DNA of 64,000 bases, taken from positions 1 to 64,000 of the forward strand of contig JAGUXT010000062.1 in NCBI GenBank assembly GCA_020061705.1. The letters are read 5' to 3'. The notes below the pieces were generated by a model. The model was given only the letters and a program-made list of their open reading frames with translations. It had not been told where the DNA came from and ran no database searches. Position numbers and translations under genes: made by a program. Below, piece by piece: positions 1 through 64,000 of this stretch (position 1 is its first letter; the number at the start of each line of letters is the position of its first letter). The stretch comes from Halothiobacillus sp. GTDB taxonomy: Bacteria; Pseudomonadota; Gammaproteobacteria; Halothiobacillales; Halothiobacillaceae.

Positions 1-25
1 CCCGGATGCGCTGCGCTTATCCGGG
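1..25. repeat. REP-like palindrome upstream of leuB
   Basis: Ends read CCCGGAT and ATCCGGG around a GCGCTGCGCTT core, a perfect 7-bp inverted repeat like the repetitive extragenic palindromes of enteric bacteria. Related copies lie at 10877-10904 and 50849-50924. It sits at the window edge, so its relation to the gene further upstream cannot be seen. Confidence 0.6.
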
Positions 26-55
26 TTACTATTTCAATGAATTCAGGATTTTCTT

Positions 56-1138
56 ATGACAAAACGTATTTTGGTTCTGCCGGGTGATGGTATTGGCCCG
101 GAAATCGTTGATGAAGCGGTTAAAGTGTTGGATATTCTGGTCGGCGAGTTCGGCCTGGATATCGAGATGGACGAAGGTTTGATTGGCGGCGCGGGCTACG
201 ATGCCGCCGGTCATCCTTTCCCGGACAGCACGCGTGAAATGGCGCTGGAAGCCGATGCGATTCTGCTCGGTGCGGTCGGCGGCCCGCAATACGATGGCTT
301 GGAGCGCGCCTTGCGCCCGGAGCGCGGCCTGTTAGGCATTCGTTCGGCGCTGGGGCTGTTTGCCAACCTGCGTCCGGCGATTTTGTATCCGCAGCTTGCC
401 TCCGCTTCCAGCCTGAAGCCCGAAGTGGTGGCTGGACTGGATATTTTGATCGTGCGTGAATTGACCGGTGGCATGTATTTTGGCCAGCCGCGTGCCATCC
501 ATGTGAATGAAAAAGGTGAGCGCGAGGGTTACAACACCATGCGCTATGCGGAATCCGAGATTGAGCGCATCGGTCGCGTGGCATTCGAGGCCGCCATGAA
601 GCGCAACAAAAAGGTCTGTTCAGTGGATAAGGCCAATGTACTGGAAACCTCCGAGCTGTGGCGTGAGGTGATGGAGCGCGTGGCCAAGGATTATTCCGAA
701 GTCGAGTTGAGCCACATGTATGTCGATAACGCCGCCATGCAGTTGGTGCGCGCGCCCAAACAGTTCGACGTGATGGTGACCGAGAACATGTTTGGCGATA
801 TTTTGTCCGACGAGGCTTCGATGCTCACTGGCTCGATTGGTATGTTGCCATCAGCCTCGCTGAACGGTTCCAAGCAAGGTTTGTATGAGCCGAGCCATGG
901 TTCGGCACCGGATATTGCCGGGCAGGGCATTGCCAATCCGCTGGCGACGATTTTGTCTGTCGCCATGATGATGCGCTACAGTCTGGAACGCGCTGATCTG
1001 GCCGATAAAATCGAAAGTGCCGTGTCCGTGGTGCTCGATCAGGGTTTGCGTACCCGCGATATCATGGAACCGGGGATGACGGAAGTTTCTACATCGGCCA
1101 TGGGTGATGCCATTGTCGCGGCCTTAGGCTTAGTCTAG
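56..1138 (+). CDS. leuB: 3-isopropylmalate dehydrogenase
   Basis: Catalyses the NAD-dependent oxidative decarboxylation of 3-isopropylmalate to 2-oxoisocaproate in leucine synthesis, in the cytoplasm. The 360-residue length is normal for LeuB. The N-terminus has the nucleotide-enzyme signature GDGIGPEIV (residues about 10-18), a mid-protein [10 protein letters not shown] segment, and the C-terminal third has the conserved [18 protein letters not shown] block of isopropylmalate/isocitrate dehydrogenases. The ATG at 56 follows an AGGA at 46-49. leuC and leuD, usually just upstream, would lie outside the window. The next genes are a bactofilin and asd; leuB-asd-fimV-truA is a common proteobacterial order. 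Confidence 0.97.
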
Positions 1139-1608
1139 CCAAGGTGGTTAGTTCCTGGAAGGCCTCATCATGCTGAGCGCTTATCCTCTTTGATTTTCAG
1201 GTTCTTTTACGCTTACGGCTGGCGTAAGCAACCTGTTGGCAAGATGCGTACCACCGCACGACGAACAGGATATTTATGCCTTATCGAGCATCAATATACG
1301 CCTCTGCGGATGGAGCCAAGAAGTTCTCAGGCTGTCGTAATAGTTGGCTATGGCAATGTGATTGAAATATCCCACGGATAGAGTTTCAAAGTTTTATATG
1401 AGCGTCTACTTGTTATTGGTGTTGAAACGATAGTCGTTGACTTTCGTGGACAACAGATCGCACCTGTGGGTAACATCGGTACAAGTACAGGTTCACACTG
1501 ACGTAATGAAGTCCATTTTTTTGGACAGCGTGCTCAATCCGCGTCCGTTCCTGGACTATGGCTGAGTGTGGTTTGAATTCAATCGCAAAATCTGCAAAGG
1601 GGAATACC
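1139..1608. other. Intergenic region with two small hairpins, no convincing gene
   Basis: This 470-base gap separates leuB from the bactofilin gene. It holds a 7-bp hairpin at 1211-1229 (GCTTACG / CGTAAGC) and a small one at 1511-1526 (GTCCA / TGGAC around a T-run). Short reading frames here, such as one at 1190-1381, lack a good ribosome site and resemble no family I recognise. The bactofilin promoter is probably in the right half, but no clear -35/-10 pair could be assigned. Confidence 0.4.
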
Positions 1609-2154
1609 GTGGGCATATTTGATAGGACTAATGCGCCAAAAAATGGTGCTGATGGCAAGACTTTAAGTGTTTCTGAAAGCAATGCAGTTGGTGTTGCTGA
1701 TAGCAAGGTAGTGGCGGTTGCTGATATCAAGGCAATTAGTGTTACTGAAAGCAAGCCGATCAGTGGCGCCGATAGCAAGACGATTATCGCAGATGGCTGC
1801 CTGATTACGGGTGAGTTGACCACTCTCGGAATGGTCTTACTTGAAGGCCAGTTCGATGGAACCATTAAGGAGGCATCCTCGGTGTCAGTGGGCATTCGAG
1901 GTCGTATGAAAGGGACGATTCGCGCCAAGAGCGTGGTTTTATCGGGGCACGTCGAAGGGGTCGTTCACTGCTCTACGCTAGAGATGCTTAGCCAAGCACG
2001 CTTGACCGGCGAAGTTTATTGCGAACAACTTACGGTTGAAAAAGGGGGGGTACTGGATGGACGCTGCAGCCAGACACCTTTTGAGGCAGTTGGAGCTGCG
2101 CAACTGGGCTCACCCACCCCGCGCCAGGCTGTCTCTATTAAAAGTGATTCATAG
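1609..2154 (+). CDS. Bactofilin (polymer-forming cytoskeletal protein)
   Basis: Bactofilins polymerise without nucleotide into membrane-associated filaments that organise cell shape or wall synthesis. The 181-residue protein carries the family core from about residue 60 to 155: short beta-helix turns with recurring glycines such as ITGELTTLG, LEGQFDGTI, GRMKGTIRA, SGHVEGVVHC and ARLTGEVYC. The GTG at 1609 is preferred over the ATG at 1558 because AAAGGGGA (1597-1604) precedes it closely and the resulting MGIFDR start resembles bactofilin N-termini. Residues 21-60 are unusual: five tandem octapeptides of the form V-A-D-S-K-x-x-x, visible in the DNA at 1669-1788. It lies between leuB and asd, and the sequence gives no functional reason for that position. 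Confidence 0.85.
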   Translation: MGIFDRTNAPKNGADGKTLSVSESNAVGVADSKVVAVADIKAISVTESKPISGADSKTIIADGCLITGELTTLGMVLLEGQFDGTIKEASSVSVGIRGRMKGTIRAKSVVLSGHVEGVVHCSTLEMLSQARLTGEVYCEQLTVEKGGVLDGRCSQTPFEAVGAAQLGSPTPRQAVSIKSDS

Positions 2155-2187
2155 ATTTTCTGGTATTAAGAACAAGGGTATTTACTA

Positions 2188-3210
2188 ATGAGTCGAGTGT
2201 TTGATGTCGCTGTGGTCGGTGCGACCGGAGCTGTGGGCGAGTCCATGCTGGCGATTTTGGCCGAGCGCAAATTTCCGGTAGGAAAAGTCTATGCATTGGC
2301 CTCCGAGCGTTCAGCAGGCAAGCGAGTGCAGTTTGGTGACGGCTATTTGAAAGTCGAGAATCTGGCTGATTTTGATTTCAGCAAGGTGCAGATCGGCTTG
2401 TTTTCGCCGGGTGCTTCCGTGTCGGCTGAATATGCACCCAAGGCTGCCGCAGCAGGTTGTGTGGTGATCGATAACACTTCGCAGTTCCGTTATGACGATG
2501 ACATTCCGCTGGTCGTGCCCGAAGTGAATCCGCACGCGGTCGCTCAGTACAAAAATCGCGGCATTATCGCCAATCCGAATTGCTCGACCATCCAGATGCT
2601 GGTGGCCTTGAAGCCGATTTATGATGCTGTGGGCATTGAACGCATCAATGTCTGCACTTATCAAGCGGTGTCTGGAACAGGTAAGGAGGCCATTGAGGAG
2701 CTGGCAGGCCAAACCGCCAACCTGCTCAATGGCCAGCCGATTGAAGCCAAGGTCTATCCCAAGCAGATCGCCTTCAACGTCATTCCGCAGATCGATGTGT
2801 TCATGGATAACGGTTACACCAAGGAAGAAATGAAAATGGTGTGGGAAACCAAGAAAATCATGGGCGATGACAGCATTCAGGTGAATCCGACCTGTGTGCG
2901 CGTGCCGGTGTTTTATGGCCATTCTGAAGCTGTACATATCGAAACACGTGACAAAATCAGCGCCGCGCAGGCACGTGAACTTCTCGGCAAGGCGCCGGGT
3001 GTTGCAGTGCTGGATGAGCATGTTCCAGGCGGGTATCCGACAGCAGTGACGGAAGGCGCAAATCATGATGCGACCTATGTCGGGCGCATTCGCGAGGATG
3101 TGTCGCATCCACGCGGGCTGGATTTGTGGGTCGTGTCGGACAATGTGCGCAAGGGCGCGGCACTCAACAGTGTGCAGATTGCGGAAATCCTGATTCGGGA
3201 CTATTTGTAA
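2188..3210 (+). CDS. asd: Aspartate-semialdehyde dehydrogenase
   Basis: Reduces aspartyl-4-phosphate to aspartate semialdehyde with NADPH, the branch point to lysine/diaminopimelate, threonine and methionine. The 340-residue length fits. The N-terminus has a GATGAVGESML nucleotide-binding loop (about residues 11-21). The catalytic cysteine is in NPNCSTIQM (about residue 132), SGTGKEAIEEL follows, and the active-site histidine is in YGHSEAVHIE. The ATG at 2188 has an AAGGG 13 bases upstream. The position between leuB and fimV is typical in Pseudomonas-like genomes. An asd gene also feeds peptidoglycan synthesis, so it is probably essential. Confidence 0.97.
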   Translation: MSRVFDVAVVGATGAVGESMLAILAERKFPVGKVYALASERSAGKRVQFGDGYLKVENLADFDFSKVQIGLFSPGASVSAEYAPKAAAAGCVVIDNTSQFRYDDDIPLVVPEVNPHAVAQYKNRGIIANPNCSTIQMLVALKPIYDAVGIERINVCTYQAVSGTGKEAIEELAGQTANLLNGQPIEAKVYPKQIAFNVIPQIDVFMDNGYTKEEMKMVWETKKIMGDDSIQVNPTCVRVPVFYGHSEAVHIETRDKISAAQARELLGKAPGVAVLDEHVPGGYPTAVTEGANHDATYVGRIREDVSHPRGLDLWVVSDNVRKGAALNSVQIAEILIRDYL

Positions 3211-3426
3211 GACGTGGATTCGATAGACGTTGTGGGATGAAAACCACGCAGAGATGTTTGGAGGCTATCCAATAGGTAGCGGATTGAGTAACGTGTGCTG
3301 TAAATGAGCCACCTTTGGTTTTGATGTGCTACCTTTTAAACATTGAAGATACTATCAAGACAGCCACGTCGTGGGTGTGAGTCTCAAGCAGAAATGGATA
3401 CTTACGGAATTAACGGGGATTTGGAT

Positions 3427-6027
3427 ATGCGGAAATTGCCTCTAGCGCTGGCGTGTGCATTGATTTTAGGCTCATCAAGTGCGTTTGCTGTGGGTTTGGG
3501 GGAAATGCAAACCCAGTCCAATCTCAATCAGCCTTTGCGTGTTTTGATCCCAATTACCGATGTTCGCCCTGGTGACGTAGATGCATTGAGCGTGAAAATT
3601 GGTGATGAAGCCCAGTTTGCGCGCCATGGTTATTCCCTCATGTCGGTTTACGGTCGCATTAAACTGCAGATTGTCGGCGGGCAGCGTCCACATATCTTGT
3701 TGACCACGGATATGCCGGTGCGTGATCCTGTGCTGGGTCTTGTATTGGAAGTCGATGGCCCCAGCGGCACGATTGAGCGTGCAGTGTCGATTCTGCTTGA
3801 TCCGGAAGGTTACAAGCCGCTTGCAGTGGTCAAGTCCTCATCCGTGCAAGATTCCGTGTCGGATGCACGGCCGCGCGACCAGATTTATGCCACTAAAAAG
3901 CCGTCAACACCTCGTACTGCACCAGCGCAGGCGCTTCCCCCAATTCAGGATGGTGGCGACTACACGGCGGTAAGTGGCGACACGGCCTATGGGATTGCGT
4001 TGCGGGTAAAACCCGAGGGTGTCAGCCTTCAGCAAACCATCGGTATGATTTTGCAAAACAATCCGCAAGCCTTTGCCAATCCGGCGGATGCGGGTACCTT
4101 GTTGGCCGGAAAGAAGCTTACGATACCAAACGCTCAGGCCATGCGTCAGGCGCGCCCTGTGACAGCCGTCGCACCTAAGGCTGTTCCTGCTGGAGCCACT
4201 CCAGCGGCACTCGCCGCAGCGCAGGAGCCACGTCTGGATATTGTACAACCCTCCGCACCTGCCATACCTAGTGCGCCTGCAATCGTGGCTCCGGTGGTCG
4301 GTGAGGTGGTAAGTGGCACAGCAGCAGGTAAGCCTGATGTATCAAGTGCAGCTGTAAGTCAGTCTCCTCCGCAGACTACAGCCATCCCTATCGAAGTGCA
4401 GGAGCAAATTGAAGCATCCAAGGTGGAGAATGAACGCCTGACAGGTCTTTTGGCTTCGCAGGATCAGCGTTTGCAGAAAATGGAAGAATTGCTGCGCCTG
4501 AATGAAACGCTCATCAAGGAGATGGAGCAGAAAATGAAGGCGGCTCCGGCTGCGCCTGTTGTGCCGGTAGCCGCACCGGTGGAAGCATCCGCCCCTTGGT
4601 GGAGCTATGGCCTGATGGGGTTGGGGGCCTTGCTTGCCGCTGTGTTGGCTTATGTTGCTGGTTCGCGTCGTCGTTCCAAGAATGAGCCTGAATCGGCTGC
4701 TGTTCAGCCTGTATCCAGCGTCACGCTGGACAAGCCAGTCGAAACCGAAGCAAACGTTAGCTCACCCGTCGTGGCTCCGCCTGTCGCCAAACCAGTGGCA
4801 ACCCCGACAGATTCTGCTTCGGCGGATGTGATAGAAGATACTACCGATCCTGTCAAGGCGGCTTTGGAAGAGGCTGATGTGATGCAGGCGTATGGTCTGC
4901 ATGATCGTGCGATTCAAGTACTCAGCGACGCTTTGCAAGCCCATCCCGGCAATGCCGTGTTGATGGCTCGCCGCGCTCGCGCGATGCACGAAGCGGGCGA
5001 TGCCGAAGGCTTCTTGCGCGAAGTCGAGGCGTTCCGCAAACAGCATCCTGATGATGAAGTGCAGTGGGCAGAGTTGCGCGCTTTGGGCGCGGCGCATTAT
5101 CCCACTTCTCCGTTGTTTGGCGCGGTAGTTGCGGCGGCAGGCGCGGTCGATGAGATGAATCCTTGGGCACAGCATTCAGCCGCGCCTGCGGAGGCTGATG
5201 AAACATCGGCACTGATTCAGCCTTTGGACAGTTTGGATTTGGGTACGCCAGATGCCGCTTTGGATGAGTTGTTGGGTTCACCGGTTGCGTCGCAACAGCC
5301 GGTTGACAGTTTGGATATGCCGCCGCTGGATCTGGATTTACCTGCGGTGTCCAGTTTGAGTAAGACTCCAGGTGAAGCCGCCCCTGTGCCGGCTACCTCG
5401 GCAGATGGAAGTCTTTCTGATTTGATTGACGATTGGGCTCCGCTTGAACTGCCGAGTACAGGCGATGAGATGCTCGCTTGGGGCATGAAAGATGCGCCGG
5501 GCTTGGGCGGTACTCATGGGATTTCTGCAGAAGATTTGGACATTTTGGGTATTGAGTCCCAAGATATTGATGCTACTCCTCCGACTTCGAAGTCTGCGGA
5601 TGCCGAGGTAATCGAGCTGGATTTTGCCGAGGATATGCAGGCCGCAGCCATGTCAGAAATGGCGGCGTTGAGTTTGGATTCTGCCCCTTTGTCTTTGGAA
5701 GAGCCTGCACATGACCTGTCGGCATTGAGTTTGGAGCTGGATGTGGCTCCTCAAGTTTTGGCGAACTCAAACATTGAGCCTATTGAATTGCCGCTTGATC
5801 AGCCGTTAAGCGCGCCGATGTCGGATTTTCATGAGGTAGCACCCGAGCTATTACCTGCCAGTGGCATGATGAGCGAGCATGAAGTGAAACTGGATATTGC
5901 TTCTGCCTATATTGATATGGGTGACCATGCTGGTGCACGTGAAATGCTGCAAGAAATTCTGGCCAGTGATGGCGATGAGTTGCTCAAACACCGCGCCAAT
6001 CAGATGCTGAACAATTTATCAACTTGA
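3427..6027 (+). CDS. fimV: FimV/HubP-type polar peptidoglycan-binding protein
   Basis: FimV family proteins are inner-membrane, cell-pole organisers needed for type IV pilus assembly and twitching. The start at 3427 gives a clean signal peptide (residues 1-22, ending SSAFA) and has GGGGA 7 bases upstream; an in-frame ATG at 3343 would add 28 residues before it. Order seen: FimV N-terminal domain (about 23-110, starting VGLGEMQTQSNLNQPL), LysM domain (about 179-235), coiled coil (about 326-372), one membrane helix (about 391-412), a cytoplasmic TPR-like segment, a long acidic Leu/Asp-rich linker, and the conserved FimV C-terminal motif (LDIASAYIDMGDHAGAREML, about 820-840). PilZ and PilW genes elsewhere in the window support a type IV pilus. 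Confidence 0.93.
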   Translation: MRKLPLALACALILGSSSAFAVGLGEMQTQSNLNQPLRVLIPITDVRPGDVDALSVKIGDEAQFARHGYSLMSVYGRIKLQIVGGQRPHILLTTDMPVRDPVLGLVLEVDGPSGTIERAVSILLDPEGYKPLAVVKSSSVQDSVSDARPRDQIYATKKPSTPRTAPAQALPPIQDGGDYTAVSGDTAYGIALRVKPEGVSLQQTIGMILQNNPQAFANPADAGTLLAGKKLTIPNAQAMRQARPVTAVAPKAVPAGATPAALAAAQEPRLDIVQPSAPAIPSAPAIVAPVVGEVVSGTAAGKPDVSSAAVSQSPPQTTAIPIEVQEQIEASKVENERLTGLLASQDQRLQKMEELLRLNETLIKEMEQKMKAAPAAPVVPVAAPVEASAPWWSYGLMGLGALLAAVLAYVAGSRRRSKNEPESAAVQPVSSVTLDKPVETEANVSSPVVAPPVAKPVATPTDSASADVIEDTTDPVKAALEEADVMQAYGLHDRAIQVLSDALQAHPGNAVLMARRARAMHEAGDAEGFLREVEAFRKQHPDDEVQWAELRALGAAHYPTSPLFGAVVAAAGAVDEMNPWAQHSAAPAEADETSALIQPLDSLDLGTPDAALDELLGSPVASQQPVDSLDMPPLDLDLPAVSSLSKTPGEAAPVPATSADGSLSDLIDDWAPLELPSTGDEMLAWGMKDAPGLGGTHGISAEDLDILGIESQDIDATPPTSKSADAEVIELDFAEDMQAAAMSEMAALSLDSAPLSLEEPAHDLSALSLELDVAPQVLANSNIEPIELPLDQPLSAPMSDFHEVAPELLPASGMMSEHEVKLDIASAYIDMGDHAGAREMLQEILASDGDELLKHRANQMLNNLST

Positions 6028-6083
6028 TGTGCTAGAGCAGTCGCAGGTATAGAACTTCTCTCTGACGGCAGGGTGGTACGATT

Positions 6084-6112
6084 AAAACGCTGATTTATTT
6101 CGGCGTTTTTTT
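6084..6112 (+). terminator. Rho-independent terminator after fimV
   Basis: A 10-bp stem (AAAACGCTGA with TCGGCGTTTT, one G-T pair) with a 6-base loop, running into a T-stretch that ends at 6112. It lies 57 bases after the fimV stop and should end the asd/fimV transcript. Confidence 0.85.
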
Positions 6113-6169
6113 ATTGATGTGCCTGGAGTACTTTCAATGTACTGGACAACGGTTATGACGCAAACGTTA

Positions 6170-6257
6170 AACTGCCAAAATGTGCAGCATAAAGGGTACT
6201 TTGAAATGGTATTTTGTGGCGCGATGTGCCGTTTTGTGAGTGTTTGAATGGGTTCTT
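6170..6257 (-). repeat. Dispersed palindromic element, family 1, copy C (diverged)
   Basis: The right part (GATGTGCCGTTTTGTGAG to GGGTTCTT) aligns with the ends of the copies at 17547-17676 and 50660-50806, and the left part keeps the GCAGCAT core. It still has potential stem arms GCCAAAAT and ATTTTGTGGC. It is the least preserved copy and lies between the fimV terminator and truA, in the opposite orientation to both genes. Confidence 0.6.
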
Positions 6258-6286
6258 GCAAGCCAAAATGGAGTAGGTGATAAGGA

Positions 6287-7174
6287 TTGGATGGAGTGAA
6301 CAACCCTGCGCAGGGTACGGCTCGCGAGTGCCAAAGTAATGAGAACGACCGAAATGAACTTGTGCTGGGTCATCGTACTGAGATTTTGAGTGAGCCGCAG
6401 CGCTTGGCGTTAGTCGTTGAGTATCTAGGATCGCACTACCACGGCTGGCAGGTGCAGCCGAATGTGGATAGCGTGCAAGCGCGTGTGCAAGATGCCTTGA
6501 GCCGCATTGCCAATCATCCCGTGGAGGTTGTGTGTGCCGGGCGTACTGATCGCGGAGTACATGCCACAATGCAGGTGGTGCATTTTGATACCCTCGCCCA
6601 ACGCAATGACCAAGCGTGGCAACGCGGCGTACTCAGCTTGCTGCCGCGTGATATTGGTCTGCATGGTGTATGGCGTATGCCAGGTGATTTTCATGCGCGC
6701 TTTAGTGCTGTGCGGCGAAGTTATCGTTATGTGCTTTACAACGCGCCTCATCGTCCCGGATTGTTGCATGGCCGTGTGAGTTGGCATCACCTGCCGCTGG
6801 ATGTGGTGCGGATGCAGCAGGCTGCAAGCGTTCTGTTGGGGGAGCATGATTTTTCCAGTTTTCGCGGCAAGGAATGCCAGGCGCATTCGCCCATTCGCAC
6901 GATGTACACGTTGGATATTCAGCGTGACGGAGATTTTATTTACTTTGATTTATGTGCCAATGCGTTTTTGATGCACATGGTGCGCAATATCGTTGGCACG
7001 TTGATGCTGGTTGGCACGGGGCGACGCGAGCCGGAATGGGTGGCGGCTGTTTTGGACGAGCGGCGACGCGAGTCTGCGGGAATTACGGCACCGCCTGATG
7101 GCTTGTATTTGACTCATGTGGCCTATCCAGAATCGTTTGGCTTAAGTCTCGCGCCGCGGTTGCCAAAGTTTTAA
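6287..7174 (+). CDS. truA: tRNA pseudouridine(38-40) synthase
   Basis: Converts uridines 38-40 of the tRNA anticodon arm to pseudouridine. The catalytic aspartate is in CAGRTDRGVHA, and VEYLGSHYHGWQ, RRSYRYVLYN, FSSFRGKECQA and NAFLMHMVRNIVG are TruA hallmarks. The start is uncertain. The longest frame opens with TTG at 6287 (295 residues), directly behind TAAGGA. GTG at 6296 has that same ribosome site at better spacing. GTG at 6362 would give 270 residues, the usual TruA length, but has a poor ribosome site. trpF follows after a short gap, as in many proteobacteria. Confidence 0.92.
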   Translation: MDGVNNPAQGTARECQSNENDRNELVLGHRTEILSEPQRLALVVEYLGSHYHGWQVQPNVDSVQARVQDALSRIANHPVEVVCAGRTDRGVHATMQVVHFDTLAQRNDQAWQRGVLSLLPRDIGLHGVWRMPGDFHARFSAVRRSYRYVLYNAPHRPGLLHGRVSWHHLPLDVVRMQQAASVLLGEHDFSSFRGKECQAHSPIRTMYTLDIQRDGDFIYFDLCANAFLMHMVRNIVGTLMLVGTGRREPEWVAAVLDERRRESAGITAPPDGLYLTHVAYPESFGLSLAPRLPKF

Positions 7175-7238
7175 GAAATGGCTCTTACTGGCTCTAATGG
7201 CCTGCGTCCTGCACGCGCCTCTGTTAGCATACGCACCC

Positions 7239-7892
7239 ATGTCGAAGTTACCCCAACGTACCCGCATTAAAATATGCGGTATTACCCGAATCCAGGATGC
7301 GATTGATGCCGCACGCTTGGGCGTGGATGCCTTGGGTCTGGTGTTTTATCCGCCCAGTTCGCGAGCGATTGATCTTGAACGTGCTCTGCGTATTCGTGAG
7401 GCGTTGCCGGCTTTTGTGCAGGCGGTCGGTTTGTTTGTGAATCCTGCGCGGCATGAAGTTGAAGCAGTTTTGCAGGTTTTTCCTGAACTGGTTTTGCAAT
7501 TTCATGGCGATGAAACCGCAGAATTTTGTGCGAGCTTTGCGCGGCCTTATCTCAAGGCGCTGCCGATGGGCAAGACTCCAGGTAGTGCGGTTTTGGATGT
7601 GCATGGTGTTATGGCTCAGCACTCGCAGGCCTCGGGTTTTTTGCTGGATAGCCATGCGCCCGGTGCGGTTGGGGGAACGGGTGTGGCCTTTGATTGGTCA
7701 ACGATTCCGCAACTTGAGCGCCCGTTGATTCTCGCCGGAGGGCTAAACCCTGCGAATGTGGGCGAGGCGGTGCGTTTGGTGCGCCCTTGGGCAGTGGATG
7801 TTAGTTCGGGGCTGGAGTCTGCGCCCGGAGTGAAGGATTTTTCTAAAATGGCCGAATTTGTGGATGAGGTGCGTTATGCAGATTACAGTTGA
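7239..7892 (+). CDS. trpF: Phosphoribosylanthranilate isomerase
   Basis: Amadori rearrangement of N-(5-phosphoribosyl)anthranilate to CdRP, third committed step of tryptophan synthesis. A TIM barrel with the opening strand and catalytic cysteine in [15 protein letters not shown] in the middle, the acid residue in the LLDSHAPG region, and the phosphate-binding end [10 protein letters not shown] and [11 protein letters not shown] at 7239 gives 217 residues, a normal length; an in-frame start at 7197 would add 14 unlikely residues. It overlaps trpB by 17 bases, so the two are translationally coupled. No trp leader or attenuator is visible. Confidence 0.95.
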
Positions 7893-9105
7893 TAACCTCG
7901 CAGCCGTTGATTATGCGAACTTTCCAGATGAACATGGGCATTTTGGGATTTATGGCGGTATTTTTGCCCCTGAAACCTTGATGGCTCCGCTGGAGGACTT
8001 GGCCGAAGCCTATGCCGAGGCCAAGGATGATGCGGCTTTCCATGCTGAAATGGACAGGGATTTTCAGGATTATGTGGGGCGTCCCAGCCCCTTGTATTTG
8101 GCCGAGCGTATGACCCGAGAGCTGGGTGGTGCCAAAATCTACCTCAAGCGCGAAGATTTGAACCACACCGGCGCACACAAAATCAATAACACCATTGGCC
8201 AAGCCCTGCTGGCCAAGCGTTTGGGCAAGACGCGCATCATCGCCGAAACCGGCGCGGGTCAGCATGGCGTGGCCTCAGCCACCGTGGCGGCGCGTCTGGG
8301 GCTTGAATGTGTGGTCTACATGGGCGCGGATGATGTGGTGCGCCAGGCGCCCAACGTCATGCGCATGAAGATGCTTGGTGCGACAGTGATTCCAGTGACT
8401 TCAGGCACGCGTACCCTGAAAGATGCGCTGAACGAAGCCATGCGTGATTGGGTCACCAACGTCGATGACACCTTTTACATCATCGGTACAGTCGCCGGGC
8501 CACACCCTTACCCGATGATGGTGCGTGATTTTCAGGCGGTAATCGGGCGTGAAGCACGTGAGCAATGCCTGGTCAAGGAAGGTCGTTTGCCGGACGCGCT
8601 GGTCGCCTGCGTGGGCGGTGGTTCGAATGCGATAGGCTTGTTCCATCCTTTCCTTGCGGATGAGTCCGTGAAGATTTATGGCGTGGAAGCCGGGGGCGAG
8701 GGTGTGGAAACCGGGCATCATGCTGCGCCCTTGTGTGCCGGTCGCCCCGGTGTACTGCATGGTAATCGCACCTATCTGATGCAGGATAACAACGGGCAGA
8801 TTATCGGCACGCATTCCATTTCCGCCGGTCTGGATTATCCCGGCGTAGGGCCGGAACATAGCTGGTTGAAAGACATCGGACGGGCACAGTATGTGGCCAT
8901 CACTGATAACGAAGCTCTGGAAGGCTTCCGCATGATGACACGCTGCGAGGGGATTATCCCTGCATTGGAAAGCAGCCACGCCGTGGCCTATGCCATGAAG
9001 CTTGCACCGACCATGTCCAAGGATGAAATCATCATCATCAACCTTTCCGGACGCGGCGATAAGGATATGAATACGATTGCACGCATCGAAGGCTACGACA
9101 TTTAA
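7876..9105 (+). CDS. trpB: Tryptophan synthase beta chain
   Basis: PLP enzyme that joins indole and serine; it forms an alpha2-beta2 complex with TrpA, channelling indole between sites. The PLP lysine is in [11 protein letters not shown] (near residue 95), ETGAGQHG carries the catalytic glutamate, and the phosphate-binding loop is [11 protein letters not shown] at 7876 has GAGG at 7866-7869 and gives 409 residues; an upstream in-frame start at 7858 lies inside trpF and is less likely. trpA begins 16 bases after the stop. Confidence 0.97.
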
Positions 9106-9121
9106 GTATTGGGATATGAAC

Positions 9122-9943
9122 ATGAACCGTATTAACCAGCGTTTTTCCGAGCTGCGTGCTGCGGGGCGTAGCGCCCTGATTCCTTACATTACAGCGGGCG
9201 ATCCCCAGCCGAGTGCCACGGTCGATTTAATGCACTTGTTGGTGTCCAAGGGTGCTGACCTGATTGAAATTGGCGTGCCGTTTTCCGATCCGATGGCCGA
9301 TGGGCCGGTCATCCAGCGTGCTACCGAGCGCGCGTTGGCGCACAACGTGTCAATGCACGATGTCTTCAATATGGTGCGCGAGTTCCGTGCAAAGGACAGC
9401 AGTACACCGGTCATTTTGATGGGTTATCTCAACCCGGTGGAAATCTTGGGCTACGCCGCGTTTGCAGGTGAAGCCGCTGCCGCCGGGGTAGATGGTGTGT
9501 TGACCGTCGATTTGCCGCCGGAAGAAGCCGAGGATTACGCCAGCATCCTGCAAGAAGCTGGTTTGGAGCGGATTTTCCTGGTCTCGCCGACGACGCCGAA
9601 CCGTCGTTTGCAGGCGGTGGCGCGGCTCGGTAGCGGGTTTGTTTACTATGTTTCGCTGAAGGGTGTGACCGGGGCGAATAGCCTTAATACCGCCGATGTC
9701 GCGCAACATATCGCGGAATTGCGCCGTTTTATCAGCATTCCTCTCGGGGTGGGCTTCGGTATTCGTGATGCGCATACCGCAGGTTTGGTGGCACACGTTG
9801 CGGATGCCGTGGTGGTGGGTTCGGTGATCGTGCACTTGCTTGAGCTGCATCAGCATGATTTGTCCGCGATGCACCATGCGGTCGGCGCGCTGGTGGCCGA
9901 GATGCGTGCGGCCATTGATGCGGCGCATACGTCAGGAGTTTGA
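9122..9943 (+). CDS. trpA: Tryptophan synthase alpha chain
   Basis: Cleaves indole-3-glycerol phosphate to indole and glyceraldehyde-3-phosphate, passing indole to TrpB. The family signature [19 protein letters not shown] holds both catalytic acids (Glu about 49, Asp about 60); YITAGDP and the phosphate-binding GFGIRD are present. Of several in-frame starts, ATG 9122 has GGGA 7 bases upstream and gives the usual MNRI-type N-terminus and 273 residues. The stop is followed after two bases by the accD start. Confidence 0.96.
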
Positions 9944-9945
9944 CA

Positions 9946-10833
9946 ATGAATTGGTTACAAAAATTATTGCCCTCGCGCATTCGTACTGAAGGTATGGTGA
10001 AAAAAACCATACCTGAGGGTTTGTGGATCAAGTGTACTGAATGCGCTGCGGTGCTCTATTCGTCAGAGTTAGAGCGTAACCAGCAGGTATGCCCAAAATG
10101 CGGCCACCACATGCGAATTGGTATTCGCAAGCGTCTGGAGCATTTTCTGGATGCCGAGCCGCGTGAAGAACTGGCGACCACGGTTGAGCCCGTGGATATG
10201 CTCAAATTCCGCGACCAGAAAAAATACCGCGACCGTTTATTGCTTGCGCAACGCACCACGGGCGAAAAGGATGCCTTTATCGCCATCAAAGGCCGGGTGC
10301 TGGGCGAGCCGCTGATTGCCAGTGGTTTCGATTTTTCCTTTATGGGTGGCTCGATGGGTTCAGTGGTGGGCGAAAAATTCGTGCGCGCGGCCAATCGTGC
10401 CCTGGATGAAAAAATCCCACTGGTAACCTTTATGGCCAGTGGCGGGGCGCGGATGCAGGAAGCGCTGTTTTCACTGATGCAGATGGCCAAGACCTCGGCC
10501 GTATTGACGCGCTTGTCCAAGGAGGGCGTGCCCTACATCGTGGTCTTGACTGACCCGACCATGGGCGGGGTGTCAGCAAGTTTGGCCATGCTGGGTGATG
10601 TACAAATTGCTGAACCCAAGGCATTGATTGGTTTCGCCGGGCCGCGTGTGATTGAACAGACGGTGCGCGAAGTGTTGCCCGAAGGCTTTCAGCGCAGTGA
10701 GTTTTTGCTGGCGCATGGCATGGTGGACATGATTGTTCCGCGTCTTGAGCAGCGCGAAACGATTGCGAACCTGGTGAGCATGCTGAAGAAACATCCGGCA
10801 CCGGATAGGTCAGCACTCAATAGCGCGGTCTAG
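9946..10833 (+). CDS. accD: Acetyl-CoA carboxylase carboxyltransferase subunit beta
   Basis: With AccA it transfers carboxyl from carboxybiotin to acetyl-CoA, giving malonyl-CoA for fatty acid synthesis. The N-terminal zinc ribbon is intact (CTEC, then CPKC, about residues 27-49), and the crotonase-like core shows GGARMQEA and [13 protein letters not shown] 9946 has AGGAG 7 bases upstream and two bases separate it from the trpA stop. The partner accA lies at 45.6 kb in this window. Just after the TAG stop the DNA reads CAGCC, as after rsgA (see findings). Confidence 0.97.
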
Positions 10834-10876
10834 CAGCCAGGGCGGATAGGCACCGCGCAACCGCCATGCAGCCCTG

Positions 10877-10904
10877 CCGGATGCGCTACGCTTACCCAGC
10901 CTAC
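10877..10904 (+). repeat. REP-like sequence before folC
   Basis: CCGGATGCGCTACGCTTACC followed by CAGCCTAC closely resembles the element at 1-25 and that at 50894-50924. It is less perfectly palindromic here. It ends just upstream of the folC ribosome site AAGGAG (10905-10910). Confidence 0.45.
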
Positions 10905-10918
10905 AAGGAGCTCATTCG

Positions 10919-12238
10919 TTGAACCCCAAACAAACCCTGCACGACTGGTTGGCCTATATCGAAAGCCTGCATCCGCGTGGTGCGGCGGGCATTGAGCTTG
11001 GTTTGGAGCGGGTGCGTCTGGTGTATGCCGCCTTGGGATTGAGTCCTCGCCTGCCTGGCTTGGTGGTTACGGTCGGCGGGACCAATGGCAAGGGGTCGTC
11101 GGTGGCAATGTTGGAGGCCATAGCCCTTGCAGCGGGTGTGCGCGTGGCCGCATTCACCTCGCCGCATCTGCTGCGTTACAACGAGCGCGTGCGCCTGAAT
11201 GGCGTGGATGCGCCGGATGAGGCTTGGGTGCGGGCATTTGTGCGGGTCGAGCAGGCGCGCGCTGCGATTGCACTGACTTATTTTGAGTTTGGTACGCTGG
11301 CGGCTCTGCTAGTGATGTTGGAGTTTGCTCCGCAGCTCCTGCTGCTGGAGGTCGGCCTGGGTGGGCGTGGCGATGCGGTGAATGTGGTGGGTGCCGACGC
11401 GGTGTTGCTGACCAATGTGGCGCTTGATCATGTTGCGATGCTGGGCGCGGATCGGGAGGCGATAGGACGCGAGAAAGCGGGTGTGATGCGTGCCGGGCAA
11501 ATCGTCGTGCTGGCCGAAGCCGAACCTCCATCTTCCATGTTGGCGCAGGCGAAGCAGCTTGGCTTGACGGCGGGACAGTCGCTGTTTCAACGTGATCGAG
11601 AGTTCTTTATCGACGCCTCGACAGCGGATTCATGGGTGTGGCGTGGTCTTGGACACGAGTATGTGTTGCCACAACCTGCGCTTGTCGGGGCGCATCAGCG
11701 TGACAATGCGGCTGGGGTGTTGATGCTGGTCGAGGCACTTCAGGAGCAAGGACGGTGGCCAGCACCGATGTCTGAAAAAGCCTATGCAACAGGTGTAAGT
11801 CGAGTGCGTCATCCCGGACGTTTGCAATGCCTGCCCGCCAAGGTGCCAGTGTGGCTGGATGTCGCGCACAATCCAGCGGGAGTGGGAGCCTTGGCTCAGG
11901 CGATGCGTGATTTGCCTGCGCATGGACGGACTTTGGCCGTGTTCGCAGCTCTTGCGGATAAGGATGCTCTGGCGATGGCCAGTGCCTTGGCCGGGCAGGT
12001 GGATGTGTGGTATCTCGCAAGCCTGGAAGGCGTGCGCGGGCGTTCGAGTGAGGATCTGGCGCGGGTGTTGTGTCAACCCAACGCGGCTAACATGTTTCAA
12101 ATTGCAGCGACCGAGTCGAGTCCGTTTCTCGCTTATACTCACGCCCTGCGCGATGCCCGGAAAGGCGATCGTATTTTTGTATTTGGTTCTTTTTTGTGCG
12201 TGACCGATGTGTTGGAGCAGCTTGCGCGGCGGGCTTGA
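10919..12238 (+). CDS. folC: Bifunctional folylpolyglutamate / dihydrofolate synthase
   Basis: Adds glutamate to dihydropteroate and extends the polyglutamate tail of folates, using ATP. The Mur-ligase-type P-loop is in VGGTNGKGSSVAML (about residues 51-64); TSPHLLRYNERVRLNG, LLLEVGLGGRGDAVN and LDVAHNPAG are family motifs. The start is TTG at 10919, supported by AAGGAG at 10905-10910 and a N-terminus (LHDWLAYIESLHP) that matches the family; length 439. It continues the trpFBA-accD operon order. Confidence 0.93.
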   Translation: MNPKQTLHDWLAYIESLHPRGAAGIELGLERVRLVYAALGLSPRLPGLVVTVGGTNGKGSSVAMLEAIALAAGVRVAAFTSPHLLRYNERVRLNGVDAPDEAWVRAFVRVEQARAAIALTYFEFGTLAALLVMLEFAPQLLLLEVGLGGRGDAVNVVGADAVLLTNVALDHVAMLGADREAIGREKAGVMRAGQIVVLAEAEPPSSMLAQAKQLGLTAGQSLFQRDREFFIDASTADSWVWRGLGHEYVLPQPALVGAHQRDNAAGVLMLVEALQEQGRWPAPMSEKAYATGVSRVRHPGRLQCLPAKVPVWLDVAHNPAGVGALAQAMRDLPAHGRTLAVFAALADKDALAMASALAGQVDVWYLASLEGVRGRSSEDLARVLCQPNAANMFQIAATESSPFLAYTHALRDARKGDRIFVFGSFLCVTDVLEQLARRA

Positions 12239-12278
12239 TCTGTTGGGCGGCACAAACGTGGTTTGAACGAGGCGGATA

Positions 12279-13040
12279 ATGAATAACAGACTGCGCAAGC
12301 GCTTTCTTGGTGCAGGGGTGGTCGTGGCTTTGGCGGCGATAATTCTGCCTTTTTTGCTGCAAGGCGAGGGCTACAAGGCCAATCGCCAGCTCGCTGAAAG
12401 TGCGCAAACCCGAATTCCAGCGCGCCCACCTGCGGCGGCGAGTTTGGATACCAACACCCCGCCGCCTCCAGAGGATGTGCGTGCGGCTTTGACTGAGCCG
12501 GAGTCTTTGCCGGAACCCGTGCCCGTGCCTACCCCCGCACTGCCTGCGGGGGGCAAGCCGCCGTCGAGTGAGCCTGCGAAGCCCAAACCCGTGCCCCCTC
12601 CTGCAACGACCCCAGCGGCTAAGCCCGTCACCGAGGTGAAGGTCAAGCCCTTGGATAAGCCGGTCGAAAAGCCAGCAGAAAAACTACCTGCCAAGCCGAT
12701 GGAAGCCCCCGCGCCCAAGCCCGTTGAAAAACCCATTCTGCCGCCGGTGACTCAGCCTGTGGCAAAGCCTGCAGCGCCGACCAGCGTGACCCCAGCAGCC
12801 CAAACCGAAGCGTGGTTAATTCAGCTCGGTAGCTTTACGGCGGAAAGCAATGCACAAAACCTGCTCAACCAGGTGCAGCGCGTCGGCGTGAGTGCCAAGG
12901 TTGAACGCATCGACGTGAAGGGTAGCCCGGTGTGGCGTGTCACGTCAGGGACTTATGCCACGCGCGCTGAGGCGGATGCTGCGTTGAATGTGCTGAAAAC
13001 CAAGCTGAATCTTGGCGGGATGGTCAGATCGGCGCGTTGA
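12279..13040 (+). CDS. SPOR-domain cell division protein, DedD-like
   Basis: SPOR proteins bind denuded peptidoglycan at the division septum. The protein has a short cytoplasmic start, one membrane helix (about residues 8-27), a long Pro/Lys/Ala-rich periplasmic linker (about 40-180) and a C-terminal SPOR domain beginning AWLIQLGSFTAESNAQNLLNQV. This layout and the position after folC match DedD. cvpA and purF, which often follow dedD, are absent here; dnaB follows instead. ATG 12279 has GAGGCGG just upstream. Confidence 0.85.
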   Translation: MNNRLRKRFLGAGVVVALAAIILPFLLQGEGYKANRQLAESAQTRIPARPPAAASLDTNTPPPPEDVRAALTEPESLPEPVPVPTPALPAGGKPPSSEPAKPKPVPPPATTPAAKPVTEVKVKPLDKPVEKPAEKLPAKPMEAPAPKPVEKPILPPVTQPVAKPAAPTSVTPAAQTEAWLIQLGSFTAESNAQNLLNQVQRVGVSAKVERIDVKGSPVWRVTSGTYATRAEADAALNVLKTKLNLGGMVRSAR

Positions 13041-13052
13041 GATTTTTTTTTT

Positions 13053-13110
13053 GTAGGTGCGAATTCATTCGCACTGTGGTGTTCAATAGTGCAAATGAAT
13101 TCGCACCTAC
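13053..13110. repeat. Palindromic element, family GTAGGTGCGAAT, copy 1
   Basis: A long hairpin: GTAGGTGCGAATTCATT at the left end is complementary, with small changes, to AATGAATTCGCACCTAC at the right end. It lies between the SPOR gene and dnaB, preceded by an 11-base T-run. A related copy is at 25854-25932. Pseudomonads carry similar GTAGGAGCGAATTCATTCGC repeats. Confidence 0.7.
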
Positions 13111-13129
13111 GCGATTGGTTGATAATTTA

Positions 13130-14590
13130 ATGACACCTCCTGATTTTGACGATGTTTTTATGAGCGAAGATCGTTTTGATGACGCGGCGCATAGCCAGGC
13201 ACATAACGCGGCACGTCACCACGACCAACAACTTTCCGGTCTGCGCGCGCCACCGCACTCGATGGAGGGCGAGGCCTCGGTGCTCGGTGGTTTGATGATC
13301 GACACCGAGGCTTGGGAGCGTGTTGCAGATCGGGTCACCGAAGACGATTTTTATCGCCGTGACCACCGCCTGATCTTCCGCGCACTGCAAGCGCTCGCCG
13401 ATGCGGATCAACCACGTGATGTGGTCACGCTGGCCGAGTGGCTGGACAATAATGCCATGCTGGACGACGTGGGCGGCTTTAGCTACCTGGGTCGTTTGGT
13501 GGCGGATACGCCGACAGCGGCGAATATCACCGCCTATGCCGATATCGTGCGTGAGCACTCGATCAAGCGGCAGCTGATTGATGTGGGTACCAAAATCGCA
13601 CAAAGCGCCTACCAGCCTGAAGGTCGCAGCAGCCATCAGTTGCTCGAACTGGCCGAACAGGAAGTCTTCAAGATCGCTGAAATGGGCAGCCGTCAGCGCA
13701 AGGGTTTTGCGCCAATCAAGGGACTGTTGACCCAGGCGGTTGAGCGCATCCAGATGCTGTACGAGCAGGATGAACCGATTACTGGCCTGCCGACGGGCTT
13801 TGATGATTTTGATCACATGACGTCAGGTTTGCAGCCGGGCGATCTGGTGATCGTGGCCGGGCGGCCTTCGATGGGTAAAACCACGTTTGCGATGAATATC
13901 GCCGAAAACGCGGCGATCCGCACCAAAAAGCCGGTGGCGGTGTTTTCGATGGAAATGCCCGGCGAATCACTGGCCTTGCGTATGATGTCGTCGCTGGGGC
14001 GCATCGACCAACACCGTGTGCGCACCGGCAAGCTGGAGGATGACGATTGGCCGCGCCTGACTTCGGCGGTAGTGATGCTCTCCGAAGCGCCGATTTTCAT
14101 TGACGATACGCCGGCACTCAGTCCGACCGAGCTGCGCGCACGTGCGCGGCGCCTGAAACGTGAGCATGGCCTGGGGCTGATTGTGATCGACTATTTGCAG
14201 CTCATGCAGGTGCCGGGCAATAGCGAAAACCGCGCCACGGAAATTTCGGAAATTTCACGCGGCTTGAAAGCTCTGGCCAAAGAGTTGGGTGTACCGGTGA
14301 TTGCGCTCTCGCAGCTCAACCGTTCGCTGGAACAGCGTCCCAACAAGCGCCCGGTGATGTCGGATTTGCGTGAATCCGGCGCGATTGAACAGGATGCCGA
14401 CTTGATTGCCTTCATCTACCGCGATGAGGTGTATAACCCGGATAGTCCGGAAAAAGGCGTGGCAGAAATCATTATCGGTAAGCAGCGTAATGGACCGATT
14501 GGTACGGTTCGGCTCACGTTTATCGGTAAATACACCCAGTTCGCCAACTATACGCCTGAGAGTTATAGCGGCGGCGGGTATGGTGAGTGA
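13130..14590 (+). CDS. dnaB: Replicative DNA helicase
   Basis: Hexameric 5'-3' helicase of the replication fork, loaded at the origin and partner of primase. The N-terminal domain has PPHSMEGEASVLGGLM and the C-terminal RecA-like motor has Walker A GRPSMGKTTFAMN, Walker B VIDYLQLM, then SQLNRSLEQRPNKRP, DLRESGAIEQDAD and the arginine-finger region KQRNGPIG. Start choice is uncertain: ATG 13130 gives 486 residues and ATG 13160 gives 476; the family is usually about 450-475. The open frame continues upstream into the palindrome at 13053-13110, which is unlikely to be translated. alr follows immediately. Confidence 0.95.
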   Translation: MTPPDFDDVFMSEDRFDDAAHSQAHNAARHHDQQLSGLRAPPHSMEGEASVLGGLMIDTEAWERVADRVTEDDFYRRDHRLIFRALQALADADQPRDVVTLAEWLDNNAMLDDVGGFSYLGRLVADTPTAANITAYADIVREHSIKRQLIDVGTKIAQSAYQPEGRSSHQLLELAEQEVFKIAEMGSRQRKGFAPIKGLLTQAVERIQMLYEQDEPITGLPTGFDDFDHMTSGLQPGDLVIVAGRPSMGKTTFAMNIAENAAIRTKKPVAVFSMEMPGESLALRMMSSLGRIDQHRVRTGKLEDDDWPRLTSAVVMLSEAPIFIDDTPALSPTELRARARRLKREHGLGLIVIDYLQLMQVPGNSENRATEISEISRGLKALAKELGVPVIALSQLNRSLEQRPNKRPVMSDLRESGAIEQDADLIAFIYRDEVYNPDSPEKGVAEIIIGKQRNGPIGTVRLTFIGKYTQFANYTPESYSGGGYGE

Positions 14591-14592
14591 GT

Positions 14593-15717
14593 ATGCCCTT
14601 GAGCACAAAAGATCAGCTGCGTCGTCCGCTGGCCTACATCAACCTCAATGCCCTGCGCCACAATCTTGAGGTGGTGCGCGCCCGCGCCGGGGGGGCAAAG
14701 GTGTTTGCGGTGGTCAAGGCCGATGCCTATGGGCATGGCATGGTGGCTTGCGCGCAGGCATTGCGCACCTTGGCCGATGGGTTTGTGGTTTCGACTCTTG
14801 GTGAGGCTGATATCTTGCGCAAAAGTGGTATCACGCAGCGAATTATGGTGTTGCAGGGCTTTATGGATGCCAGTGAAGCGCGTTTCGCCGCACGTTTAAT
14901 GCTTGAACCCGTGGTACATCAACCTTGGCAGGTGGAGCTGATTGAGAAAACCTCGCTCGGTTTGCCGCTGAGTGTGTGGCTAAAAATTGATACGGGGATG
15001 CATCGCATCGGCATTCCGCCTGAGCTTGCCCGGTCGCTGCATACGCGTTTACTTGACAGCGGGCGACTGCGTCACGCCCCCGGTTTAATGACGCATTTCG
15101 CACGGGCGGACGAAGCAGATACCAGTGCAACACAACAGCAACTCGCCGTGTTTCACGCGGCAACCGAAGGGCTGGATGGCGAGCGCAGCCTAGCCAATTC
15201 CGCAGGTGTGTTGAGCGGTGCGGCTCAGGGGACTTTGGGGGACATCGTACGCCCGGGTATTGCCTTGTATGGCAGCAACCCCCTGGAATATGGCTCGGCA
15301 GCCGATTTGGGCTTAAAGCCCGTGATGCGGCTTGCAACCTGTCTGGTGGCCGTGCAAGCGCAGCACAAGGGTGAAGCGGTGGGCTACGGCGGGCGTTTTG
15401 TCTGCCCGGAAGATATGCCTATGGCCGTGGCCTCGGTGGGGTATGCCGATGGTTATCCGCGTGTTACCGCGAGTGGCACGCCGGTGGCTGTCAATGGCAA
15501 GATTGCGCGCCTTGCCGGGCGGGTGTCGATGGATTTAATCACTCTGGATATGCGAGGCGTGCATGCTGAGGCTGGCGATACGGTCGAACTATGGGGTGAA
15601 TCCATTGCGGTGGATGAGGTGGCCCAGGCTGCTGGTACGCTGGGCTATGAGCTGCTGTGCGCGGCGGGCAGGGCGTGTCGGCGGGTGTATCTGCCCGTGA
15701 CGGAAAGTGAGGGCTGA
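14593..15717 (+). CDS. alr: Alanine racemase
   Basis: PLP-dependent interconversion of L- and D-alanine for peptidoglycan. The PLP lysine is in AVVKADAYGHGM (about residue 40), GLMTHFARADE is a family segment, and the second catalytic base, tyrosine, lies in the SVGYADGYPR region of the C-terminal beta domain; GRVSMDL is also typical. ATG 14593 follows the dnaB stop by two bases and gives 374 residues; a GTG at 14587 overlapping that stop is an alternative. dnaB-alr is a frequent proteobacterial pair. Confidence 0.95.
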   Translation: MPLSTKDQLRRPLAYINLNALRHNLEVVRARAGGAKVFAVVKADAYGHGMVACAQALRTLADGFVVSTLGEADILRKSGITQRIMVLQGFMDASEARFAARLMLEPVVHQPWQVELIEKTSLGLPLSVWLKIDTGMHRIGIPPELARSLHTRLLDSGRLRHAPGLMTHFARADEADTSATQQQLAVFHAATEGLDGERSLANSAGVLSGAAQGTLGDIVRPGIALYGSNPLEYGSAADLGLKPVMRLATCLVAVQAQHKGEAVGYGGRFVCPEDMPMAVASVGYADGYPRVTASGTPVAVNGKIARLAGRVSMDLITLDMRGVHAEAGDTVELWGESIAVDEVAQAAGTLGYELLCAAGRACRRVYLPVTESEG

Positions 15718-15721
15718 GCCG

Positions 15722-16693
15722 ATGCGCCACAGTTTCAAGCATGGCTATGGTTTTGACCCGGCCTATGGCTACGATCTGGCAATGTTATTGGCCGTAGACG
15801 CGCCTGAGCCGCCGGATGACTTTGCCGAGTATTGGCTGGCACGTCATACGCGTGTGGTGGCACATGATCCGCAGCCGCACACGCAATTTACCGGTACGCA
15901 CGGACGCTGGCGGGTGTTCGATTTTAGCTATCGCGGGGCGGATGGTGTTCTACTGGGCGGCTGGATGCTCTTGCCGCGCTATCAGGCCGCCAATCATGTC
16001 TGGGTGATCGGTCACGGTTATGGCGGGCGTGACTCGCCAGACTGGAGCTGGCCAATGCACGATGCGGCGTTGTTTTTTCCTTGTGCGCGCGGATTTGGGC
16101 GCAGCCGCGTCGTTGGTGTGCCGGGTGATGCAGCGCAGCACGTGTTATGTGGCATTGAAGATCGTGATCGCTATATTTTGGGATTCTGTGTTGATGATCT
16201 TTGGTTGGCAGTGCGAGCAGCGAGACAGTTGTTTCCCGAGTTGGGGTGGATAGGCTATGCGGGGATTAGTTTTGGTGGTGGTCTGGGGGCGCTGGCGGCA
16301 CCATGGGATCCGCTGATTCAGGGCGTGCATTTGAATGTCCCCAGCTTTGGGCAATGGCCGTTGCGCCTGGTATTGCCCACCGTGGGTAGCGGTGAGGCGA
16401 TTCAATCCTATGTGTATCGGCATGGTCATGTGCCTGACACCTTGGATTATTACGATGCTGCTATTGCTGCGCGTTTTGCCACTGCGCCACTTTTGGCTGC
16501 GTTGGCGAGTTTTGACCCTGCCGTGACTCCGCCCGGGCAGTTTGCGATTTTTAATGCCTGGGCGGGAAACAAGGCGCTTGATGTGTTGTCCGCCGGACAT
16601 TTTGACTATCCACAACGTTCGCGCGAGGAGTTGCGTTTACATCGCCGTCTTGCGCATTGGTTCAAGTGTCTGCGCTGTCAGGCTATTCAATAG
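15722..16693 (+). CDS. Alpha/beta hydrolase, acetyl-xylan-esterase-like
   Basis: A 323-residue protein without signal peptide, so probably cytoplasmic. It resembles the acetyl xylan esterase / cephalosporin-C deacetylase family: an N-terminal cap segment (PEPPDDFAEYWLARHTRV), VWVIGHGYGGRDSP forming the oxyanion region, a nucleophile elbow GYAGISFGGGLGA (Ser) and a C-terminal SAGHFDYP with the likely catalytic histidine. ATG 15722 lies 5 bases after the alr stop and may be coupled to it. The substrate is unknown; these enzymes deacetylate sugars or small esters. Confidence 0.65.
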   Translation: MRHSFKHGYGFDPAYGYDLAMLLAVDAPEPPDDFAEYWLARHTRVVAHDPQPHTQFTGTHGRWRVFDFSYRGADGVLLGGWMLLPRYQAANHVWVIGHGYGGRDSPDWSWPMHDAALFFPCARGFGRSRVVGVPGDAAQHVLCGIEDRDRYILGFCVDDLWLAVRAARQLFPELGWIGYAGISFGGGLGALAAPWDPLIQGVHLNVPSFGQWPLRLVLPTVGSGEAIQSYVYRHGHVPDTLDYYDAAIAARFATAPLLAALASFDPAVTPPGQFAIFNAWAGNKALDVLSAGHFDYPQRSREELRLHRRLAHWFKCLRCQAIQ

Positions 16694-16726
16694 CCCTAAA
16701 CCTCTTTGAGATAAGCCCAACGTTGT

Positions 16727-17479
16727 ATGAAGCGCGAACATCACACCTGGTTTTCCCCCGCACTGCAACGCACGATGGAGTTTTTGGTCTTTGGTCATGG
16801 TGGTGAAAAAATTCTGATTTTCCCCACACGCGACGGACGATTCCACGAATACGAAGATTTACGCATTGTTGAAGCCTTGCGACCCTGGATTGAGGCGGGT
16901 CACATGCAGCTTGTTTGTCTGGACAATATCGCCCACGAGTCGCTGTATTGTTTTTGGTGCCGTCCGCAGGATCGTTTTTTGCGCTATCTGGCGTACGAGC
17001 GCTATGTGCTGGATGAAGTCCTGCCTTGGCTGCACGCCAGCCTGCCACCGGGAGGTGTGGTCGCACATGGCTTGAGCATGGGAGCATTTTTCGCCACCAA
17101 CTTTGCCCTACGCCACTCCGCACAGGTGCAGCGGTTGGTGGCTTTTTCCGGGCGCTATGATTTGACCCGCGCGGTGGAGCATTTCGGCGATTTGCTGGAC
17201 GGCTATTATGACGATACTGTGTATTTCAATACGCCGCTGCACTTTCTGCCCAACCTTGAACAGAGCGAAATGCTGGCCAGCTTGCGCGCTATGCAGGTGA
17301 CACTCGCCGTGGGGCGCGAAGACCCGTTTGTGGCACAAAACATTGAATTACAGCAAATCCTTCTCGGCAAGGGCGTGCCAAGTGAACTGCACCTGTGGGA
17401 CGGTCGTGCACATCAAGGCGGCGCATGGCGACGCATGGCACCGCTTTATTTACCACCGAAGCAAGAAAATCAGGCATAA
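16727..17479 (+). CDS. Esterase-like alpha/beta hydrolase
   Basis: A 250-residue protein with no signal peptide. It shows the nucleophile elbow VVAHGLSMGAFFA (Ser near 115), a likely acid in AVGREDPFV and a likely histidine in DGRAHQGGAW, the spacing expected for a Ser-Asp-His triad. It fits the broad family of esterases related to S-formylglutathione hydrolase and COG4947-type proteins. It starts 33 bases after the previous hydrolase on the same strand, so the two are probably cotranscribed. Substrate not predictable. Confidence 0.65.
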   Translation: MKREHHTWFSPALQRTMEFLVFGHGGEKILIFPTRDGRFHEYEDLRIVEALRPWIEAGHMQLVCLDNIAHESLYCFWCRPQDRFLRYLAYERYVLDEVLPWLHASLPPGGVVAHGLSMGAFFATNFALRHSAQVQRLVAFSGRYDLTRAVEHFGDLLDGYYDDTVYFNTPLHFLPNLEQSEMLASLRAMQVTLAVGREDPFVAQNIELQQILLGKGVPSELHLWDGRAHQGGAWRRMAPLYLPPKQENQA

Positions 17480-17522
17480 GCCGTCTTGAAGCTATTGGTA
17501 CAATTAAAGGCGACGGCTTTAT
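17478..17522 (+). terminator. Possible terminator after the esterase gene
   Basis: AAGCCGTC and GACGGCTT form an 8-bp stem with a 26-base loop starting in the esterase stop codon, followed by a short T-rich TTTATT. The long loop makes it a weak call. Confidence 0.35.
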
Positions 17523-17546
17523 TCCATGCGCCTCAAAATCTGCTTC

Positions 17547-17676
17547 ATCTTAATCAACGGATGCAGTGCAAACCAAAAATCACCAAAAAAGCGCAGCATA
17601 GACAGCTATGTGAGCATTTTGAGGTGGTTTTTTGTACCGCAATGCGCCGTTCAGTGAGAATTGGAATAGGTTCTTA
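17547..17676 (-). repeat. Dispersed palindromic element, family 1, copy A
   Basis: About 130 bases strongly similar to the element at 50660-50806 in opposite orientation. The stem arms 17573-17584 (CCAAAAATCACC) and 17623-17634 (GGTGGTTTTTTG) pair at 11 of 12 positions. Between them lies a conserved core, GCGCAGCATAG and CTATGTGAGC. Its right end, read on the minus strand, begins TAAGAACCT, and that TAA is the stop codon of the barrel gene. Confidence 0.8.
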
Positions 17677-18816
17677 AAACTGAACGTTAAAGCCAACACT
17701 AATGCCTTGCGCCCAATAGCTCGATGTGTTTAATGAAGCCTGGGGCTGAGCGGCTCCCTCCAGTGAGACGGGCTGCTCCCCGACATAAGACACGCTCTGC
17801 GTGGGATTGATGTTGCGGTTGATCTGATTACCCGGCCGAACCACATTGTTCGCATAAAGAAAGCTGTAGGCTGCGAAAATGGTGGCGGTAGGCGTCAGGC
17901 GGTAGCCAATATTCAGCTGAATTTCTGGGACAACGGCGAATTCACTTTGCGAGTGGCTACCTATATTCGTGGGCAACGCAAAGTAGCCGCCAGGATACGT
18001 ATGGGTCGCTCCATAATTCGTGAAATCGTTGGTCACGAGCGACCCGCTGATATCAACCTGCTGCTTCATGACACCCAGACCGAGCTTCGCTGTGCCGCCG
18101 ACGAACCAGTTGTCCTGATCGTATTGCGTCCGCGCCCCGATTTGCACACCATAAAAATTGTTCGACGTATCAAATGAGTCGTGCGTGTTCCAGATATCCG
18201 CAGGGTTGGGTGGGTTCCACGAGCTGCTGGTGTTAATTGCGTAGTCTTCCTTCAATTGCAGCCAGCGCAATCCGCCTATCACGTCCGTTTTCCATGCTCC
18301 GGACGCTGGCAGCGCCCAAGCAAGACCAGCCTCCAGACCCATCAGACTGTTGGTCAGCTCCTGCCGGGCACTACCACGGTAGGCGGGTGAATAGGAAAGC
18401 TCCGTCACGTTTTCGCGGTTCCGCGTGACATCGTAAAACGGAAGCAGTAGATCAACAGAGCCGATCTGTCCGGACGACTCGATACTGGCACTGTCCGAGC
18501 GTTCGCCAAGGTAAAGGAAGCTTCCTTCCAGCTTCAGGCGCTGGTCCAATGCGTAGCTGGCCGAGAGGCGTAAACCGGGAGTTGGGTTGGTATCCATGTC
18601 CCCGCCGCCCAGCAATACATTCGTCCCCGCTTGACCATACAGGCCATCGGTAATGATCGGTGTCGGCGTCGGGCTGGCTTTCTGCCACAACAGGAGCGCT
18701 TCGGCTTGCAGGGTTAACGGGGTCGCTGTGGCAGTGTCACTGGCTGTCGCTTGGGCTGAGAGGTGTCCGCCGGTGAGTGCCAGCGATGCAAACGCCATGA
18801 ACATCCGGTTACGCAT
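17674..18816 (-). CDS. Outer-membrane beta-barrel protein, BBP7-like
   Basis: A 380-residue secreted protein. ATG 18816 (MRNRMFMAFASLALTGGHLSAQA) opens a signal peptide; an in-frame upstream ATG at 18852 would spoil it. Alternating hydrophobic strands, many Tyr/Trp, a mid-barrel GLEAGLAWALP and a last strand ending in Phe (VGFNVQF) mark an outer-membrane barrel. The opening EALLLWQKASPTPTPIIT and LGGGDMDTNPTPGLRLSASY resemble the BBP7 group of barrels best known from planctomycetes, a placement I make from memory of the pattern only. Porin or surface function is inferred. The gene ends inside repeat copy A. Confidence 0.7.
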   Translation of the reverse strand: MRNRMFMAFASLALTGGHLSAQATASDTATATPLTLQAEALLLWQKASPTPTPIITDGLYGQAGTNVLLGGGDMDTNPTPGLRLSASYALDQRLKLEGSFLYLGERSDSASIESSGQIGSVDLLLPFYDVTRNRENVTELSYSPAYRGSARQELTNSLMGLEAGLAWALPASGAWKTDVIGGLRWLQLKEDYAINTSSSWNPPNPADIWNTHDSFDTSNNFYGVQIGARTQYDQDNWFVGGTAKLGLGVMKQQVDISGSLVTNDFTNYGATHTYPGGYFALPTNIGSHSQSEFAVVPEIQLNIGYRLTPTATIFAAYSFLYANNVVRPGNQINRNINPTQSVSYVGEQPVSLEGAAQPQASLNTSSYWAQGISVGFNVQF

Positions 18817-18890
18817 GGGTAATCTCCATTGAATCTGGTGTTTAGGAGGCATTACTAAACTATGTTCTTCGTTAGCACGGGTGAATTTCG

Positions 18891-21230
18891 TTAGTTGAAG
18901 GCATTGGCATTCAGACTGGTCAAAGGCTTGCCGCAGGTCGGATCATTGTCTTTGCCCTTGCATGCCTCATTCGAGACGCCCACATAGTCGAGATTAAGCG
19001 ATCCTGCAGACAGGTTGGCCTTGCACAGCCCTTTGGCATTGATCACTTCGCTGTCGTACTTCGAGTTCGCAATGCAGTAAGGATCATCCGGCACAGGACT
19101 GCTGAACCGGTTTGCAAACACACCACCCAGCCCCTGCACACTATGGGTTTTACCGGTGTACAGATCGACAACGTTGTAGGTGTGTTCCTTGAGCATGAAA
19201 ACCACATACTGAGTCTCATCCGCTGTTGGGTACAGGCGCACCTCGCATTCGCTTAGCGGTTTGCCATCATTCCAGAACGAGACAGGCGTACTCAACCCCA
19301 CATTAGCGGGGGCGCTAGCCGGTAGGCTGTAGCGCCGACCACACACCATCGCGTGGTGCCAGCCCGTTCCCAGCCCCGCACGGTACTGCTTGTACGGGTC
19401 GAAGGGTTCCTTGTTTTGCATATTCGAGTTGCCGCCGACATCAATGTTCAGGATTGAAGCGAAGCCGCCAAAATTGCCATAGAAGTCATCAATCGAGAAG
19501 GAGTAGGCACCTGGGGCATTCAAGCCCGTGCTCTCGTTGTGAACAAATCGCGCGTAGGGGTTGAGGTTGTATGCGCTGGTGTAGTCGGCCCAGAAATGCA
19601 GGAATTTATCATTCATGTAGAGCTTGGCGCTGGGAGAAACCGTTTCTGGCTGGATGCAGCGGCTCGGGCACTTGTTAGGGTCGCTGCTCGGGCACGCGCC
19701 GCATTCCATTGAATCACCGCTCGGTGTCCACGGCAGGTCGCGCTGAATGGCCTGCGTACTCTCATTGCGCATTCTCTCGAGTGCGCACTCGCGAGGACAA
19801 ATTTTCTCATCGCCGTTCGGGCATTTTTTACAATCAGCAGGGTTGTATTTCGAGTTCTTTACGTAGTAACCGATGATGGAGGAAACAATGCACCGATCTG
19901 CACTCTCGCCGCGCCCTGGGCATTGCGGCGTGAACTCTTTCCATAAGTAATCGACGGTATTTTTAAAAGCTGCGCAAAACCCTTGCTTGTCCACTACGGG
20001 GGATGAGTCAACAAGAGTCGTATCACTGCAAGGACTTTGGCCTGCCCCCTGCCATTGCTTGAAGCGTTTAACCATGTAGTCAAGAGTGGCGTTATCGGCC
20101 TGGAAGGCCATGGGCGTGATATGGGTGTTGAATGTACGGCTGGTGTTGTCGATCAGGAATTTTTCCTGGTCGCAACAGCCAAGCATGACGTTGTTCTCAT
20201 TCGGGCAGCACAGTTGATTTGGATCCGTCAGGCCGGCGCCATTCGGAGGCGGTGTCGAGCAATTCAAATTAGCGGCGGGATCGCTCGTAAATTTGGCATT
20301 ACATTGCTTCGGTGTTTTTTCGTTCCATGTAGGCAAGTAAAAGGCGGATGTACCCGCACTTAGCGCATTGGAAATCAGAATATTCGCCGAAGGTACGCGA
20401 TCAACGCGGCTCACCAGGCAACTAAAACTTGTCTTGTTCGGGTTACTTGGAGACCCATCGGTGCTAGGACACTCTTCCTTCGTGGCCCAGTTGATATCAG
20501 ACCAGGACGCATAGCGTGACCATTTCGCCAGCCCCAGAAAAGACGTCAGTCGCTGTTTGAATATGGCGTTGGGCAGGGCGCTGCCCATGAATTGAGTGGC
20601 TCCGCCATCCCCCAGACCCATCGCAACGGGCAGATAAGCGTCATCAACATAGGAGACATCAAAATCAATCAGTGATGTTCCATTCGGGTCATTCGGGTTG
20701 CTAAAGGCATCGCCGGTGGCCGGGTTCTGGGAAATGATCGTGTACTCCAGCAGTTGGCCGGGTGCATCGTGGCCATAATCGGCGGCGGAATTCCCAACCC
20801 AGCAACCGGCGCATGGCAAGGAATTATCCCAACCGGAATCGCGCTTGGTGCGTTGATTGGTATTGAGGAGTTTTTCAAACGCCGCAAAATTGGCATTCAG
20901 CACATAGATACGCACGGCATCGTAAAACCCTCCTCGCTCACATGGGCGATTTTTGGGCACGGCGACACTCACCGTGCCGCCCGGAGGGATGCCTGCCCCT
21001 TCCTTATCCTGATTAACGACAATACGCAGCAAACCACCCGTACCGCAGTTCGTGCCCGGATTTCCCGCGTCCTGCGGAGCCTGAATAACCGGGAAGATGG
21101 TTGTATCCAGCGAGTTGTGAATATTGATATAACGCTGAAAGGGGTCAGGGTTTGCAGAAAGTGCAGGGGACAGCAGAAAAACCTGGGTAAAGGCGAAAAA
21201 CGCCAGTAAGAAAACCGAGTGCTTTTTCAT
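18891..21230 (-). CDS. Large secreted Cys-rich protein, possibly thaumatin-like
   Basis: A 779-residue exported protein: ATG 21230 opens MKKHSVFLLAFFAF with a cleavage site near SPALSA. An in-frame start at 21293 would place 21 polar residues ahead of this. The mature part has more than 30 cysteines, many in CxxC or CPxx pairs (about residues 440-540), as in disulfide-stabilised extracellular proteins. FDVSYVDDAYLPVAMGL and AYSFSIDDFYGNFG resemble conserved segments of thaumatin-like / GH64-type proteins, but the rest does not fit a family I know. It lies just upstream of the barrel gene (74-base gap, same strand); joint export or surface display is a guess. Confidence 0.55.
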   Translation of the reverse strand: MKKHSVFLLAFFAFTQVFLLSPALSANPDPFQRYINIHNSLDTTIFPVIQAPQDAGNPGTNCGTGGLLRIVVNQDKEGAGIPPGGTVSVAVPKNRPCERGGFYDAVRIYVLNANFAAFEKLLNTNQRTKRDSGWDNSLPCAGCWVGNSAADYGHDAPGQLLEYTIISQNPATGDAFSNPNDPNGTSLIDFDVSYVDDAYLPVAMGLGDGGATQFMGSALPNAIFKQRLTSFLGLAKWSRYASWSDINWATKEECPSTDGSPSNPNKTSFSCLVSRVDRVPSANILISNALSAGTSAFYLPTWNEKTPKQCNAKFTSDPAANLNCSTPPPNGAGLTDPNQLCCPNENNVMLGCCDQEKFLIDNTSRTFNTHITPMAFQADNATLDYMVKRFKQWQGAGQSPCSDTTLVDSSPVVDKQGFCAAFKNTVDYLWKEFTPQCPGRGESADRCIVSSIIGYYVKNSKYNPADCKKCPNGDEKICPRECALERMRNESTQAIQRDLPWTPSGDSMECGACPSSDPNKCPSRCIQPETVSPSAKLYMNDKFLHFWADYTSAYNLNPYARFVHNESTGLNAPGAYSFSIDDFYGNFGGFASILNIDVGGNSNMQNKEPFDPYKQYRAGLGTGWHHAMVCGRRYSLPASAPANVGLSTPVSFWNDGKPLSECEVRLYPTADETQYVVFMLKEHTYNVVDLYTGKTHSVQGLGGVFANRFSSPVPDDPYCIANSKYDSEVINAKGLCKANLSAGSLNLDYVGVSNEACKGKDNDPTCGKPLTSLNANAFN

Positions 21231-21473
21231 TTTTGTTGGCCACGTCAAAAGGATGGGAATAACTTCTCCCGATATTAGGTGAATAAATCCCAAATGGAAC
21301 GGATACTACTTGCCGTTTTTTTTATGTACATATCCATGTGTGCTATGGGTCAGTGGCGGTGTGCGCCAAAAGCAAGCTGAATAAGTATGTTGAATTTGAG
21401 CCAGTGGGGGCTGGCTCAATCAGATACCCGGATATCACCTGCACGGATATGGAGAATAAAGCAGTGTTGCCCT

Positions 21474-21511
21474 TAACAGGCTGCTGAAATAAGTATTTCA
21501 ACAACCTGTTA
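21474..21511. repeat. Palindrome fused to the RND pump stop codon
   Basis: TAACAGGCTGCTGAAATA and its partner TATTTCAACAACCTGTTA form an almost complete 18-bp hairpin with only G-T exceptions and a two-base loop. Read on the minus strand it starts with TAA (21511-21509), the stop codon of the RND transporter. There is no T-run after it, so it is not a standard terminator. Confidence 0.65.
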
Positions 21512-24500
21512 GTGTGCGCCCTTGGGCTGAATCCTCGTCTTGAACCCCTCTAGAATCGACAACAATGCCGGGATAAAAAACAGCACCAGCAAGGCCGAGA
21601 AGGCGAGGCCAAATACGATGGAGACCGCCATCGGAATCAGGAATTGAGCCTGCAGCGAGCCTTCAAACATCAGCGGTGTAAGGCCGCCAATGGTGGTGAG
21701 CGAGGTCAGGATGACAGCGCGCAAACGTCCGCTGGCGGCTTCGACAAAAGCCTCATGCAGACCCAGACCCTTCTTTCGCAGTTCGCTGAACAAGCTCACC
21801 AGAATAATCGCGTTGTTGACCACAATACCGGCCAGACCGAACAGGCCGAACATGGAGAGCAGGGTCAGGTCGATACCCAGTATCCAGTGGCCGAAAATTG
21901 CGCCAGTCAATCCCAGTGGAATGGCGGTCATGACCACCAGAGGCCAGCTCCATGAGCCAAGGATCCACACCAGCACCAGGTAGATCAGCAGCAGGCCGAT
22001 CATAAGTCCGGTTTTCATGTCGGCCATGGTTTCGCGCTGATCGGCAGAGCCGCCTTCCAGGCTGTAGGTGATGCCGTAGCGTTCGGCCAGCGTGGGAAGC
22101 GCCTGTTTTTTCAGATCAAGCAAAATGCGGTTGCTGTTGTTGAGCGCCTTGTCCACATCGGCGGTGACTTCGACGGCAAGCTGCCCCTGCGCGTGACGGA
22201 TGGCCTCGAAGCCGCGACGCGATTCCCAGCGCACCACGCTGGACAGGGGTACAAATTCGCCCCCCCCGTCATTATTGGGCAGGCGAATGTTCAGGCGTTC
22301 GAGGATGTCCAGGCGTTCACGCTCGGCACGCGGCAGCAGCACGCGCACTTCGAGTTCATCCTGTCCGACCTGCACCCGCTGCACAAGGTTGCCATCAAAC
22401 GCCGCACGCAGTTGGCGGCTGAGGCTTTCGGTGGTCAGCCCCAAGGCTTCCCCCATCGGTGTGAGGCGGTAAATCAGTTGCTCACGACCGTAGGGCAGGT
22501 CGTCGGCAACATCGCTGACCCCGGAAATGCCTTGCAGGGTTTCTTGCAGGCTCAGCGCGGCATCTTTGAGTTTGTCGGTATTGTTTCCGTTCAGGCGGAT
22601 GGTCAAATCACGGCTCGGCGGCCCTGATTGGCGCGCACTGATGCTCAGGTTCTCCAAACCTGCCACAGGAGGGGTCAGTTCGCGCCACTTGGCAATAATG
22701 GCTGCATTGCGCGTATTGCGCTGCTCTGAAGGTACCAGCTCCAGCATGATGGAGGCCAGTTGTTCGCCACTGGCACCGCTGCCCGAGGAGCCGATGGTGG
22801 CATTCATGCGGCTGACGGCGGTTTTGATCAGCGGTTCGCCGAAGGCTTGCTCGGTCTGGCTCAGGCTGTGTTCCAGTGTTCTGAGAAAGGCTTCGGTCTG
22901 CGCCCTGGGCGTTCCGGCTACAAAAGTTGCGTTGGCGTAAATCACCGACGATTCGGGCGAGGGGAAAAACACGAACGGAATGCGTCCACCCACCAACAGC
23001 CCTACCGCCAGCAGCATTAGCGCCAGGGTCAGGCTGACGGTGGTGTAGCGATATTCAATCGCCTTGCTCACCAGCGGGCGAAAGCGATGCTCACGGAAAT
23101 GGTCAAAGGCGTTGTCGAGGCGCTGGCGTAACCTGGAGACAGGACGACGCGCTTCAGCCACAAAGGCCGAGTACAAATGCGCGGGCAAAATCAGGAAGCA
23201 TTCCAGCAGGGAGGCGATGATGACCATAATCATCACAAACGGAATGTCGAACATGATTTTGCCAAACACGCCACCGACCATCAAAAGGGGCAGGAAGGCC
23301 GCCACCGTGGTCAACGATGAAGCCACCACCGGCCATACCATGCGTTGCGCGCCACCGATGGCGGCATTTTCGGGTGATTCACCCATGGCTCGATGGGTGG
23401 CCGCATCCTCGCCCACCACGATGGCATCATCGACGATAATCCCCAGCGCCATTATCAGTGCGAACAGGCTCAGCATGTTGATGGAGCCGCCAAACAGCAT
23501 CAAAAGACCCAGGGTGAGCAGGAAGGCGGTCGGCACGCCGAGCGCGACCCACAGCGCCACGCGGCCGGGCAGGAACAGGTAAAGAATCAGCGCCACGATC
23601 AACAGGCCGGAGAGGCCATTGTTGAGCAACAGGTTGATGCGGTCACGCACCAGCTCCCATTGCTGGTCGTAGACTTCAAGCTGCAAGCTGGGCGGCAGGG
23701 TGGGTCGAGTCTTCTCCAGCCAGTTTTCCAGAACTTTGGCCGCCTTGAGCGCATTACCGTTTTCGGTGCGTTGCAGGATCAGTTCCACTACCGGTTCGCC
23801 CTGTTCGCTGAGCATCAGGCTGGCCGGGCGCGCTTCACGGGTAATGGTGGCGACATCGCCCAGGCGCAGCACGCCCTGCGCATCGCTAATCAGCGGCAAA
23901 TCGGCGAAGCCTTCGGCATCACGGCGTTGCTCCAGGCTGCGCACTTCGCGTGCACCGTCCTCTTGGCCGGCAATGCCGGAAGGCAGGTCGCGTGCCAGTT
24001 TGGCAATGCGATCCCCGGCATCCGCCAGCGACAGGTTCAGGCTTTCAAGCTGAGCACCTGGAATTTCAATGGCAATGCGCTCATTCGGCATACCTTGAAT
24101 GTCGATGCGATCAATGCCTTGTCTCAATAGTTCGCGCTCAAACTGGCGCACCCAGGGGCGCATCTCGTCCAGACTGGGACCACGCACCAATAAGCGCGCC
24201 ACCGGCTCATAACGGGTGACACGGCTGATTTGCGGTGCTTCGGCATCCTTGGGCAGGTTGCTGAATTCCGCCACGCGCTGACGCACCTGATCGAGCGCCA
24301 CCAGTGAATCGGTGCCCTCGTGCAGCTCCAGCGTGATGCTGGCCACACCCTGCGCAGCGGTTGCGGAGAGCTTTTTCACCCCATCAACGGTTTTCAGGCG
24401 TTCTTCCAGCGGGATGACGATGCCATTTTCCACATCCTCGGCGGATGCACCGCTCCACAGCACGCGCACGCTCAACACATCCAGCGCAAAGTTGGGGAAA

Positions 24501-24610
24501 AACTGCACATTCATGCGCGTGATGCCCATGAAGCCCGCCAACAATGCCACGAGCACCAACACATTGGCAGCAACCTTGTGGCGGATAAAAAAAGCCAGCA
24601 TGTTATTCAT
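21509..24610 (-). CDS. RND-family efflux transporter, inner-membrane permease
   Basis: A 1033-residue proton-driven pump of the AcrB/HAE1 superfamily. It has the 12-helix, two-half layout: a first helix (about 10-30), a large periplasmic loop, a helix bundle containing IIVDDAIVVGEDA (the paired aspartates of the proton relay, about 390-405), a second periplasmic loop and a C-terminal bundle with GLAGIVVNNAIILV. The start MNNMLAFFIRHKVAANVL is typical of the subgroup that lacks close AcrB identity. Its start overlaps the adaptor stop by 4 bases. No outer-membrane TolC-type gene is adjacent. Substrate cannot be read from sequence. Confidence 0.93.
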   Translation of the reverse strand: MNNMLAFFIRHKVAANVLVLVALLAGFMGITRMNVQFFPNFALDVLSVRVLWSGASAEDVENGIVIPLEERLKTVDGVKKLSATAAQGVASITLELHEGTDSLVALDQVRQRVAEFSNLPKDAEAPQISRVTRYEPVARLLVRGPSLDEMRPWVRQFERELLRQGIDRIDIQGMPNERIAIEIPGAQLESLNLSLADAGDRIAKLARDLPSGIAGQEDGAREVRSLEQRRDAEGFADLPLISDAQGVLRLGDVATITREARPASLMLSEQGEPVVELILQRTENGNALKAAKVLENWLEKTRPTLPPSLQLEVYDQQWELVRDRINLLLNNGLSGLLIVALILYLFLPGRVALWVALGVPTAFLLTLGLLMLFGGSINMLSLFALIMALGIIVDDAIVVGEDAATHRAMGESPENAAIGGAQRMVWPVVASSLTTVAAFLPLLMVGGVFGKIMFDIPFVMIMVIIASLLECFLILPAHLYSAFVAEARRPVSRLRQRLDNAFDHFREHRFRPLVSKAIEYRYTTVSLTLALMLLAVGLLVGGRIPFVFFPSPESSVIYANATFVAGTPRAQTEAFLRTLEHSLSQTEQAFGEPLIKTAVSRMNATIGSSGSGASGEQLASIMLELVPSEQRNTRNAAIIAKWRELTPPVAGLENLSISARQSGPPSRDLTIRLNGNNTDKLKDAALSLQETLQGISGVSDVADDLPYGREQLIYRLTPMGEALGLTTESLSRQLRAAFDGNLVQRVQVGQDELEVRVLLPRAERERLDILERLNIRLPNNDGGGEFVPLSSVVRWESRRGFEAIRHAQGQLAVEVTADVDKALNNSNRILLDLKKQALPTLAERYGITYSLEGGSADQRETMADMKTGLMIGLLLIYLVLVWILGSWSWPLVVMTAIPLGLTGAIFGHWILGIDLTLLSMFGLFGLAGIVVNNAIILVSLFSELRKKGLGLHEAFVEAASGRLRAVILTSLTTIGGLTPLMFEGSLQAQFLIPMAVSIVFGLAFSALLVLFFIPALLSILEGFKTRIQPKGAH

Positions 24611-25818
24611 GAGCGCGTTTCACCAAGGGTTTGCGTAGCCTGCACCGGGGTGACGGACAGCCCTTCAATCGCATTGGGCAGGTGGGTGGTCATGACCACG
24701 GCACCCGGTACCAGTTCGGCGGCGCGCAGCAGAATGAGCGTTTGCTGATCGCGTTGCATGTCACCGACGCGTTCGACTTCGACGGCGTGCAGACGGCCAT
24801 CACGCACAAGATACACGCGCTTGCCGCCGTGCAGTGCGGAATAGGGCAGGGCAACCAGCCCATCCTGTGCGGGCAAGGCCAGTTGCGCACTCAACAGGCT
24901 GCCGACAGGAATGTTGGCGTAAGATGCATCCAGCCTGAGCAGCGCATCAACTCCACGTGCATCAGCCTCGCCGGACAGGCGCTCCAGCGTGGCCGGAATC
25001 TGTTTGCCATTGAATTGAAGCAAAGCCGTCAAAGGCGTACCCGTACTCAAGCCCGTGCGCAGCGTCTCGGCTTGCGGCACGGGAACCTTGGCGCGCAGGA
25101 ACAGCGCATCGGCGGGGTAGAGGGTGAGCATGGTTTGCCCCGGTGTGACCTGATCGCCCGCCGCCACTTCGACGCTACCAATGCGTGCGGCAAAAGGCGC
25201 GCTCATGACACCGCGTTCCGCATCACGCTGCGCTTCATCCAGTTTGGATTTCAGTTGAGCCAGGCGTGCGGGCGCTTCGGCAATGGCTTGTTGACGTTGC
25301 AATACAGAGAGGCGGGCGCGGGCAAGCTGCTCGCGTGCCGTATCGGTGGCGGCTTGCGATCCAAGTTTTTGTGCCTGGATGGATTCATTGCGTTGCAGGC
25401 TGTTGAGTGCGAGCTGCTCGACTTGCTGCTCATGTTTGAGTGCTGCGCGGTCATTGGCGAGGTTGAGATTCTCGCGTTCGATGTCGGCCTTGATCTGCGC
25501 CACACGCGGCTGCAAATCACGCGCATCCAGCTCGGCCAGCGCCTGCCCGGCCTGCACGCTTTCGCCATCACGCACCAGCACCTTGAGCACCCGCCCACTG
25601 ACCGGCGCGGCAATCCTGACACGATCCGGCGCTTCAATGCGTCCGTAAAGGGTTAGCTCGGGTTGCAGGCGCTCAGGCTGGACGTTTTGCGTGGCCACAT
25701 GCCAGACCCGCTCCTGAATCACCACCGGCGCAGGTTGGCTGCGTGTGGCTTTGAGCACTACAAAGCCGATGATCGCAAGGGCAAGAATCAGTAAGGGCAG
25801 GAGGGTTTTAAGTTTCAT
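24607..25818 (-). CDS. RND efflux periplasmic adaptor (membrane fusion protein)
   Basis: A 403-residue HlyD/AcrA-type adaptor that would link the adjacent permease to an outer-membrane channel. It has an N-terminal membrane anchor (about 5-24) without a lipobox, the split biotinyl-lipoyl half IAAPVSGRVLKVLVRDGESVQAGQ, an Ala/Gln-rich coiled-coil hairpin (about 100-190), the second lipoyl half GVMSAPFAARIGSVEVAAGDQVTPGQ, then beta-barrel domains. The adaptor is transcribed first and its ATGA overlap couples it to the permease. Confidence 0.92.
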   Translation of the reverse strand: MKLKTLLPLLILALAIIGFVVLKATRSQPAPVVIQERVWHVATQNVQPERLQPELTLYGRIEAPDRVRIAAPVSGRVLKVLVRDGESVQAGQALAELDARDLQPRVAQIKADIERENLNLANDRAALKHEQQVEQLALNSLQRNESIQAQKLGSQAATDTAREQLARARLSVLQRQQAIAEAPARLAQLKSKLDEAQRDAERGVMSAPFAARIGSVEVAAGDQVTPGQTMLTLYPADALFLRAKVPVPQAETLRTGLSTGTPLTALLQFNGKQIPATLERLSGEADARGVDALLRLDASYANIPVGSLLSAQLALPAQDGLVALPYSALHGGKRVYLVRDGRLHAVEVERVGDMQRDQQTLILLRAAELVPGAVVMTTHLPNAIEGLSVTPVQATQTLGETRS

Positions 25819-25853
25819 GCAGGGTCTTTAAGTTAACAAGGCTTGCTTTAGAG

Positions 25854-25932
25854 GTAGGTGCGAATTTATTCGCCCCTGGTGTAGGTAGTGTGCGAATGAA
25901 CTATCGCGAAGCTGGCGCAAGCCCACACCTAC
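25854..25932. repeat. Palindromic element, family GTAGGTGCGAAT, copy 2
   Basis: Begins GTAGGTGCGAATTTATTCGC and ends CCCACACCTAC, sharing its ends with the element at 13053-13110 but with a longer, different centre. It lies between the RND adaptor start and the end of orn. Confidence 0.6.
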
Positions 25933-25980
25933 GAGGAAAGGCTCGTGGGCTGCGTAGATGAACGACAGGATTGGAGGGAC

Positions 25981-26511
25981 TTAACGCAAAATGGTTTCAC
26001 GGTAATAACGCAATTCGTCGAGCGAAGCGCGAATATCGTCCAGAGCGCGGTGTGCACCGGCTTTTTCGAACTTGGGTACGGCAGGATACCAACGCCGCGC
26101 CAGCTCTTTAAGCGTGCTGACATCCAGGTTGCGGTAGTGGAAAAAATCTTCGAGTTTGGGCATGTGGCGAGCGAGGAAGCGGCGATCCTGGCAAATGCTG
26201 TTGCCACACATCGGCGAGCTGCGTTTTTCGCTCCATTGAGCAAGAAATTCGAGGGTAAGCCGTTCGGCAGTTGCGGTATCCATCGTACTTGCGCGCACGC
26301 GCTCCAACAGGCCGGAGGCGCCGTGATGGCTCTGGTTCCATTCATCCATACTCTGCAATACGTTTTCAGGTTGATGCACGGCAATTACCGGGCCTTCGGC
26401 CAGGATATTTAGTTGCTCATCGGTCACCAGGGTGGCAATTTCGATAATCACATCCTGCTCGGGCTCAAGTCCGGTCATTTCAAGATCAATCCAAATCAAG
26501 TGAGTTTGCAT
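25981..26511 (-). CDS. orn: Oligoribonuclease
   Basis: 3'-5' exonuclease that degrades the last di- to penta-ribonucleotides (including pGpG from c-di-GMP breakdown). The DEDD exonuclease motifs are intact: [14 protein letters not shown], the [10 protein letters not shown] segment, and [15 protein letters not shown] with the HxxxxxD pair. Length 176, normal. It is divergent from mgtE. orn lying close to rsgA is a conserved proteobacterial arrangement; here mgtE sits between them. Confidence 0.97.
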
Positions 26512-26593
26512 GATGGTTTTCCCAGAGTTTTTTGCAATGAATGCAGCAGGCTTGCTGCTAAGATGTCGGCCACTTTAGCAGGATGTCTGGATC

Positions 26594-28039
26594 ATGAGCG
26601 AGCAGCAACATAGCGCGGAGCACATTCGTGAGTGGGTGAGCGAGATTCACGAGTTGCTCGAACGCCAACGCTTGGTTGAGCAATTGGTGGCGCGTGAAGA
26701 TGCCGCCGATGAGCGCAGCTTGATCGTGGAAAACATGGTGCACAAACAGCACCTGGTTGCCTTGTCGGCCAAGCTTGAAAAAATCCACCCGGCCGATGTG
26801 GCGCGCATTCTGGAGATGTTGCCGCGTAAGGATCGTCTGATTGTCTGGGACTTGGTGAAGTCGGACATGGACGGCGAGGTGCTGCTGGAAACCTCGGATG
26901 CGGTGCGTGAGTCACTGATTGAGGCGATGGACACGCATGAGCTGGTGGCGGCCACCGAGCAGCTCGACACGGATGAAATTGCTGACCTTGCCCCCGACCT
27001 GCCCGATGAGGCGGTGCAGGGCATTTACAAGACACTGAATCCTGAAGAGCGCGAGCAGCTCCGCTTGGCGTTGTCCTATCCCGAAAACACGGTGGGCGCG
27101 CGTATGGACTTCGAGATGGTCAACGTGCGCGAGGATGTAAGCGTGGAGGTGGTGTTGCGCTACCTGCGCCGCTTGCGTGTCCTGCCCGATCACACCGATC
27201 AGTTGTTTGTGGTTGACCGGGACGAGCGCTTGCGCGGGGTTTTGCCGCTCAACACGCTGTTGGTATCCCAGCCGGAAGATGATGTTGGTAGCATCATGCT
27301 GGCTTCGCCCAAGCACTTTACAGCGGATGGCAAGTTGCTGGATGCGGCCGAGGCGTTTGAGCGCTATGACCTGATTACGGCACCGGTGGTCGATGAGTCG
27401 GGTTTTGTGCTGGGGCGTCTGACCGTGGATGCAATGGTGGACTTCATCAAGGAACGCCAGGAGCTTGAGCAATTAAGTCAGGGCGGTCTGCGCGAGGAAG
27501 AAGATATTTTCGCTCCGCTGTCGAATAGCCTGAAAAACCGCGCACCGTGGTTGGGGGTGAATCTGGTGACGGCACTGATTGCCTCCAGCGTGATTAGTAT
27601 GTTTGAAGGCACGATTTCGCAATTGGTGGCACTGGCCGCGTTGATGCCGATTGTCGCGGGCATGGGCGGCAATGTAGGCAATCAGACGATTACGATGATT
27701 GTGCGCGCGCTGGCCAATAATCCCTTGAGCAGCACCGATGTGCGCAATTTGTATCTCAAGGAAGTCAGCTTGGCCTTGATCAATGGTGTCATGTGGGGGG
27801 CTGCGCTCGCGGTGATCACTTTTATCATGTACAAGGATCTGCCCTTGGGTGTGGTGATGATGTTGGCGGTCACGCTCAATTTTGTGCTTGCCGCTCTTTT
27901 GGCGGTGACCATTCCGGTCATGCGCGCTCGCATGGGGCGCGACCCGGCCTTGGGGTCGAGCGTGATGATTACGGCGATTACCGATTCGGGTGGTTTCTTT
28001 ATTTTCCTGGGTCTGGCAAGCCTGTTTTTGCTGCATTAA
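26594..28039 (+). CDS. mgtE: Magnesium transporter MgtE
   Basis: Homodimeric Mg2+ channel gated by cytoplasmic Mg2+. The 481 residues show the N-terminal superhelical domain (HPADVARILEMLPRKDRL, about residues 58-75), two CBS domains (about 165-290) and five C-terminal membrane helices, including APWLGVNLVTALIASSVISMF and the conserved MPIVAGMGGNVGNQT pore helix. ATG 26594 lies in a short divergent gap with orn. No magnesium riboswitch is apparent in the short 5' region. Confidence 0.95.
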   Translation: MSEQQHSAEHIREWVSEIHELLERQRLVEQLVAREDAADERSLIVENMVHKQHLVALSAKLEKIHPADVARILEMLPRKDRLIVWDLVKSDMDGEVLLETSDAVRESLIEAMDTHELVAATEQLDTDEIADLAPDLPDEAVQGIYKTLNPEEREQLRLALSYPENTVGARMDFEMVNVREDVSVEVVLRYLRRLRVLPDHTDQLFVVDRDERLRGVLPLNTLLVSQPEDDVGSIMLASPKHFTADGKLLDAAEAFERYDLITAPVVDESGFVLGRLTVDAMVDFIKERQELEQLSQGGLREEEDIFAPLSNSLKNRAPWLGVNLVTALIASSVISMFEGTISQLVALAALMPIVAGMGGNVGNQTITMIVRALANNPLSSTDVRNLYLKEVSLALINGVMWGAALAVITFIMYKDLPLGVVMMLAVTLNFVLAALLAVTIPVMRARMGRDPALGSSVMITAITDSGGFFIFLGLASLFLLH

Positions 28040-28056
28040 TCAGGACTCTATAACTC

Positions 28057-29034
28057 ATGGCAAAACGCCACTTGAATGACCAACAGCGTCGCAATATCGA
28101 GCAACGTAATGCACGCGAGGTTGATAACGAGGACTTGCGCCCCGGACTGGTGGTGGCGCATCACGGCAAGCAGGTGATGCTTGAAGATAGTGAAAGTGGC
28201 GAGCGTCACGGCTGTACAGTGAAGCAAACCTTGGGCGCTGTGGCCACGGGGGATCGGGTGCGCTGGCGTGAAAATGCCGATGGCCGAGGCTCGGTGGAGT
28301 TTGTCGAGCCGCGCCGCTCCTTGTTGATTCGCCCGGACACCTTGGGCAAGCCGCGCTTGATGGCGGCGAATATCGACCAGGTACTGATTACCATTGCGCC
28401 GGTGCCGGAGCCGAATGCCAGCGTGATCGACCGGGCGATTGTGGCGGCGCTGGATTTGCCTGCCGAGCCGATTTTGCTCATTAACAAGGCGGATATGCTA
28501 AATCCGGCGCAGCGTGAAGTGATGCGCAATTTTGTGGCGGAGTGGGTGGCAACCGGGGTTGTTGCCCTGGAAGTCAGTGCGACGACGGGTGAGGGTATCG
28601 AGGCTCTGCAAGCCATCTTGCAAGGGCATCAAAGCCTGTTTGTAGGTTTATCCGGGGTGGGTAAGTCATCCCTGGTGGCGGCGCTGATGCCTGTCGGATC
28701 TGAAATTCTGATCGGCAAAATTTCGGATCATAGCCAGGAGGGGAAGCACACCACGCGCACCAGCACGCTGTATCACCTGCCAAGTGGCGGTGATGTGGTC
28801 GATGCGCCAGGTGTGCGTGATTTTGGCGTGTGGGCGATGACGGTCGAAGCGGTGCGACGCGGTTTTGGCGAGATTGAAAATGCGGCGCAGCATTGCCGTT
28901 TTTCCAATTGTACGCACCGCGCCGAGCCGGATTGCGCCGTCAAGCAGGCGGTGATGGAGGGCACGATTACTCCTCGCCGCTACCAGAGTTTTTTGGAAAT
29001 GATGGATAAGCTGCTCGAGCAGGATCGAGTCTAG
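28057..29034 (+). CDS. rsgA: Ribosome small-subunit biogenesis GTPase RsgA
   Basis: Circularly permuted GTPase that acts in late 30S maturation. An N-terminal OB-fold precedes the permuted G motifs in the expected order: NKAD (G4), then GLSGVGKSSLV (G1), then DAPGVRDFG (G3). The C-terminal zinc knuckle CRFSNCTHRAEPDC is complete. Length 325. It starts 17 bases after mgtE. Its TAG stop is the first triplet of a palindromic element (29032-29066). Confidence 0.95.
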   Translation: MAKRHLNDQQRRNIEQRNAREVDNEDLRPGLVVAHHGKQVMLEDSESGERHGCTVKQTLGAVATGDRVRWRENADGRGSVEFVEPRRSLLIRPDTLGKPRLMAANIDQVLITIAPVPEPNASVIDRAIVAALDLPAEPILLINKADMLNPAQREVMRNFVAEWVATGVVALEVSATTGEGIEALQAILQGHQSLFVGLSGVGKSSLVAALMPVGSEILIGKISDHSQEGKHTTRTSTLYHLPSGGDVVDAPGVRDFGVWAMTVEAVRRGFGEIENAAQHCRFSNCTHRAEPDCAVKQAVMEGTITPRRYQSFLEMMDKLLEQDRV

Positions 29035-29069
29035 CAGCCTGTCGGACTTGAGACGATCTGGCTGCTAGC
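29031..29069. repeat. CTAGCAGCC palindrome fused to the rsgA stop codon, copy 1
   Basis: CTAGCAGCC on the left and GGCTGCTAG on the right give a symmetrical hairpin end; the left CTAG contains the rsgA TAG stop. The loop contains TGTCGGACTTGAG, which recurs in reverse orientation at 41550-41585. Confidence 0.65.
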
Positions 29070-29091
29070 TGTCCAAATGATGCTATCCAAA

Positions 29092-29766
29092 TCAACGGTT
29101 GCGGATATAGCAGGCCTTACTGCGCCCTGGCGCGGGGTCGCCGAAGATGTCATTGCTGCAAGACGTGCCATTGAGACGGGTCAGGTGCGTCCAGCGCCCA
29201 TTTGTACCGTAACGAACTTCCTGCCAACCATCGAATTCACAGAAACCGTTTTCATTGGCACATCTACGCCATCCATTCTGGTTTGATTCATTGATTGCGT
29301 TGGATGAGGTGATAAAACAGGCCTTGACTCTACCGGGCGCAGGGTCGCCAAAGGTTTCATTGCCGCAAAAAATCCCGTTGCGGGCGCTGCGGGTTTCCCA
29401 TCGACCGCCAGCGCCATAATGCACCTCGGCGCGACCGTTGAAGCGGCAGAATTCGTCTTCGCTGGCACAGCGCTGCCAGTCGGAGGGGACGGAACCGACT
29501 GAACTGGAGGTATTTGCGCGCACGAAGCAGGACTTGACTGCGCCCGGCGCAGGGTCGCCAAAATTGGCGTTATTGCAACGGATACTGTTTCTGGCATCGC
29601 GGCTTGTCCAGCGTCGGTCTGCGCCGTAACGAACTTCGGCACGGACGTCGAAGCGGCAGAGTTCGTTTTCATTCGCGCACCACACCCACTCGTTGGCGGC
29701 GACGGGGGATAAATAGCTGATGAAAAGCGCCGAGCAGGCGGCTATAAGAATGACGAGCTTCTTCAT
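29092..29766 (-). CDS. Secreted protein with three Cys-rich tandem repeats
   Basis: A 224-residue exported protein: ATG 29766 with AGGA upstream opens a signal peptide (about 1-24, ending PVAA). The mature protein is three units at about 27-82, 97-152 and 166-221. Each has the consensus W-x-x-C-A-x-E, C-x-F-x-G, AEVxYGAxGRW, C-x-N, FGDPAPG and K-x-C-F, with cysteine spacing C-x6-C-x26-C-x15-C, so six disulfides in all are likely. Similar units occur beside catalytic domains in secreted bacterial glycosidases, as far as I recall; carbohydrate binding is therefore possible but unproven. No partner gene is adjacent. Confidence 0.75.
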   Translation of the reverse strand: MKKLVILIAACSALFISYLSPVAANEWVWCANENELCRFDVRAEVRYGADRRWTSRDARNSIRCNNANFGDPAPGAVKSCFVRANTSSSVGSVPSDWQRCASEDEFCRFNGRAEVHYGAGGRWETRSARNGIFCGNETFGDPAPGRVKACFITSSNAINESNQNGWRRCANENGFCEFDGWQEVRYGTNGRWTHLTRLNGTSCSNDIFGDPAPGRSKACYIRNR

Positions 29767-29938
29767 GACAGGAATCCTCACGGGGGCGTGGGGTTGGATA
29801 TGACCGAGTGATGCTCTCGTCGAGTTCAGCCGGCGGAATAATCCCTGTCAATCTAACGCGAAAAACCGCCTAATCCAATGCGTCGAACCATATAAGGCAG
29901 GACTCATCATGCAGATGTCGGCGGCGTACGTGGGAGAA

Positions 29939-30157
29939 CTACTTGGAGCGGAAGGAAATGCGACCCTTGGTAAGGTCATAGGGAGTGAGTTGGACGGTCA
30001 CTTTGTCGCCGGTAAGAATTTTGATGTAGTTCTTACGCATACGGCCTGAAATGTGACAGGTGACGACGTGGCCGTTTTCGAGTTCGACGCGGAACATGGT
30101 GTTGGGGAGGGTGTCGAGCACCGTGCCCTGCATCTCGATATAGTCTTCTTTCGACAT
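29939..30157 (-). CDS. infA: Translation initiation factor IF-1
   Basis: A 72-residue S1/OB-fold protein that binds the ribosomal A site during initiation. The sequence is typical throughout: [47 protein letters not shown] and RGRISFR-type ending (KGRISFRSK). It is a lone minus-strand gene, divergent from fabD, whereas in enterics it lies between cspD/clpA and aat. Confidence 0.97.
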
Positions 30158-30276
30158 TAAGTTACTTGGGTCTTGACAGGAAAGCGCGGATTATCGTTGA
30201 AGCCCCCGTTTGGGGCAAGCTGATTAAGCGTTGTGCTAGCATATTGCCTTTGTTTTATGTGTAAAAAGGTAGGGTT

Positions 30277-31230
30277 ATGCACGTTCCATTTGCGGCAGTG
30301 TTTCCGGGGCAGGGTTCTCAATCGGTGGGCATGATGAATGCCTGGGGTGAGCATCAAGCCTTGGTTGAGCAGACGTTTGCGGAGGCCTCCAAGGCACTTG
30401 GTGGTATTGATCTGTGGGCGATTGCCTGCACCGGGCCGGAGGCTGAAATCAATCGCACGGAAATCACTCAGCCGATCATGCTGACTGCCGGGGTGGCGGC
30501 ATGGCGTGTGTGGCAGACGGCTGGCGGTGCAATGCCGCTTTGCATGGCGGGTCATAGTTTGGGTGAATACACAGCTTTGGTATGTGCCGGGGCGCTGGAT
30601 TTTGGCGATGCGGTGCGCGTAGTGGCCGAGCGCGGGCGCTTGATGCAGCAGGCCGTGCCTCTGGGCGAAGGGGCTATGGCGGCGGTGCTAGGTCTTGAGG
30701 ATGCCGTGGTGCTAGCGGTGTGCGCCGAGGCCACTCAGGGCGCTGAAGTGGTCGAGGCGGTGAATTTCAATAGCCCAGGCCAAGTGGTGATTGCTGGTAG
30801 TGCTGCAGCGGTGGCGCGTGCTGCGCCGTTGTTAATGGAGCAGGGTGCCAAGCGCGTATTGCCCTTGCCGGTGAGCGTGCCGTCGCATTCCTCGTTGATG
30901 CTGGACGCTGCCGCGCAGATGTCCAAGGTTTTGGAGGCAGTGGAGATTCGTCGTCCGCTGATTCCCGTGCTGCACAATGTGGATGCGGCAGAACATGCCG
31001 AGCCTGATGCGCTGCGTGCTGCACTGGTGAGTCAGTTGCATCGCCCGGTGTTGTGGGTTGATAGCGTGCGTGCCATGCCTTTGCGTGGCGTGTCTGCCCT
31101 GGTTGAATTTGGTCCGGGCAAGGTGCTTGCCGGGTTGACCAAGCGGATTGAGCGCGATCTTGCCGCCTATCCGTTGTTGGATGCTGTGACACTCGATGTG
31201 GCGTTGAAAGCTTTGATTGAGGAGGTTTAA
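30277..31230 (+). CDS. fabD: Malonyl-CoA:ACP transacylase
   Basis: Moves the malonyl group from CoA to acyl carrier protein. It has the opening FPGQGSQSVGM, nucleophile elbow GHSLGEYTAL (Ser about 92), the VSVPSHSSLM segment with the catalytic histidine, and FGPGKVLAGL near the end. Length 317. It opens the fatty-acid cluster, but plsX, rpmF and fabH, usually just upstream, are not here; the divergent neighbour is infA. fabG follows after three bases. Confidence 0.97.
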   Translation: MHVPFAAVFPGQGSQSVGMMNAWGEHQALVEQTFAEASKALGGIDLWAIACTGPEAEINRTEITQPIMLTAGVAAWRVWQTAGGAMPLCMAGHSLGEYTALVCAGALDFGDAVRVVAERGRLMQQAVPLGEGAMAAVLGLEDAVVLAVCAEATQGAEVVEAVNFNSPGQVVIAGSAAAVARAAPLLMEQGAKRVLPLPVSVPSHSSLMLDAAAQMSKVLEAVEIRRPLIPVLHNVDAAEHAEPDALRAALVSQLHRPVLWVDSVRAMPLRGVSALVEFGPGKVLAGLTKRIERDLAAYPLLDAVTLDVALKALIEEV

Positions 31231-31233
31231 GAG

Positions 31234-31983
31234 ATGACGATGGAATTGGCAAATGATGTGGTGTTGGTCACGGGCGCGTCGCGTGGCATCGGTGAGGCGA
31301 TTTTGCATGAGCTGGCAGCTCGCGGGGCGCGTGTAGTCGGCACGGCGACTTCGGATGCAGGTGCAGCGGCCATTGCGGCCAAATTGGCCGAAAAGGGGTT
31401 TCAAGGCACGGGCATGAAGCTCAATGTGACCGATCAGAGCAGCGTGGACGAGGTTTTGCAGGCGGTTGAAAGCCAATTTGGCACGATCAGCATTCTGGTG
31501 AATAACGCAGGCATTACTCGTGACACACTACTCATGCGTATGAAGGATGAGGATTGGGATGCGATTATCCAGACCAATCTGACCTCGGTGTTTCGACTGT
31601 CCAAGGCCGTGCTGCGCGGCATGATGAAGGCGCGTCGTGGTCGCATTATCAGTGTGGCCTCGGTGGTTGGGGTGATGGGTAACGCAGGTCAGACCAACTA
31701 TGCAGCGGCGAAGGCGGGCATTATCGGCTTTTCAAAGTCGCTGGCGCGTGAGGTTGGTAGCCGTGGTGTCACCGTGAATGTGGTGGCACCGGGCTTTATT
31801 GACACCGATATGACCCGCGAGCTGAGTGAAGAGCACAAGCAGGCGATGTTGAGCCAAATCCCACTGGCGCGTCTGGGGCAAGTGGGTGAAATCGCCCATG
31901 CAGTGGGCTTTCTGGCCTCACCGAGCGCCGGTTACATCACGGGAGAAACCCTGCATGTGAACGGCGGAATGTATATGGCATAA
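31234..31983 (+). CDS. fabG: 3-oxoacyl-ACP reductase
   Basis: NADPH-dependent reduction of beta-ketoacyl-ACP. A classical short-chain dehydrogenase: [12 protein letters not shown] (cofactor loop), NNAG, the Ser of ISVASVVG and the catalytic YAAAK. Length 249. ATG 31234 has GGAGG 8 bases upstream, at the end of fabD; a second ATG at 31240 is too far from it. Confidence 0.96.
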
Positions 31984-32014
31984 GCCTTTTTTCACATAAA
32001 AGACATAAAGAAGC

Positions 32015-32043
32015 TGGATTGGTTCGATGCTTTTCAATACAAT
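32015..32043 (+). promoter_or_regulatory. Possible acpP promoter
   Basis: TACAAT at 32038-32043 is a good -10; TGGATT at 32015-32020 is a weak -35 at the ideal 17-base spacing. acpP commonly has its own promoter because it is needed at high level. Confidence 0.4.
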
Positions 32044-32090
32044 CGCCACCGAACTTTGACTCCACCCCCTATCTCAAACGAGGTTATCTA

Positions 32091-32327
32091 ATGAGTAGCA
32101 TTGAAGAACGCGTCAAGAAAATTGTTGTAGAACAGCTTGGCGTTAAAGAAGAAGACGTCACTGTTGATGCTTCTTTCGTGGACGATCTGGGCGCTGATTC
32201 GCTCGACACCGTTGAATTGGTTATGGCGCTTGAAGAAGAGTTTGAATGCGAAATTCCTGACGAAGATGCTGAAAAAATTACCACGGTTCAACAAGCCGTT
32301 GAATTTATCAAGAATCACCAAGCCTAA
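32091..32327 (+). CDS. acpP: Acyl carrier protein
   Basis: A 78-residue acidic carrier; the serine in [18 protein letters not shown] (about residue 37) receives 4'-phosphopantetheine. ATG 32091 has GAGG upstream; the longer frame from 32019 adds a non-homologous segment. Between fabG and fabF as usual, followed by a strong terminator. Confidence 0.98.
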
Positions 32328-32380
32328 TTCAGGCCTGTGCTTGAATTAGGTCGACTTATAAAAGTCTTCTACATTGGTTC

Positions 32381-32417
32381 AAAAACCCTGACATTATCGT
32401 AATGCTAGGGTTTTTTT
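32381..32417 (+). terminator. Rho-independent terminator after acpP
   Basis: AAAAACCCT and AGGGTTTTT form a 9-bp outer stem with further pairing inside (CATTA / TAATG), followed by a T-run to 32417. It separates highly expressed acpP from fabF. Confidence 0.88.
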
Positions 32418-32424
32418 ATGTTTT

Positions 32425-32526
32425 AGGACTTCCGCAAAACCGCCCCGGCGGCGTTCAATCGTCTCGCCGTACTAGGTGTACTGTCTTCGGCACTTGGTCT
32501 TGCTGGAACGCTTTTGCGGAAGTCCT
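32425..32526. repeat. MITE-like element with terminal inverted repeats, copy 1
   Basis: A 102-base element with perfect 15-bp terminal inverted repeats, AGGACTTCCGCAAAA and TTTTGCGGAAGTCCT. Inside it has CGCCGTACTAGGTGTACTG and TCTTCGGCACTTGG, shared with copies at 47962-48064 and 52523-52608. No reading frame. It lies between the acpP terminator and fabF. Confidence 0.82.
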
Positions 32527-32552
32527 ATGTTTGTGTGCTTGAGGTCATTTCA

Positions 32553-33791
32553 GTGAGTAAACGTCGTGTCGTCGTGACGGGGCTTGGAATCATTTCGCCA
32601 GTAGGCAATTCGGTTGCACAGGCGTGGGAAAACATTCTTGCAGGTCAAAGTGGTGTCGGTTTGGTGACGCATTTTGATGCCGCTACCCTTCCGGTACAGA
32701 TTGCCGCAGAGGTAAAAAACTTTCATGCCGAGGACTGGTTGCCAGCCAAAGATGTAAAAAAAATGGATGTTTTCATTCATTACGGCATGGCAGCGGCGAT
32801 TCAGGCGATTGAAGATGCAGGTTTGACTGATAACGAGGCAGATGCCGAGCAGATCGGTGTGGCGATTGGTTCAGGCATTGGTGGCTTGCCGGGTATTGAG
32901 CGCACGCGTGATACGTTTCTTGATGGCGGTGCGCGCAAGATTTCACCTTTTTTTGTACCCGGCTGCATTGTGAACATGGTGGCGGGCAATTTGGCCATTC
33001 GTTACAGCTTCAAGGGGCCGAATATCGCGATTGTCACCGCGTGTACCTCGGCGACGCACAACATCGGCGAAGCGGCGCGCATGATCGCTTACGGCGATGC
33101 GAATGTGATGGTGGCGGGAGGTGCCGAAATGGCGACTTCGGAGCTGGGTGTGGGTGGCTTTTCCGCTGCGCGCGCCTTATCCACGCGTAACGATGCTCCC
33201 ACCAAGGCGAGCCGACCCTGGGATGCGGATCGTGATGGCTTTGTGCTTGGCGAGGGTGCGGGCATGGTGGTGTTGGAGGAATACGAGCGTGCCAAGGCCC
33301 GTGGGGCGACGATTTATGCCGAGCTGATCGGCTTTGGCATGAGCGCGGACGCTTATCACATGACCCTGCCTGCACCGGGGGGCGATGGCGCCAAGCGTTG
33401 TATGCAGGCGGCCTTGCGCGATGCCAGACTCAACCCGGACGAAGTGCAATACATCAATGCGCATGGCACATCGACACCCGCCGGGGATCGGGCTGAAACC
33501 GATGCGGTCAAATTGGCCTTTGGTGAGCATGCGTACCAGCTTGCCATGAGCTCGACCAAGTCGATGACCGGGCATTTGCTCGGTGCGGCGGGCGGCGTGG
33601 AAGCGGTGTTCAGCGTGTTGGCTTTGCGTGATCAGGTTGCGCCACCGACCATCAATCTCGATACGCCGGGCGAAGGCTGTGATTTGGATTATGTGCCGCA
33701 TACGGCACGCGAAATGCGTTTGGAGTGCGTGCTGTCCAATTCGTTTGGCTTTGGTGGTACCAACGGCACCTTAGCCTTCCGGCGAGTCTGA
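32553..33791 (+). CDS. fabF: 3-oxoacyl-ACP synthase II
   Basis: Condenses malonyl-ACP with acyl-ACP in chain elongation and in the palmitoleate-to-vaccenate step. The catalytic triad is seen as Cys in [14 protein letters not shown], His in [11 protein letters not shown] and His in [13 protein letters not shown]; it ends with [17 protein letters not shown] at 32553 with GAGG at 32541-32544 gives the typical [11 protein letters not shown] start and 412 residues. An upstream in-frame ATG begins inside the MITE-like repeat and is unlikely. Confidence 0.96.
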
Positions 33792-33798
33792 TGTGACC

Positions 33799-35169
33799 AT
33801 GCGGGTGATGCAGCGTCTTGAGCACGCCGTGGATTTGCTGAGTTTGCAGCGCGCGCACCCCGAGCGTTATCCGCATTTTCTGGCCTCGTCAGCACACGGT
33901 ACGGATCAGGGGCGGTATGACATCCTGTTGGCATTTCCTGGCGCACGCTTGCGTTTTGATGGTCAGAGTTGCCAGCGCGATGGCGCACCACTTTCCGGTA
34001 GTTTTTTGCAGGAACTGGATGCGTGGTGGCAGGCTGAACGCAGTCCTGAGCTGAGTGCGGCCGAGACGGCGGGCTTGCCTTTTCATGGCGGCTGGTTTTT
34101 TTATCTGGGCTATGAGTTGGCGCATGCGCTTGAGCCGACCGTCCCTGCTCGGGGTGGACATCAGGCACGCGCACTGCCTGTGGCTTATGCCGAACGCTGT
34201 CCGGCGGCGTTGATTTATGATCATCTCGAGCAGGCGACGTGGTGGGTCGAAGAAGGCAACGTGCCGACGTTGTGGGTACAGTGTTCCGAGGATATCCAGC
34301 GGCTTCAGCCCGTGCCGCTGGAGGTGGGGTTGCCTTCGTTTGAACTCAACGAAGACGACGCTGATGCTTTTCTGCGTGGCGTAGAACGTATCCGCGAGTA
34401 CATTTTTGCCGGGGATATTTTTCAGGCCAATCTGTCGCGCGCATGGCGCGGACGTTTTGCCAAAGCACCCGAGCCCGCTGCTTTATTCACGCAGTTGGCG
34501 CACAACAATCCGGGTCCGTTTGCCGCCTTGTCACATATTGAAGGACAGGCGATTGTGTCCAGCTCGCCTGAGCGTCTGGTATCTTCGCGGCATGGTGTGA
34601 TCGAGACCCGCCCGATTGCCGGTACGCGGCGGCGCGGTATTGATGTGGATGAGGACGCGGCGCTCAAGGCTGAGTTGATAATTCATCCCAAGGAGCGCGC
34701 CGAGCACATCATGCTGCTTGATCTGGAACGCAATGACCTGGGCCGGGTGGCCAAGCCGGGCACGGTCAAGGTGGATGAGTGCATGGTGATTGAGAGCTAT
34801 CGCCATGTGCATCATATTGTCTCGAATGTGCGCGCCGAATTGCGCGCCGAGGTAACTCCGGGGCAGGAGCTGGCCGCGTTGTTTCCCGGCGGCACGATTA
34901 CCGGCTGCCCCAAGGTGCGTTGTATGCAGATTCTGGCTGAATTGGAGGATGTACCCCGTGAGGCCTACACCGGTTCGCTGGGATACCTGAATCGTGATGG
35001 CTCGATGGATAGCAATATTCTGATTCGCACGCTGCAACTGGATGGCGCCGAGTTCACCTTGCGCGCTGGGGCGGGCATTGTGGCCGATTCGGTGCCGATG
35101 GAAGAGCTTTTGGAAACCCGAGCCAAGGCGCGAGGCTTGTTGCGTGCGCTGGGTTTGAGTTCAAGTTGA
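33799..35169 (+). CDS. pabB: Aminodeoxychorismate synthase component I
   Basis: With a PabA glutaminase it aminates chorismate to 4-amino-4-deoxychorismate for folate. The chorismate-binding domain is in the C-terminal two thirds: GDIFQANLSR, SSSPERLVSS, the TRPIAGTRRRG loop, KERAEHIMLLDLERNDLGRV and FPGGTITGCPKVRCM. Length 456. GTG 33793 and ATG 33799 are both possible starts. The gene overlaps pabC by one base (TGATG), so PabB and PabC are coupled. pabB is inserted into what is usually fabF-pabC-mltG; no pabA is in the window. Confidence 0.92.
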   Translation: MRVMQRLEHAVDLLSLQRAHPERYPHFLASSAHGTDQGRYDILLAFPGARLRFDGQSCQRDGAPLSGSFLQELDAWWQAERSPELSAAETAGLPFHGGWFFYLGYELAHALEPTVPARGGHQARALPVAYAERCPAALIYDHLEQATWWVEEGNVPTLWVQCSEDIQRLQPVPLEVGLPSFELNEDDADAFLRGVERIREYIFAGDIFQANLSRAWRGRFAKAPEPAALFTQLAHNNPGPFAALSHIEGQAIVSSSPERLVSSRHGVIETRPIAGTRRRGIDVDEDAALKAELIIHPKERAEHIMLLDLERNDLGRVAKPGTVKVDECMVIESYRHVHHIVSNVRAELRAEVTPGQELAALFPGGTITGCPKVRCMQILAELEDVPREAYTGSLGYLNRDGSMDSNILIRTLQLDGAEFTLRAGAGIVADSVPMEELLETRAKARGLLRALGLSSS

Positions 35170-35972
35170 TGCTGTTCGCCGAGCAATTGGCCTTGACCGA
35201 TCGCGGTCTGCATTACGGCGATGGGCTGTTTGAAACCATGGCTGTTGTCGACGGGCGCGTGCGTTTGTTGCCGCGCCATTTGCATCGGCTGGCGCATGGA
35301 TCGGCACGTTTGGCGATTGCCTTGCCTGACTTATCTGCGCTTGAGACGGCTTTGCAGGAAGTGGCGCAATCAATGGGCGAGGGCGTGCTCAAGCTGATAA
35401 TTACCCGTGGAAGCGGAGGACGGGGCTATGCGCCGCCCCAGGATGCCGAGCCGACGCTGATTTTACTGCGTTACCCACAAAACCTCCCGACATTGGATGA
35501 CGCGCAGGCGGGTATCGTGCTGCGCCTATGCACCCTGCGTCTTGCACGTCAGCCGGTGTTGGCCGGAATCAAGCATCTGAATCGTCTGGAATATGTGTTG
35601 GCGCGTGCTGAATGGCATGAGCCTGAAATTGCTGAGGGATTGCTGCTGGATACTCAGGGCGAGCTGATTGAGGCGGTGGCGAGCAATGTATTCATCGTCA
35701 AGAGTGGGTGCATATTCACACCATGTCTCGATCAGTGCGGCGTGGCCGGGGTGATGCGTGCCGAGGTTCTGGCCTGTGCCGAGCGCCTTGGCGTGGCTGT
35801 GGGGGAAGCGCGCTTGTGCCTGGATGATGTGCTCAGCGCCGATGAAGTGTTTTTGACCAATAGCCTGCACACTATCCGCCCGGTACGCGTGTTGCACGAA
35901 CATCGTGAATGGGCGGTTGGTGCACTGACCTTGCGTTTGCAGCATGCCCTGTGGGGTGCCCTATGCGTTTAA
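35169..35972 (+). CDS. pabC: Aminodeoxychorismate lyase
   Basis: Fold-type IV PLP enzyme that releases pyruvate from aminodeoxychorismate to give p-aminobenzoate. It has DRGLHYGDGLFETMAV near the N-terminus, the PLP lysine in GIKHLNRLEYVLAR (near residue 138), and LLLDTQGELIEAVASNVF and DEVFLTNSLHTIRPV. Length 267. It overlaps pabB by one base and mltG by 10 bases. A branched-chain aminotransferase-like role is less likely given the neighbours. Confidence 0.93.
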   Translation: MLFAEQLALTDRGLHYGDGLFETMAVVDGRVRLLPRHLHRLAHGSARLAIALPDLSALETALQEVAQSMGEGVLKLIITRGSGGRGYAPPQDAEPTLILLRYPQNLPTLDDAQAGIVLRLCTLRLARQPVLAGIKHLNRLEYVLARAEWHEPEIAEGLLLDTQGELIEAVASNVFIVKSGCIFTPCLDQCGVAGVMRAEVLACAERLGVAVGEARLCLDDVLSADEVFLTNSLHTIRPVRVLHEHREWAVGALTLRLQHALWGALCV

Positions 35973-37015
35973 GTTGGTTTGGCAAGGTGTTTTGGGCGAG
36001 ATTGTCCTTGGCTACGCTGATTTTGGCTGTGCTGCTGGGGCTTGCTGTGTGGGGGGTGCGCGAGGATGTACAGCGTTATGCCGCAACAGCCCTGCCTCTT
36101 TCCGAGCCGCTATGCATCACCATGGAACGCGGCACACGCCTGGGCGATGTGCTGGATGATTTGGCCGTGCCATTGGCCTTGTCAGATTCCAGGTTTGATT
36201 TGGATCGCCTGCGTTGGCGCGTGTTAGCGCGCATGGATGCCAATGCCGGACGTCTGCGCGCGGGTGAATACCGGCTTGAGCCAGGTCTGACACCCACCGG
36301 GTTGCTACACATGCTGGCCAGCGGGCAGGGCATTCAGCACAAAGTTACCCTGGTGGAAGGTATGACACTGGAACAGGTGCGCGATGAACTGGCGCAACAT
36401 CCTGCCTTGGCACAGGAAGGATTTGCATTGCGTGCGCAAGACTTGATGGAGGCCTTGGGTGACAAGAGCGCAATAGCCGAAGGCTTTTTCATGCCAGAAA
36501 CGTATGTGTTTTCGCGCGGCGACACGGATCTGAATGTACTCAAGCGTGCGCATGAGGCTATGCAGCAAACTTTGGCGCAGCTTTGGGCCGAGCGTGATCC
36601 GGAACTGCCTTTGCAAAACCCGCAACAGGCGCTGATTTTGGCCTCGATTGTGGAAAAGGAAACCGGCATTGCAGCCGAACGCGGCAAAATTGCCGGTGTA
36701 TTTATCAATCGCTTGCGTAAGGGGATGAAGCTGCAAACCGACCCGACGGTGATTTATGGCCTGGGTCACGCCTTTGATGGCAATCTGCGCCGTCGTGATC
36801 TGGAGCGCGATACGCCATGGAATACCTACACGCGCATTGGGCTGCCGCCGACACCGATTGCGTTGCCATCCAAGGCGGCTTTGCAGGCCGTATTGCATCC
36901 GGAAAAAACCACAGCACTGTATTTTGTGGCCGACGGGCGCGGCGGGCATGTGTTTTCCGATACCCTGGACGCGCATAATCGCGCCGTGCGGCGTTATATT
37001 TCAGGACAACATTAA
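35963..37015 (+). CDS. mltG: Endolytic murein transglycosylase MltG
   Basis: Membrane-anchored lytic transglycosylase thought to set glycan strand length. It has one N-terminal helix (about 10-30), a LysM-like segment, and the YceG catalytic domain with LASIVEKETGIAAERGKIAGVFINRL split over its active-site glutamate, KLQTDPTVIYGLG and NTYTRIGLPPTPIALPSKAAL. ATG 35963 has GGGG 7 bases upstream; the longer frame reaches back into pabC. Length 350. Confidence 0.95.
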   Translation: MRLSWFGKVFWARLSLATLILAVLLGLAVWGVREDVQRYAATALPLSEPLCITMERGTRLGDVLDDLAVPLALSDSRFDLDRLRWRVLARMDANAGRLRAGEYRLEPGLTPTGLLHMLASGQGIQHKVTLVEGMTLEQVRDELAQHPALAQEGFALRAQDLMEALGDKSAIAEGFFMPETYVFSRGDTDLNVLKRAHEAMQQTLAQLWAERDPELPLQNPQQALILASIVEKETGIAAERGKIAGVFINRLRKGMKLQTDPTVIYGLGHAFDGNLRRRDLERDTPWNTYTRIGLPPTPIALPSKAALQAVLHPEKTTALYFVADGRGGHVFSDTLDAHNRAVRRYISGQH

Positions 37016-37017
37016 CT

Positions 37018-37659
37018 ATGCAGCGTGGACGTTTTATTGTTTTGGAAGGTGGCGAAGGTGCGGGCAAGTCCAGCAATCTGCAATGTTTACAGCAGATGCT
37101 GGAAGCGCGTGGCCTGAATGTGCTGCGTACCCGCGAGCCGGGTGGCACGCCGCTGGGTGAGGCTTTGCGCTTTATTCTGCTTGATCCGGTGTACGAGGGC
37201 ATGGAGCTAAAAGCCGAGTTGCTACTGATGTTTGCCATGCGCGCGCAGCATGTGACACAAGTCATACGTCCTGCCCTGGAGGCGGGTACCTGGGTGATTT
37301 CTGATCGTTTTACCAGCTCGTCCTATGCCTATCAGGGGGGCGGGCGTGGTTTGGACAACGACGCCATCGCCTGGCTGGAGCGTTTTGTACAAGATGATTT
37401 GCGCCCGGATATGACTTTGCTTCTGGATACCCCGGTGGATGTTGGTCTGGCGCGGATGCGCAGCCGTGGCGAGCCGGAAGACCGCATCGAACACGAAGGC
37501 CGCCCATTTTTCGAGCGTGTGCGCGCCAGCTTTCTGGCGCAGGTGGCGGCCGCGCCGGAGCGCTTTATCGTACTGGATGCTGCCCAACCGCTGGAGGTGG
37601 TGCAAGCCGCCATGCACGCTGAAGTCGAGCGCTTTTTTGCACCGTTGTGGCTGACTTGA
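37018..37659 (+). CDS. tmk: Thymidylate kinase
   Basis: Phosphorylates dTMP to dTDP. P-loop EGGEGAGKSSN at residues about 10-20, the dTMP-binding TREPGGTPLGE, the DRFTSSSYAYQGGGRG segment and the lid region RGEPEDRIEHE. Length 213. It starts two bases after the mltG stop; mltG-tmk-holB is a widely conserved order. Confidence 0.97.
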   Translation: MQRGRFIVLEGGEGAGKSSNLQCLQQMLEARGLNVLRTREPGGTPLGEALRFILLDPVYEGMELKAELLLMFAMRAQHVTQVIRPALEAGTWVISDRFTSSSYAYQGGGRGLDNDAIAWLERFVQDDLRPDMTLLLDTPVDVGLARMRSRGEPEDRIEHEGRPFFERVRASFLAQVAAAPERFIVLDAAQPLEVVQAAMHAEVERFFAPLWLT

Positions 37660-37661
37660 CG

Positions 37662-38711
37662 ATGCACAGTCCGCTTTACCCTTGGCTGCATGGCGAGTTC
37701 GCGCGTTTTCATGCGCTGCGCACCCAAGGGCGTATGCCCCATGCCTTGCTTGTCAGTGGCGAGCCGGGTTTGGGGCAAGGCCAGTTGGCCATGCGTTTGG
37801 CACAGGCCACCCTGTGTCAACGTCCCCTGGCTGATGGTCAGGCGTGCGGGCAGTGTGGCTCGTGCCACCCTTTTTTGGTGGGGGCACACCCGGATTTCAG
37901 CCTGCTTGCGCCCAAGGAAAAGGACAACAAGGATGATGAGGCAAGCCAGGGTAAAAAAGTCAAGGATACAAAGGACAAGGACATCAAAATTGATGCGGTG
38001 CGCGATTTTTGTGCCGGTCTGTACCTGAGCAGTAGCTTTCAACATGGCAAGGTGGGTGTGATCGAGCCTGCCGATGCCATGAACCCTGCCGCCGCGAACA
38101 GTCTGCTTAAAACCCTGGAAGAACCGCCCGCAGGCACGCTGATTATTTTGGTGACATCCCATCCCGCGCGCCTGCCGATTACTATTCGCAGCCGTTGTCA
38201 GCGTTGGCTCGTGCCCATTCCTGAACGCACGACAGCCTTGGCGTGGTTGGCGCATCAACCGCAGCTCGCAGGTGAAGATCCGGCGCGCGTGCTTGATCTG
38301 GCAGAAGGGCGGCCTTTGGCGGCGTTGGAGTTGGCCGAGCCGGAGCGTTTGGCACAGCGCAGCCGCTGGCTGGAATCCTTGTTGCACCTGCTGCGCGCCG
38401 GCGGCAATCCACTCGCCTTGGCCGCAAGCCAGGACAAGACCGAATGGCCGCAGTTGCTGCATTGGTGTCGCCTGCTGTTGGCGGATTTAATCCGCCTGCA
38501 AGGCGCGGAACACACCCCGACGGCGGCCATGAATCTGGTTAATCGTGATTTTGCCGATGTTTTGGCTCCGCTGGCCGCCCGCTTGAATGCACGCGAGCTG
38601 TTTGGCTTGTATGATTACCTGCTTGAACTCAGCCGCCTGATCAACCACCCGCTGAATCGTGAGCTCCTGATGGAGGAGCTTTTGATTCGTTTTCAACGCC
38701 TCGGAGGCTAA
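37662..38711 (+). CDS. holB: DNA polymerase III delta prime subunit
   Basis: Clamp-loader subunit. It has the degenerate P-loop GEPGLGQGQLA (no proper GKT, as in other delta-prime proteins), zinc ligands CGQCGSCHPF, the EPADAMNPAAANSLLKTLEEPP block and the sensor SRCQRW. ATG 37662 begins two bases after tmk. Odd: after HPDFSLLAPKEK, where E. coli HolB has a short loop, there is a charged Lys/Asp-rich insertion of roughly 20 residues (about 85-107) before IDAVRDF. Length 349. Confidence 0.92.
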   Translation: MHSPLYPWLHGEFARFHALRTQGRMPHALLVSGEPGLGQGQLAMRLAQATLCQRPLADGQACGQCGSCHPFLVGAHPDFSLLAPKEKDNKDDEASQGKKVKDTKDKDIKIDAVRDFCAGLYLSSSFQHGKVGVIEPADAMNPAAANSLLKTLEEPPAGTLIILVTSHPARLPITIRSRCQRWLVPIPERTTALAWLAHQPQLAGEDPARVLDLAEGRPLAALELAEPERLAQRSRWLESLLHLLRAGGNPLALAASQDKTEWPQLLHWCRLLLADLIRLQGAEHTPTAAMNLVNRDFADVLAPLAARLNARELFGLYDYLLELSRLINHPLNRELLMEELLIRFQRLGG

Positions 38712-38713
38712 CC

Positions 38714-39055
38714 ATGACCCCTACATCCGGCATTGTGCAGCACAACATCCCCGACAAGGCCACCTTGTACGCCTCCTACATGCCGTTCCTGAAAAACGGT
38801 GGCATGTTCCTGCCGGGACAGACGCGTCTGCGGATGGGGCAGGAAATTTTCCTGGTGTTAAGCATGATGAACAACCCGGAAAAAGCCCGTGTGGCGGCCA
38901 AGGTCGTATGGATGACCCCGGCAGGCGCACAGGGCGGGCGACCAGCGGGCGTGGGCGTGCAATTTCTTGAAGCCGACAACGGCATGACGCGCGCCAAAAT
39001 CGAAAATTACCTTGCGGGTAGTTTGCATAGCGAACAACGCACTTACACGATTTAA
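38714..39055 (+). CDS. pilZ: PilZ-domain type IV pilus protein
   Basis: A 113-residue single PilZ domain of the type IV pilus assembly subclass, which interacts with the PilB ATPase rather than binding c-di-GMP. It begins TSGIVQHNIPDKATLYASYMPFLKNGG and has KVVWMTPAGAQGGRPAGVGVQF; the RxxxR c-di-GMP motif is missing, as in true PilZ proteins. It lies two bases after holB, the usual neighbour. FimV and PilW in this window fit the same machinery. Confidence 0.92.
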   Translation: MTPTSGIVQHNIPDKATLYASYMPFLKNGGMFLPGQTRLRMGQEIFLVLSMMNNPEKARVAAKVVWMTPAGAQGGRPAGVGVQFLEADNGMTRAKIENYLAGSLHSEQRTYTI

Positions 39056-39063
39056 TCACCAAA

Positions 39064-39876
39064 ATGCTGCTTTCTGACTCGCACTGCCATCTCGACCGCA
39101 TTGATCTGACTCCATGGGGCGGAGATTTTTCCGTCTTCATGCAAGCTGCACATAACGCTGATTTGGCCTGGATGCTGTGCGTGGCGATCGATCTTGAAAG
39201 CTATCCCGCTATGTGCGAGCTGGTGGCACCCTACCCACACGTCTCGGTGAGTGTTGGGGTGCATCCGAACGAAGAGCCCGAACAGTCTCCCTCGCCCGAA
39301 AAACTGCATGAACAATTGCTCGAATTGGGACGCGACTCGCGCGTGGTCGCCATCGGTGAAACCGGTCTGGATTATTTTCGCACCGAGCCGGGCGCTACAT
39401 GGCAGGTTGAGCGTTTTCTTACCCACATCGAAGTCGCACGCCAACTGCAAAAACCACTGATTATCCACACCCGCGAAGCGCGTGAAGACACGTTGAGTGT
39501 GTTGGAAGATGCCGGAGCACGCGATTGCTGCGGTGTGATGCACTGTTTTGTTGAGGACTGGGCAACAGCCAAGCGCGCGCTGAATTTGGGCTTTTACATC
39601 TCGTTTTCCGGTGTACTGACCTACAAAAGCGCCGCCGAACTGCGCGAAGTGGCCAAGCAGGTCCCCGCCGACCGCCTGCTGATTGAAACCGACTCGCCCT
39701 ATCTCGCGCCCGTGCCGCAGCGCGGCAAGCCGAATATCCCGCTCTACGTGCGCCATGTGGCCGAACAGCTCGCCGCCTTGCGCGGCTGGACGCTGGAAGA
39801 AACGGCTGAACGCACACTCAACAATGCTCGCACGCTATTCAAACTGAACCCCATTTCATCATCCACGGCAGGCTAA
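39064..39876 (+). CDS. TatD-family metal-dependent hydrolase
   Basis: YcfH/TatD-type DNase of the amidohydrolase-like TIM-barrel superfamily. Metal ligands are visible in DSHCHLD, IGETGLDYF, IIHTREA, MHCFVEDW and ETDSPYLAP. Length 270, normal. Follows pilZ by 8 bases in the conserved holB-pilZ-tatD cluster. Confidence 0.93.
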   Translation: MLLSDSHCHLDRIDLTPWGGDFSVFMQAAHNADLAWMLCVAIDLESYPAMCELVAPYPHVSVSVGVHPNEEPEQSPSPEKLHEQLLELGRDSRVVAIGETGLDYFRTEPGATWQVERFLTHIEVARQLQKPLIIHTREAREDTLSVLEDAGARDCCGVMHCFVEDWATAKRALNLGFYISFSGVLTYKSAAELREVAKQVPADRLLIETDSPYLAPVPQRGKPNIPLYVRHVAEQLAALRGWTLEETAERTLNNARTLFKLNPISSSTAG

Positions 39877-39878
39877 TC

Positions 39879-40691
39879 ATGCACGACCCCGTCTTTCTGC
39901 AACACGCTCTCGAAACCGCCATTCAGGCCGCCAAGGCCGGTGAAGTGGTGATTCGCCACTACTATGAAAAAAACATCCAGGTGCAGATTAAAGAAGACCA
40001 AACCCCGGTCACAGTCGCCGATGTTGAAACCGAGCACGCCATCAAAGCCGTGTTGCAAGCCGCCTTTCCCGAGCATGGTTTTTACGGCGAAGAAACCGGT
40101 AAAAGTGACAAGGATTCCGAATACACTTGGCTGGTTGACCCCATCGACGGCACCAAAGCCTTCGTGCGCCAATACCCCATGTTCTCCACCCAGATCGCGC
40201 TGATGCATGGTGACGAACTGATTGTTGGCGTATCCAATGCGCCGATGTTCAATGGCGGCGAAATGGCCTGGGCAGCACAAGGGCAGGGCGCTTTTTTGAA
40301 TGGTCAGCCGATTCACGTCAGCAACATCGCCACTCTAGGCCAAGCCGCGCTGTCCGCAGGTAATATTAAAAGCTTGGCTCAATCCACACACTGGGCAGGT
40401 TTTGGCCAGATTTGCCAAACCGTCAACCGCACGCGTGGCTACGGCGATTTTCTGCACTACCACCTGCTCGCTTCCGGGCGAATTGATCTGGTCATCGAAT
40501 CCGACGTGAATATTCTTGATATTGCCGCCCTGTGCGTCATCGTGCGCGAAGCTGGCGGCGTGTTTACCGACCTGCAAGGTAACAGCCCGCTATTGGATGC
40601 ACGCAGCGTCATGGCTGCAGCCAGCCCGGTGCTGTACGCCGAAGCGCGAGCGATGCTGGAAGGCATTGATGCGTCGTTCTACTTGCCGTAG
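39879..40691 (+). CDS. Inositol-monophosphatase-family phosphatase (HisN-like)
   Basis: A Mg2+-dependent phosphatase. GEETG and VDPIDGTKAFVRQYP supply metal ligands, and the C-terminal ESDVNILDIAALCVIVREAGG provides the third site. The segment WLVDPIDGTKAFVRQYPMFSTQIALM is closer to histidinol-phosphatase HisN types than to SuhB. Other possible substrates are inositol phosphate or adenosine bisphosphate. Length 270. It starts two bases after tatD and ends the run. Confidence 0.8.
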   Translation: MHDPVFLQHALETAIQAAKAGEVVIRHYYEKNIQVQIKEDQTPVTVADVETEHAIKAVLQAAFPEHGFYGEETGKSDKDSEYTWLVDPIDGTKAFVRQYPMFSTQIALMHGDELIVGVSNAPMFNGGEMAWAAQGQGAFLNGQPIHVSNIATLGQAALSAGNIKSLAQSTHWAGFGQICQTVNRTRGYGDFLHYHLLASGRIDLVIESDVNILDIAALCVIVREAGGVFTDLQGNSPLLDARSVMAAASPVLYAEARAMLEGIDASFYLP

Positions 40692-40828
40692 CTTGCATTA
40701 ACCTGGATCGGAAATATCGTCGGTTTCCGTTCGTTCTGAGCCTGTTAAAGTGGCGATATTGCGGTAACGCCCTCTGCGGCAGCTGCTATTATCAACGAGG
40801 TTAATGCACCAGCTTGGATGCTAAATCA

Positions 40829-40855
40829 ATAAAAAACCCGCTGGAATGCGGGTTT
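40829..40855 (-). terminator. Rho-independent terminator of the small hypothetical gene
   Basis: On the minus strand AAACCCGC and GCGGGTTT form an 8-bp stem around a 6-base loop, directly followed by a T-run. It ends the transcript of the gene at 40910-41203, and perhaps the tRNA transcript as well. Confidence 0.88.
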
Positions 40856-40909
40856 GTGGGTGCTCTTGAGTGTTGAAAACTCTTGAAGAAGAAGCGGTAA
40901 GGCTTAACC

Positions 40910-41203
40910 CTATCGCGGGATACCAGCAACAGGGATTGGGCGATCTTGGATAACCTTGCGATGACCTTTTGAATCGTAAGTGACAAGCTCCTGATAGCCG
41001 TAGTGACAACGGACAAAAACAGGGTTTAAAACACCACCAGAGACCTGGAGACAATCCGCCTTGCTTTTAGGCTGAATGGTTTGCCATTGAGGAACAGGAG
41101 GGGCGACTTGTTCCATGATGACCTGAGCAGGCTTTTGAACAACATGAACAGGCTCTTCATGTAGGCCTAAAAAGGCAAGAAGGCCATAGAACCAACTGCG
41201 CAT
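40910..41203 (-). CDS. Small conserved-looking hypothetical protein
   Basis: A 97-residue protein of unknown function. MRSWFYGLLAFLGL suggests a short N-terminal membrane or export segment, followed by a Pro/Val/Gln linker and a C-terminal part with two cysteines (DCLQVSGGVLNP and RCHYGYQ). ATG 41203 has GGTGAAAA upstream; an in-frame start at 41236 is also open. Its own strong terminator and its position 77 bases after tRNA-Leu suggest it is transcribed with the tRNAs or from the gap between. Confidence 0.65.
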   Translation of the reverse strand: MRSWFYGLLAFLGLHEEPVHVVQKPAQVIMEQVAPPVPQWQTIQPKSKADCLQVSGGVLNPVFVRCHYGYQELVTYDSKGHRKVIQDRPIPVAGIPR

Positions 41204-41279
41204 ATTTTCACCGTTGACAGTTTGTTGACAAAGCAAACGTCAAAGACGGTGGCAATCCTTTAAAAGTCTCTGATTTAAT

Positions 41280-41366
41280 TGGTGCCCGGAGCGGGACTTG
41301 AACCCGCATGATCTTTCGATCGAGAGATTTTAAGTCTCTTGCGTATACCGATTTCGCCATCCGGGC
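41280..41366 (-). tRNA. leuZ: tRNA-Leu (anticodon TAA), CCA encoded
   Basis: On the minus strand the acceptor arm GCCCGGA pairs with TCCGGGC, the anticodon loop reads ACTTAAAAT (anticodon TAA), there is a long variable arm of class II type, the T-arm has GGGTTCAAGTCCC, and the 3' CCA is encoded at 41282-41280. It follows tRNA-Cys, as leuZ follows cysT in E. coli. Confidence 0.95.
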
Positions 41367-41381
41367 GAAGGGCGGGAAATT

Positions 41382-41455
41382 TGGAGGCTGGACCCGGAAT
41401 CGAACCGAGGTAAGCGGATTTGCAATCCGCGACATAACCACTCTGACATCCAGCC
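41382..41455 (-). tRNA. cysT: tRNA-Cys (anticodon GCA), CCA encoded
   Basis: On the minus strand the acceptor arm GGCTGGA pairs with TCCAGCC, the anticodon stem-loop CGGATTGCAAATCCG gives GCA, and the T-arm has CGGTTCGATTCCG; U73 and encoded CCA follow. In E. coli the order is glyW-cysT-leuZ; no tRNA-Gly is seen upstream here. Confidence 0.96.
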
Positions 41456-41497
41456 AAACTGTGTTGTAACGAATTCAACACAAGATCAGGAGCGCGC

Positions 41498-41525
41498 ATT
41501 GTAGGCTGTCCGATTTATCTGTCAA
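41498..41525 (-). promoter_or_regulatory. Strong stable-RNA promoter of the tRNA pair
   Basis: On the minus strand TTGACA (41525-41520), a 16-base spacer, then TACAAT (41503-41498), followed at once by GCGCGC. A consensus -35, near-consensus -10 and GC-rich discriminator are the pattern of stringently controlled tRNA and rRNA promoters. Transcription would start about 35 bases before tRNA-Cys. Confidence 0.82.
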
Positions 41526-41549
41526 GACGCTGCAATAATCCAATCATTC

Positions 41550-41585
41550 TGCAGCCAGCTCGGCTCAAGTCCGACAGGCTGCTAG
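41550..41585. repeat. CTAGCAGCC palindrome, copy 2
   Basis: GCAGCC and GGCTGC arms frame CTCAAGTCCGACA, the reverse complement of the TGTCGGACTTGAG loop at rsgA. It lies between the tRNA promoter and purL. Confidence 0.6.
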
Positions 41586-41605
41586 GGCGCTGTTGGCTGT
41601 GCTGG

Positions 41606-41611
41606 TATAAA
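41606..41611 (+). promoter_or_regulatory. Possible -10 box of purL
   Basis: TATAAA about 35 bases before the purL ATG. No matching -35 stands at the right distance and no PurR-type operator was recognised, so this is tentative. Confidence 0.3.
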
Positions 41612-41646
41612 ATACAGTCTTTCCGTTTTTAGTTCGAGTGCAAAGC

Positions 41647-44600
41647 ATGCTCATTCTTCCTGGTTCCGTGGCTTTATCCGCAAGTCGGCTGAGTAAATTG
41701 CTGGCGAGTTTGCGCCGTGATGAACCGCGTATCGCTGCGATTGCCGCGCAGTTTGTGCATTTTGTCGACATTGAGTCCAGCTTGAGTGCGACCGAGCTTG
41801 GTCAGCTTGAGGCGGTGCTGAATTACGGGCATGCAGGTTGTGCGCATTTTGAGGATGAGCTGCGTGTGGTGATTCCGCGACCCGGGACGATTTCTCCCTG
41901 GGCATCCAAGGCCACGGATATTGCGCATAACTGCGGTTTGAGCATGATTCATCGCATTGAGCGCGGCGTGCTTTACAGCGTGAAAACCACCGACGGGCAG
42001 CCGCTCAGCCACGGGCAGCGTGAGGTGTTGGATGCGGCCTTGCATGATCGGATGACTGAATCGGTGTTGGCCGCGTTGGACGATGCAGCCGTTTTGTTTC
42101 ATGTGGCTGAACCCAAGCCCTTGCGCACGGTGGATGTGCTCGGCGGTGGTCGCCCGCCCTTGGCGCAGGCGAATCAGGATTGGGGGCTGGCGCTGTCCGA
42201 CGACGAAATTGATTATCTGGTGGAAAATTTCCAGAACCTTGAGCGCAATCCCTCGGATGTTGAGTTGATGATGTTCGCGCAGGCCAATTCGGAGCATTGC
42301 CGTCACAAGATCTTTAATGCCGATTGGGTGATTGACGGTCAGGCGCAGCCCAAATGCCTGTTCGGCATGATTCGCAATACCTACCACCACGCGCCGCAGG
42401 GCATTTTGTCGGCCTACAAGGACAATGCTTCGGTGATTGAAGGAGCGCGGGGCGGGCGTTTTTTCCCGGATGCGGACGGCGTGTACCGTGCGCATGAGGA
42501 AGATATTCATATTCTGATGAAGGTGGAGACGCATAACCATCCGACGGCGATTTCGCCGTTTCCCGGTGCGGCGACCGGTTCCGGTGGGGAGATTCGGGAT
42601 GAAGGTGCAACTGGGCGCGGCAGCAAGCCGAAAGCCGGTTTGAGCGGCTTTTCGGTGTCGAACTTGCGCATTCCGGGCGCGGAGCAGCCCTGGGAGAAGG
42701 ATCATGGCAAGCCGGAGCGTATTGTCTCGGCTCTTGAAATCATGATTGACGGCCCATTGGGTTCGGCGGCGTTCAATAATGAGTTCGGTCGTCCGAATAT
42801 CTGCGGCTATTTCCGTACCTATGAGCAAGAAGCACCATCGGCTTCAGGCACCTCCCTGCGCGGCTATCACAAGCCAATCATGATTGCCGGCGGTTTGGGC
42901 AATATTCGTGGCGATCATGTGGAGAAGAACATCATTGCCGAAGGGGATTTGCTGATTGTGCTCGGTGGGCCGGCCATGCTGATTGGCCTTGGCGGTGGTG
43001 CGGCCTCGTCCGTGGCTTCGGGCGCGTCGGCCTTTGATCTGGATTTTGCCTCGGTGCAGCGCGGCAACCCGGAAATGGAGCGCCGTTGCCAGGAAGTCAT
43101 CGACCGTTGCTGGGCGATGGGTGATGCCAACCCGATTGTGTCGATTCATGACGTGGGTGCGGGCGGTATTTCCAATGCCTTTCCGGAGTTGGTGAATGAT
43201 GCCGGACGCGGTGCGAGCTTTGAATTGCGCGCGGTGCCGAATGATGAACCGGGCATGTCGCCGATGGAGATATGGAGCAATGAGTCGCAGGAACGCTATG
43301 TGCTGGCGATTCATCCGGAAAGCCTGGAGTTGTTCCAAAGCCTGTGCGAGCGCGAGCGAGCGCCGTTTGCGGTGGTCGGCACAGCCACGCCGGAACAGCG
43401 TTTGCTGGTGGGTGATGCTCATTTTGACAACGCGCCGGTCGATTTGCCGATGGATGTTTTGCTGGGCAAGCCGCCAAAAATGCTGCGCGATGTGAAGCAT
43501 CACGGCTTTGCGCGTCCGCCGCTCGATTTTGCAGGCGTGAGCGTGCGCGAGGCGGTCTATCGCGTGCTGCGTCTGCCAACGGTGGCGGACAAGCGCTTCC
43601 TGATTACCATTGGTGACCGCACGATTACCGGTATGGTGGCGCGTGATCCGATGGTTGGCCCGTGGCAGGTTCCGGTGGCGGATGTGGCGGTCACGGCGCT
43701 GGCGCTGGATAGCACGCTTGGCGAGGCCATGAGCATGGGCGAACGTACGCCGCTTGCGCTGATTGATGCGCCTGCTTCCGGGCGCATGGCGGTGGCCGAG
43801 GCCATTACCAATATTGCAGCGGCGCCGATTGCGAAGTTGTCGGATATCCGTTTGTCTGCCAACTGGATGGCCGCTGCCGGGTATCCTGGCGAGGATGCGC
43901 TGTTGTTCGATACGGTCAAGGCCGTGGGTGAGGCGCTTTGCCCGCAATTGGGCATTGCCATTCCGGTGGGCAAGGATTCATTGTCGATGAAGACCGTGTG
44001 GGAGCATAACGGCAAACCACGCGAGATGACCGCCCCCTTGTCACTGATTATCAGTGCCTTTGCGCCGGTGACGGATATTCGCCATGTGCTGACTCCGGAG
44101 CTTCGTCTGGATGCCGGTGATACGGATTTGATTTTGATCGATCTGGGCAAGGGACGTCAGCGCCTGGGTGCGTCCTGCCTGGCGCAGGTGTATGCACAGG
44201 TGGGTGATGTTGCGCCTGATCTGGATGATGCGAATGCACTGAAGGCATTTTTTGAGGTGATTCAGGATTTGAATCAGGATCGCCTGCTGCTGGCCTATCA
44301 CGACCGCTCGGATGGTGGCTTGTTCGTGACCTTGGCGGAAATGGCTTTTGCCGCACATTGCGGTCTGGATATTTCACTGGATCTGCTGGGTGATGAAAGC
44401 CTGTCCGTGCTGTTTGCCGAGGAGCTGGGCGCGGTGGTGCAGGTGCGCCATTGCGATACCGATAGCGTGTTGATGGCCTTGCGCGAGGCGGGTCTGGGTA
44501 CGCACAGTCATGTGATTGGTACCCTGCGTGAAGATGATCGTCTGCATATCAAACATCATGGCAAGGTCGTGCTGGATGAGTCGCGGGTTGATCTGCAACG

Positions 44601-45540
44601 CGCCTGGGGTGAAACCAGTTACCAGATTCAACGTTTGCGCGATAACCCGGAATGCGCGCAGCAGGAATTCGACAACCTGCTGGATGCGCGTGACCCTGGA
44701 CTGTTTGTCGAATTGAATTATCTTCTGGACGATGATGTGGCCGCGCCCTTTATCGCCACGGGCGCGCGTCCGCGTGTCGCCGTGCTGCGTGAGCAGGGCG
44801 TGAATGGGCAGCTTGAAATGGCCGCTGCCTTTACCCGCGCCGGGTTTGATGCGGTGGATGTGCACATGAGCGACATTATCGAAGGCCGCATCACGCTGGA
44901 GGATTTCAAGGGACTGGTGGCCTGCGGCGGTTTCTCGTATGGCGATGTGCTGGGGGCGGGCGGTGGCTGGGCCAAGTCAATCCGTTTCAATGCGCGTGCG
45001 CTGGAACAGTTCAATGAATTCTTTGTGCGTCAGGATAATTTTGGCCTGGGTGTGTGCAATGGTTGCCAGATGCTGTCCCAGCTTGCGGACCTGATTCCCG
45101 GTGCAGCACACTGGCCACGCTTTATGCGCAACCGTTCGGAGCAGTTCGAAGCACGTTTGGCGATGGTCGAAGTGATGGATTCTCCGTCGCTGTTTCTTTC
45201 CGGCATGGCGGGTTCCAAAATGCCGATTGTGGTAGCGCATGGTGAAGGGCGGATCGAGTTTGCCGATGGCGTGGATGCCGAAGCGGTGGCGGAGGGCGGC
45301 CTGGTCACCCTGCGTTACGTCGATCATTACGGACAGGCCACCGAACATTATCCACAGAACCCTAACGGCTCGGCACATGGCATGACCGGGTTTACCAGCG
45401 AGGATGGGCGTTTCACCATCATGATGCCGCATCCTGAACGTGTGTTCCGCGCCGTGCAGCATTCTTGGCGACCCTATGGCTGGGGTGAAGATGGTTCCTG
45501 GATGCGCATGTTCCGCAATGCGCGGGTGTGGGTGGGCTGA
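41647..45540 (+). CDS. purL: Phosphoribosylformylglycinamidine synthase
   Basis: Large single-chain FGAM synthase of purine synthesis: FGAR + glutamine + ATP to FGAM. At 1297 residues it matches the proteobacterial long form: an N-terminal PurS-like part, a linker, tandem AIRS-type ATP domains ([30 protein letters not shown]; the second half has the [11 protein letters not shown] segment) and a C-terminal class-I glutaminase with the nucleophile in GVCNGCQML and the HPERVFR histidine/glutamate. ATG 41647 is chosen over GTG 41638. It is divergent from the tRNA genes and stands alone before accA. Confidence 0.98.
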
Positions 45541-45595
45541 TTGCGAACATTTTTGCGCCCGGCCTATCGGGCAGTATTCAATAAGAGTTAGAACA

Positions 45596-46558
45596 ATGAA
45601 CCCAAATTACCTTGATTTTGAACAACCCATTGCCGATCTGGAAGCAAAAATCAGTGAATTACGCCTGATGGGTAATGACAGCAACCTTAATCTAGCGGAT
45701 GAGATTGAGCGCTTGCAGGCCAAGTCAGGTCAGTTGACACGCTCGATTTTCAGCAAGCTCAGTGCATGGCAGGTGTCACAAATGGCGCGCCATCCACAGC
45801 GCCCCTATACCCTGGATTACGTTAAACATTTGATGACTGATTTTGTCGAATTGCACGGTGATCGCGCGTTTGCCGACGATGCCGCCTTGGTCGGTGGCTT
45901 GGCGCGTATCGATGGCCGTCCTCTGATGGTGATTGGCCATCAAAAGGGCCGCGATACTCGCGAGCGTTCCCGGCGCAATTTCGGTATGCCGCGCCCCGAG
46001 GGTTATCGCAAGGCCAAGCGTCTGATGGAAACGGCGGCGCGTTTTAAATTGCCGGTGTTGACCCTGATCGACACGCCAGGCGCGTTTCCGGGCATGGATG
46101 CTGAGGAGCGTGGTCAGAGCGAGGCGATTGCGCGCAATCTGTTTGTGATGGCGGATCTGCCCACGCCGATTGTCAGCCTGGTGATTGGCGAGGGCGGTTC
46201 GGGCGGCGCATTGGCAATTGGTGTGAGCGATCATCTGATGATGCTGCGTTACAGCACTTATTCAGTCATTTCGCCGGAAGGCTGCGCGGCAATTTTGTGG
46301 AAGGATGCCGCCAAGGCACCTGATGCGGCCGAGGCTTTGGGCATTACCGCACCGCGCCTCAAGGAGCTGGGCTTGATTGACGAAGTGATAGATGAGCCCG
46401 AAGGCGGTGCACACCGGGATTTGGCGACGCATATGCAAAGTGTCAAGGCCGCCATTCTGCGTGCGCTCGATCAAACCGAAGCCATGCCGCTTGCGAGTTT
46501 GCTGGAACGTCGTTACCTGCGCCTGATGTCCATGGGGCAGTTCATCGACAAGTCGTGA
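45596..46558 (+). CDS. accA: Acetyl-CoA carboxylase carboxyltransferase subunit alpha
   Basis: Partner of AccD (9.9 kb in this window). The N-terminus ([20 protein letters not shown]) and [43 protein letters not shown] and [13 protein letters not shown] are typical, the last forming an oxyanion loop. ATG 45596 gives 320 residues; the open frame extends upstream into the purL end without homology. accA-tilS is a conserved order. Confidence 0.97.
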
Positions 46559-46574
46559 TGCTGCCCATCGTATC

Positions 46575-47933
46575 GTGAATACTGCTTTGGAGCCGTGGCA
46601 GGGTGAATTGTTGGCTGCGATTCCGCTGCACTTGCGCAAGCGACGCTTGTTTTTGGGCTTGAGTGGGGGTTTGGATTCCACATTGTTGCTGCATGGCTTG
46701 GTCGCATTGCGGCAAGCCGGGCATATTGATGCGCTTCAGGCAGTGCATGTGCATCACGGACTGCAAGCTGAGGCTGATGTATGGGCGGAGCGTGCGCAAC
46801 AGCTTGGCAACTGCCTGAGTGTGACGGTAAATGTCGTGCGTGTGTGCGTAAATCTTGCTGCGAAGCAGGGGGTTGAAGCTGCTGCGCGGGAAGCTCGTTA
46901 TGCGGCCTTTTACAAGTTAATGCAGCCGGGTGATGTGTTGCTAACCGGGCATCATCTTGACGATCAGGCGGAGACGTTCATTTTGCAATTGATGCGCGGG
47001 GCGGGAGTGCGTGGGCTGTCGGCGATGCCTTTGCTTCAGCCAGTGTTTTTGCCAGAAGGCGAAGCATGGCATTTGCGTCCCCTGTTGAGCACGTCGCGTG
47101 ACACTTTATATCAACATGCCTCCCAACAGGGGCTGGATTGGGTCGACGATCCGAGCAATACCGATATCCGCTTGGCGCGAAATCTTGTGCGCCATAAGGT
47201 TTTGCCGCGTTTGCAGCAACACTGGCCGCAAGCCGTCCAGACTTTGGCACGTTGTGCTCAGCGTATGGCGAGTACAGAAAGTTTGTTGCTTGATTTGGCT
47301 AGGCATGATCTTGAAGAAGCTCGTGGAGAGGACGTGCGTTGCTTGTCGGTTGATGCGTTGCGACGTTTGAGTGTGCCGCGCAGGGAAAATGCGGTGCGTG
47401 GTTGGTTGTTAGAGTTGGGGTTGCCCTCGCCGCCTGCAGCGCGTTTACATGAATTGGGACGGGTGTTGGACGCGCGTACGGACGCTCTGCCGAAACTGGC
47501 TTGGCCGGGTGCTGTTTTGCAACGCTGGCGGGGTGGATTGTATGTTGTGCCCGACGAGGTCGAAGCTGCTGTGCCTTGGCCGGGGTGTGATTGGTCTTTA
47601 CAACAGCCGTTGGAACTACCCGATCTGTCATTACGTCTGGTTGCTTCACATGAGCATGGGCGTGGTTTGAAGCCCGAACTTTTGCGGCATGGCGTGCGGG
47701 TGTGTGTGCGCCATGAGGCATCTCTTCCGCCGTTGGCCTCACGTACAACGTTAGCTAAACGCCTTCAGGAGCTTGGTGTGCCACCGTGGTTGCGTGGGCA
47801 TCTACCATTGCTTTATACGGGTGATAAATTGATACAGATCAGTGAGCTATGGGTATGCCCTGCGTGCCGCGCGCAAGATCACGAGCTTGGAACCGTGATT
47901 AGCATCGAACACTTGCCCTGTTGTGTCACTTGA
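46575..47933 (+). CDS. tilS: tRNA(Ile)-lysidine synthase
   Basis: Modifies C34 of the CAU-anticodon tRNA-Ile to lysidine so it reads AUA. The PP-loop LGLSGGLDSTLLLHGL (about residues 28-43), VHVHHGLQ, GHHLDDQAETFILQLMRGAG and the C-terminal TilS domain with SLPPLASRTTLAKRLQELGVPPWLR are present. GTG 46575 is the only reasonable start, 16 bases after accA, though no clear ribosome site precedes it. Length 452. Confidence 0.93.
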   Translation: MNTALEPWQGELLAAIPLHLRKRRLFLGLSGGLDSTLLLHGLVALRQAGHIDALQAVHVHHGLQAEADVWAERAQQLGNCLSVTVNVVRVCVNLAAKQGVEAAAREARYAAFYKLMQPGDVLLTGHHLDDQAETFILQLMRGAGVRGLSAMPLLQPVFLPEGEAWHLRPLLSTSRDTLYQHASQQGLDWVDDPSNTDIRLARNLVRHKVLPRLQQHWPQAVQTLARCAQRMASTESLLLDLARHDLEEARGEDVRCLSVDALRRLSVPRRENAVRGWLLELGLPSPPAARLHELGRVLDARTDALPKLAWPGAVLQRWRGGLYVVPDEVEAAVPWPGCDWSLQQPLELPDLSLRLVASHEHGRGLKPELLRHGVRVCVRHEASLPPLASRTTLAKRLQELGVPPWLRGHLPLLYTGDKLIQISELWVCPACRAQDHELGTVISIEHLPCCVT

Positions 47934-47961
47934 TTGCCACATTCCCTCGTGAAACTGTAGC

Positions 47962-48064
47962 AGGACTTTCGCAAAACCGCCCCAGGGACGTTCAAGCACC
48001 TCGCCGTACTCGGTGTACTGTCTTCGTTGCTTGGCCTTGCCGGAGCAATTTTGCGTAAGCCCCT
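47962..48064. repeat. MITE-like element with terminal inverted repeats, copy 2
   Basis: Same architecture as 32425-32526: starts AGGACTTTCGCAAAACCGCC, ends TTTTGCGTAAGCCCCT, with CGCCGTACTCGGTGTACTG and TCTTCGTTGCTTGG inside. The terminal repeats are imperfect here. It lies between tilS and the glucan phosphorylase gene and probably includes or displaces its promoter region. Confidence 0.8.
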
Positions 48065-48103
48065 CGTAGAAAAGTTTCAGTTTCACCTTGATGAGATACC
48101 ACC

Positions 48104-50662
48104 ATGACCTGCACGCTGTATTCCCTGGAAGTTCAACCTGTTATCCCTGTTGAACTACAATGTTTGCACGAATTCGCTAATAACCTTGCTTACAGCTGGA
48201 GTCGCAAGATTCGCGGACTTTTCTTCAGAATGGATGGCGAGTTATGGGCGGCATGTGGTCATAATCCCAAGGTTTTCTTGCGCAGGGTGTCGCAAGAACG
48301 TGTGGACGAGGCACTGGCGGATCCAAGCTACATGTTCGATCTGGAAGAAGCTCGCGCACAGGTGCGCCGTTATCTGGCGGACCCTATTCATCCCCAACTT
48401 GCACCAAAACTTGACCCCAGTAAGGATTTAATCGCTTATTTTTGTGCGGAATATGGTTTCCACGAAAGTTTCCCGATTTATTCGGGAGGCTTGGGTATTT
48501 TGGCCGGAGATCATTGCAAGGCGGCAAGTGACCTTGGTTTGCCGTTTGTGGCGGTGGGTTTGTTATATCGTGTGGGCTATTTTAATCAGACCTTTGATAA
48601 GGATGGGCACCAAATTGAGACCTCGCCTCCGGTGGATTTTGCCGACTTGCCAGTGGTGCCCGCGCGTAATCCAAATGGTGAAGAAGTAACGTTTGCCCTG
48701 GACTATCCTGGTCGCAAAGTTCAGGTGAAAGTCTGGCAGGCAATGATTGGGCGGGTGCGTTTGTTCTTGTTGGATACTGATATTGAAGGCAATAGTGCAG
48801 AAGATCGAAAAATCACCTATCAGCTGTATGGCGGTGGGCGAGAAATGCGTATTCAGCAGGAAATTTTGCTCGGTATTGGTGGTGTCCGCGCCCTGCGAGC
48901 CCTGGATTTGCATCCCAATGTTTGGCACATGAACGAAGGGCATGCCTCCTTCATTGTTCTGGAGCGCAGCCGCGAGTGGGTAGCGCAGGGTATGAGTTTC
49001 AAGGAGGCTTTGGAGTGTACTGCGGCTAATGCAGTGTTTACCACGCATACGCCTGTACCTGCTGGACATGATGTGTTTGATGCCGGTTTGGTTGAGCACT
49101 ACTTGTCCGATATGCGTAACGCTCTCGGATTAACGGCTGGCGAGTTTATGAGTTTGGGCGATTTGGCACCATCACCGGCAAATTTCAACATGACTACTCT
49201 TGCGCTGCGTGGATCGCGCATGCACAACGGCGTGAGCAAAATTCACGGCGAAGTGGCTTCGCGTATGGAGCAGGCGCACTGGCCTGAGATTGAGCCAGAA
49301 GAAAATCCGATCGCGCATGTCACCAACGGGGTGCATGTAGGAACATGGTTGGCACGGGATTGGGCAAACTTTTTCGATCAGCTTCAGCGCGATTGGCATG
49401 AACACTTGTGTGATCGTAATTTCTGGGAGCACATGGTCGAACAAATTCCTGACCTACGCTACTGGAGCGTGCATCAGTCGCTCAAACGCGAAATGTTCGA
49501 TGATGTAGAGGCGCGAATTACCAGACAGTACCGTCGCACCGGGCGGAGTGAAACCACGTTGCACAAAGCGCTGAGCATGATTAATCAGTCCGAACAGGAC
49601 ATGCTGGTAGTCGGCTTTGCACGCCGTTTTGCCACCTACAAGCGCGCCTTGCTGGTATTTAATGATCTTGAAGCCTTGGCGCGGTTGGTCAATGATCCCC
49701 AGCGCCCGGTGGTGTTTATTTTTGCCGGTAAGGCGCACCCTGCCGATGAACCGGGGCAGGAATTGATTCGCCGAATTTGGGAAATTTCACAGCGCCCTGA
49801 GTTCCTTGGCAAAGTACTTTTGGTTGAAGGTTATGACATGGAACTGGCGCGGAAGCTCGTGACCGGGGTGGATGTGTGGCTGAATACGCCGGAGTATCCA
49901 CTTGAGGCCAGCGGCACGTCCGGGCAGAAAGCAGGATTGAATGGCGCATTAAACTTAAGCGTGCTGGATGGCTGGTGGGGCGAAGGTTTTGAAGGTGATA
50001 ACGGTTGGGGCATTGTGCCGCATGGAGCGCAGTATTCGGCAGATTATCGCAATGCCCAAGAATCACGCGATTTGATCGAAACCCTGAGTAATGATGTCAT
50101 TCCGCTGTATTTTGCGCGTGATCGCGGCAGTTATTCCAGTGGTTGGGTACAGCGCTCCAAGGCTTCCATGGCGAGTATTCTGCCGCGCTTTAATAGTGAG
50201 CGCCAAGTCCTTGATTATACGCATGAGTTTTATATCAAGGCGCTACACAATGGACGTAAGTTAGATGGTGGACATGGTGTTCTGGCGCGTGAGTTGGCGG
50301 ATTGGAAAGCGCGGGTGTGTGCGAAATGGCACAAGATCAAGGCAGAGCGTCTTGATATACCGCCAGCACATTTGATTACGGGACAGGCGCTTGAAATTCG
50401 TGTTGCAGTGGATATTGATGGCCTTATGCCTGCGGATGTACGAGTGGAGTGTCAGTTTGGTGTGCTGGATGAAAATGGTCAGTTCGTATTGCGTGCGCAT
50501 TACCTGTGTACAGCGGTCGAGCGTGATGAGCAGGGTCGTCAGCTGTATGTGTTGCACTTAGAGCCTGACATGGCGGGCTTGCAAAACTATCGACTGCGTC
50601 TGGCACCGTGGCATCCTGCGCTGACGCATCCTTATGAAATGGGCTTTATGCGCTGGTTGTAA
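48104..50662 (+). CDS. glgP: Alpha-glucan phosphorylase
   Basis: PLP-dependent GT35 enzyme releasing glucose-1-phosphate from glycogen or maltodextrin. The 852 residues match the subgroup found in many bacteria and archaea: an N-terminal DUF3417-like segment (LHEFANNLAYSWSRKIRGLF), IAYFCAEYGFHESFPIYSGGLGILAGDH, VWHMNEGHASF, GFARRFATYKRALLVFND and the PLP/substrate site EASGTSGQKAGLNGALNLSVLDGWWGE split over its conserved residues. No other glycogen genes are in the window. The TAA stop is the first triplet of the repeat at 50660-50806. Confidence 0.92.
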   Translation: MTCTLYSLEVQPVIPVELQCLHEFANNLAYSWSRKIRGLFFRMDGELWAACGHNPKVFLRRVSQERVDEALADPSYMFDLEEARAQVRRYLADPIHPQLAPKLDPSKDLIAYFCAEYGFHESFPIYSGGLGILAGDHCKAASDLGLPFVAVGLLYRVGYFNQTFDKDGHQIETSPPVDFADLPVVPARNPNGEEVTFALDYPGRKVQVKVWQAMIGRVRLFLLDTDIEGNSAEDRKITYQLYGGGREMRIQQEILLGIGGVRALRALDLHPNVWHMNEGHASFIVLERSREWVAQGMSFKEALECTAANAVFTTHTPVPAGHDVFDAGLVEHYLSDMRNALGLTAGEFMSLGDLAPSPANFNMTTLALRGSRMHNGVSKIHGEVASRMEQAHWPEIEPEENPIAHVTNGVHVGTWLARDWANFFDQLQRDWHEHLCDRNFWEHMVEQIPDLRYWSVHQSLKREMFDDVEARITRQYRRTGRSETTLHKALSMINQSEQDMLVVGFARRFATYKRALLVFNDLEALARLVNDPQRPVVFIFAGKAHPADEPGQELIRRIWEISQRPEFLGKVLLVEGYDMELARKLVTGVDVWLNTPEYPLEASGTSGQKAGLNGALNLSVLDGWWGEGFEGDNGWGIVPHGAQYSADYRNAQESRDLIETLSNDVIPLYFARDRGSYSSGWVQRSKASMASILPRFNSERQVLDYTHEFYIKALHNGRKLDGGHGVLARELADWKARVCAKWHKIKAERLDIPPAHLITGQALEIRVAVDIDGLMPADVRVECQFGVLDENGQFVLRAHYLCTAVERDEQGRQLYVLHLEPDMAGLQNYRLRLAPWHPALTHPYEMGFMRWL

Positions 50663-50806
50663 GAACCTGTTTACGATCTCGCTGAACGGCGCATTGCGGC
50701 GCAGAAATTAGCCTCAAAATGCTCACATAGTTATCTATGCTGCGCTTTTTCAGCTAATTTCTGCTTGCACTGCATCCGTTGATCAAGGTCGAAATCAGGT
50801 TCTGAG
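50660..50806 (+). repeat. Dispersed palindromic element, family 1, copy B
   Basis: Begins TAAGAACCT (its TAA is the phosphorylase stop) and contains perfect 12-bp stem arms 50701-50712 (GCAGAAATTAGC) and 50753-50764 (GCTAATTTCTGC) around a core CTCACATAG/CTATGCTGCGC. Aligns in reverse with 17547-17676. Confidence 0.8.
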
Positions 50807-50848
50807 GCGGGAAGTCTGCCGTTCATGGCAATCGTGCAGCTCATGTCG

Positions 50849-50924
50849 CCCGGATGATAATCCGGGGCAGTCATCACAACGGGCGCGACTATTCCCGGAG
50901 TCCGCTGCGCTTCATTCGGGCTAC
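50849..50924. repeat. Pair of REP-like palindromes
   Basis: A short perfect palindrome, CCCGGATGATAATCCGGG (50849-50866), is followed by CCCGGAGTCCGCTGCGCTTC with ATTCGGG (50894-50920). Both resemble the element at 1-25. They lie in the 330-base gap between the convergent glgP and der genes. Confidence 0.55.
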
Positions 50925-50992
50925 ACTGCTACGCCGCAACATGCCGCCTGGCGAGATTTGGATCAGATTCCAAGTGAGCCAGGTCGCGTCAG

Positions 50993-52453
50993 TCAGGTCT
51001 TGGGCTTTTCGCCGCGTGAAGCCTTACCCTTGTTAATTCGGCGGTCACGCTTGTCTTTGAGGTATTGCATCATGCCTTTTGTATTGCGCTCGTCGCCGGG
51101 CTGGTACGGGTTTTCATCGGTTTTGAAAATCAGGCGCACTGGCGTAGCGTAAAGCTCAAAGGTTTCGCGGAAGAATTTTTCCAGGTAGCGTTTGTACGAG
51201 CCCGGTAGGCGGTCGGTTTGCTTGCCGTGGATGATGACCGTAGGTGGAAATCGGCCACCTTGGTGGGCATAGCGCAGCTTGATACGTCGACCGTTAATCA
51301 GCGGTGGCATGTGCTTGAACTGCGCGACTTCAAGTGACTCGGTCAGGCGCGGGGTGGATAGCTTGATGCCGGCAGAGGCGTGCGCCTTCTCCACTTTATC
51401 CATCAAAAGACCCACGTTGGAACCGTGCAGTGCGGAAATAAACACTACCTCGGCGTAGTCGATAAAATCAAGGCGACGGTCAAGTTCAGTCTTGACGCGC
51501 TCGCGCTGGTCGTTGCTCAGTCCATCCCATTTGTTCATGGCGATAATAAGCGCGCAGCCACGTTCGGTAACAAAGCCGAGTAGGTGCAAGTCCTGTTCAA
51601 CCACACCTTCCTGTGCGTCAAGAATAAGTAGCACAACTTGCGCTGCATCAATGGCTTGCAGGGTTTTGACTACACTGAACTTTTCGACCATTTCGTCAAC
51701 GCGTCCACGTTTGCGTACTCCGGCGGTGTCAATCAGGGTGACAGGTTTTCCCTTGTATTCCCAAGGAATAAACACGGAGTCTCGCGTTGTACCGGGCATG
51801 TCCATGGTCACCATGCGTTCCTCGCCGAGCAGACGGTTGACGAGCGTCGATTTCCCGACATTCGGGCGGCCGATGATGGCGACTTTCATGCCTGCGGCAT
51901 CAATTGCATCGTCGTCCATGACTTCGGGGGCAGTGGGGAGGTGTGCAATCACTCGTTCAGCCAGACCAGCTAAACCGCGACCGTGTGAGGCTACGAGGCG
52001 CACCGGCTCGCCCATGCCTAGGCGACTGAATTCAGCAAATGCAGTGACTTCATCCGCACCATCCATTTTGTTGGCGACGAGAACAATGGGCTTGTTTTGG
52101 CGACGCAGTTTTTCGGCAATCGAACTATCGGCTGCTGTCAGTCCAGCGCGTGCATCAACAATAAAAATGATGACATCGGCTTCATCCACAGCGCGCCAAG
52201 TTTGATATGCCATGCGTTCGTCGAGTATCGCATCGTCACCCGATAAACCACCGGAGTCGATAATGATCGTGTCGCGAGCGCCGCTGCCGACTTCTGCATC
52301 ATCGCGCGGATCAAAGCGCGCGTTACCATACTTGCGGTCGCGGGTCAGGCCGGGCTGGTCGGCGACCAATGCATCGCGCGTTCGGGTTAAGAGATTGAAA
52401 AGTGTGGATTTACCGACATTCGGTCGGCCAACAAGGGCAATTACGGGTTTCAT
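50993..52453 (-). CDS. der: Ribosome biogenesis GTPase Der
   Basis: Double-G-domain GTPase for 50S assembly. Both P-loops are intact, GRPNVGKSTLFN (about residue 8) and GRPNVGKSTLVN (about residue 190), each followed by its DxxG, NKMD or NKWD motif, and a KH-like C-terminal domain that ends in a Lys/Arg-rich tail. Length 486. ATG 52453 (MKPVIALVG) is the family-like start; an ATG two codons upstream is also possible. In many proteobacteria der follows bamB as here. Confidence 0.96.
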   Translation of the reverse strand: MKPVIALVGRPNVGKSTLFNLLTRTRDALVADQPGLTRDRKYGNARFDPRDDAEVGSGARDTIIIDSGGLSGDDAILDERMAYQTWRAVDEADVIIFIVDARAGLTAADSSIAEKLRRQNKPIVLVANKMDGADEVTAFAEFSRLGMGEPVRLVASHGRGLAGLAERVIAHLPTAPEVMDDDAIDAAGMKVAIIGRPNVGKSTLVNRLLGEERMVTMDMPGTTRDSVFIPWEYKGKPVTLIDTAGVRKRGRVDEMVEKFSVVKTLQAIDAAQVVLLILDAQEGVVEQDLHLLGFVTERGCALIIAMNKWDGLSNDQRERVKTELDRRLDFIDYAEVVFISALHGSNVGLLMDKVEKAHASAGIKLSTPRLTESLEVAQFKHMPPLINGRRIKLRYAHQGGRFPPTVIIHGKQTDRLPGSYKRYLEKFFRETFELYATPVRLIFKTDENPYQPGDERNTKGMMQYLKDKRDRRINKGKASRGEKPKT

Positions 52454-52522
52454 TAGCATGCGGTCAAAAAGTGTTGGCGTGCATTGTACTGTGTTCGACA
52501 GTTCATGGCATGGAACTCATTT

Positions 52523-52608
52523 AGGACTTACGCAAAATCGCCTCAGTGGCGTTCATTAGTGTACTGTCTTCGGCGTTTAGCCTCGCGTGAACACCTTTGC
52601 GTAAGCCC
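52523..52608. repeat. MITE-like element with terminal inverted repeats, copy 3 (deleted)
   Basis: Starts AGGACTTACGCAAAATCGCC and ends CTTTGCGTAAGCCC; the middle shares GTGTACTGTCTTCGGCG with copies 1 and 2 but has lost about 17 bases. It sits between der and the DUF945-like gene, eight bases from the latter's stop. Confidence 0.75.
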
Positions 52609-52616
52609 AATAAAAA

Positions 52617-53909
52617 TTATTGCAGTTGTGGCTTGAGCGGCACGCGCCGATTGGAAAGGCTCATTTCACCGCGCCACAGGTCAAGTGTGGCGCTGAGTTG
52701 TCCAGGCAGCGGCGCGTCCAGCCAGCCTTGCCGACGCAGATTTTCCAGTTGTTCCAACGCAGCCTGTGGGGTCTGTGCCCAGCCCATGTCAAGCATCCAT
52801 GCGACGAGTGTAGGTTGACTGAGTTCGGTGTAAACATGAAGCTCCAAATCGCGCCAATCCTGTACTGGGGAATGTGTGCTCAACTCCCCGCTAACGAATA
52901 ATTGACCCTGCGCCTGGCTGAGTTCAAACACTTCGAGCCTTATGTTGCCCTCATCCAAAGCGTAGGTAAAAGCATTAAGCGCAGGTATTTTTGAACGCAT
53001 CAGGGCGCTAACATCGACGCTGCTCCATAGTGCACTCCAGTGAACGTTTTGCCAGTTTAGGCGTGTGTTTAGGTGTCCCAGCTCAATGTTGTTACTTAGC
53101 CCCAGGCTGCTGAGGTTGATACCGCGCGCCGAAGACCAGGCCGCACTGATTTGCGTGGATTTGGCAAACAATACGTCGATGCGTGGTTGTTCAAGCAATA
53201 TCGACGGTGGTAATGCGGGCATGAGCATTGGATTGTTGTTGGAGGTATTCGACAGTGCAATCCATGCAGCGCGCAGTGCATCGGCACTGAAGTCGCCTTG
53301 ACGCTCACCGTGGTCACGCTGCAAATTGGTGCGGATAACCACGTCCGCTACGATCAATTCACCGGCGGGCGCAAGCCATTTGAGTCCTGGAAGGCGCAAT
53401 TCGCCACGACACTGAGACGAATCGTTATGAATGAGTGATCGCAGCCGAATCTCGCCGAGATTTTGCGTCGCGTCATGCAGCTGCCCACCCAAGTGAATCA
53501 GGCCGAAAAGGTCAGCGTAAAGCCAACCATCCACCGCGCTTTGTGCTGGGAAAATACTTATCCCGCCTTGGGTCGGTAAGCGAGTGTTTACAGAAAACCA
53601 ACCCCATGCCGCGTGTGCCTCGGGATTGGAGCCTAGCCACGGCCCATGGTGCATGGCGAGATGCAGCTCGACCGGTTCACGTAAAAGATCAGATTGAATT
53701 GACACTGTGGCCGAAGATGACCATATCCCCTGCTGATAGTCGCGCACCCGGGCTTGGGCATGCACATTGCCCGCAATTTTCTCCAACGTGACGGCGAGAT
53801 GGTTATGCAGATACATGCCGGCTTGCCAAGGCAACACAATGCCGGCGAGCAAACAAAAAAGCCCTGCCCACAAGGGCAAGGCCAGATTTTTGATGACGGG
53901 GGACAGCAT
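52617..53909 (-). CDS. DUF945/YdgA-like protein
   Basis: A 430-residue protein of uncertain function. An N-terminal membrane helix (about 11-30) is followed by YLHNHLAVTLEKIAGNVHAQARVRDYQQGIWSSSATVSI, split over the pattern that opens DUF945 (YdgA) proteins, and the C-terminal half has the helix-rich SQPTLVAWMLDMGWAQTPQAALEQLENL ending that fits the family. DUF945 proteins are periplasmic or inner-membrane. It overlaps bamB's stop by one base and may be cotranscribed with it. Family placement is moderate. Confidence 0.6.
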   Translation of the reverse strand: MLSPVIKNLALPLWAGLFCLLAGIVLPWQAGMYLHNHLAVTLEKIAGNVHAQARVRDYQQGIWSSSATVSIQSDLLREPVELHLAMHHGPWLGSNPEAHAAWGWFSVNTRLPTQGGISIFPAQSAVDGWLYADLFGLIHLGGQLHDATQNLGEIRLRSLIHNDSSQCRGELRLPGLKWLAPAGELIVADVVIRTNLQRDHGERQGDFSADALRAAWIALSNTSNNNPMLMPALPPSILLEQPRIDVLFAKSTQISAAWSSARGINLSSLGLSNNIELGHLNTRLNWQNVHWSALWSSVDVSALMRSKIPALNAFTYALDEGNIRLEVFELSQAQGQLFVSGELSTHSPVQDWRDLELHVYTELSQPTLVAWMLDMGWAQTPQAALEQLENLRRQGWLDAPLPGQLSATLDLWRGEMSLSNRRVPLKPQLQ

Positions 53910-55126
53910 TACTTTCGTGCGACGGTGTTGCTGCTGGTCAGTGCGACGATGCGACCTTCGCGGGCTTCGATAAAAATGCGTTCACCATCGGTGACAGGTG
54001 CGCGCGGAATGGCACTATTGGCGGCGCGTGTGCGTGCCAACATGCGACCATCTTCGGCAGCGAACCAATGCACATAACCTTCCTTATCACCCACAACCAA
54101 CTGGCCGTTTAATAACAGCGGCGCACTGACGTTGCGCGCATGCAATGCATCCTGTGACCAGAGCGTGCGCCCGGTGCGGCGGTCTATGGCCAGGAGATGG
54201 CTGTTGGCGTCCGTGAGGTAGATCGCCGTGGCATCCAGCGTGATATTGCTAAAGCCGGACATATTCGTTGCCCAAACGACCTGGGCTGTTGCAGCGTCGA
54301 CGGCAATCAGGCGACCTTGGTAGGCGAGCGCATAAATTACGCCGCGATCAAACAAGGGCGTGCTGTCTACGTCGACCATGCGTTCAACATCGTTGCGCCC
54401 CCTTGGTAGAGCAACGTTAATAGTGAATAAACGCCGTCCACTGCCCAGCTCATAAGCACTAAAATCACCGTTATCGAAGCCAGCCAACACGGCATCCTGC
54501 ATCAAAATAGGCTGGCTGGTGCCTTGTAAGGACAGTGGCGGTACAGGGCGCGCATCAGACCAGAGGCGTTCGCCATTACTACTATTGAGTATTACCAGGC
54601 GGCCATCGGCGGTACGCAGAGCAACACTTAACGGGCCGACGGCCGCAGGTGAGTTCACCGTGCTGCCAATATCGCTTTTCCACAGCAGCGTGCCATTGGC
54701 TAAATCAAGCGCGGCAACTTCACCACGTAGACCCGTAATAACAACTTTGTCTCCGCCTCCACCGACACCGCCCGCAACGGCAAAGCCCAACTCTGAGCGC
54801 CAGCGTTGCTCGCCCGTGCGCGAGTCAAAGGCCACGACCTGACCACGAGCGTCAGTGGCTACCAACACGCTGCCCAACGCAGAACGACCAACCCAAGGGG
54901 TCAGACTAAGTTGGGCGTTACGATCCGCTGAACCCATGCCATAAGACCATACATCTTGTGTCGTGATGCTGGCTGTAAACTCTTTCAGCGGCGCGGGTGG
55001 GTCAACGTGATCCTTTTTTGCCGCGCAACCGCCGACCAAAGAAGCCACGGTGATGAGTGTTGCGGCAATAAGCGTCGCTTTACGGTAAGTTGAGCGCAGC
55101 GATTTATTGAGCAGCAGGTGTTGCAT
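53909..55126 (-). CDS. bamB: Outer-membrane assembly lipoprotein BamB
   Basis: Beta-propeller lipoprotein of the BAM complex that inserts outer-membrane proteins. The start at 55126 has GGAGG 9 bases upstream and gives a lipoprotein signal ending LVGGC (Cys about 34); the longer frame from 55231 has no such support. Repeated propeller blades with G-W/RS motifs follow, such as GEQRWRSELGFAV, NGTLLWKSDIGS, NGERLWSDARPVP and TGRTLWSQDAL. Length 405. It overlaps the yfgM gene by 23 bases. Confidence 0.94.
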   Translation of the reverse strand: MQHLLLNKSLRSTYRKATLIAATLITVASLVGGCAAKKDHVDPPAPLKEFTASITTQDVWSYGMGSADRNAQLSLTPWVGRSALGSVLVATDARGQVVAFDSRTGEQRWRSELGFAVAGGVGGGGDKVVITGLRGEVAALDLANGTLLWKSDIGSTVNSPAAVGPLSVALRTADGRLVILNSSNGERLWSDARPVPPLSLQGTSQPILMQDAVLAGFDNGDFSAYELGSGRRLFTINVALPRGRNDVERMVDVDSTPLFDRGVIYALAYQGRLIAVDAATAQVVWATNMSGFSNITLDATAIYLTDANSHLLAIDRRTGRTLWSQDALHARNVSAPLLLNGQLVVGDKEGYVHWFAAEDGRMLARTRAANSAIPRAPVTDGERIFIEAREGRIVALTSSNTVARK

Positions 55127-55799
55127 GGCTAGCGCCTCCGAGATCATCGCGTTTAATGCGTAGTAAACCAGTTTCCAGGCCAAGCAAGGTGGCTTGGGCC
55201 AAGGCGGCATCATAAGCCTTGCGTGCGTCATCCAGGCGGGCTTGTGACACTAAAATATCGCCGCGCAGGGCATCGGCATCGCTACGGTACGCCTCAGGCC
55301 AAAAACCTTCCAATGTTTTAAGTGCGGCATCGGCTTGACCCGTGCCCCACAGCAAATGTGCAAGGCGCAATTTTGCCAGCGGGCGGATGGCTTCGTTCTT
55401 AGCGTGTTCGCTCAAATGCTCAAGGCGTGCTCTGGCGGCATCGGCTTGCTGGCTTTCAATATCCATGCGTGCCAGATTCAGCGTGGCAAGCTCGGCGTAT
55501 AAGCTGTCAGGAAATTCACCCACCAGCTGTTCAGCCAATGCTCGTGGCTTTTGAAAGTCAGGTGCGACGGGGCCTTTTTTTTCGGTATTGGTCGTTTCTG
55601 CACTTTCCAATGCCACTGTCATTTCAGCGAAAACCTGCCCGGCACGTTGAGCTTGCAGCTCCTTTTGTCCTTGCCAGTATTGCCAGCCTAGACTTAGCAC
55701 AGCTGCAAGCACCAATCCGCTGATAACGGAAACACCATTTTTGCGCCACCAGCTTTTAAATGCCTCGACTTGTTCTTCTTCACTTGGTTCGTAAGCCAC
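55104..55799 (-). CDS. yfgM: YfgM-family TPR protein
   Basis: Inner-membrane ancillary subunit of the SecYEG translocon that passes substrates to periplasmic chaperones. It begins MAYEPSEEEQVEAFKSWWRKNG, has one membrane helix (about 24-44), and TPR-like helices after it, including LAEQLVGEFPDSLYAELATLNLARM. Length 231. It lies between hisS and bamB as usual. Confidence 0.92.
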   Translation of the reverse strand: MAYEPSEEEQVEAFKSWWRKNGVSVISGLVLAAVLSLGWQYWQGQKELQAQRAGQVFAEMTVALESAETTNTEKKGPVAPDFQKPRALAEQLVGEFPDSLYAELATLNLARMDIESQQADAARARLEHLSEHAKNEAIRPLAKLRLAHLLWGTGQADAALKTLEGFWPEAYRSDADALRGDILVSQARLDDARKAYDAALAQATLLGLETGLLRIKRDDLGGASHATPAAQ

Positions 55800-55843
55800 G
55801 CAATATCCTCAAATACATTAAATCGTCAAAGTAACCCAAGCTG

Positions 55844-57142
55844 CTAGGGTTGCACGTGTTTGGTTAAATACTCGGCCAAGGCATCAAACGCTACGGCGAT
55901 CTGTTCAGCGTCCTGACGCAAGGGTTTGATTTGAGCCTGTCCTCGCTTCACCTCGTCTTCACCCAAAATCAGTGCAAAGGCTGCGCCGGATTTATCCGCA
56001 CGCTTGAATTGTGCCTTAATACTACCGCCACCTGCATTGGCATGAATGCGAACACCGGGCAGGGTATCACGCATGCGCTCGGCCAAAACCAAAGCTTCAC
56101 GCTCCGCTTCTGCACCAAGGGCCACAATGTAAACATGCGGTGCGGCAGCAATGGCTTGCGCCTCACCGTAAGCCTCGCCGAGCAGGGCAAGCAGGCGTTC
56201 AAGTCCAATGGCGAAACCCGCAGCCGGAGTGTGCGAACCACCGAGTTGTTCGACCAGGCCATCAAAACGCCCGCCCGCACAAATCGTGCCTTGTGCGCCC
56301 AAACGGGTGGTCACCCATTCGAACACGGTCTTGTTGTAGTAATCCAGACCACGCACCAGCTTGGGATTGACTTCATAACGGATGCCCGCCGCATGGAGCA
56401 AGTCACACAGACGAAGGAAGTCGGCACGCGATTCATCGTCCAAGTGCTCATCCAAGCACGGTGCATTCAATAGAATGGCTTGAACATCGGGATTTTTTGA
56501 ATCCAGCACACGCAATGGATTGGTTTCAAGACGGCGCAGGCTGTCTTCGTCCAGCATGGCCGCATGTTGGCGCAAGTAACTGACGAGGTGCTCACGATAG
56601 ACCGCGCGCGCGGCATTGCTACCCAGTGTGTTGATTTGCAGTGCAACTTCATCGGCCAGGCCAAGCAGTCTCCAAAGACGGGCTACCATCAGAATCAACT
56701 CTGCATCCATCTCGGGCGTGGACACGCCGAAAGTTTCCACCCCGAGTTGGTGAAACTGCCGATAGCGGCCTTTTTGAGGGCGTTCATGGCGGAACATCGG
56801 TCCCATGTACCACAGACGTTGTTGCTGATTGTGTAGCAAACCATGTTCAAGGCATGCGCGTACGCAGGAGGCTGTACCTTCGGGACGCAGGGTCAGGCTC
56901 TCACCGTTGCGATCCTCAAAGGTGTACATCTCTTTTTCCACGATGTCGGTGACTTCGCCGATGGAGCGTTTGAACAGCGCAGTGCTTTCCACTGCAGGCA
57001 TACGGATTTCACGGTACGCGTAACTCGTCATTAAGTCGCGCAGAATGGCTTCAAGACGCTGCCAGCCAGGGGTGTCGCTTGGTAGCGCATCGTGCATGCC
57101 GCGTATGGATTGGATTGTGCTTGGTTTAGATGGTTTGGTCAT
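55844..57142 (-). CDS. hisS: Histidine-tRNA ligase
   Basis: Class II synthetase. Motif 1 region [18 protein letters not shown], motif 2 [21 protein letters not shown] split over its arginines, the HisA-specific [15 protein letters not shown], and motif 3 [12 protein letters not shown] are present, then the anticodon-binding domain. ATG 57142; length 432. hisS lies between ispG and yfgM as in many proteobacteria. Confidence 0.97.
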
Positions 57143-57200
57143 AATTCATTTTTTGCCGCAGAGGGCACAGAGTTTACGGAGAAAAAGTCTTTTGCTTTTC

Positions 57201-58319
57201 TTAAGCTTTCTCTGTGCCCCCGGTGTTCTCGGTAGCTAATTTATTGATTTCAATGCGTTCTAGGATGGTTCGCTCCAGTTCATCGACCAGGTTTTCGTTG
57301 GTGACCTTGTGGTGTGGCTGGCCGTCGATATACAACAGATTGGGCTTGCCGCCGGTCAAACCCACCGCAACTTCGCGCGCTTCTCCGGGGCCGTTGACCA
57401 CACAGCCAATCACCGCGACATCCAAGGGTGTGGAAATACCCTCAAGGCGTTGTTCCAGCATATTGACGACTTTAATCACATCAAACTCCTGACGTGAGCA
57501 CGACGGGCAGGCAATAAGATTGATGCCGCGTGAGCGCAGGTGCAGGCTTTTGAGAATATCCCAGCCGACCTTGATTTCTTCTACCGGGTCGGCGGCGAGT
57601 GAGACACGAATCGTGTCGCCGATGCCCTCGGAGAGCAGCAGACCCAAGCCGATGGCCGACTTGACCGCGCCGGAACGCAGGCTGCCAGCCTCGGTAATGC
57701 CCAGGTGCAGCGGCTGTTCGATCTGTTTGGCCAATAAACGATAGGCTTCGACGGTTAAAAATACATCCGAAGCCTTGAGACTGACCTTGAAGTCCGGGTA
57801 GTTGAGGCGATCCAGAATTTCAACGTGACGCAGGGCGGATTCAACCATTGCTTCCGGGGTCGGTTCGCCATACTTTTCCTGCAAATCCTTTTCCAGCGAG
57901 CCAGCATTCACGCCGATACGGATGGGAATACCTTTGTCGCGCGCGGCTTCGATGACAGCGCGTACACGATCTTCGCGCCCGATATTGCCGGGATTGATGC
58001 GCAGGCAATCGGCACCCAGTTCGGCCACGCGCAGGGCAATGCGGTAGTCGAAGTGAATATCGGTAATGAGCGCAAAGCAGCCGACGCGCTTTTTAATTGC
58101 ACCAAAGGCTTCTGCGGCCTCCATGCTGGGCACGGAAACACGCACGATATCCGCTCCGGCGTGGCGCAGGGCGTTGATTTGCGCCACGGTAGCCTCAACG
58201 TCGCAGGTTTCGGTGTTGGTCATGCTTTGCACGCTCACCGGTGCATCCCCACCCACGGGGATTTTGCCGACCATGATTTGGCGTGATAGGCGGCGCGGTA
58301 TGGTATGAGTGTGCTGCAT
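57201..58319 (-). CDS. ispG: 4-hydroxy-3-methylbut-2-enyl-diphosphate synthase
   Basis: Iron-sulfur enzyme of the MEP isoprenoid pathway. TIM-barrel half begins [21 protein letters not shown]; the [4Fe-4S] ligands are seen as [10 protein letters not shown] and [10 protein letters not shown] in the C-terminal part. Length 372. Start ATG 58319. It follows rodZ in the conserved cluster. Confidence 0.97.
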
Positions 58320-58354
58320 GATGTTCTGCGCTGATTGGGGTAAGCTGTGAAATG

Positions 58355-59272
58355 TTATGGGCTTGGGGCGCTGCCCAGTTTGGGAATAAATGCCTTGTCA
58401 GCTGAGCGAGCATACGGTTTAAGGTCGACGTTCGTTCCATCCAGCGTCACGCCAAGCTCGCTCGCACGTCCAATGGTGATTTCAAATGGGCGCTTGCCAT
58501 CAAGTTGTTTGCTGTTTCCGGGAGCAAGAATACCCTCAAAGATCACGCGTGCATCAGCATCCTTGACACGCACCCATGAACCTTGTGCATTGCCTAGACC
58601 CTTGAGCTCCAAACCTGGTAATGAGGGCGCGGCGGAGGGAGTTGTGGGTGTGATAGGTGCCTGAACAGCCTGAACAGTATTGGCAGGTGTGAGCGATTCT
58701 CCGACGACAATGCCAGGCGTTGTTGCAACAGGCGGTACAGTGGGTTTGGCTTCAGGTGGGGGCAATAGCGGAATACTGGGCAGCACGGGTGTGCTGGACT
58801 GTGCGTTTGGAACCGTGTTGGCCGGCGTTTCCTGAGCAGTTACGATTAATCGCATGGACTCAGGCAGGAAGCGCGTGGCGAAAAGGCCTAACCCAACAAT
58901 ACCTATAAAAAACAACAGCTTGTACCAGGGGAAGTTCGATCCTGGTTTTTTCATGCGCATCGGCTCAATCGGCGTGGTATGGCGCATGTTATTGTTGCGC
59001 AGTTCCCCGGCCATGCGTGTATAAGCCTGCAGAAGCTGCTGTTCATCTAGCTGCAAATATTCCGCCCATTTGCGCAGATAGCCGTGGACATACACTGCGC
59101 CGGGAAGGGTTTGCAAGTCTTCTTGCTCCATCGCCTCAACGATGCGCGCACCGAGATTGAGTTGGCGCGCAAGTTCTGCCTGACTCAGCCCTGCCGCTTC
59201 ACGCGCGTGGCGCAGCATGGCACCCAGACCCGTTGAATGATTTGTCGCTTGCGTTTGCTGCGCGTCGCTCAC
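58355..59272 (-). CDS. rodZ: Cell-shape protein RodZ
   Basis: Links MreB to the cell wall machinery. A cytoplasmic HTH domain of Xre type (about residues 14-75, [21 protein letters not shown] split by a helix turn), a basic juxtamembrane segment, one membrane helix (about 116-136), a Pro/Thr/Val-rich periplasmic linker and a C-terminal DUF4115-type beta domain ([19 protein letters not shown]). Length 305. Its start overlaps pilW by four bases. Confidence 0.92.
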
Positions 59273-60090
59273 TTGTTGCCTCCAAGACTTAAGGCTTCGT
59301 CAGAATCAGGGAATTTGCCACGCAATAGCAATTCGTAATGCGCCTGGGCCTCGCGATGTCCGAGTGATCTTTCGATTTTGGCACCCAGCAGAAGACTGGC
59401 AGGATTTTGGGCTTCGAGTGCATGGTAGCGCTGCAGGCTGACATTGGCATCGACAGGTTTATTTTGCTCAAGCTGCAAGGAGGCGAGTTGCAACCACGCA
59501 TAGGCTTGGCGCGGGTCAATGCGTAAGGCTTGGCGTAAGGATGCTTCAGCTTCGATGGGTTGACCGTTCTGACGTTGGCATTGTCCAATGTTCGCCCAAG
59601 CAAAACCCGGTGTGCGATAGAGCGGATTGCTTAACGCGCGTTCCAGCATGGAAATACCTTCACTAAATTGCCCTTGGCGGCAAAGGAAGGAGCCGTAGTT
59701 GTTCTGTATTTCGGAGTCCGTCGGCGCAAGTTCTAGCGCCCGGCGGAAGTGCTCTTGCGCGAGCGCCGACTGCCCCAGGGAGTCTTGCAGGATGGCATTG
59801 CCATGTTGCACGAGGGCGGAATTGGGATCATCTCTGAGCGCACGGGTGAGCTTTTCGGCGGCAACGAATTTTTCACCGCGTTGCAGATAACTGAGGCCAA
59901 GTTGGGCGTTGACTTCAGCCGCACGCTTGGGATCAGGCTCGGTCTTGGGGCGCTCATCGGCATCCGTGACATTGCCGTACAGCGGTTTTGTGCTGGCGCA
60001 GCCGCTCAAGCCCAGACTGAGCGCGACACAAAGAGTCGTTGTTGCCAGCAACGCACGCTTAACGGAAGACAGACGCGGTAAAACTTTCAT
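59269..60090 (-). CDS. pilW: Type IV pilus biogenesis/stability protein PilW (PilF)
   Basis: Outer-membrane lipoprotein that assembles or stabilises the PilQ secretin. A signal ends at LSGCAS (Cys near residue 31) and is followed by TPR units (LGLSYLQRGEKFVAAEKL, NAILQDSLGQSALAQEHFRRAL, WANIGQCQRQNGQPIEAEASL). Length 273. It lies between rodZ and rlmN with short overlaps on both sides, the standard order. Confidence 0.92.
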   Translation of the reverse strand: MKVLPRLSSVKRALLATTTLCVALSLGLSGCASTKPLYGNVTDADERPKTEPDPKRAAEVNAQLGLSYLQRGEKFVAAEKLTRALRDDPNSALVQHGNAILQDSLGQSALAQEHFRRALELAPTDSEIQNNYGSFLCRQGQFSEGISMLERALSNPLYRTPGFAWANIGQCQRQNGQPIEAEASLRQALRIDPRQAYAWLQLASLQLEQNKPVDANVSLQRYHALEAQNPASLLLGAKIERSLGHREAQAHYELLLRGKFPDSDEALSLGGNK

Positions 60091-61295
60091 GCTGTGGGCC
60101 TCAGATTCATGCGTTCAAGGCGCTCGCCACGGCGGGCACGATCTTCCACTTCGCCCACCAGTTGGCCACAGGCCGCGTCAATGTCGTCACCCCGGGTACG
60201 GCGCGGTACGGTGGTGATGCCCGCGGCTTCCAGACGGCGCATAAAGCGGTCAATACGCACATTACTCGAACGGGTGTAGCCCGACTCGGGGAAGGGGTTG
60301 AAGGGAATCAGGTTGACCTTGGCCGCACGACCGCGCAGCAGGCGAATCAAATCATCGGCATGTTGATCGCTGTCGTTGACATCGGCCAGCATGACGTATT
60401 CATAGGTAATGAAGGCGGCCGGGGCATTTGGGGCATAGGTATCACAGGCTGCCATCAGCTCTTTCAGCGGGTACTTTTGATTCAGCGGCACCAGCACATC
60501 CCGCAAGCTGTCGGTGGGGGCGTGCAAGGACACAGCCAATGACACGTCGACACGTTCTTGCAGGCGCGCCATGGCGGGCACGACACCGGAAGTGCTGACT
60601 GTCACCCGGCGCTTGGACAGGCCGTAGGCATTGTCTTCCATCATGATTTCAGCGGCATCGACCACGGCTTCAAAGTTAAGCAGCGGCTCGCCCATGCCCA
60701 TAAACACCACATTGCTGATTTTGCGGTCGGAAGGCAGCGATTTTTCGACCAGACGATGCTCGGCCATAAAAAGTTGTGCCACGATTTCTGCCGCGCTCAT
60801 ATTGCGGTTAAAGCCCTGTCGCCCGGTGGAGCAAAAGGTACAGGCCAGCGCACAACCGACTTGCGACGAAACGCACAGAGTGGCGCGACTGAGGCCGTCG
60901 GTGTATTTGGCGCGACGCGGGTCGACGTAACCATCGCCCACGTCGTCGAGGTTGATTCTTTCGGCTTCGGGGATGTAAACCATCTCCACGCTATTGCCGG
61001 AATCGAGGCGGAGCACCCATTTCATTGTCCCATCGCGGGACTTCTGTTCGATCTCCACCTCGGGAATGCGAATTTCGGCGACCTGCGCGAGTTTTTCGCG
61101 CAGTGCCTTGGACAAGTCGCTCATCTCTGCAAAATCAACCACCCCGCGCTGGTGAATCCATTTCAGGACTTGCGCCGCGCGGAAGGGCTTTTCGCCAAGT
61201 TCGGCGAAAAATTGCTCCAGTTTGCGTTTAGGCAAGCCGAGCAGGTTGATTTTGGATGACGAACCGGTATTGACCGGCTCTTCAGTAGTGATCAT
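60087..61295 (-). CDS. rlmN: Dual-specificity 23S rRNA A2503 / tRNA A37 methyltransferase RlmN
   Basis: Radical-SAM enzyme that makes 2-methyladenosine. The cluster cysteines are in CALACTFCSTG, GMGEPLLNF binds SAM, and the N-terminal accessory domain begins INLLGLPKRKLEQFFAELGEKPFRA split over its helices; a conserved C-terminal cysteine follows in RTRGDDIDAACGQL. ATG 61295; TTG 61301 is also open. Length 402. Confidence 0.96.
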   Translation of the reverse strand: MITTEEPVNTGSSSKINLLGLPKRKLEQFFAELGEKPFRAAQVLKWIHQRGVVDFAEMSDLSKALREKLAQVAEIRIPEVEIEQKSRDGTMKWVLRLDSGNSVEMVYIPEAERINLDDVGDGYVDPRRAKYTDGLSRATLCVSSQVGCALACTFCSTGRQGFNRNMSAAEIVAQLFMAEHRLVEKSLPSDRKISNVVFMGMGEPLLNFEAVVDAAEIMMEDNAYGLSKRRVTVSTSGVVPAMARLQERVDVSLAVSLHAPTDSLRDVLVPLNQKYPLKELMAACDTYAPNAPAAFITYEYVMLADVNDSDQHADDLIRLLRGRAAKVNLIPFNPFPESGYTRSSNVRIDRFMRRLEAAGITTVPRRTRGDDIDAACGQLVGEVEDRARRGERLERMNLRPTA

Positions 61296-61347
61296 GTCCA
61301 ATAGTATCGTTCCGCCTAAAAATGCACGCGAAAATAATCGCTAAAAA

Positions 61348-61773
61348 TTAGCGCGGGCAGATTTCGTTGTCAGCAAAGAAGTACGCGATTTCAGTGGCCG
61401 CGTTTTCAAGGCTGTCAGAGCCATGCACGGCGTTGGCATCAATGCTGTCAGCAAAGTCTGCGCGGATGGTGCCGGGCTCAGCTTTTTTCGGGTCGGTTGC
61501 GCCCATCAATTCGCGGTGAACAGACACTGCATTTTCGCATTCCAGAGCCTGGATCATCACTGGGCCAGAGATCATGAAAGCCACTAATTCACCGAAAAAG
61601 CCGCGATCCTTGTGAACCGCGTAGAAGCCTTCGGCTTGTTCCTTGGTCAAGTGAGTCATTTTGGCTGCAATGATTTTAAGACCAGCGCCTTCAAAGCGGC
61701 TGTAAATTGCGCCAATTACGTTTTTAGCAACGGCATCAGGTTTGATGATGGACAGGGTGCGTTCGAGAGCCAT
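61348..61773 (-). CDS. ndk: Nucleoside diphosphate kinase
   Basis: Balances NTP pools by a ping-pong mechanism. [15 protein letters not shown] start, the phosphorylated histidine in [10 protein letters not shown], and [14 protein letters not shown]. Length 141. AGGAG precedes the start. It lies between rlmN and iscX. Confidence 0.97.
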
Positions 61774-61821
61774 GAGTAAAACTCCTAGAGTGGTTTGGAA
61801 AGGGGGGTGAAAAATATGAGC

Positions 61822-61838
61822 CCCGCATTGTATGCGGG
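61822..61838 (-). terminator. Possible terminator between iscX and ndk
   Basis: CCCGCAT and ATGCGGG form a 7-bp stem around a 3-base loop; on the minus strand a loose T-rich stretch follows 10 bases later. It could separate the isc operon from ndk. Confidence 0.4.
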
Positions 61839-61887
61839 TTTGGGGGCTGGATGAAAGCCGTGAATTAAGCCCAGATGGAACACTCGC

Positions 61888-62082
61888 TTAGCTACGCTCG
61901 TCTATCCACGCCATTTGGATGGCTTCAAGGATTTTTTCGTTGGATTTTTCGGCATCACCGCTAAAGTCCGGTAGTGCAAGAACCCAGGCGTGAAGATCGG
62001 TAAAGCGTACCCACTGTGGATCAGTATTCGGGTGTGCTTCGTCAAGGGCAATGGCAATATCAAGCGTGTCAGTCCAGTTCAT
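61888..62082 (-). CDS. iscX: Iron-sulfur assembly protein IscX
   Basis: A 64-residue acidic protein that binds IscS and regulates iron-sulfur assembly. MNWTDTLDIAIALDEAHPN and WVRFTDLHAWVLAL with the closing EAIQMAWIDE are typical. ATG 62082 has AAGGA upstream; TTG 62088 is too close to it. It starts two bases after the fdx stop. Confidence 0.94.
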   Translation of the reverse strand: MNWTDTLDIAIALDEAHPNTDPQWVRFTDLHAWVLALPDFSGDAEKSNEKILEAIQMAWIDERS

Positions 62083-62084
62083 GG

Positions 62085-62423
62085 TCAATGTCCTTCCGAG
62101 GCTAAATTGATGGTGTATTTTGGAATTTCAACCACTAAGTCTTCATCGCCAACCACGGCCTGGCAGGACAGACGGGAGTCGGGATCAAGCCCCCACGCCT
62201 TGTCAAGCATGTCGTCTTCGCATTCTGATGCACCTTCCAGGCTTGCTCCGCCTTCGCGTACCCATACATGGCAAGTGGTGCAGGCGCAGGATTTTTCGCA
62301 GGCGTGTTCAATGTCGATGCCTTGAGCCTGGGCTGCATCAAGAATGGTAATGCCAGGCTGAGCGTCGATGACCATGCCGTCGGGGCAGTAGCGTTCATTG
62401 GGCAGAAAAATGATGCGTGGCAT
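62085..62423 (-). CDS. fdx: ISC-type [2Fe-2S] ferredoxin
   Basis: Electron donor for iron-sulfur cluster assembly with IscS/IscU. A 112-residue adrenodoxin-like ferredoxin with cluster ligands C42, C48, C51 and C87 (CEKSCACTTC, LSCQAVV); C46 is an extra cysteine. ATG 62423 (MPRIIFLPNE) is the family start. Upstream, between it and hscA, lies a 252-base palindrome, which is unusual in this operon. Confidence 0.96.
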   Translation of the reverse strand: MPRIIFLPNERYCPDGMVIDAQPGITILDAAQAQGIDIEHACEKSCACTTCHVWVREGGASLEGASECEDDMLDKAWGLDPDSRLSCQAVVGDEDLVVEIPKYTINLASEGH

Positions 62424-62488
62424 AGGTTTGGTTTCCTGATTATGGGTGTGCGTCGGTGTGTTTATGATTTTGGTGAAGGTATAAATAT

Positions 62489-62740
62489 AACGAAGGTTTG
62501 TTTGACACTTGCGCCAAAGGCGCGGATTTGGATTTGCTGTCCCCTTTTGATGCCGCCGTGAACTGGCCTGCGGAGGCCGGGTAAAAGCGCCATGGATGGC
62601 GCATTTAGCCTCGTCACGACATGGATGTCGTGTCGGGGCGACCCGACTGGAGCATGCCAGTTCACGGCGCCCCCAAACGGGGGATGGAAATCCAAAGCCA
62701 ATTCCGCGCCAAAGGCGCAAGTGTCAAACAAACCTTCGTT
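62489..62740. repeat. 252-base near-palindrome between hscA and fdx
   Basis: Both ends carry the same inverted repeat of about 38 bp, starting AACGAAGGTTTGTTTGACAC, which continues through TTGCGCC and GGCGCGGA. A second inverted pair lies further in (GCCGTGAACTGG and CCAGTTCACGGC). The centre holds two small hairpins of one form: GCGCCAT-GG-ATGGCGC and CACGACAT-GG-ATGTCGTG. No reading frame of note. It separates fdx from hscA by 351 bases in an operon where the genes are usually close. Confidence 0.85.
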
Positions 62741-62774
62741 TTATTAACACCTCAGCATAGTTGTAAACAAACTC

Positions 62775-64000
62775 TCAACGACGCATTTGCGTCACCATTT
62801 CATCCACGGAATGCCCTGCCAGTGCACGACTCACTGCTTGGTTCATGCGGCGTTGAATAAACGGTAGCGCAGCATTTTCCAGGTGTTCTACCGCCTCATG
62901 AATGGCTTGAGCCTCTTCGCCCTGGATGGCTTGCGTCAACAATGCACGAGCGGCATTAAGGATGGGGCGGTCAATATCGGTAAGCAATGCTGCGTCGCTT
63001 GTCATGGCACTATCCAGTGCTTCAAGGCTACGTGCTGCTTCAACCCGTGCCTCACGCAGACGGCGTGCCTGAACATCATCGCTTGCATGGTCAAAGGCAT
63101 TGCGCAGCATCTGTTCGACGTTTTCCTCGCTCAGGCCATACGAGGGTTTAACCTGAATTTCCGCATGGATGCCGGTGATTTTTTCTTGCGCGCTGACGGT
63201 GAGCAGTCCATCAGCATCAATTTGAAATGTAACTCTAATGCGTGCTGCACCCGCAACCATCGGCGGAATGCCGCGCAAGGAAAAGCGTGCCAGGCTGCGG
63301 TTGTTTTCCACGCTGTCGCGTTCACCTTGCACCACATGCAGGCTCATGGCGGTCTGCCCATCCTTAAACGTGGTGAAATCCTGCGCACGCGCCACCGGCA
63401 GGGTAGTGTTGCGTGGGATCAGGGTTTCCACCAGTCCACCCATGGTTTCCAGTCCCAGCGAGAGCGGCGTCACGTCCAGCAGCAGCATTTCATCGGCGGA
63501 TTTGTTGCCCGCCAGTACATCGGCCTGCAAGGCCGCACCGAGTGCCACCACCTTGTCAGGGTCGATATCCGTCAGCACGTCCCGCCCAAAGAAGGCAGAT
63601 ACCCGCTCACGCACGCGGGGAACGCGGGTCGCTCCACCGACCATGACCACTTCTTGAATCTCACTTGCCTGAATATCGGCATCCTTGAGGGCCTGCGCGC
63701 AGGCTGCCAGGGAGCGCTCAATGAGTGGGTCAGCCAAGGCATTGAATTCACTACAGGTTAAGCAGCCCGTCCATAGCGTTTCTCCGCGCAGATCAAGTCG
63801 GGCGCACGTTTGCTCCTTGCCGGTCAAGGCTTCCTTGATCGCACATGCCGTGCGGCTCAAATGACGTTGATCACCCGCATTGAGCGGCGTAGCCGGACTC
63901 ATGCCTAAACCTGCACGCTCCATCAACCACAAAGCAATGGCTTGGTCAAAATCATCACCGCCTAGTTGGGTGTCGCCGCCGGTGGCGATCACCTCGAACA
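62775..64000 (-). CDS. hscA: Fe-S assembly chaperone HscA, C-terminal two thirds (5' end outside window)
   Basis: Hsp70-type chaperone that with HscB drives cluster transfer from IscU. Visible are the end of the ATPase domain (GGDTQLGGDDFDQA, VVMVGGATRVPRVRE) and the substrate-binding domain (LDVTPLSLGLETMGGLVE, FSLRGIPPMVAGAARIRV) with a helical lid. The HscA-type ending and the neighbours fdx and iscX distinguish it from DnaK. The stop at 62775 is real; the start lies beyond the window edge. Confidence 0.95.
   Translation of the reverse strand, partial: FEVIATGGDTQLGGDDFDQAIALWLMERAGLGMSPATPLNAGDQRHLSRTACAIKEALTGKEQTCARLDLRGETLWTGCLTCSEFNALADPLIERSLAACAQALKDADIQASEIQEVVMVGGATRVPRVRERVSAFFGRDVLTDIDPDKVVALGAALQADVLAGNKSADEMLLLDVTPLSLGLETMGGLVETLIPRNTTLPVARAQDFTTFKDGQTAMSLHVVQGERDSVENNRSLARFSLRGIPPMVAGAARIRVTFQIDADGLLTVSAQEKITGIHAEIQVKPSYGLSEENVEQMLRNAFDHASDDVQARRLREARVEAARSLEALDSAMTSDAALLTDIDRPILNAARALLTQAIQGEEAQAIHEAVEHLENAALPFIQRRMNQAVSRALAGHSVDEMVTQMRR

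Follow-up and report, generated by a model that had tools for sequence, protein, structure and literature searches.

Two dispersed elements in a 64,000-nucleotide stretch of Halothiobacillus sp. DNA (contig JAGUXT010000062.1, positions 1–64,000; the window) belong to a superfamily of ~140-bp MITEs that is related to ERIC, ends in IS5-type inverted repeats and contains a hairpin body selected as a single strand, probably as RNA. We assign this reading a probability of roughly two in three (0.68). The elements are mobile, their IS5-type ends are exchangeable, the single-stranded hairpin is conserved, and the superfamily, spread over Gamma-, Beta- and Deltaproteobacteria, is related to ERIC. ERIC sequences have been known since 1990–91, and a typing PCR in wide use is named after them. 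An earlier note on the window had described a dispersed element with a covarying stem; the transposon nature, the swapping of ends between genomes and the ERIC link are absent from that account.

Copies in the host genome fall into two groups by their ends, F1 (GAACCTGTTTACGATC) and F2 (GGGCACTTCTATAAATTC), around a common core (GAAAAAGCGCAGCATA-loop-TATGTGAGCATTTTGAG). The window holds copies A and B and a relic, C, with the following features.

17536–17673, plus strand (sense): copy A, whole element, 138 bp, with decayed F1-type ends; delimited by sequence, alignment and covariance-model matches
17533–17535: left flank of A, TCA, a target-site remnant by its sequence and the family-wide TNA duplication
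17674–17676: right flank of A, TTA, read on the minus strand as the TAA stop codon of a BBP7 porin gene (17674–18852)
17573–17584, plus strand: 5′ inner arm of A, CCAAAAATCACC
17623–17634, plus strand: 3′ inner arm of A, GGTGGTTTTTTG
17586–17622, plus strand: conserved core of A, AAAAAGCGCAGCATAGACAGCTATGTGAGCATTTTGA, with G-A/G-A loops, bulged A, G-U pair and 5-bp apical helix
50663–50802, minus strand (sense): copy B, whole element, 140 bp, with inverted ends GAACCTG...CAGGTTC; delimited by sequence, folds and model match
50660–50662, plus strand: flank of B, TAA, the stop codon of an 852-aa alpha-glucan phosphorylase gene (48104–50662)
50803–50805: other flank of B, TCA on the minus strand
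50753–50764, minus strand: 5′ inner arm of B, GCAGAAATTAGC
50701–50712, minus strand: 3′ inner arm of B, GCTAATTTCTGC
50713–50751, minus strand: conserved core of B, GAAAAAGCGCAGCATAGATAACTATGTGAGCATTTTGAG
about 6140–6260, plus strand: copy C, a degraded F1-type relic with its core deleted that no longer folds; recognised by alignment to A

A and B are near-palindromes from end to end, with the outer ends of A decayed. Against dinucleotide shuffles, the RNA fold of A reaches z = −4.0 (0/200) and that of B z = −7.1 (0/200 shuffles as good; z = −5.9 as DNA). Covariance models R1/R2 match A at 17563–17645 (E = 2e-19) and 17552–17656 (E = 2.6e-18), and R2 matches B at 50680–50784 (E = 4e-21). The inner arms lie and pair as the earlier note had claimed, with 10 Watson-Crick pairs, one G-U and one C-U mismatch in A (11/12 counting wobble) and 12/12 pairs on the minus strand in B; at four arm positions (1, 4, 9 and 11) both partners differ between the two copies. 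The note had also placed the elements correctly, but had drawn their extent too small. Its third, degraded copy near 6.2 kb is genuine: 58 bases of C align to A, a score equalled by 0/2000 shuffles, making C the best other match in the window. Its hairpin is lost (fold z = +0.4, no covariance-model match).

From A and B alone, compensatory change had been taken to indicate selection on a folded form, and a genome-wide collection of copies with a covariation check had been proposed. This claim now holds far beyond two copies: stem changes are compensated rather than random in an alignment of 101 copies fitted to a covariance model. There, 92% of pair cells are paired, compared with 36–40% when the partner is slid by 1–3 columns; double-sided changes occur in 23 of 27 pairs, and the covariation score is 0.46 versus 0.15 in shuffles, none of 500 reaching 0.46. 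A set of 35 sequences gathered without a model gave a similar picture (91.8% of pair cells paired versus 32–44% with slid partners). The apical helix covaries in distant copies (CATAC/GTATG, CATAG/CTATG, TTTAC/GTAAA, TGTAC/GTACA, CTTAC/GTAAG and TTGAC/GTCAA), and GC/GC in the core changes to CC/GG in several genomes.

The unpaired positions are fixed. They comprise a pair of G-A/G-A loops, a single bulged A and AAGGC facing AACGC, together with a G-U pair that hardly varies. Among 57 diverged copies (pairwise difference >15%), four features each survive in 51–56: G-A/G-A in the lower loop, GNA/GA in the upper one, the bulged A and the G that faces U. At the foot of the apical helix, G-U is kept in 51 of the 57, its sole replacements being A-U or G-C. 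The body thus reads 5′ AAGGC - arm - GA - AAAAGC - GNA - G.nnnnC - loop, followed in the 3′ half by Gnnnn.U - GA - GC - A - UUUU - GA - arm′ - AACGC 3′. Fixed loops within freely drifting yet paired stems are the mark of a structured nucleic acid.

Within its own genome (2.27 Mb in 62 contigs), the element was found at 36 places by BLAST and in 30 copies by covariance model at E ≤ 0.01, most of them well below 1e-9. Scanning 84,980 species genomes for the exact core yielded 58 stretches, which come from Desulfobacterales, Coxiella-type genomes, Legionella, Nitrosomonas, Gallionellaceae, Methylococcaceae, Halothiobacillus and unclassified Gammaproteobacteria; copies in the other taxa bear still other ends. 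In surveys, 121 of 369 gammaproteobacterial genomes (101 of 272 genera) were positive with the covariance model at E ≤ 1e-5, as were 105 of 398 genomes across the phylum with a second model, and the order survey found copies in 5 of 27 genomes. Distribution within the family is patchy, with 30 copies in the own genome, 29 in one genome of another genus (G018) and 0–2 in nearly all others, as expected of a mobile element. Plasmid and phage records searched with B gave no match, and the same search with the G148 copy at L193 returned Pseudomonas veronii, Halomonas and Fukatsuia records. Separately, IMG/VR viral contigs hold two core matches, L391 and L392, the latter a full-looking element with a GGGCACCTCTAAAAACG-type end that is possibly host DNA beside a prophage. 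None of the curated Rfam models matches A or B, and a relaxed scan of eight loci produced one sub-threshold hit (E = 0.07). Elsewhere in the window, a TwoAYGGAY RNA (RF01731; 62534–62688, plus strand; 67.6 bits, above the gathering score) forms two hairpins with ATGGAT loops.

The elements have the hallmarks of MITEs: they are short, lack an ORF of their own and carry terminal inverted repeats of three families, and their commonest length is 139–141 bp in all three despite the different ends. Insertion is recorded by target duplications, the flanks being identical in 35 of 74 copies with both ends (~0.6 expected by chance). Identical 3-mers flank 12 of 23 F1 copies (TTA 6, TAA 3, TCA 2, CAA 1; chance ~0.4) and identical 4-mers 9 of 19 F2 copies (chance ~0.07). 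The CAGGCTG-type copies show duplications in 14 of 32 cases (chance ~0.1), all of them YTAR (TTAA 5, CTAG 5, CTAA 3, TTAG 1). The flanks of A and B themselves, TCA/TTA, are not identical as duplications and count against our reading.

Both the ends and the YTAR and TNA targets are those of IS5 subgroups, the ends recurring on elements with NF033581 and NF033580 IS5 transposases. A DDE transposase search yielded two autonomous IS5-family elements, L262 (282 aa, NF033581), whose ends GAGACCTTTGCACGA are those of MITE L185, and L277 (257 aa, NF033580), whose ends GAACCTATCTCAAAAT are those of Desulfobacterales copies; both have element-type ends without the hairpin body. From these matches we infer that IS5-family transposases would mobilise the MITEs in trans. 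The IS5-type transposase domain PF01609 is absent from the own genome and from G018, and partner-type insertion sequences occur only elsewhere; in the own genome, the mobiliser has perhaps been lost or lies in unassembled sequence. A MITE does not require a partner insertion sequence in the same genome, and such partners are often lost. Lone end sequences were also examined as traces of a partner in G148, G356 and G351, and none flanks a transposase gene: a 675-bp spacing of lone ends reflects nested insertion of other palindromes, and another is a remnant beside ordinary genes. In G148, an element at L241 (1500–2175) carries two further long palindromic elements nested at its apex, with ends TAAGACAAACGATAACAAAG and GGGCCTGTTAACACTATCCCAATGGG.

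Five copies in the own genome (L033, L035, L040, L046 and L051) retain F1 or F2 ends, but their body has been lost or exchanged for other sequence; insertion thus does not strictly require the body, which also counts against our reading. Together with the body-less insertion sequences and the varying ends on a common body, these copies identify ends and body as separable modules. Additional hairpins were observed as well. A ~60–75-bp hairpin module (CTTGGGCAAGGATGCCCAAG...GAGAACAGGACGCG) is inserted in the right arm of F2-type and some F1-type elements (L018, L023, L026, L027, L012 and L051 in the own genome), with a similar one in L163 and L167 of G018; L051 combines the module with F2 ends and has no core. 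In L035 and L046, F1-type ends surround unrelated palindromes (GTAGGTGCGAA...TTCGCACCTAC; CCCCCCTTTGGAAAAGGGGGG), which suggests that other hairpins ride on the same ends.

The relationship to ERIC was examined with ERIC sequences taken from records of Klebsiella, Citrobacter, Enterobacter, Rahnella and E. coli. Like the present elements, ERIC is an intergenic imperfect palindrome of similar size that forms one long stem-loop, and both share the ordered signatures AAGGC ... GA ... GA-G[5 bp]loop[5 bp]U-GA ... AACGC and the apical helix variants CATAG/CTATG, CATAC/GTATG and CTTAC/GTAAG. The G-U pair is invariant in ERIC (7/7) and nearly invariant in the window-type elements. R2, built without any ERIC, matches four of eight ERICs at E 1.6e-5 to 1.5e-4 and the E. 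coli copy at 0.0035 (E is rough for both models), two more at the apex only and two not at all. Conversely, R3, built from seven ERICs only and run with filters off over 92 kb around 30 elements, places nearly all of its matches with E < 0.3 on the elements, in register (best E, likewise rough, 4.4e-10, 1.8e-7 and 3.9e-6; B 0.003, A 0.014) and on the sense strand only. Palindromy alone would score both strands about equally, so the sense-only matches serve as an internal control. We conclude that the body, or at least its structured centre, is of common descent with ERIC.

Nevertheless, A and B are not called ERICs, because length and target duplication differ: they have the hairpin signatures of ERIC sensu stricto, but neither its 127-bp length nor its TA duplication. 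ERIC is 127 bp long, duplicates TA and is hosted by enterobacteria or Vibrio (PMC2229807, PMC2759123), whereas the present elements measure 138–141 bp, carry IS5-type ends, duplicate TNA, YTAR or 4-bp targets and are found across many other proteobacteria. A further difference lies in the lower stem (CCCCAG/CTGGGG in ERIC versus AAAAGC/GC-A-UUUU here), and similarity at BLAST level was not found, L193 giving no match in E. coli genomes, all of which have ERICs. Scored with the ERIC-only model, a palindrome beside a G148 copy (L193, 1334–1453) reaches 20 bits on the minus strand (E = 0.0017) and 11.6 on the plus strand, and is possibly a further relative. In Yersinia, ERIC RNA is reported to affect mRNA stability via RNase E in an orientation-dependent manner (PMC2229807).

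Several other known systems bear comparison. Correia/NEMIS of Neisseria are MITEs of ~100–160 bp whose long hairpins are processed in transcripts (PMC2229807, PMC10969869); they resemble the present elements in being hairpin-forming MITEs of about this size but differ, by description, in their ends, TA duplication and IHF site, with no shared sequence known. QMITE2 (CbsR16) of Coxiella burnetii is a repeated hairpin MITE of ~170–190 bp with low-level transcription (PMC5896051). It is likewise a repeated hairpin MITE, and the exact core of our elements occurs in other Coxiella-type genomes; compared by description alone, its duplications of 7–9 bp are unlike the 3–4 bp seen here. IS5-family insertion sequences have matching ends and 3–4-bp duplications, but encode a transposase and have no hairpin body. 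REP/REPIN elements with RAYT are likewise dispersed intergenic palindromes, whereas the present elements lack the GTAG foot, show DDE-type duplications and have no RAYT association: the RAYT domain PF01797 is uncorrelated with copy number, and G018 has 29 copies and zero RAYT. The own genome does contain two adjacent RAYT-type (PF01797) genes (G000:C61:22026-22943), and REP-type elements may also exist there. Resemblances to an IHF consensus (the spacing to TTR does not fit), to a kink-turn (the 3-nt bulge and GA geometry are absent) and to attC (the AAC/GTT boxes are absent) were considered and dropped.

Which strand folds can be read from mismatches, since G-T pairs exceed A-C mismatches. 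The counts were 97 versus 43 over all copies and 54 versus 33 among diverged representatives in the model-fitted alignment; a repeat restricted to arms from copies that exact-core or BLAST searches had located gave 32 versus 7 (representatives, 11 versus 3; p = 0.057). In both cases the larger counts are inflated by relatedness of copies. This excess marks the strand reading GAAAAAGCGC as the folded one, and the one-sided G-U preference shows that the sense strand acts as a single strand. That strand could also be selected as DNA, with the sense hairpin extruded or exposed during replication, transformation or as a transposition intermediate and recognised by a protein like attC or REP hairpins. 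Such a DNA form would give the same covariation and the same strand preference, the element is mobile DNA, and Py-GA-Pu tandem G-A pairs form in DNA too. We nonetheless consider selection of a DNA form unlikely, though it keeps appreciable weight. Four complete genomes show no replication-strand bias (18/42, p = 0.44), RAYT transposases do not track copy number, and a conserved G-T mismatch would be awkward under mismatch repair.

Insertion sites also invite a host-centred explanation. Elements sit at stop codons in 25 of 72 cases versus 78 of 665 matched nearby target sites (p = 2e-6, with a crude control); A adjoins the TAA of the BBP7 porin gene and B that of the alpha-glucan phosphorylase gene, so that the target flank serves as stop codon. 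Hosts might therefore keep the elements as cis-acting mRNA devices at gene ends, whether terminators, 3′-end protectors or RNase III sites, and transcripts of ERIC and Correia/NEMIS are indeed RNase-processed (PMC2229807, PMC10969869). Orientation relative to flanking genes is nevertheless unbiased (28 same, 31 opposite), so individual copies bear no sign of retention for an RNA effect on their hosts' genes, and close relatives mostly have 0–2 copies where two have 29–30; a cis-acting device is improbable. The lack of both gene and replication bias indicates that the selected property is the element's own propagation or a role in trans, not an effect at the insertion site.

Pairing could in principle arise by mutation, one palindrome arm templating the other during replication. 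Quasi-palindrome correction of this kind is a well-known mechanism and would account for the rapid matched drift of the arms without any function. It would, however, repair the mismatches, bulges and G-U, which are kept in >90% of diverged copies, and it predicts equal G-T and A-C, against the 97:43 and 32:7 seen. The same unpaired signature is moreover common to ERIC, and we judge a purely mutational origin very improbable. That A and B, the only two well-preserved copies in the window, are simple recent duplicates with chance stem differences, the refuting case named in the earlier note, is itself refuted by the 30 genome copies, the hundreds elsewhere and the covariation over 101 copies.

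The reading we prefer, an ERIC-related MITE with a selected single-stranded hairpin, would operate through two modules. Exchangeable ends of ~15–20 bp matching IS5-family insertion sequences would be cut by an IS5-family transposase acting in trans, with TNA, YTAR and other 4-bp sequences as the targets of insertion; insertion would often fall at a gene's stop codon, where the duplicated target would keep the stop codon in place. The second module is the conserved hairpin body, its paired positions drifting with compensation while its unpaired signatures stay fixed. RNA that binds proteins typically shows features such as tandem G-A pairs, one bulged A and a G-U that is retained. Given these motifs, the failed DNA-strand prediction and the RNA effect of Yersinia ERIC, the folded form is most likely RNA. 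Sense RNA may arise by read-through from neighbouring genes or by some copies' own transcription, and a conserved host RNA factor, for example an RNase, would bind or cleave it, as reported for Yersinia ERIC; we infer both this RNA step and any benefit that the element draws from it. More tentatively still, and with less than even confidence, ERIC and its relatives may constitute a single, very ancient selfish hairpin module present in Gamma-, Beta- and Deltaproteobacteria. This module would persist by swapping ends to exploit successive transposases, IS5-type ones and, in ERIC, TA-targeting ones, and its folded RNA would be kept because it binds a conserved host factor.

MITEs are familiar from bacteria (PMC10969869), and a 2008 catalogue of stem-loop families included ERIC and YPAL (PMC2267715). 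A 2008 review described transposase-driven movement of such bacterial elements as lacking experimental support and knew no ERIC DNA motif beyond the terminal repeats (PMC2229807). In the openly accessible literature we found no account of the superfamily or its end exchange, and no ERIC relatives outside Enterobacterales and Vibrionaceae. In our analysis ERICs appear to form the enterobacterial branch of a superfamily found throughout the proteobacteria, and recognisable IS5-type ends and duplications mark its remaining branches, so that the question of ERIC mobility becomes directly testable in hosts with both element and transposase. The fixed loop signatures provide precise bait for an RNA- or DNA-binding partner, and by occupying stop codons a transposon can insert and leave genes intact.
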